A stretch of 21,596 nucleotides of DNA from a virus: the IMG/VR virus record IMGVR_UViG_3300027759_000485, positions 1 through 21,596 of that record. One strand, 5' to 3'. The notes beneath the pieces are model-generated. The model did no database searches, was not told where the DNA came from, and was given only the letters and a program-made list of their open reading frames with translations. Shown in pieces: positions 1-21,596 of this stretch (its first letter is position 1; each line of letters begins with the position of its first letter). The translations under genes and the position numbers were made by a program.

Positions 1-212
1 ATGCCAAAGTGACTTCCGAATTGAAAAAATCTGCCAGCAAGTACCCGCAGCAGGCATTAGAAAATTTTATGCAAAACTTCGATAAACATTTACTAAGAGC
101 AAGAAAAGCAGTAAGATTAAGTAGCCCTACTGTTTCTCCGGTTGACGATTCAATAGAAACAAAAAACAAAGAAGAAGAGATCCCAAATGCCCCCCAAGAA
201 ACAGAATTCTAA
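1..212 (+). CDS. C-terminal end of an unknown phage protein (5' truncated)
   Basis: The frame is open to the left edge, so this is probably the last ~70 residues of a gene that begins outside the window; a GTG at 9 is the first internal start but has no visible ribosome binding site. The visible part has a helical, basic stretch (residues after the GTG: KKSASKYPQQALENF, then HLLRARKAVR) followed by a Ser/Thr/Pro- and Glu-rich, probably disordered tail. Its end overlaps the dUTPase start by 26 bases in another frame, suggesting co-transcription. I do not recognise the family, and no function can be given. Confidence 0.6.
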   Translation, partial: AKVTSELKKSASKYPQQALENFMQNFDKHLLRARKAVRLSSPTVSPVDDSIETKNKEEEIPNAPQETEF

Positions 213-699
213 TCTCACAAGTCACAACGGTCTTCTTGAAGGCAAGCTGCCAGTGAAGATAGTTGCTGATTCTCCTATGTTCATACCCAAATATAAAACA
301 AATGGCGCTGCTGCATGTGATTTAATTGCAAATATCACCACTAATGATGCAGGACACAATTTTGTTTCTATAATGCCAAATCAAGTGGAAACAATTGATG
401 TCGGTTTTAGTATGGAGTTGCCATTAGGTTGGGAAGCGCAGATCAGGGTCAGAAGCGGACTTGCTATACAAGGTTTGCAAGTTACCAACTCGCCCGGAAC
501 TATTGATTCAGATTACAGAGGCAGAATTAAAGTAATTGTCAACAGCACAAGTAAAAACATCATAAGAATTACTCATGGAGATAGATTCGCCCAAATGCTG
601 GTCAAACCAGTTTGGCAAATCGATTGGCAAGAAGTTAATGAACTTAGCGCCACTGATAGAAATAATGGTGGTTTTGGATCTACAGGAATAAAATCATGA
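187..699 (+). CDS. dut: dUTPase (trimeric dUTP diphosphatase)
   Basis: Hydrolyses dUTP to dUMP and pyrophosphate, keeping uracil out of DNA and feeding thymidylate synthesis. All five motifs of the homotrimeric family are visible in order in the 170-aa product: motif 1 AACDLIA (residues 42-48), motif 2 RSGLAIQG (89-96), motif 3 GTIDSDYRG (104-112, including the Asp residues and the Tyr that stacks on deoxyribose), motif 4 GDRFAQMLV (131-139) and the C-terminal glycine-rich lid RNNGGFGSTG (158-167). The first ~20 residues are a polar extension before the usual family start near LPVKIV; the ATG at 187 follows a purine-rich GAAGAGA. The stop overlaps the next start (ATGA at 696-699). A common phage nucleotide-metabolism gene; the call is firm. 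Confidence 0.96.
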   Translation: MPPKKQNSNLTSHNGLLEGKLPVKIVADSPMFIPKYKTNGAAACDLIANITTNDAGHNFVSIMPNQVETIDVGFSMELPLGWEAQIRVRSGLAIQGLQVTNSPGTIDSDYRGRIKVIVNSTSKNIIRITHGDRFAQMLVKPVWQIDWQEVNELSATDRNNGGFGSTGIKS

Positions 700-905
700 A
701 AGTATTTGCAATTATCAGCATAGCCAGACAAGTCCAAGGTGAATATGTTGTCTGCAAGGTAGAAAAGGCATTCACTAGCTCTACAAAAGCTGGCGAATAC
801 GCTAATTCCTTGGCTAGACAATATGCAGAAACCATACAAACACCATCTGGTCCAATTCCATGTGTTTGTGAAAGAGGCGTATTTGAAATTGATGTAGTGG
901 AATAA
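696..905 (+). CDS. small hypothetical protein coupled to dUTPase
   Basis: A 69-aa ORF whose ATG shares the ATGA junction with the dUTPase stop, a typical sign of translational coupling. The protein starts with a hydrophobic beta-like strand (MKVFAIISIARQ), has a polar middle with several Tyr/Ala and two Cys in PCVCERG near the end, and has no obvious signal peptide or membrane segment. It ends 11 bases before the glycosyltransferase start. The family is not recognised. Coding status is supported by the tight packing rather than by homology. Confidence 0.7.
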   Translation: MKVFAIISIARQVQGEYVVCKVEKAFTSSTKAGEYANSLARQYAETIQTPSGPIPCVCERGVFEIDVVE

Positions 906-916
906 AGGAGCAAAAA

Positions 917-1645
917 ATGAGTACACACAATCCTCTTGAAGGCGACCGTCCTGAAATGACAGTCAAACTTCACGAAAACAGCGATGATCATGTTTCAATT
1001 ATTGTCGTCCACAAAGATAGACCAGAATATTTGAACATTTGCCTTCAATCAATTGCTGTCACATCATTCAACAACAACTATGAAATAATTGTTGTTGATA
1101 ACGGAAGCGGCAAGGAAAGTCAGGAATTTCTTAAAGATATTGAAGGCGAAGTGAAAGTTGTCAGAAATGACAAAAATTTATATTGGAGCGCAGCTTGTAA
1201 CAAGGGAGTTCAAGCTGCCGATAAGAACAGCAAGTATTTTATTTTCATTCATTGTGATGTCGTGATACTCAACCCTGCATGGATCGATCTATTGATCAAT
1301 GTTTCCGAGGCTCAAGGCTCCGGTTTTGTTGGAATTGATACCCAATCCTATATGATGGGACAACAGAAGGTTGATTTTCTTCAGGACCATTTGACTCTTA
1401 TCACAAGAGAAGCTTGGAGTGATATCGGCCCTTGGCCAGAATCTCTTCCTCAGATAGGAACAACTTTTATTCTGACAATTAGGGCTCAACAAAAGGGCCA
1501 TAAACCGCAAATCATGAAAAATCCAATCATTCATCACTATAAGATTTTCAGCATGGATATTTCTGATTATGAAAGAATGACAGAACAAGCAATGACAACT
1601 TTGCCAAAACTCATGACGGATGTTTATTCCAAGGCAGTTGGATGA
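917..1645 (+). CDS. family 2 (GT-A fold) glycosyltransferase
   Basis: Predicted to transfer a sugar from a nucleotide-sugar donor to an unknown acceptor. The N-terminal half shows the GT2 pattern: VSIIVVHKDRPEYL (residues 26-39), the nucleotide-binding strand IIVVDNGS (57-64), an RNDKNLYWSAACNKG segment (83-97) where GT2 enzymes typically have N...G-x-x-x-A-x-N-x-G, and IHCDVVI (111-117) in the position of the metal-binding DxD. The C-terminal half resembles the short variable end of phage GT2 proteins. A strong AAAGGAG lies just before the ATG. The stop overlaps the start of the oxygenase-like gene (ATGA). Acceptor unknown: host envelope glycan, virion protein or DNA base are all possible. 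Confidence 0.88.
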   Translation: MSTHNPLEGDRPEMTVKLHENSDDHVSIIVVHKDRPEYLNICLQSIAVTSFNNNYEIIVVDNGSGKESQEFLKDIEGEVKVVRNDKNLYWSAACNKGVQAADKNSKYFIFIHCDVVILNPAWIDLLINVSEAQGSGFVGIDTQSYMMGQQKVDFLQDHLTLITREAWSDIGPWPESLPQIGTTFILTIRAQQKGHKPQIMKNPIIHHYKIFSMDISDYERMTEQAMTTLPKLMTDVYSKAVG

Positions 1646-2304
1646 GACTAACAGTTAAAAATGATAGTTTTGCCGTTTTTGATAATGTCTTTGATCAAGA
1701 CTTCTATGACTCTTTTGTCAAATTTTTTTGCCAACTAGATTACGCAAAGAATTTAGGAAAACATGAAAAAGTTTGGAGATTGTGTGATGGTGATCATTAT
1801 GCAGGAGAATATTCTCTAACTAGAAAATTGCCATTCAACTCTCCACTTGACGCTCTTCATGAAAATGTGAAGTTCTTGGTTAAAGAGCATGTTTCACAAA
1901 TAGTGGGAGAAGAAGGAAAAGATTGGGTCGAAATTTCTTACAGACCTTACATTTACCCACAAGGTTCAAGAATTTCATGGCATAATGATCTTGGTTATTC
2001 TGGAGCATGTATATTCTATTGTCACCAAGAATGGAACCCCAGTTGGGGAGGCGAGCTTATGGTGGCCAATGTGCCATCTAGAGAACTTGCCTGTATGAAC
2101 CCCACCCCAGACTGCGAACTTAGTAGAAAACACATTAAACCTATTTTAGATTACTATGGTTTCGGCAATTATATTTCATGTCTTCCAAACAGAATGGTAT
2201 TTACAAAAGGTGATACATGGCACACTATCAACAGAGTTGATAAAGATGCTGGTGAAAACCTCAGATTTTCATTCGTCGCCTTTTTTTTGCAAAAAAAGAA
2301 TTAA
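1642..2304 (+). CDS. 2-oxoglutarate/Fe(II) oxygenase-like protein (prolyl-hydroxylase type)
   Basis: The 220-aa product has the double-stranded beta-helix signature of 2OG-Fe(II) oxygenases: WHND (residues 113-116, giving H114 and D116 as iron ligands), the conserved GGELMVAN strand (136-143), WHTI with the distal histidine H194, and R208 in LRFSF as the candidate 2-oxoglutarate-binding basic residue. All ligands are present, so it is probably active. Such proteins hydroxylate proteins, small molecules or nucleic acid bases, and T4-like phages often encode them without known substrates. It starts on the ATGA junction with the preceding glycosyltransferase, so the two are translationally coupled, and a second glycosyltransferase follows 28 bases later. 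Confidence 0.85.
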   Translation: MRLTVKNDSFAVFDNVFDQDFYDSFVKFFCQLDYAKNLGKHEKVWRLCDGDHYAGEYSLTRKLPFNSPLDALHENVKFLVKEHVSQIVGEEGKDWVEISYRPYIYPQGSRISWHNDLGYSGACIFYCHQEWNPSWGGELMVANVPSRELACMNPTPDCELSRKHIKPILDYYGFGNYISCLPNRMVFTKGDTWHTINRVDKDAGENLRFSFVAFFLQKKN

Positions 2305-2332
2305 TTATTGAACAATCATTTGGGAATGAAAT

Positions 2333-3082
2333 ATGGCCAAGGTAATAGATTGTTTTACATTCTATAATGAATTCAAGATTCTTGATTTAAGACTTGCTGA
2401 ACTAAAAGATGTAGTAGATCATTTTATTTTAGTGGAAGCTACCAAAACTCACTCTGGCGAAAATAAAAGATTGTATTTTGATGAATTAAAAAGCCAATAT
2501 GAAGAATATCCAATAATTCATGTTGTAGTTGATGATATGCCAGAAAAAACCGATTCTTGGGTTAGAGAAAACCACCAAAGGCGTTCTATTATAAAAGGCC
2601 TAAAAGACATAATTCTCGATGATCAAGATATTTTAATTTTAACAGATGTTGATGAAATACCTGATCCAGAAACAGTAAAAATTATAGCAAAACAAGGATT
2701 GGCAGATTGCGTTGCTTTGGAGATGGATTTGTATTATTACAATCTTCACTGCAAATGGCAAATCAAATGGACTCATTCAAAAATATTTACTTATTCTAAA
2801 TTCAAGGAAGTTGGTGATTTTCAGGCAATGAGATTTTATCCTTGCAGAGTATGCATTCCAAAAGGAGGTTGGCATTTTAGTTATTTTGGAGATATTGATT
2901 TTATAATCAATAAGATTCAGTCTTTTGCTCATCAAGAATTTAACAAAGAAGAATATAAAAATCGTGAAAAAATTCAGAAATGCATAGATGAAAAAACAAG
3001 CCTTTATGAAAATGTACAAAATATTGAAATAGAACCACATAAAAATGATTATCTGCCAAAAAATTGGAAAATATTGGCTTGA
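2333..3082 (+). CDS. GT17-like glycosyltransferase
   Basis: The 249-aa product opens with a stretch typical of glycosyltransferase family 17 (beta-1,4-N-acetylglucosaminyltransferase-like): CFTFYNEFKILDLRL (residues 7-21), then VVDHFILVEA (27-36), where the family reads F-NE-x-L-x-R...VD-x-F-V-x-VEA. LTDVDEIPDP (103-112) is the expected DxD metal/nucleotide-sugar motif. Bacterial and phage members are mostly uncharacterised, so the sugar is not certain. It is preceded by a weak GGGAATGA ribosome-binding stretch. Its stop is one base away from the stop of a minus-strand gene, and I see no terminator between them. Confidence 0.85.
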   Translation: MAKVIDCFTFYNEFKILDLRLAELKDVVDHFILVEATKTHSGENKRLYFDELKSQYEEYPIIHVVVDDMPEKTDSWVRENHQRRSIIKGLKDIILDDQDILILTDVDEIPDPETVKIIAKQGLADCVALEMDLYYYNLHCKWQIKWTHSKIFTYSKFKEVGDFQAMRFYPCRVCIPKGGWHFSYFGDIDFIINKIQSFAHQEFNKEEYKNREKIQKCIDEKTSLYENVQNIEIEPHKNDYLPKNWKILA

Positions 3083-3083
3083 T

Positions 3084-3545
3084 TTAGATTTTCTTGATGA
3101 ATTTATTCCATTCGTCATTGACCCAAATGATTGGCGGATGATTGCTATAGTAAGCAGCATAGCTCATGCAGAATATTTCCTCATCATCTTGTCTTATTGC
3201 TTCTTTTTGGGATTTTTTTTGAAACTTGTCTATTTGTTTTTGTTTTGTTCTTTTAATTATTTCACGCCATTCTTTTTTTAGTTCATCTGTAACTAGATGT
3301 TCCCATATTAAATGAGCAATTTCGTGAAGTGTCGTGAATCCACGACCATAATTCCAAGGCGCTGCTATTACTATTTTGTTTTTATGAATGTAACCAATGT
3401 GATTGTTATCGCCATCTAAGGTATTGCCTTTGGTGTACTTGAATTTATATCCGTCAAAAAGTTTTCTATGAGATTTCGGCAATGAAGCCAAAAGTTCTTC
3501 AACATTTTTCTTCTCTTCGGATTCTAAAAAAAATCTAAAATTCAT
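3084..3545 (-). CDS. small putative zinc metallopeptidase (HExxH)
   Basis: Minus-strand gene for a 153-aa soluble protein. Residues 74-83 read HEIAHLIWEH, a HExxH zinc-binding helix with an additional His nine residues after the first; E122/E123 in DDEEIFCMSYAAYY resemble the downstream acidic ligand helix of gluzincins. A beta strand (KIVIAAPW, residues 57-64) precedes the helix, as in ImmA/IrrE-, SprT- and phage-type minimal metallopeptidases; I cannot decide the subfamily. An AGGAG lies upstream of the start on the minus strand. It is flanked by plus-strand genes and is one of only three minus-strand genes in the window. Substrate unknown: virion assembly, repressor cleavage or host proteins are possibilities. 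Confidence 0.82.
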   Translation of the reverse strand: MNFRFFLESEEKKNVEELLASLPKSHRKLFDGYKFKYTKGNTLDGDNNHIGYIHKNKIVIAAPWNYGRGFTTLHEIAHLIWEHLVTDELKKEWREIIKRTKQKQIDKFQKKSQKEAIRQDDEEIFCMSYAAYYSNHPPIIWVNDEWNKFIKKI

Positions 3546-3607
3546 CCTTGTTTCTCCTAAAAACTATCTAGTTGAAAATGACTTAAATTAGAATATTGTT
3601 CAAAAAG

Positions 3608-3615
3608 TATAAATA
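3608..3615 (+). promoter_or_regulatory. T4-late-type promoter box TATAAATA before the fibre gene
   Basis: An exact TATAAATA, the consensus of T4 late promoters read by gp55, lies in the 100-bp gap between divergent genes. If it spans -13 to -6, transcription would begin near 3621, giving a ~25-nt leader that contains GGGAG (3629-3633) before the GTG at 3646. This geometry fits a real late promoter. About two chance copies per strand of this 8-mer are expected in 21.6 kb of such AT-rich DNA, so the intergenic position and the spacing are the evidence, not the match alone. Confidence 0.6.
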
Positions 3616-3645
3616 AAATATCATTTGTGGGAGCGCAATTAAATT

Positions 3646-5229
3646 GTGTTGAATATTATGAACCAGCAATCTCTTATCAATTTTCCAAATGGCCTTCCAA
3701 ACAATGGCCTTCCACTTCCTGTTGGAATTGTTTCTGGAAACATTTCTGTTTCATCAGGCAATATTTCACTCTACACAGCAAGCGGCGCTGTAAGCCAAGG
3801 AAATCCACTCCCTGTTGATATTGGCGGCGGTACAGTTAACATCAATGTTAATTCAGGCACAAATCTTAATGTTTCTGTTACATCAGGTCTGTTTGCGATT
3901 TTATCAGGTAGGGTAAGCGTTTCATCTGGTAACACTTCGATTTACACAGCAAGTGGCACAGTTAGTCAATTAAATCCATTCCCTGTTTCAATTTCATCAG
4001 GAGCATTTTCTAACAATACTATTCCAGTTAGTTTTGCAGCAGGAACCACAGATGCATTTGGAAGACTTAGGGTAAGCAATCCCTTCACCGTTTTTGACAG
4101 TCAGCATCGTTATCAGATCAATGACAAATGGAATTATGTCACAAGTGGAGGCGGTTCAACTGTTTATGACACCAATGGCAGTCTTGTCAATTTGAATACT
4201 AACTTGGCATCAGGATCTCAAGTAATTGCTGAAACCAAAAGAGTAATGCCTTATCAGCCCGGTAAATCACTTCTTATTTATAGCACATTTACGATGTCAT
4301 CTGCACAAGAAAGCTTGAGACAAAGAATAGGTTATTTTGGCGAACAGAATGGAATTTATTTTGAATTAGATGGGGAATCAGTAAATTTTGTGAAAAGAAG
4401 TTATGTATCTGGTTCTGTTGTCGAAACAAAAGCAACAAGAAATGGGATTTCAGACTGGAATATAGACAACTTGGATGGAACTGGACCTAGTGGCTACAAC
4501 TTGTCAAATTACAGCAGTTCTTTGATTTTATATATTGAAATAGAATGGCTTGGAGTTGGTGATGTTCGTGTTGGTTTTGTACTTAATAACACATATGTAC
4601 CATGTCATTCTTTTAAGCATACTCCTGTTGGTGGAAGTCCTATAAGCGGAACATATATGACAACCGCTTGTTTGCCATTAAGGGCTGAAATTACAAATAA
4701 AGGACCAATTGCTAATTCTGGTAATCTAAAACAAATTTGCAATAGTGTTATTTCAGAAGGTGGCTACGAAGGATTTAGCAGAAGATATAATGTAGATTTA
4801 GGAACAACCCCTAAAAATCTTACAAATGATGATGAGTTATATCCAATTATTTCTTTGCGTCTCGCTTCAGGAAGATTAGATTCAATTATTATTCCTTCAA
4901 ATTTGAATGCAATTGTGACAAGCAATCAAGATGTTCAATATAGAATTATTTTGGACGGCACCACTAGTGGCGCAGTTTGGACTACACATTATAATGGCAA
5001 TGTTCAATATGATACTTCAGCTACATCATTGGCAAGTGGAAGTGGAACAAATGTCATTGGCGGATATATCAACAAGCAAGGATATATTGATATTACCAGC
5101 CTGAATCAATTTAACTTTCAAATAGGAAGATTACTAGATGGAACAAGTCAAGTGTTGACAATTGCTATGGCTCCTACATCAGCAAACACGAAAGTTTTAG
5201 CTGATTTATCATGGTTTGAAATTGTTTGA
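3646..5229 (+). CDS. virion appendage / tail-fibre-type protein with N-terminal repeats
   Basis: The product is 527 aa, rich in Ser, Thr, Gly and Asn and low in charge, typical of phage fibre or decoration proteins. Residues 34-59 and 91-116 are two copies of a module containing VSSGN-x-S-x-YTASG-x-VSQ-x-NP-x-PV. After residue ~130 comes a DAFGRLRVSNPFTVFDSQH segment that I associate with structural proteins of large phages, followed by a beta-rich C-terminal part ending in a hydrophobic SWFEIV. The GTG at 3646 follows GGGAG by 12 bases; an in-frame ATG at 3658 is an alternative start. A TATAAATA box precedes it. Exact virion position (fibre, whisker, neck) cannot be told. Confidence 0.75.
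   Translation: MLNIMNQQSLINFPNGLPNNGLPLPVGIVSGNISVSSGNISLYTASGAVSQGNPLPVDIGGGTVNINVNSGTNLNVSVTSGLFAILSGRVSVSSGNTSIYTASGTVSQLNPFPVSISSGAFSNNTIPVSFAAGTTDAFGRLRVSNPFTVFDSQHRYQINDKWNYVTSGGGSTVYDTNGSLVNLNTNLASGSQVIAETKRVMPYQPGKSLLIYSTFTMSSAQESLRQRIGYFGEQNGIYFELDGESVNFVKRSYVSGSVVETKATRNGISDWNIDNLDGTGPSGYNLSNYSSSLILYIEIEWLGVGDVRVGFVLNNTYVPCHSFKHTPVGGSPISGTYMTTACLPLRAEITNKGPIANSGNLKQICNSVISEGGYEGFSRRYNVDLGTTPKNLTNDDELYPIISLRLASGRLDSIIIPSNLNAIVTSNQDVQYRIILDGTTSGAVWTTHYNGNVQYDTSATSLASGSGTNVIGGYINKQGYIDITSLNQFNFQIGRLLDGTSQVLTIAMAPTSANTKVLADLSWFEIV
3745..3993 (+). repeat. two-copy internal coding repeat of the fibre-type protein
   Basis: Bases 3745-3822 and 3916-3993 encode two diverged copies of a 26-residue module (ISVSSGNISLYTASG... 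and VSVSSGNTSIYTASG...), 57 residues apart. Between them lies a related, shorter stretch of alternating VNINV/LNVSV strands. The DNA copies have synonymous and non-synonymous differences, so the duplication is old. Repeats of this kind in phage fibres usually form stacked beta turns. Confidence 0.8.
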
Positions 5230-5257
5230 TAATTTGGTAAAAATAAATTATAGGACA

Positions 5258-5265
5258 TATAAATA
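5258..5265 (+). promoter_or_regulatory. TATAAATA box immediately before phoH
   Basis: An exact TATAAATA lies in the 41-bp gap after the fibre gene, ending 5 bases before the phoH ATG. With T4 late spacing the start site would be at about 5271, the A of the ATG, i.e. a leaderless message. An AGGA (5252-5255) lies 15 bases before the ATG, too far for a good ribosome binding site and upstream of that start site. The match may be chance, or transcription may start elsewhere. Confidence 0.35.
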
Positions 5266-5270
5266 ACATC

Positions 5271-7046
5271 ATGGCTAAACCAAGAAAAAAACCTGTCAAG
5301 ACAGAAAAACAACCTCAAAACAATCAACACGCAAGTGTTAAAAAACAACAATTTCATGTTGAGTTTTTGAATGCTGCTCAAAAATTAGCTTGGTCGGCAT
5401 TTGACCAACATGATATTTTGTTTTTATTGGGTGCAGCAGGCACGGGGAAAGCTTTAACATTAAATTCAAAGCTTTATACTCGTAGTGGATATATTTTGAT
5501 GAGAGATGTAAAGGTTGGCGACGAAATTGCTAATCCAGATGGTAATTTTTCTAAAGTGACAGGTGTTTTTCCTCAAGGTAAAAAGCAAGTATGTCGTGTT
5601 TATTTTAGCGATGATACCTATGTCGATTGCTGTGAGGAACACTTATGGACGATTTCTCATACTAAAAATAAAGGCTGGAAAAATCAGGTCAAGACAACTG
5701 CATATATTGAAAAAAATTACTTAAGAAGTGATGGGCACAGATCATTTTCTGTTATGGCTACTAAACCATTAAATTTCGACAGGCAAAAATTTTTGATAAA
5801 TCCTTATTTAATGGGTATTTTTATTGCCGAAGGAAGTTTGACCAATTCAAATGTATGTTTTAGTTCTTGTGAATCGGAAGTTGTTTCAAGGATTACTAGT
5901 TCACTTTGCGAAGATTATGTTTGTAAATCAAAAACAAAATTTAATACAGAAGCTGCTGATCATCGTATTGTAAAGAAGAAAAGGAGTGGTTGTAAAAATA
6001 TTTATAAAGAGGTATTAAAAGATTTAGGTCTTTGGGGCAAAAAATCTTACGAAAAGTTTATTCCTCGTGATTATCAGTATTGTGCTGTGGATCAAAGAAT
6101 TGCTTTGCTCCAAGGACTTATGGATGGTGATGGCACAGTAGAAAAAAGAACAGGTTCTTGCAGTTATACCACAACATCTTATCAACTGGCTCAAGATTTT
6201 TGTCAACTAGTATATTCTTTGGGCGGATCGACTAGAATAAAAGTAAAAAAAGGCGCTTCTAAATCTGACGGTACTCGCCATAGAATTTCCTATAGATGTT
6301 ATGTTAATCTTCCTCAAGAAATTGAAATTTTTTTCTTACAAAGAAAAAAAAGATTGTTAAAATCAAGAACAAAATATTTCCCAAAAAGATATATTGACCG
6401 TGTAGAAAGATTGAATTATGAAGAAATGCAATGCATTACTGTTGATCATAAAGATTCATTGTTTTTGACCGACAATTTTACTGTGACTCATAATTCGCAC
6501 CTCGGTTGCGCTTTTGCAATTAGTGAAGTTTTAGCAAAAAGAAAAGAAAAAATTGTTATCACAAGACCAACTATTGAAGCTGGGGGAAGAGGTCTTGGGT
6601 TCCTTCCCGGCGATGCCGATGCTAAATTAACTCCTTATATGCTTCCTCTTTTTGATTGCATGGATATGTGTTTGGGAACATTTTCCCCTCAGCGTGAAGC
6701 AATTGCGAAGAGCGTGGAAATTGCACCTTTACAGTTCATGAGAGGCAGAACATTTCATAATTCTGTTTGCATTCTTGATGAAGCTCAGAACTGTAATTAT
6801 GGCGAAATTAAATTATTTTTGACAAGATTCGGAAAGAACAGCAAAGTAATTATCACAGGCGACCCTCTGCAAAGCGACTTGCCTTGGAAAGATAGAGCTT
6901 TGATGAATGTTGTTGAAAAGTTGTCTGGTCTTAAGGGTGTTGGTGTCATTCAATTCAAACCTAGTTCAATTGTTCGCCATCCATTGATTGCTGGTATTCT
7001 TGAAAGGTTGGAAGATAAGGAGGAGAATGGCTCTAGTAGTACCTGA
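5271..7046 (+). CDS. phoH: PhoH-like P-loop ATPase precursor interrupted by an intein
   Basis: The 591-aa precursor is PhoH (exteins, 243 aa after splicing) plus a 348-aa intein. The N-extein (residues 1-60) is a Lys/Gln-rich lead and FLLGAAGTGK, the Walker A glycine loop; the C-extein begins with Ser409, restoring GKS. Downstream PhoH marks are ITRPTIEAG (430-438), GFLPGD (443-448), Walker B VCILDEAQN (499-507) and VIITGDPLQSDL (526-537). PhoH proteins are cytosolic ATPases with RNA-helicase/ribonuclease links, common in marine and T4-like phages; their phage role is unsettled. A functional ATP site needs intein removal. The gene overlaps the next start by 20 bases. Confidence 0.95.
   Translation: MAKPRKKPVKTEKQPQNNQHASVKKQQFHVEFLNAAQKLAWSAFDQHDILFLLGAAGTGKALTLNSKLYTRSGYILMRDVKVGDEIANPDGNFSKVTGVFPQGKKQVCRVYFSDDTYVDCCEEHLWTISHTKNKGWKNQVKTTAYIEKNYLRSDGHRSFSVMATKPLNFDRQKFLINPYLMGIFIAEGSLTNSNVCFSSCESEVVSRITSSLCEDYVCKSKTKFNTEAADHRIVKKKRSGCKNIYKEVLKDLGLWGKKSYEKFIPRDYQYCAVDQRIALLQGLMDGDGTVEKRTGSCSYTTTSYQLAQDFCQLVYSLGGSTRIKVKKGASKSDGTRHRISYRCYVNLPQEIEIFFLQRKKRLLKSRTKYFPKRYIDRVERLNYEEMQCITVDHKDSLFLTDNFTVTHNSHLGCAFAISEVLAKRKEKIVITRPTIEAGGRGLGFLPGDADAKLTPYMLPLFDCMDMCLGTFSPQREAIAKSVEIAPLQFMRGRTFHNSVCILDEAQNCNYGEIKLFLTRFGKNSKVIITGDPLQSDLPWKDRALMNVVEKLSGLKGVGVIQFKPSSIVRHPLIAGILERLEDKEENGSSST
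5451..6494 (+). other. class 3 intein with LAGLIDADG homing endonuclease, inserted in PhoH Walker A
   Basis: The intein is residues 61-408 of the precursor. It starts with Ala, not Cys/Ser/Thr, and ends THN before Ser(+1). Block B reads CCEEHLWTIS, with H124 at B:10 and W126 at B:12; block F reads MQCITVD, with C388 at F:4 where class 1 inteins usually have Asp; block G reads TVTHN with T406 at G:5. Trp-Cys-Thr is the diagnostic triplet of class 3 inteins, which use the block F Cys as first nucleophile. The endonuclease core shows two LAGLIDADG-type helices, YLMGIFIAEGSL (179-190) and LLQGLMDGDGTV (279-290), both with the acidic residue, then YQLAQDFCQLVYSLGG (304-319). No disruption is seen. 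Confidence 0.9.
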
Positions 7047-7437
7047 TCTTGGTGAAATTGAACTTCTGACCAAGTTGCTCATTAACACAACTGACACAGA
7101 AGACTATATTGTAAGATTGTATCAGAATAATTATAGCCCAAGCAATACCACCGTTGTTGGTGATTTTACCGAAGCCAACTTTACCAATTACACAGCTAAA
7201 ACTATTGCAAGAAGTGATTGGGCATCTCCTTCAACTTTTGCCACCAAAGCCGAATCGAGTGTTACTGCTCAATCTTGGACTTGTGGCATTACTGGTAATA
7301 CATTATATGGATATTATGTAATTGGCTCGACATCGGGAGTATGTTTGTGGGCAGAACAATTCGCTGCTTCTAGGATTTTAGTTGACGGAGACATTCTTAA
7401 TCTTACTCCAAAATTTACTCTTTCAAGCGCAAACTAA
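7027..7437 (+). CDS. small phage structural-type protein
   Basis: Starting at the ATG at 7027 gives 136 aa beginning MALVVPDLGEIELLTKLL; an excellent AAGGAGG ends a few bases upstream, inside the phoH coding end, so I prefer this to the in-frame TTG/ATG region further upstream. The sequence matches the style of a recurring uncharacterised phage family: an N-terminal helix after a short hydrophobic start, VRLYQNNYSPSNTTVVGDFTEANF (middle part given here), then YGYYVIG, CLWAEQF and a final beta strand before the end. Such proteins sit among virion genes and are assumed to be structural. Function otherwise unknown. Confidence 0.8.
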   Translation: MALVVPDLGEIELLTKLLINTTDTEDYIVRLYQNNYSPSNTTVVGDFTEANFTNYTAKTIARSDWASPSTFATKAESSVTAQSWTCGITGNTLYGYYVIGSTSGVCLWAEQFAASRILVDGDILNLTPKFTLSSAN

Positions 7438-7468
7438 TTCTTTTGCTGTTGCGTGGTAAATAATTTAT

Positions 7469-8866
7469 ATGACCGTATACAACGACACCATGAATGACGG
7501 TGTGGAGATAAATGGCTCCGCATTAGTAATAGCAAAAGTCAATGTTGACATTGATTTTTATTGGTCAGTAAACAATACAATAGAAGTTGATTTAAGTTTT
7601 GAGTGGTCAATTGGAGAAATACCTCTTTACTGGTATGTGATTGAAGGATATTTGAATCCTCCAGATGCCACTCAAGCTTTGGCGATAACAGTTCCAGAAA
7701 AACAAAACTTCATTCAAACAATACTTGCAAGAACTCCGAAGGAAGTTTGTGAGTATTTTGAAAGAGAAAAGTTACCTTGGCAAATTGTCAATATAAAGCG
7801 TTATAGACAGCCAGCAGACATTTATCTTAATGATCCAAATGTTTACACTAATGTTCTTGATCTTTTGAATTTTCAATGTCCTCAATTTTTAGTAAGCACA
7901 AATGCTATTACTTACATAGGAATGTCCGCCTCTGCCATTCCGGTTATTGCAAATTATATTGGAAGCGGAATTGCTAGTTTTTCTGGTAGCGCCTCAGCCT
8001 CTATTATATCTGGCGGCACAACTCCGACATCATCTTCGTTTTCATATGCGAGTACAGGTTTAGTTATTACAACAGGTGGATATGGATTATACGATTCATC
8101 TTTGCAGTTTGATTATTTGACTTATGCCGGAATAACCACTTATTTGGAACAAGAGGTTCTGTTCGGGTTGGGTTCAAGCACTGTGACTATTGTCCCAGCA
8201 GCCAACACTATCGCAACTGCATGTGGTGCATGTACGGCATTTCCTTCTGAGCTTTATTTGCAAATAAACTTAGAAAATTCAAACATTTTCTCTAAATTTC
8301 TGCAAAGAAATAATTTAGAGTTTAGCAAAGTCATGTCATTTTTTTATAATAGGCGTTTGGAGTCTTGGCTGGCTTTTCAACATTTTGTTGGACTTTCTGA
8401 TGACAACACCACTGATGAAACATGGAGGTTTCAATTTGAGTGGAGTTGCACAACTAATTTCGGTGACTCGACTGGATTTCCAATGCTTAAGTTTTCCATG
8501 CTTGTTACAAGGAAAAATTTGGAAACAGGACTTAGTATGGATACAAGATTAGCAATTATTTTTACAACAGATTCAGTTTGTTCTGCAATCAGAAATTTCA
8601 AACAAGATTTATTATTTGATTTGAACACTAAAACTAAATATGTCACAAGCATAATAGGAGTTGTGGCCAGCAATGTTTTATTGTCTGATAAAATAGGAAT
8701 ATTCGGTTCAACATATTGGCAATCAAAACCAACTTTAAGCGTCAGAATTTCAAGTCAAAACACAACTATTACTACAGAAATGCAAGATATTTCTTTCATA
8801 GTTCCTCAGAATCCATCTGTATTTCAAGATCAGACTCTTTTCCAGAGATCGAATACTAATGTATAA
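7469..8866 (+). CDS. 465-aa structural-type protein
   Basis: Large, low-charge, beta-rich and Ser/Thr-rich protein between other virion-type genes. It opens with alternating strands (VDIDFYWSVNN, VDLSFEWSIGEIPLYWYV), has a Gly/Ser/Ala-rich low-complexity middle (around IGSGIASFSGSASAS), then a CGAC pair (C252, C255) followed by a conserved-looking block, LQINLENSNIFSKFLQRN, and a C-terminal region with WRFQFEWSC and KFSMLVTRKNL. No catalytic motif, signal peptide or membrane helix. I associate the CxxC-plus-SxFLxRN arrangement with uncharacterised virion proteins of large phages but cannot name it. No clear ribosome binding site is visible before the ATG. Confidence 0.68.
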   Translation: MTVYNDTMNDGVEINGSALVIAKVNVDIDFYWSVNNTIEVDLSFEWSIGEIPLYWYVIEGYLNPPDATQALAITVPEKQNFIQTILARTPKEVCEYFEREKLPWQIVNIKRYRQPADIYLNDPNVYTNVLDLLNFQCPQFLVSTNAITYIGMSASAIPVIANYIGSGIASFSGSASASIISGGTTPTSSSFSYASTGLVITTGGYGLYDSSLQFDYLTYAGITTYLEQEVLFGLGSSTVTIVPAANTIATACGACTAFPSELYLQINLENSNIFSKFLQRNNLEFSKVMSFFYNRRLESWLAFQHFVGLSDDNTTDETWRFQFEWSCTTNFGDSTGFPMLKFSMLVTRKNLETGLSMDTRLAIIFTTDSVCSAIRNFKQDLLFDLNTKTKYVTSIIGVVASNVLLSDKIGIFGSTYWQSKPTLSVRISSQNTTITTEMQDISFIVPQNPSVFQDQTLFQRSNTNV

Positions 8867-8873
8867 TTGAATT

Positions 8874-9179
8874 ATGGAAAACATTCTTTTGAGCATTGTG
8901 ATCTTTTTATTGATTGTTAATTTGACACTTTATTTTTTCCTTTCCGTTTACATTGTCAGAATGAATAACAGGTTTGATTCTTTGATATCAGAACTTATAC
9001 AGTTGATATCATTAAATGATTCGGAGCCTGTTGTTCCTCCTGATCCTGCCAGCAAGCCTAAAACTTGGGATGAGAAATACGAGATGGAAATTGAAATGAT
9101 GACAAGAAGAATGAGGCAAGATTCTGGTCTTGCTGACATACCAACTGTTAGAAGTTACGACTTGTCATCGGAAAATTAA
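8874..9179 (+). CDS. single-pass membrane protein, N-terminal anchor
   Basis: 101-aa protein with one strongly hydrophobic helix at residues 4-28 (ILLSIVIFLLIVNLTLYFFL), followed by an amphipathic coil-like stretch (RMNNRFDSLISELIQLI), a Pro-rich linker (EPVVPPDPASKPK) and an acidic/Met-Arg-rich tail (EKYEMEIEMMTRRMRQ). The layout is that of a small membrane-anchored phage protein with a cytosolic tail. It begins 7 bases after the preceding stop and probably belongs to the same transcript. Not recognised; a spanin or holin role is not supported by what is visible. Confidence 0.7.
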   Translation: MENILLSIVIFLLIVNLTLYFFLSVYIVRMNNRFDSLISELIQLISLNDSEPVVPPDPASKPKTWDEKYEMEIEMMTRRMRQDSGLADIPTVRSYDLSSEN

Positions 9180-9255
9180 ATTGAAAAAAACTTTGTTGCT
9201 TATTTTGCAAAAATTTGGTAAAAGGTGATGAGGCGTTAGTTTTTACGAATTGGCT

Positions 9256-9270
9256 CGTCACTAGGTGACG
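9256..9270 (+). promoter_or_regulatory. hairpin overlapping the amidoligase ribosome binding site
   Basis: CGTCAC-TAG-GTGACG is a perfect 6-bp inverted repeat with a 3-base loop, ending one base before the ATG at 9272. Its loop and right arm contain AGGTG, the only Shine-Dalgarno-like stretch for this gene, so folding would sequester it. This could dampen translation. The structure is short and could also be chance. Confidence 0.35.
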
Positions 9271-9271
9271 C

Positions 9272-10273
9272 ATGGAAACACTCAAAATTAAGTATGTCAA
9301 TTTTTCTAGCATGAGGAGATTCGGCGTTGAAATAGAAGTTGGCCATGAAGTGAAGAAGAAAGATGTTCACTTGGCAATAAAGTCTTCTTCTCAACACGAT
9401 GTCTATACAAGCCGATATGGATTGTCGAGCAATAACAGGTATTGGCATGTAAAAGATGATGCTACTTGTGGAATCAAGGGAAGAAAAGGCCCCAAGGGTG
9501 TCGAGATAGCTTCTTTTGTAGGACACGGAAATCAAGACATCGATCATATTTCGCAAATTGCTGGAATTCTTTCTCAAATAGGATGCAAAACGAATGATAA
9601 TTGCGGTCTTCACATTCATGCCGAGGCTGTTGATTTTACGATAGAGCAATGCAGTATATTGGTTGCTTACTGGGTTAAGATAGAAAAAATTCTCAGTATG
9701 GCTTTGCCAATTAGAAGAAATAGAAGCGAATATTGCAAATTCACTTTTCCTCATGATGCTTCTTTTGATTTCAAATTGTGCAGAGAGACAAAATATTCAG
9801 CCGATTTGTTTTGGCAAATAATTTCTCCCAAGAATTTGGGTTTTTTTGATAATGAAGACAGAAGGTTCAATTTGAATCTTGTTAATTTTGTTCGATCAAT
9901 TAGAGATCAGAATTTACATAGAAAAACAATTGAGCTTAGATGGCCTGAAGGTTCTCTTGATCCAATAGACATTAGTTGTTGGACTAGGTTGTTTTTGTCA
10001 TTTGTTGAAAATTGCAAGTTTATGATCATGCCAAATAATTTGGAGGATCTTTCTTTGCAGCAAACATTATGTTGTTTTGGTCTTGAAAATTTACAATCAT
10101 TTACGATTTTCAGTAGGAATATGCATGAAACTAAGACTTGGTTTCTTGAAAGGATAATCAAGCATGAATCGGATTCTGTTGAATTTTACAATGATGAAAA
10201 AATTCGCAATACGGTAATAGAAGCTAAAGAAATACTGAATAAAATGTGGTCGCCCTTGAGGAGATATGCTTGA
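9272..10273 (+). CDS. putative amidoligase (COOH-NH2 ligase, glutamine-synthetase-like fold)
   Basis: The 333-aa protein shows the amidoligase family pattern: FGVEIEV (residues 17-23) at the start, WHVKDDATCG (58-67), GVEIAS (76-81), the central CGLHIHAEA (111-119), LPIRRNRSEYC (146-155) and KTIELRWPEGSLDP in the second half. The acidic residues, the H-x-H and the late E-x-R match the ATP/metal-binding arrangement of the glutamine-synthetase-like fold. These enzymes join a carboxylate to an amine using ATP and are linked to peptide tagging, cell-wall or small-peptide modification; phages carry them with unknown substrates. The ATG at 9272 follows AGGTG inside a hairpin; an ATG at 9311 (MRRFGVEIEV) is an alternative start. 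Confidence 0.85.
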   Translation: METLKIKYVNFSSMRRFGVEIEVGHEVKKKDVHLAIKSSSQHDVYTSRYGLSSNNRYWHVKDDATCGIKGRKGPKGVEIASFVGHGNQDIDHISQIAGILSQIGCKTNDNCGLHIHAEAVDFTIEQCSILVAYWVKIEKILSMALPIRRNRSEYCKFTFPHDASFDFKLCRETKYSADLFWQIISPKNLGFFDNEDRRFNLNLVNFVRSIRDQNLHRKTIELRWPEGSLDPIDISCWTRLFLSFVENCKFMIMPNNLEDLSLQQTLCCFGLENLQSFTIFSRNMHETKTWFLERIIKHESDSVEFYNDEKIRNTVIEAKEILNKMWSPLRRYA

Positions 10274-10298
10274 TTTTTACTCATGGTCGATATATAAT
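10270..10298 (+). promoter_or_regulatory. host-type sigma70 promoter for the sigma-like gene
   Basis: TTGATT (10270-10275), a 17-base spacer and TATAAT (10293-10298) form a near-consensus sigma70 promoter overlapping the end of the amidoligase gene. Initiation would fall near 10305, giving a ~60-nt leader before the ATG at 10367. It implies transcription by unmodified host RNA polymerase. Confidence 0.7.
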
Positions 10299-10308
10299 CT
10301 TGATTAGA

Positions 10309-10327
10309 GCCTTTCTTCAAAAAAGGC
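10309..10327 (+). other. 5'-leader hairpin upstream of the sigma-like gene
   Basis: GCCTTT, a 7-base loop and AAAGGC form a 6-bp stem right at the predicted 5' end of the transcript. There is no following T tract, so it is not a good terminator; a role in message stability is possible. Confidence 0.4.
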
Positions 10328-10366
10328 GCAACTAACTGCTAACTTTCAAAACTTTCAAGGATTACT

Positions 10367-10909
10367 ATGACTAAACATGAAATTAACGAACTTATTGTTC
10401 GTCACATTGATTTCTCTGAAAAAATAGCGAGATTGAATTGTAAAAAATATCCCGCAATAAGTTTTGACGAGCTTGTTTCTGCTGCTTACATGGGACTTGT
10501 AATTGCAGCAAATAAGTACAAATTAAATAGAAAAACTAAATTTACTACTTATGCATATTTGAAAATTAATTTTTCTATCAGGATTTACGCCAAAGAAAAC
10601 TATCCTTCTAGATCTAGAGTGAAGCCTTTTTTACACGAACAAATAGACAGATCGATGATGGAAAGTATTCCTTGTAAAAATAAAAATTCAGATGAAAGCG
10701 AGATAGTCGAGGCTTTGACTCAGGGCTTGAATCAAAAAGAAAAAGAGATTTTTCTGGATTACTATCTTAATGGCAAAAGACTATCAGAAATAGCTGTCGA
10801 AAAAATGGTTGATAAATCAAGGATATCTCGAATATTTGAGGATATAAATAAAAAGCTTGCATTAAAATGGGAATACAGGAAATTTGAATTATATTCTATG
10901 ATATCCTAA
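10367..10909 (+). CDS. sigma70-family RNA polymerase sigma factor, gp55-like role
   Basis: A compact 180-aa sigma factor with region 2 and region 4 only. Region 2 spans about residues 32-78: SFDELVSAAYMGLVIAANKY is the core-binding/helix segment and KFTTYAYLKINFSIRIY the -10 recognition part. Residues 121-165 form a region-4-like helix-turn-helix: LNQKEKEIFLDYYLNGKRLSEIAV, then DKSRISRIFEDINKKL. AAGGA precedes the ATG by a few bases, and a clear host-type promoter lies upstream. By analogy with T4 gp55 it may direct RNA polymerase to TATAAATA late promoters, two of which lie in intergenic DNA here; that pairing is inference. T4 gp55 has a weak region 4, while this one looks more canonical. 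Confidence 0.85.
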   Translation: MTKHEINELIVRHIDFSEKIARLNCKKYPAISFDELVSAAYMGLVIAANKYKLNRKTKFTTYAYLKINFSIRIYAKENYPSRSRVKPFLHEQIDRSMMESIPCKNKNSDESEIVEALTQGLNQKEKEIFLDYYLNGKRLSEIAVEKMVDKSRISRIFEDINKKLALKWEYRKFELYSMIS

Positions 10910-10936
10910 ATAAAGTGAACCCATGATTGGTGAAAT

Positions 10937-11794
10937 ATGATCAAAACTCTTATTTTTGTTTTTATGACAACTTGCTCCTTACTAGATCAGGAAAATATTT
11001 CTCAAACACCACCATCTGAAGTCAGTGCCCCATTGATGGAATGGAACAGGTATGTTGGCAAAAATTTCACCATTATGAGCATCGACAACGAGAAAGGCAA
11101 GGAGCTTGTTAATGATCTTGAGAATCTGAAAAAATCAGCCTTAACGAGATGGGGATTTCCTGATGTCAAGTTCACAAAGGAATGCAGAGTATTTGTTGTT
11201 CCAGATTATGATTTGCTCAAAAAATTATTTAATCTAAATGTCGGCAAGGTTCAATTAAGGAAAGAATTGAATGTTATATGGTGTGTTGGGGATGACAAGC
11301 CAAATAAGTCAATTTTTCCTTATTTGACACAAGTTTGTCTTTATGAATATGAAACAGTTGAGTCAACAACTCTGCCAGTTTGGTTCAAAAGGGGTTGTAT
11401 CACACTCAGTACAAGTGTTCCAGATGTGCGTGAAACATTGAAACCTTTCAATGAAATAGCAAGAAAAGAGCAATTCAACCATTCAGCAGAACAAATGTTC
11501 ACATTTACAGAGGAAGATTATAATAAGCAGACAACTGAAAACAAGAAGGTTTTTGATCAACAGGCTGCACTTCTTTGCTTGATGTTGAGAAAAGAGTTCG
11601 GCCAATTTAAGTTGCAGGGATTTCTGAGATTGCAAGCTAGAAATAAGCCGGAAGATGTTTTACAATTAGTTTATGGATTCAAAAGTTTTTCTCAGTTTGA
11701 TAAGCAATATGTTCGATTTATGAAAGAATTGTGTGCTGATATTGCTGACGATCATACACCAGATTCATATTTGGAAATTAAAAATAGTTTTTGA
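10937..11794 (+). CDS. secreted peptidase-MA-like protein lacking the zinc ligands
   Basis: 285 aa with a hydrophobic N-terminus (MIKTLIFVFMTTCS) that looks like a signal peptide; the Cys at 13 could be a non-canonical lipobox (MTTC). Residues 38-50 (YVGKNFTIMSID) and RVFVVPD (84-90) resemble the strands that open peptidase-MA/M61-like domains. Where active relatives read HExxH, this protein has YLTQVCLYEYE (129-139), and the later LPxWLxEG motif reads LPVWFKRG (146-153), with Arg in place of the glutamate ligand. So the fold is suggested but catalysis is probably lost. It follows the sigma gene by 27 bases and precedes a small membrane protein. Function unknown; a binding or structural role is an inference. 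Confidence 0.62.
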   Translation: MIKTLIFVFMTTCSLLDQENISQTPPSEVSAPLMEWNRYVGKNFTIMSIDNEKGKELVNDLENLKKSALTRWGFPDVKFTKECRVFVVPDYDLLKKLFNLNVGKVQLRKELNVIWCVGDDKPNKSIFPYLTQVCLYEYETVESTTLPVWFKRGCITLSTSVPDVRETLKPFNEIARKEQFNHSAEQMFTFTEEDYNKQTTENKKVFDQQAALLCLMLRKEFGQFKLQGFLRLQARNKPEDVLQLVYGFKSFSQFDKQYVRFMKELCADIADDHTPDSYLEIKNSF

Positions 11795-11804
11795 GGATTC
11801 CCCT

Positions 11805-12104
11805 ATGATTTATCTCATGTCTTGGATTATTTTTGGCTTGATGGTTGGCTATATTGCTAAGGTTTTTCACCCCGGTGAGGAACCAGTTGGTTATTTGCCG
11901 ACAATTGGAATTGGCGTTGGAGGGACATTTATTGGCGGGGCCATAAATTATCTACTTGGATATGGAGGAAGTCCATTTCAAGCTTCTGGTTTTGTGATGT
12001 CAATTCTAGGCGGCGTAATATGCTGCGCCTCTTGGAGGTATTATAAACTGAAGACCGAACAGAGTGGACCTAAGTCTTTTTTAAGTGGAAAGAAAGTTGG
12101 TTAA
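11805..12104 (+). CDS. GlsB/YeaQ/YmgE-family membrane protein
   Basis: 99-aa, three-helix, glycine-rich membrane protein. SWIIFGLMVGYIAKVFHPGEEP (start shown) is the hallmark first helix plus the PG loop of the GlsB/YeaQ/YmgE 'transglycosylase-associated' family, followed by GIGVGGTFIGGAIN and a third helix SGFVMSILGGVICC; a short basic tail ends the protein. The start at 11805 is chosen because GAGG (11793-11796) sits 8 bases upstream and the family begins with this helix; the reading frame open further upstream lies inside the preceding gene. Bacterial members are induced by stress in the cytoplasmic membrane, with unclear function. Finding one in a phage suggests host acquisition. Confidence 0.85.
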   Translation: MIYLMSWIIFGLMVGYIAKVFHPGEEPVGYLPTIGIGVGGTFIGGAINYLLGYGGSPFQASGFVMSILGGVICCASWRYYKLKTEQSGPKSFLSGKKVG

Positions 12105-12117
12105 TTGACTGTCAATT
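12103..12117. promoter_or_regulatory. 15-bp near-perfect palindrome in the gap before 12159
   Basis: AATTGAC-T-GTCAATT is a perfect 7-bp inverted repeat around one base, beginning in the last codon of the preceding gene. It contains TTGACT, but no good -10 hexamer lies 16-18 bases away. It may be an operator or a short hairpin; there is no T tract. Confidence 0.3.
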
Positions 12118-12158
12118 GATACAATTAATCCATGCAAGAAGGCGATGGGTAATAGATC

Positions 12159-12398
12159 ATGCTAGATAAAACTGTTGTAGAAGCTCTTAAAAAAACATAT
12201 TCTAATTTGCACCCTCTGCTTTTTTACAGATCAACAGAGAAAGCAAAGAGTAATGGTGATCTTTTCGATATCGTTGATACGGTGCCGCACAAGTATCCTC
12301 TTATGTGGAACGAAAAGGAAAATAGGTGGTCAAATGTCGCTGATCCTTATTTTGTGGAACAATTTCTAAGCGACTTCAATCAGAAAAACACCACTTGA
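12159..12398 (+). CDS. small hypothetical protein
   Basis: 79-aa soluble, mixed-charge protein with several aromatic residues (YPLMWNEKENRWSNVADPYF). No signal peptide, membrane helix or recognised motif. The ribosome binding site is weak (GATGGGTAATAGATC before ATG). It is followed after 21 bases by another unrecognised gene in the same direction. I do not recognise the family. Confidence 0.6.
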   Translation: MLDKTVVEALKKTYSNLHPLLFYRSTEKAKSNGDLFDIVDTVPHKYPLMWNEKENRWSNVADPYFVEQFLSDFNQKNTT

Positions 12399-12419
12399 TA
12401 AAGCGGTATCATTAAAATC

Positions 12420-13082
12420 ATGCGCTTATACGAAGAATATTTCAAAAGACATAAAATAAATGATGTGCCTCTGGTCCATCATGTCAATAATAGTTGCATT
12501 GTATTCAGAACTAAAGATTATAAAATTTGGTATGATTTATTGTCGATTGATACAATAGTCAGCAGTAATTTTACTTTACCATCTGCTGGAATTCTAAATA
12601 TAAAATGGATTTATAGTGATCATCATCCCGGTCACTATGAAGTTTCATTACATTGTCAAATACATGATGGCTATCTCAATGATAAAATTTTTATGAACAA
12701 GATGATTTCAAACATTAAATGGCATGATTATGAAAGTTTTATACATTCTTGCATGAAAAATTTCATGAATGTTGATTTAGTCAGGGATAAAGATGAAGCT
12801 TTCGTTTTATGCTGGGAAATGTTTGTGGCATCTTATGATAGCTGGTTCTCAAAACAAGGAGGAGAAATCAAGTATATGCTTTTTCAAACCTTGGATGAAG
12901 AATTAGATACAGCCACAAGGATTGATTTCATAGCAGAAATTCTAAAAAAATTAGCTTATACTTCTCCCGGTGTGTTTCGCAATTGGAAATACGAAGTGTT
13001 AAATAAAGTGCAGTATTTTGCTGACTGGTTTCTAGAATTGATTGATAAAAATGCTAAAGAACTATTGCCCTGTAAGGATTAA
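12420..13082 (+). CDS. hypothetical protein, Trp/His/Cys-containing
   Basis: 220-aa soluble protein, first of three consecutive unrecognised genes of similar size (12420-14558). It is rich in aromatic residues and His (YSDHHPGHYEVSLHCQIHDG around residues 65-85), with helical segments towards the C-terminus (DFIAEILKKLAY, YFADWFLELIDKNAKEL). No membrane segment and no known catalytic motif. No strong ribosome binding site precedes the ATG. The end overlaps the next frame. Unknown function. Confidence 0.68.
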   Translation: MRLYEEYFKRHKINDVPLVHHVNNSCIVFRTKDYKIWYDLLSIDTIVSSNFTLPSAGILNIKWIYSDHHPGHYEVSLHCQIHDGYLNDKIFMNKMISNIKWHDYESFIHSCMKNFMNVDLVRDKDEAFVLCWEMFVASYDSWFSKQGGEIKYMLFQTLDEELDTATRIDFIAEILKKLAYTSPGVFRNWKYEVLNKVQYFADWFLELIDKNAKELLPCKD

Positions 13083-13881
13083 AAATCCTGTTTCAAAAAA
13101 CTCTTTAGTTCGTCTTCTGACGGACCAGAAAATGCATATTATTTTCTGTGGTCAACATTTTGCTGATTACAAACTTGATGTGGTTGGCGATTATATCGAA
13201 GTAGAGGAAGTATCGGAGGTAGATGATGGATGGATGGCCTCCATATGTCAAAAAACCAATTTAATTGATTATCACGACAGCACTCTTCTTCTTGGTGGAA
13301 TTAATTTTTTTGATAACACCAACAATAAAATGGCATCTTTATGTGTTGTGAGTAGTAGCGACAACAATGATTACCTGAGAGTGATAAATCCCATCAATTC
13401 TTTTTGCAATTTAAGCCCAGATCAAGTATTAGATGTTGTTTTTTATGGTAGCATAAATGATTGTTGGGCTGCACATCTATCATCGAAAGATTTGTGCCTT
13501 GAAATGATTCAAAGTTCAATCAAACCAACAAAACACATTTTGAAAAATGAAAAAACTCCATTGATGGAATATTTTTTTAGATTTAGATTCAATCGTAGCA
13601 GCATTGAGACTTTATCTAGTTTGCCATTTGCCAAGATGGATGGTGGATTTATACTTTTCTTAAATTCAAAGCAACAAAGAAGTGTTTTGAAGGTCACATG
13701 TTGCTGGCGTGGAAAAAACTCAATTTACAAAGCTTTATTGCTACCCAAGATTCCGAGTCATAATTTTAATTTTTTTGGCAAGAAACAAAATAAACAATGT
13801 TTGCAATCTAAGGTTTCTTTTGAGAAAATTGAATCGAATTCATTGGATTATGGTTGCACAGTCCTTCTATCAAAGGTGTGA
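13051..13881 (+). CDS. hypothetical protein, start uncertain
   Basis: From the ATG at 13051 the product is 276 aa; it overlaps the preceding gene by 32 bases. No good ribosome binding site precedes 13051; an AAGGA lies at 13074-13078 but no standard start follows at proper spacing, and the next in-frame ATG is 13132 (MHIIFCGQHFADYKL). The protein looks globular and soluble, with strand-rich segments (DSTLLLGGINFFD, MASLCVVSSS, DQVLDVVFYGS) and a basic C-terminal third. No motif recognised. It ends 5 bases before the next start, suggesting one operon. Confidence 0.65.
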   Translation: MLKNYCPVRIKNPVSKNSLVRLLTDQKMHIIFCGQHFADYKLDVVGDYIEVEEVSEVDDGWMASICQKTNLIDYHDSTLLLGGINFFDNTNNKMASLCVVSSSDNNDYLRVINPINSFCNLSPDQVLDVVFYGSINDCWAAHLSSKDLCLEMIQSSIKPTKHILKNEKTPLMEYFFRFRFNRSSIETLSSLPFAKMDGGFILFLNSKQQRSVLKVTCCWRGKNSIYKALLLPKIPSHNFNFFGKKQNKQCLQSKVSFEKIESNSLDYGCTVLLSKV

Positions 13882-13886
13882 TAGGT

Positions 13887-14558
13887 ATGGTAAAATTAGA
13901 TATCATAAATTTGCCTTGTAGGGAAATCACCATGACATATTGCAATCCTCCTTCAGGAGGATTTGCTATAGAGAAGGAAGCAAACAGATTAGTGAATTGG
14001 GACCATTGCCGTGAGCAGTTTGCGGTTAGATTTCTTGAAAAAACAGAGGGTTTTTATTTTTGTCATAAAGCATGTGAAGCTGATAGCGTTACTTGCTTTC
14101 TCAATAAATTTGAAAACATACTTTCGACTAGTGAAGGTTGTGATCTAATGGAAAAAACTCAATTTGCTCACACCAATCAGGAAAAAGTTCTTTATGTGAA
14201 ACCAAGTTCTTTTTGGAAGGATTGTTTTTTTAAGAGATCATTGTTTACAATATTAGCTCGTTGCTCTCAAAATTATTTGCCTCACAAAGACAATTTTGAT
14301 GAAGCTCTTTTTTCTCCAAACTTCAAAGAATCAACATACACATATGAAACTAAACCTGCTGTATTGAGATTTATGTTTGGATTCACCAAGTATACTGGTA
14401 TATCTCCTGTTACGGCTGAGTCTACAGTTGTCAAGCATGGCTGGAAAGAGGAGTTTTATAAACTTGACGAATCAGAAATAAGAAATCGCTTAGTTCTGCC
14501 AGATGGCGTAAAAAAGAAGTGTAACATTGTTGGATCTGATTCATTGTGGGGGTCATGA
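13887..14558 (+). CDS. hypothetical Cys-rich protein
   Basis: The ATG at 13887 follows AAGGTG by about 8 bases and gives 223 aa; an ATG at 13932 (MTYCNPPSGGFAIEKE), behind TAGGGA, is an alternative start. The product has about ten Cys spread along its length (for example FYFCHKACEADSVTCF and CDLMEKTQ), more than its neighbours, but not in a recognised zinc-finger spacing. The C-terminal half contains LPHKDNFDEALFSPNF and RFMFGFTKYTG. No signal peptide or membrane segment. Function unknown. The end overlaps the likely leader of the phosphoesterase gene. Confidence 0.65.
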   Translation: MVKLDIINLPCREITMTYCNPPSGGFAIEKEANRLVNWDHCREQFAVRFLEKTEGFYFCHKACEADSVTCFLNKFENILSTSEGCDLMEKTQFAHTNQEKVLYVKPSSFWKDCFFKRSLFTILARCSQNYLPHKDNFDEALFSPNFKESTYTYETKPAVLRFMFGFTKYTGISPVTAESTVVKHGWKEEFYKLDESEIRNRLVLPDGVKKKCNIVGSDSLWGS

Positions 14559-14562
14559 TATT

Positions 14563-15345
14563 TTGAGCAACAAATGGTTCTTCACAGCAGATTGTCATTT
14601 TGGTCATGCAAACATCATCAAATATTGCAAAAGACCATTCATTTCAAACAATGACATGAAAATCTGCGATTTGATCAAGAATGGCACCATACCCGCATCT
14701 GACTACAAGGTTCCTGAAATTAGCATTGATCTGATGGATAAGACAATTGCTAAAAGCATAAACGAAGTAGTAGGTAAAAATGACAACTTGGTGATTGTTG
14801 GGGATTTCTGTCTCCCTCATGGTGACAAAAATGAAAAATATTATCGTAGCATGATTAATTGCCAAAATGTTTTTCTAGTTTTGGGCAATCACGATGACAG
14901 AGATGCCTGCTCGGATGTTTTCACCGCATGTTACGAAAATTATTTATTCAAGATCGATGGGCAAAAAATATTTGTCAATCATTATCCAGCTAGATCTTGG
15001 AATAAGTCTAGCCAAGGATCATGGATGCTATATGGACATGTTCATGATGCATTTCATGATGAAGACAATGGTAGTCTTTCAAAACATGATAAACATGTTT
15101 TGTCTGAAAGTTTTGCTTCATTGATAAGAAAAAGAGGAATTCAACAGGATGGTCTTTTAGACGAATTGCTTGAAATTGTCGCTTCAATGAACGGTTCTCA
15201 ATTAACTTTGGATGTAGGTGTCGATAATTTGTTGAGACCAGATTTGCCATTTGGCACTCCTTGGTCAATGTCTGATATTAGGGCTTATATGCAAGAGAAA
15301 ATTCCATTATGGAATGCACGAAAAACTGTTCATAGATTGATTTGA
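14563..15345 (+). CDS. calcineurin-like metallophosphoesterase
   Basis: All metal-binding blocks of the calcineurin-like phosphoesterase fold are present in the 260-aa product: FTADCHFGHANII (residues 7-19; D10, H12), GD (80-81), LGNHDDRD (107-114), VNHYPA (138-143) and YGHVHDAFH (157-165), then a LDVGVDN strand (216-222). The start is the TTG at 14563: it gives MSNKWFFTADCHFGH, the normal family start, follows a GGGGG by 10 bases, and begins right after the preceding stop; the frame is open further upstream but the extension looks non-native. An insert of ~50 residues separates GHVH from DVGVD. Phage members act on phosphodiesters or phosphoproteins; the substrate is unknown. Confidence 0.88.
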   Translation: MSNKWFFTADCHFGHANIIKYCKRPFISNNDMKICDLIKNGTIPASDYKVPEISIDLMDKTIAKSINEVVGKNDNLVIVGDFCLPHGDKNEKYYRSMINCQNVFLVLGNHDDRDACSDVFTACYENYLFKIDGQKIFVNHYPARSWNKSSQGSWMLYGHVHDAFHDEDNGSLSKHDKHVLSESFASLIRKRGIQQDGLLDELLEIVASMNGSQLTLDVGVDNLLRPDLPFGTPWSMSDIRAYMQEKIPLWNARKTVHRLI

Positions 15346-15387
15346 CATTCTTTTATTTACAACCAATCGAATTCATGGTAGTTTGCT

Positions 15388-15408
15388 CCTGTGTGACAGA
15401 CACACAGG
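15388..15408. promoter_or_regulatory. 8-bp inverted repeat upstream of the secreted-protein gene
   Basis: CCTGTGTG-ACAGA-CACACAGG is a perfect 8-bp inverted repeat with a 5-base spacer in the 111-base gap after the phosphoesterase. It is followed by GATAAT (15409-15414), which could be a -10 element, but the best upstream hexamer (TTGCTC, 15383-15388) is 20 bases away. No T tract follows, so an operator or leader hairpin is more likely than a terminator. Confidence 0.45.
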
Positions 15409-15456
15409 GATAATGCGACCCTGACACTCGCATTGATTTTGGTGAGGATGATCCAC

Positions 15457-15798
15457 ATGAGGATTTTCGCTGCTTTCGCTTTGGTTTTTGTTGTAGCTTC
15501 CAGCGCACAGGCTAAACCTTTCGGTTTGTTTTCGCCACGAAAGACAACTAACAACAGGCCCGTGGCGAACGCTGTTAATTTTTCGCTAGGCACCGCTCAG
15601 TCTGTTGCCAACCATATGGCCAAAATAGGAAGAATAGGCCATTTTGGCGGCAACCCCTATCCCCGTGAAGGGGTTGGAATGGGTACAACTGCACAACAAG
15701 CGATTCGTAATTGTTGCTTTTATGGACAATACACCATCAAGGATCAAGGTGTAGCCCAAGGAAATAACGGGATGTGGTACGCTTGTAATCGATATTGA
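15457..15798 (+). CDS. small secreted protein, CCxxG-type, cargo-gene-like
   Basis: 113 aa with a clear Sec signal peptide: MRIFAAFALVFVVASSAQA, cleavage expected after AQA at residue 19. The mature part has QSVANHMAKIGRIGHFGG, EGVGMG, AIRNCCFYG (C86, C87), and a GVAQGNNGMWYACNRY end (C110). The order H...G.REGVG...CC...GxxYxxxx resembles small secreted proteins I associate with Planctomycetes-like bacteria and is faintly CAP/SCP-like, but that is recollection, not proof. The ATG at 15457 is preferred: GAGG lies 9 bases upstream and the signal peptide starts there. Hairpins on both sides make it look like a self-contained transferred unit. Confidence 0.78.
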   Translation: MRIFAAFALVFVVASSAQAKPFGLFSPRKTTNNRPVANAVNFSLGTAQSVANHMAKIGRIGHFGGNPYPREGVGMGTTAQQAIRNCCFYGQYTIKDQGVAQGNNGMWYACNRY

Positions 15799-15821
15799 TT
15801 TAATAGCAGTATAACAATTTC

Positions 15822-15854
15822 AAAAAAACCGGGACATTTTTGTCTCGGTTTTTT
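15822..15854 (+). terminator. strong intrinsic terminator
   Basis: AAAAAACCGGGACA, a TTTT loop and TGTCTCGGTTTTTT pair over ~14 positions with one G-U wobble, and the stem ends in a T run. With A and T tracts on both sides it can work in both directions. It closes the unit of the secreted protein. Confidence 0.92.
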
Positions 15855-15922
15855 ATTCTACACACTCTGATAAAATTGATGTCGAGGAATCAACTGCTCG
15901 ATAATTTACAGGATAAAATTCT

Positions 15923-16723
15923 ATGAATAATAAGTTCCTAATCGGACAACGCCTTGTCTTTCAGAACCAAGAAGTTTGTGTAATCACACATGATTCGGAA
16001 AAAAATAAATACTTTTGTCAGGTAGGAGAGGCTGGTTTGCAAATGTGGATTCCTGAAGATCAACTTCAGGAAGGATTGCCAGATGGTCCTCCAACTACGC
16101 ATTTCAATAGGCGAACTCCTCATCTCATGATTGTGGATAGCTTTTATAAAAATCCTGATGAAATTCGCAACTTCGCTATGCAGCAAGAGTTCACCTATGA
16201 TAATCGATTCTATAAGGGACAAAGAACCAAGGAAAGATATCTCTGGCCTTATCTTAAGGAAGAATTTGAAAGAATTATTGGAAGACCAATTGTTGACTGG
16301 TTAGATCAGCCAGCAAATGGATGTTTCCAAATCACTGGCTTTCAAGACCCCTTGGTTTATCATAGTGATGCTCAAAGCTATGCCGCTGCAATTTACCTCA
16401 CTCCATTTGCTCCTCCTTCAGCCGGAACAAGTTTTTGGCGTGATAAGAAGCATCATGTTCGTCGTCCTCCAAATCACCCTTTGGAATTTGATAGGTTCTC
16501 AAGCGATCAGGAAAGAATTCAAGTTGCAGATGAAGTTTACAATGACTACAACATTCTTCATCCTGATAATTGGGAATTAGTCGATAGGGTTGGAGCAATC
16601 TACAATCGTCTTGCTATTTGGGATGCAAAGATGATCCACTCGGCAAGTACATACGAAGGACTAATTAGCGAAGTAGTTGATAAGGCAAGATTGGTTCAAC
16701 TTTTCTTTTTTACTGTTAGATAA
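15923..16723 (+). CDS. DUF6445-like 2OG-oxygenase-like protein
   Basis: 266 aa. After an N-terminal ~60-residue beta region (IGQRLVFQNQEVCVITHD), the main domain reads MIVDSFYKNPDEIRNFAM (start of family), then VYHSDAQSYAAAIYLTPFAPPSAGTSFWR with H147-x-D149, and at the end YNRLAIWDAKMIHSAS (H239) and ARLVQLFFF (R256). These match the HxD...H...R layout of 2OG-Fe(II) oxygenases in the arrangement of the DUF6445-type proteins found in phages and proteobacteria. Activity has not been shown for this family, to my knowledge. AGGA precedes the ATG by 10 bases. The gene stands alone between a terminator and a long hairpin. Confidence 0.78.
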   Translation: MNNKFLIGQRLVFQNQEVCVITHDSEKNKYFCQVGEAGLQMWIPEDQLQEGLPDGPPTTHFNRRTPHLMIVDSFYKNPDEIRNFAMQQEFTYDNRFYKGQRTKERYLWPYLKEEFERIIGRPIVDWLDQPANGCFQITGFQDPLVYHSDAQSYAAAIYLTPFAPPSAGTSFWRDKKHHVRRPPNHPLEFDRFSSDQERIQVADEVYNDYNILHPDNWELVDRVGAIYNRLAIWDAKMIHSASTYEGLISEVVDKARLVQLFFFTVR

Positions 16724-16742
16724 TTGGTATTTTTGAGAAAAT

Positions 16743-16784
16743 ATAGAACCCGCATTCTCTTTTTTTAGAGACTGCGGGTTCTAT
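16743..16784. terminator. long perfect hairpin between units (probable terminator or processing site)
   Basis: ATAGAACCCGCA and TGCGGGTTCTAT pair perfectly over 12 bp; an inner TCTCT/AGAGA can extend the stem around a T-rich loop. It lies between the DUF6445-like gene and the lectin cassette. The downstream flank is AT-rich (CATATATAAG) rather than a T run, so termination efficiency is uncertain. Confidence 0.7.
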
Positions 16785-16822
16785 CATATATAAGTTAGTT
16801 ATATTTTTCTGAGGAGCAAACC

Positions 16823-17551
16823 GTGGAAAATCAGGAAGAAGTTTTAGCACAAGTTAAATTAAACCATGCCAATCCTCTTGCCAATAAAAACATTGGCGAT
16901 ACTCCAATCAATTGGGATAGTAGTTCAGGTGATCCAACTGCTGTTGCAAATGCAGAATTTGATGGAACCAACTTCACAGCTTATTTTGAAAATAATCTAG
17001 TAGGAGTTTTTTTAACAGAAGCAACAAGTGATACAAAGGGAAGTATTTATTGGGACAAAACATTTGACTATACGAGAAATATACATTTTAGTGGCGTTAT
17101 TTCTGCTGGCAATGGAGATGGAGCAGACGGCATAACTGTATTTTTTGGTTGTGATAATTCATTGACTTCAAGAGATAATGCTACAAATGGAATAGCTATT
17201 TATTTCTCTGAATATGAAGGTAATATCGTGCAAATTTTTTGGGACGGTAATCAAATTTTTGATGTTTACGAAGATTTGGGAACAGGAGATTTCAATACAA
17301 ATTTTTCTTTAGATGATTTAACATGGAGACAATTTGATATTATTTATCAATATGTTGATATCACAAACTCTTATGTTACTGTTCTACTAAATGGCGTTTT
17401 CATTTGTCGTGTCAGAGTGGATGGCGAATGGGTCGAAAACGCTGGATCTATCGTTGGAATTAGTGGCTGGTGTGGTGCCAGCAATAATGATCATTGTTGC
17501 AAAAAGTTTCAGGCGAAAAGTGCAAATCCTTGGCTTTTGATTAATGGGTAA
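16823..17551 (+). CDS. L-type-lectin-like protein 1
   Basis: 242 aa starting at GTG, behind a strong GAGGAG. One concanavalin-A-like domain: NHANPLANKNIGDTPINWD (residues 14-32), GSIYWDKTFDY (73-83), the L-type lectin hallmark ADGITVFFG (101-109), an IAIYFSEYEGN strand, a VTVLLNGVF strand, and IVGISGWCGAS near the end, closing with ANPWLLING. In legume and bacterial lectins the corresponding Asp/Gly block supports metal and sugar binding. No signal peptide. It is the first of three tandem paralogues (16823-19826) sharing the ANPL...GD...W...DPT start and the NPWL end. Probably glycan-binding; virion location is likely but unproven. Confidence 0.78.
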   Translation: MENQEEVLAQVKLNHANPLANKNIGDTPINWDSSSGDPTAVANAEFDGTNFTAYFENNLVGVFLTEATSDTKGSIYWDKTFDYTRNIHFSGVISAGNGDGADGITVFFGCDNSLTSRDNATNGIAIYFSEYEGNIVQIFWDGNQIFDVYEDLGTGDFNTNFSLDDLTWRQFDIIYQYVDITNSYVTVLLNGVFICRVRVDGEWVENAGSIVGISGWCGASNNDHCCKKFQAKSANPWLLING

Positions 17552-17565
17552 AGAAAGAGGTAAAA

Positions 17566-18948
17566 ATGCAAAACAATAGCGGACCAAAAAAATCTAGAAA
17601 TCCACTACAACCAGAAGCTCTTGGTGATTCTCCAATAGTTTGGAACAGTGGAATGGGTGATCCAACTTTACTTGGAGCCAATCTTAATGGAAATGCGAGT
17701 TTCGTTGATGCAGATAAAGGAGTTATACTTTCTACTGATTCAGATGGAAGTTCAGGAAGTTTGTATTGGCAAAATAATTTTGATTATGCAAATGATCTCT
17801 ACATTAAGATGACCATCCATGCTGACCATATTTCTGGAAGTGGTGGACTTGGATGGACTTTGTTTTTAGGTTCTGATACAAATTATACATTTATAAATGA
17901 CGAAACAGGTTCAATAAATGTGTTTTTTGACGATGGTTTTTATGGTAATCCTTTTACCGATGCTCTTAGTTTGTGGGTTGATGGAACGAAAGTAGGAGGA
18001 GAAGGGTCAAATTATTATGTGGCTGATCCTCTTGATAATTCAGTTTCAAAAAATGTTGAGGTTTTATTCCAACACGATAAATCTGATTTTAATTACATAA
18101 CAGTTTTTATAGATGGTAAATATATTTGCAAAGCAAATGTAGGGACATGGACACCCGGCGGCAACTTTATTGGAGTAAGTGCTGCAAGCTCAGTTAGTTC
18201 AGAATATGTCAACAACCATTACATAAAATCCATGGAAGTAAGAAGCATAGTTCCATGGATAAATGTCAATTATCCAAAAATTCCAAAGAAAAATGATAAA
18301 ATTTTTATTCTCATCAATGACACTTATGTTGATTATGTTGCTGAGGGATCTGACTTTGGAAATGAACCAAACAATATTATGGCTTACTTAGATGCTAATA
18401 CCATCGCTTATGAAACATTTATAGACATATCAGAGTCTGGATGGGACAATATATTTGTTTTAGGAAAAGCTGGTTATGTTATGATTTCTGACATTGAAAA
18501 TGATGATATTCTTCCAGATTTGACTTCAGGCGCTAAAAATAAAATCAACAATTTTGTTTCTTCTGGTGGTAAGTTGTTGATGTTTAACCCCTCAAATGGA
18601 GATGTGGTTCCTTTCTTGAACGATATATTTAGCTTTAGTATTACTGGTGGTGGAGAGGGTGGACCTTCTGAGCCAATAAGCCTCACAGTTGATGGTTCTG
18701 GTCTTTTCCCAAGTGAAAGTGCTACTATTCCCAATTTAGATGCTACTAGTTCTTTAGACACTACTAGTTTGCCAGTAAATTCTGTAACAATTTACGAGGA
18801 AAATGGTGCGAATGAATCTGTAGTAACCATGATTCCATATGGTTCTGGGAAAATATATGTTCTTGGCTGGGATTGGTATGATGCTGCGCCGATAGGTGCA
18901 GAAGATGGTGGTTGGCTACATTTGCTTGAGTCTATTTTGCAATCTTGA
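17566..18948 (+). CDS. L-type-lectin-like protein 2 fused to an amidotransferase-like domain
   Basis: 460 aa in two parts. Residues ~11-235 are the lectin-like domain shared with both neighbours (NPLQPEALGDSPIVWN, GSLYWQNNFDY, LGWTLFLGSD, YITVFIDGKYICKA, IGVSAAS, VPWINVN). Residues ~245-460 form an alpha/beta domain like class I glutamine-amidotransferase or DUF4350/ThuA-type folds: KIFILINDTYVDYV, WDNIFVLGKAGYVMI, INNFVSSGGKLLMFNP, and YGSGKIYVLGWDWYD near the end. No catalytic Cys in the nucleophile-elbow position, so probably a non-catalytic or different-activity member. AAGAGGT precedes the ATG. The next gene starts 8 bases after the stop. The combination in a phage is unusual. Confidence 0.75.
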   Translation: MQNNSGPKKSRNPLQPEALGDSPIVWNSGMGDPTLLGANLNGNASFVDADKGVILSTDSDGSSGSLYWQNNFDYANDLYIKMTIHADHISGSGGLGWTLFLGSDTNYTFINDETGSINVFFDDGFYGNPFTDALSLWVDGTKVGGEGSNYYVADPLDNSVSKNVEVLFQHDKSDFNYITVFIDGKYICKANVGTWTPGGNFIGVSAASSVSSEYVNNHYIKSMEVRSIVPWINVNYPKIPKKNDKIFILINDTYVDYVAEGSDFGNEPNNIMAYLDANTIAYETFIDISESGWDNIFVLGKAGYVMISDIENDDILPDLTSGAKNKINNFVSSGGKLLMFNPSNGDVVPFLNDIFSFSITGGGEGGPSEPISLTVDGSGLFPSESATIPNLDATSSLDTTSLPVNSVTIYEENGANESVVTMIPYGSGKIYVLGWDWYDAAPIGAEDGGWLHLLESILQS

Positions 18949-18956
18949 GGAGTGAA

Positions 18957-19826
18957 ATGTTAAATCTTGATGTATCAACGGATAAATTTGCAGATTTGAA
19001 AAAACTTTTCAACAATGCTAATGTTCATTATCGAATATTTGGCACAAGCTCTGATGGTTTGACTACCACTTTGAAATTCAACAAAAAAGTTGATTTTGAA
19101 AAAGCCAAAGAAATAATCGATGGAAAAGTAGTTGCCCAAGGTAATCTTATTCATGCAAATCCACTAGGTAGTATAAACATTGGAGATAATCACATCGATT
19201 GGCTTGGAGATATGGGTAGCCCCACTTTGTTTGGTGGCACTGTGAATGGAGATGCTTCATATTTAGGCGATATTTCTGGTCCCCAAAAAAGGAATTTCGT
19301 ATATCTTACTCCAGATTCAAATAATCAGTTAGGCAGTATTGCTTGGGAAAAAAATTATAATTATTCTAAAAATATTTTAGTTAAGGCAACAACATACAGT
19401 GGCGGCGATAGCGGAGATGGAATAACATTCTTTTTTGGGTCCGATTCAGAGAATCATAGTGGTTCTGATGACAATGGAGCCCTTGCTGTTTACATTGATG
19501 AATTAAATGACAGTACAATTAAAGTTTATATTGAAGGATCTTTACAAACTACATTTTATACAAACCAAAATTTGGATTATGAAAGAGCAACGAGTTGGAT
19601 TTTTTTGATAAATTGGGAGTATGATTTTGCAGGCGACTTAAAAGGTTATTTGTCAGTTTACATCAACAATTCATTTCAATTGAAAATTGATATCACTTCT
19701 TGGGCACAAGAAGGTGGACCATACATTGGCGTTTCTGCTAAAACATCAGCAGGCACAAACAACAGGCATCTGATAAGTCAATTTCAAGTTATGGGCGCTA
19801 ATCCATGGCTTGCTATCAACAAGTAA
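18957..19826 (+). CDS. L-type-lectin-like protein 3 with N-terminal extension
   Basis: The ATG at 18957, 4 bases after GAGGAG, gives 289 aa. Residues 1-~60 form an extra small alpha/beta segment (LDVSTDKFADLKKLFNN, LTTTLKFNKKVDFEKAKEII) absent from the two paralogues. The lectin-like domain follows: LIHANPLGSINIGDNHIDW (64-82), GSIAWEKNYNY (126-136), DGITFFFG (154-161), LSVYINNSF, YIGVSAKTSAG and a GANPWLAINK end. No signal peptide. It is the last gene of the cassette and is followed by an intrinsic terminator. The extension looks like an interaction or capping domain; that is a guess from its position. Confidence 0.77.
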   Translation: MLNLDVSTDKFADLKKLFNNANVHYRIFGTSSDGLTTTLKFNKKVDFEKAKEIIDGKVVAQGNLIHANPLGSINIGDNHIDWLGDMGSPTLFGGTVNGDASYLGDISGPQKRNFVYLTPDSNNQLGSIAWEKNYNYSKNILVKATTYSGGDSGDGITFFFGSDSENHSGSDDNGALAVYIDELNDSTIKVYIEGSLQTTFYTNQNLDYERATSWIFLINWEYDFAGDLKGYLSVYINNSFQLKIDITSWAQEGGPYIGVSAKTSAGTNNRHLISQFQVMGANPWLAINK

Positions 19827-19862
19827 AAAAAGTTTGAAAAATTTTATCTATCCAACTGAATG

Positions 19863-19903
19863 AACTGCTTCCTTGATCGAATTAGATTAGGGAGCAGTTT
19901 TTT
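19863..19903 (+). terminator. intrinsic terminator after the lectin cassette
   Basis: AACTGCTTCCT and AGGGAGCAGTT pair over 11 positions (one G-U) around a 15-base loop and run into six T. It closes the three-gene lectin cassette. Confidence 0.88.
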
Positions 19904-19920
19904 GGTTTGGAGTGCTAATC

Positions 19921-20106
19921 ATGGCAAAGATCATGTTCTGGATTCATCGTTTTGATTCTGCAAAAACGGCTCAAATAATGACCAAGATCTTAAGAAGTAA
20001 GCCTTACATCAAGGTTTCCGTGCAGAAATACCGGGATATACAGATATATAATTCAGAGCATTCGTGCTTCGACTCGCCTATGACAACCAGTCTTATGGAC
20101 AGTTAA
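19921..20106 (+). CDS. small basic hypothetical protein
   Basis: The ATG at 19921, 8 bases after GGAG, gives 61 aa: MAKIMFWIHRFDSAKTAQIM, then a basic part (KILRSKPYIKVSVQKYRD) and a polar end. The GTG at 19912 is a less likely start because it overlaps the GGAG. It lies right after the cassette terminator, so it needs its own promoter, which I cannot identify. A UUCG-capped hairpin follows the stop. Not recognised; coding status is moderate. Confidence 0.5.
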   Translation: MAKIMFWIHRFDSAKTAQIMTKILRSKPYIKVSVQKYRDIQIYNSEHSCFDSPMTTSLMDS

Positions 20107-20107
20107 A

Positions 20108-20132
20108 TCTTTTGCTCTTCGGAGCTAAAAGA
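20108..20132 (+). other. C(UUCG)G-capped hairpin after the small ORF
   Basis: TCTTTTGCTC-TTCG-GAGC-T-AAAAGA forms a 10-bp stem with one bulged T and the very stable C(UUCG)G tetraloop, 2 bases after the stop codon. The T-rich stretch (TCTTTTCTT) is over 15 bases away, so it is a doubtful terminator; T4-like phages use such hairpins at gene boundaries. Confidence 0.7.
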
Positions 20133-20183
20133 ACTGGTCGAGGTGGTCTTTTCTTGATAGTTTCCAAGAATTGGTAATGTTAT

Positions 20184-20513
20184 ATGTTTCAATTTATCAT
20201 ACTAACTCTTGTTGGAATAATTTGTTCATTGATGTGTTATATTAGTTTTGATAAATCTTTACATAATAAATGGTGGTATATACCGGCAGGTTTAATGCTG
20301 GGGATAATGAGTAACAGCATGTGGATTTTAACCGCCAAGTATTTTGGAGATGAGAAAAAATTATACACATTTAGTCTTATGTGGGATATTTTATTTGTTG
20401 CTATTTATTATTTTCTACCATTGATATTTTTTGATATAAAGCTTGAAAAACATGGGTATATAGGTTTGCTTTTAATGGTAATAGGAATATTGATAATAAA
20501 AATAAAATTATAG
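20184..20513 (+). CDS. four-helix small membrane protein
   Basis: 109 aa and almost entirely hydrophobic, with four predicted membrane helices (about residues 2-21, 31-51, 63-83 and 90-107) joined by short loops containing KSLHNKWWY, KYFGDEKK and KLEKHGY. The size and four-helix layout are those of small DMT/SMR-type transporters, and the last helix (GYIGLLLMVIGILIIKIKL) resembles theirs, but the signature Glu in helix 1 of SMR pumps is missing. A holin is another possibility from size, though four helices are atypical. No good ribosome binding site is visible. It faces a minus-strand gene tail to tail with one base between stops. Confidence 0.68.
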   Translation: MFQFIILTLVGIICSLMCYISFDKSLHNKWWYIPAGLMLGIMSNSMWILTAKYFGDEKKLYTFSLMWDILFVAIYYFLPLIFFDIKLEKHGYIGLLLMVIGILIIKIKL

Positions 20514-20514
20514 T

Positions 20515-20952
20515 TTATTTATTTGCTATTGTTCCATCCAAAAATGGTATAGATAAATTTGTATCATCTGTTAGACTCCAAACAACATTCATCAAATTAG
20601 ATTTTTGCAATGCTATTTCGCATTTGTAGCATGGTTTTGCCAGTCTGAATTTTCCATGTCTATTTATTTTCATGCTAAGTATTGTTGTTTTTCTGTTGTA
20701 ATACTTTTCATCAAGTTTGAGGAGAAGGTCTGCCTCAGCATGAAGGAATGGGTATTTTTTCCAGTGTGCGATATTAAATTTTTGAGCTAATTTATATGCC
20801 TTCGCTGACATCATGACGGGATTGTTCTTCCCCATTTCTATAATTCTATTTTTTCTTATTGCAAAAGCATAATGAAAACCAGTGCGGCTTTTGTCCTCTC
20901 CCCAATCATCCAGCATGAGGCAAACACATTTATGGAGAGTAGAAGCTTTCAT
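20515..20952 (-). CDS. cytidine-deaminase-fold protein (HAE...PCxxC)
   Basis: 145-aa minus-strand protein. HAEADLLLKL (residues 71-80) supplies the zinc-binding His and proton-shuttle Glu, and KPCYKCEIAL (106-115) supplies the two Cys ligands (C108, C111); strands before each (FAIRKNRIIEMG and TILSMKINR) fit the deaminase fold. Deamination of a free nucleotide, a nucleoside or a base in RNA/DNA are all possible; it lacks the extra zinc motif of T4-type dCMP deaminase. No ribosome binding site precedes the ATG; a TATAAT (20958-20963, minus) lies so close that the message could be leaderless. It is divergent from the tRNA promoter. Confidence 0.82.
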   Translation of the reverse strand: MKASTLHKCVCLMLDDWGEDKSRTGFHYAFAIRKNRIIEMGKNNPVMMSAKAYKLAQKFNIAHWKKYPFLHAEADLLLKLDEKYYNRKTTILSMKINRHGKFRLAKPCYKCEIALQKSNLMNVVWSLTDDTNLSIPFLDGTIANK

Positions 20953-20957
20953 GAAAA

Positions 20958-20963
20958 ATTATA
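20958..20963 (-). promoter_or_regulatory. candidate -10 box for the deaminase-like gene
   Basis: On the minus strand TATAAT lies 5 bases before the ATG, preceded by TGTGGT, a near extended -10. No convincing -35 hexamer is visible. Normal spacing would place the start site at about the ATG. Confidence 0.35.
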
Positions 20964-20974
20964 ACCACATTCAA

Positions 20975-21003
20975 TTGACATGGCCATTACTTATTTGTAA
21001 AAT
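20975..21003 (+). promoter_or_regulatory. near-consensus sigma70 promoter for the tRNA gene
   Basis: TTGACA (20975-20980, perfect consensus), a 17-base spacer and TAAAAT (20998-21003). Initiation near 21010 would be ~14 bases before the tRNA 5' end. It is the best host-type promoter in the window. Confidence 0.85.
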
Positions 21004-21023
21004 TGAGAAGTCGAAAGACAATT

Positions 21024-21097
21024 GCCCCCGTAACTCAGGTGAATAGAGTAGCGTTTTTCTAAAGCGCAAGTCGTTGGTTTGAATCCAACCGGGGGTA
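21024..21097 (+). tRNA. tRNA-Arg (anticodon UCU)
   Basis: The sequence folds into a full cloverleaf: acceptor GCCCCCG/CGGGGGT (one G-U at the end), D stem ACTC/GAGT, anticodon stem GCGTT/AGCGC with loop TTTCTAA, variable AAGTC, T stem GTTGG/CCAAC with loop TTTGAAT, discriminator A at 21097. The anticodon is UCU (21058-21060), reading AGA/AGG; AGA is the dominant Arg codon in the genes here. The CCA end is not encoded. A T-rich stretch follows and may stop transcription. Confidence 0.95.
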
Positions 21098-21151
21098 TTT
21101 TTATTTTTTATCATATGATTTTTTCCATTTTCTTATTGCATTGGTGCCATT

Positions 21152-21388
21152 ATGACGGAAGACAATGAAATTGAGAAAACTTACACTGCTGCTGGAGCAT
21201 TATTTTTGGGATTGATTGGTTTGTTATTTGGATCAATGTTATTTGCTTTTCCATTTATGTATTTTTGGAATAATGTTTTGATTGAGGTTTCTACAATTCT
21301 CAAAGAAATTAATTATTGGCAAAGTGTTAGCACGATTATTTTTATTTTCTTTATTGGAAGATTATTTAATTTTTCAGGTAACAAGTGA
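21152..21388 (+). CDS. small two-helix membrane protein
   Basis: 78 aa with a charged start (MTEDNEIEKTYTAAG), helix 1 at about residues 15-38 (LFLGLIGLLFGSMLFAFPFMYF) and helix 2 at about residues 57-72 (VSTIIFIFFIGRLF) separated by a short polar loop. The start has no strong ribosome binding site. It overlaps a minus-strand ORF at its 3' end by 15 bases. Holin-like in size, but nothing specific supports this. Confidence 0.6.
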   Translation: MTEDNEIEKTYTAAGALFLGLIGLLFGSMLFAFPFMYFWNNVLIEVSTILKEINYWQSVSTIIFIFFIGRLFNFSGNK

Positions 21389-21596
21389 AACAAATTCTTC
21401 GTGTTTATAGTTCCTGAAATCATTCACATATGTTATTCTTGTTTTGATATCAACTCCCAAAGCATTTTTTACATCTGAAATTAAATTATTTTCATCAAAG
21501 TCTTTTGTCTTGATAAGTTGTAGTTCTAGATCATCCAATTCATGCTGAATGGCTTTGAATCTTGTGATTCCATATTTTTCATAATATGTGATTGAG
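21374..21596 (-). CDS. partial minus-strand protein running off the window
   Basis: On the minus strand one frame is open from the right edge to a TGA at 21374-21376, giving the last 73 residues of a protein. The visible part has an acidic helix (HELDDLELQLIKTKDFDENN) followed by SDVKNALGVDIKTRITYVNDF and EEFVSLVT at the end, with no membrane segment. The start lies outside the window. Not recognised; its regular composition and length without stops support coding. Confidence 0.6.
   Translation of the reverse strand, partial: SITYYEKYGITRFKAIQHELDDLELQLIKTKDFDENNLISDVKNALGVDIKTRITYVNDFRNYKHEEFVSLVT

Follow-up and report, generated by a model that had tools for sequence, protein, structure and literature searches.

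Class 3 inteins in PhoH proteins have been published for Mycobacterium fortuitum (OBK00716) and M. xenopi (EID13626) (PMC6195587), and a PhoH intein has likewise been published for M. smegmatis (PMC7360933). These mycobacterial elements match the intein analyzed here in class and host protein, but their hosts are bacterial, whereas ours belongs to a phage; it interrupts the Walker A motif of PhoH at GK^S (the caret marking the insertion point). The P-loop position between Lys and Thr/Ser has been termed a 'classic' intein insertion site, and the mycobacteriophage TerL1-a intein is likewise found at the P-loop Lys/Thr of a phage ATPase (PMC5050341); there the interrupted protein is a terminase, as opposed to a PhoH with Ser at +1 in our case. 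M. smegmatis DnaBi1 (6bs8) and M. chimaera DnaB1 (6rix, 6riy) share the WCT triplet, Ala1 and the terminal THN with our intein, but lack the endonuclease that ours carries. The clear Walker A PhoH intein that turned up in annotated phage records is that of Vibrio phage 1.161.O (NVP1161O_150, MG592529), a class 3 intein that is 38% identical to ours and interrupts a PhoH protein (PF02562) at GK^T; this protein differs in its PIN-PhoH architecture and in having Thr instead of Ser at +1, and is annotated only as 'hedgehog/hint domain protein'. In the literature searched, no paper on a Walker A intein of PhoH was found, with key papers lying outside that search. The element described here is a class 3 homing intein of known kind, located at the classic P-loop site. 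The 'PhoH' of Caudovirales GX15bay (L014, MK557849.1, QBQ74860.1) was considered as a published phage PhoH intein and rejected, as Pfam finds no PhoH domain in it; a class 3-like intein is present in QBQ74860.1, the 'PhoH' label of which is an apparent misannotation.

The window, i.e. the whole stretch of 21,596 bases of an IMG/VR virus record that was analyzed, carries on its plus strand, as for all features of this gene given below, a phoH gene (5271–7046) encoding an intein-bearing precursor of 591 amino acids, from which residues are numbered unless stated otherwise. The product shows the PhoH family features, namely a PF02562 match (7.5e-54), Walker A GAAGTGK/S and the sequence LDEAQN. 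The N-extein (5271–5450, residues 1–60) ends in the N-terminal part of Walker A, GAAGTGK (5430–5450, residues 54–60), and is followed by an insert of 348 codons in a stop-free frame (5451–6494) and by the C-extein with the rest of PhoH (6495–7043), the first residue of which, Ser409 (6495–6497), is the Walker A serine; the +1 nucleophile of the predicted splicing reaction would thus be the P-loop residue itself. Since the PF02562 match is split into two parts on either side of the insert, covering profile positions 2–34 before and 32–202 after it and meeting at residues 60/409, the insert interrupts the PhoH domain itself, at GTGK^S. Its GC content is 32%, compared with 39% for the exteins. 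A preliminary description had already located K60, A61, H124, W126, C388, T406-H407-N408 and S409 at exactly these positions and had placed the insertion at GK^S of the PhoH Walker A motif, and sequence and structure comparison back this placement. An assembly chimera could be ruled out, as contigs from three other IMG datasets (L003, L004, L005) have the intein at 99.9–100% identity.

The insert begins with a non-nucleophilic residue, Ala1 (A61; block A, 5451–5453), and contains a block B His-Leu-Trp with H124 and W126 (5640–5648), Cys388 in block F (F:4; 6432–6434), which is the predicted first splicing nucleophile, and Thr406-His407-Asn408 in block G (6486–6494), such that the intein ends in His-Asn with Ser at +1. 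When its Hint part, with the endonuclease omitted, was aligned with M. smegmatis DnaBi1 (6bs8), the first class 3 structure, the alignment ran from the first to the last residue and paired A1/A1, H64/H65, W66/W67, C328/C118, T346/T137, H347/H138 and N348/N139 (intein numbering; A61, H124, W126, C388, T406, H407 and N408 of the precursor). As W67, C118 and T137 form the WCT triplet of 6bs8 (PMC6195587), W126, C388 and T406 correspond to B:12, F:4 and G:5. The preliminary description had staked its class 3 assignment beforehand on these three positions, and together with the non-nucleophilic Ala61 they bear it out in sequence as well as structure comparison. All seven residues are invariant in 67/67 viral sequences (the window's intein and 66 relatives), where the constancy of the block B His and Trp is partly selected because HLW formed part of the search pattern for relatives, whereas A1, C328, T346, H347 and N348 did not. 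The relatives have Lys at −1 throughout, and Thr (60) or Ser (6) at +1. The insert furthermore matches the terminase-intein family phrog_19299 (6e-39 over 2–348), and this match and the constancy in the viral set argue against a chance residue pattern. At the TxxH/DxxH position of block B, the window's intein and 62/67 viral sequences overall have Cys (intein C61), whereas M. smegmatis DnaBi1 has Asp (PMC6195587); the active site is hence not identical to that of the best-studied class 3 case. The insert is a real and well-preserved intein and falls into the rarer class 3.

The 348-residue insert also contains a LAGLIDADG_3 domain (PF14528, 1.3e-13) with two motifs, LMGIFIAEG (5808–5834, acid E187) and LQGLMDGDG (6108–6134, acid D287), whose acidic positions are D/E in 67/67 and D in 66/67 viral sequences, respectively. 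An AlphaFold (AF2) model of the intein, built from 66 viral sequences, shows a Hint domain and a LAGLIDADG endonuclease (pLDDT 95.1, pTM 0.92). With Foldseek, its best full-length PDB match is PI-SceI (1ef0; Hint plus endonuclease, E 1.6e-17), and its Hint part matches the class 3 structures 6riy, 6rix and 6bs8 (E ~1e-5). The model of the full precursor was poor and, with a pLDDT of only 76, says little about the unspliced P-loop; we therefore dropped it as proof of a broken ATP-binding site.

We consider it very probable that the phage PhoH ATPase is interrupted between the Walker A Lys and Ser by a mobile, endonuclease-bearing class 3 intein, that splicing restores GAAGTGKS and thereby enables ATP binding, and that the predicted LAGLIDADG enzyme homes into intein-free phoH genes. 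If the splicing chemistry of the class 3 literature (PMC6195587, PMC7664689) is applied, the precursor would be translated as a single chain, and Cys388 would attack the Lys60-Ala61 peptide bond to form the branched thioester at block F. The N-extein would then be transferred to Ser409, Asn408 would cyclize with the help of His407, and an O–N shift would link Lys60 to Ser409, yielding a PhoH able to bind ATP. As 348 residues separate Lys60 from Ser409 before splicing, the ATP-binding loop should be absent at that stage; going by this anatomy, unspliced PhoH probably cannot bind ATP, and it is reasonable to assume a full dependence of the PhoH ATPase on splicing. For the endonuclease, the predicted cutting site is the P-loop codons of phoH genes without an intein, where repair would copy the intein in.

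The case for mobility draws on an empty allele and on horizontal spread. A near-identical phage (L016), with flanks 99.5–99.6% identical to the window over 1416 and 2054 bp, has an uninterrupted phoH from which the intein is missing to the base, the DNA being joined exactly at AAA^TCG. One base differs between its phoH and the N-extein without affecting the protein, and its PhoH is 100% identical to the window's predicted spliced product; further related phages have an uninterrupted phoH as well. Conversely, a 172-kb contig (L006) with a more divergent PhoH carries a related intein that is 87% identical in DNA, versus 74.5% for the C-extein, and the synonymous difference to the window amounts to 0.39 in the intein versus 0.70 in the C-extein (Fisher p 1.2e-7). 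With a third contig (L013), the final 84 nt of the intein are identical (84/84) while the adjoining C-extein is 81.6% identical. Taken together, these three comparisons show that the intein has moved among phages over a shorter time span than that of the host gene; it has been mobile recently. A dN/dS of 0.13 relative to L006 (intein 0.12, Hint part about 0.11, C-extein 0.07) shows purifying selection on the endonuclease. The window and L016 constitute a clean occupied/empty allele pair for homing tests. As a side observation, an extra gene of ~1 kb encoding Gly/Asp-rich repeats lies just upstream of phoH in the intein-free L016 (1468–2418, minus strand) and L018 (1453–2406, minus strand), and is lacking in the window (at about 5243).

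The intein might also be kept as a conditional switch, such that a signal, e.g. oxidation of cysteines near the active site (C120-C121 by the block B His, or the nucleophile C388), restrains splicing and thus PhoH activity. M. smegmatis DnaBi1, itself of class 3, is redox-controlled via a Cys48-Cys118 disulfide (PMC6195587), and, in addition to the widely shared block B Cys, C120 and C121 hardly vary among PhoH precursors. Yet the same block B Cys also occurs in inteins that interrupt many other P-loop proteins and is therefore not tied to PhoH; moreover, a near-identical phage lives without the intein, phoH is uninterrupted in related phages, and the intein, its endonuclease apparently intact, passes from phage to phage, all of which would be expected of a selfish element. 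A switch function thus seems unlikely to us, and the empty allele in particular favors a purely selfish element over one that also serves regulation. Even less probable, to a degree that makes it hard to credit, is a degenerate intein that retained the class 3 signatures but lost splicing, and with it PhoH in this phage. Inteins with residual motifs can indeed be dead, as reported for the Arthrobacter pseudogene Arth_1007 (PMC3196547), but here the frame is open, the catalytic residues are all present, the low dN/dS values relative to L006 hold for intein and C-extein alike, and the PhoH protein is the same as that of the intein-free allele. Least credible of all is that the intein belongs to class 1 or class 2 and only resembles class 3: the Hint fold is common to all classes and class 2 also lacks the first nucleophile (PMC7664689), but the entire WCT triplet aligns with 6bs8 and is invariant in the family along with Ala1.

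The suggestion in the preliminary description that PhoH is a less usual host did not hold up, in view of the published mycobacterial cases and of our own counts. PhoH exteins flank 29 of the 85 viral class 3 inteins collected, a set that comprises those closest to the window's intein, with near copies counted. Most of these viral PhoH inteins are inserted at GK^S/T and two (L078, L081) at LPG^T, and two phage PhoH precursors (L034, 230–3001; L052, 2153–5236) contain two class 3 inteins each, at GK^T and LPG^T; the second intein in both precursors has Pro as its first residue. Among 198 sampled Actinomycetes genomes, 15 encode a PhoH interrupted by an intein with class 3 features, in all cases at RGR^T, well after Walker A, with the site determined by full reading in 13 and by the profile boundary in two, that of Streptomyces cinnamoneus being placed by profile boundary. 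Class 3 inteins thus occur often in phage PhoH; three insertion sites are in use, and some precursors contain two inteins. A scan of bacterial genome contigs for PhoH inteins returned mainly Streptomyces and MAGs. One MAG contig labelled Neisseriaceae (L110, RXKI01000004.1), which may be of phage origin and have been binned with the MAG, has a 991-aa ORF for a PhoH that is interrupted at both GK^S and RGR^T; the latter intein starts with Ser despite its HLW, block F Cys and THN.

In the intein tree, the window's intein falls into a supported clade of seven PhoH Walker A inteins (97/96), and the 13 aligned Actinomycetes PhoH inteins form one clade apart from it. The Walker A PhoH inteins require 11 label changes, at least 3 of them forced by well-supported branches; as the deep branches are poorly supported and the bootstrap had not settled, repeated separate entry into PhoH at Walker A is likely but not proven. 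Other GK^T hosts among the relatives are T4-type terminase, a RecD2-like helicase, DnaB, an SNF2 helicase and Lon protease. We tentatively propose, as a possibility rather than the favored expectation, that the viral inteins of this set specialize in Walker A and jump among such unrelated P-loop proteins, PhoH included, as GK[S/T] would provide a +1 Ser/Thr along with a similar DNA target; this would account for several separate entries into PhoH. The Lon protease is encoded by a viral contig (L092, 1388–4864) and has its class 3 intein at Walker A (GVGK^T).

The insertion also touches upon the standard forward primer of phage phoH surveys, vPhoHf (TGCRGGWACAGGTAARACAT; PMC4476143), which reads A-G-T-G-K-T and spans the intein junction. 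Since the intein splits off the last four bases of its target, surveys with vPhoHf probably miss intein-bearing phoH genes, to judge from the primer sequence. Many such genes mismatch vPhoHf elsewhere too, so the intein would be one of several reasons for their being missed.

Elsewhere in the window, an Amidoligase_2 enzyme (PF12224, 7e-18) is encoded at 9272–10273, followed by a sigma-factor-like gene (10367–10909). Three adjacent ORFs (16823–17551, 17566–18948 and 18945–19826) are similar in sequence, and the first and third show weak matches to L-type lectin domains.
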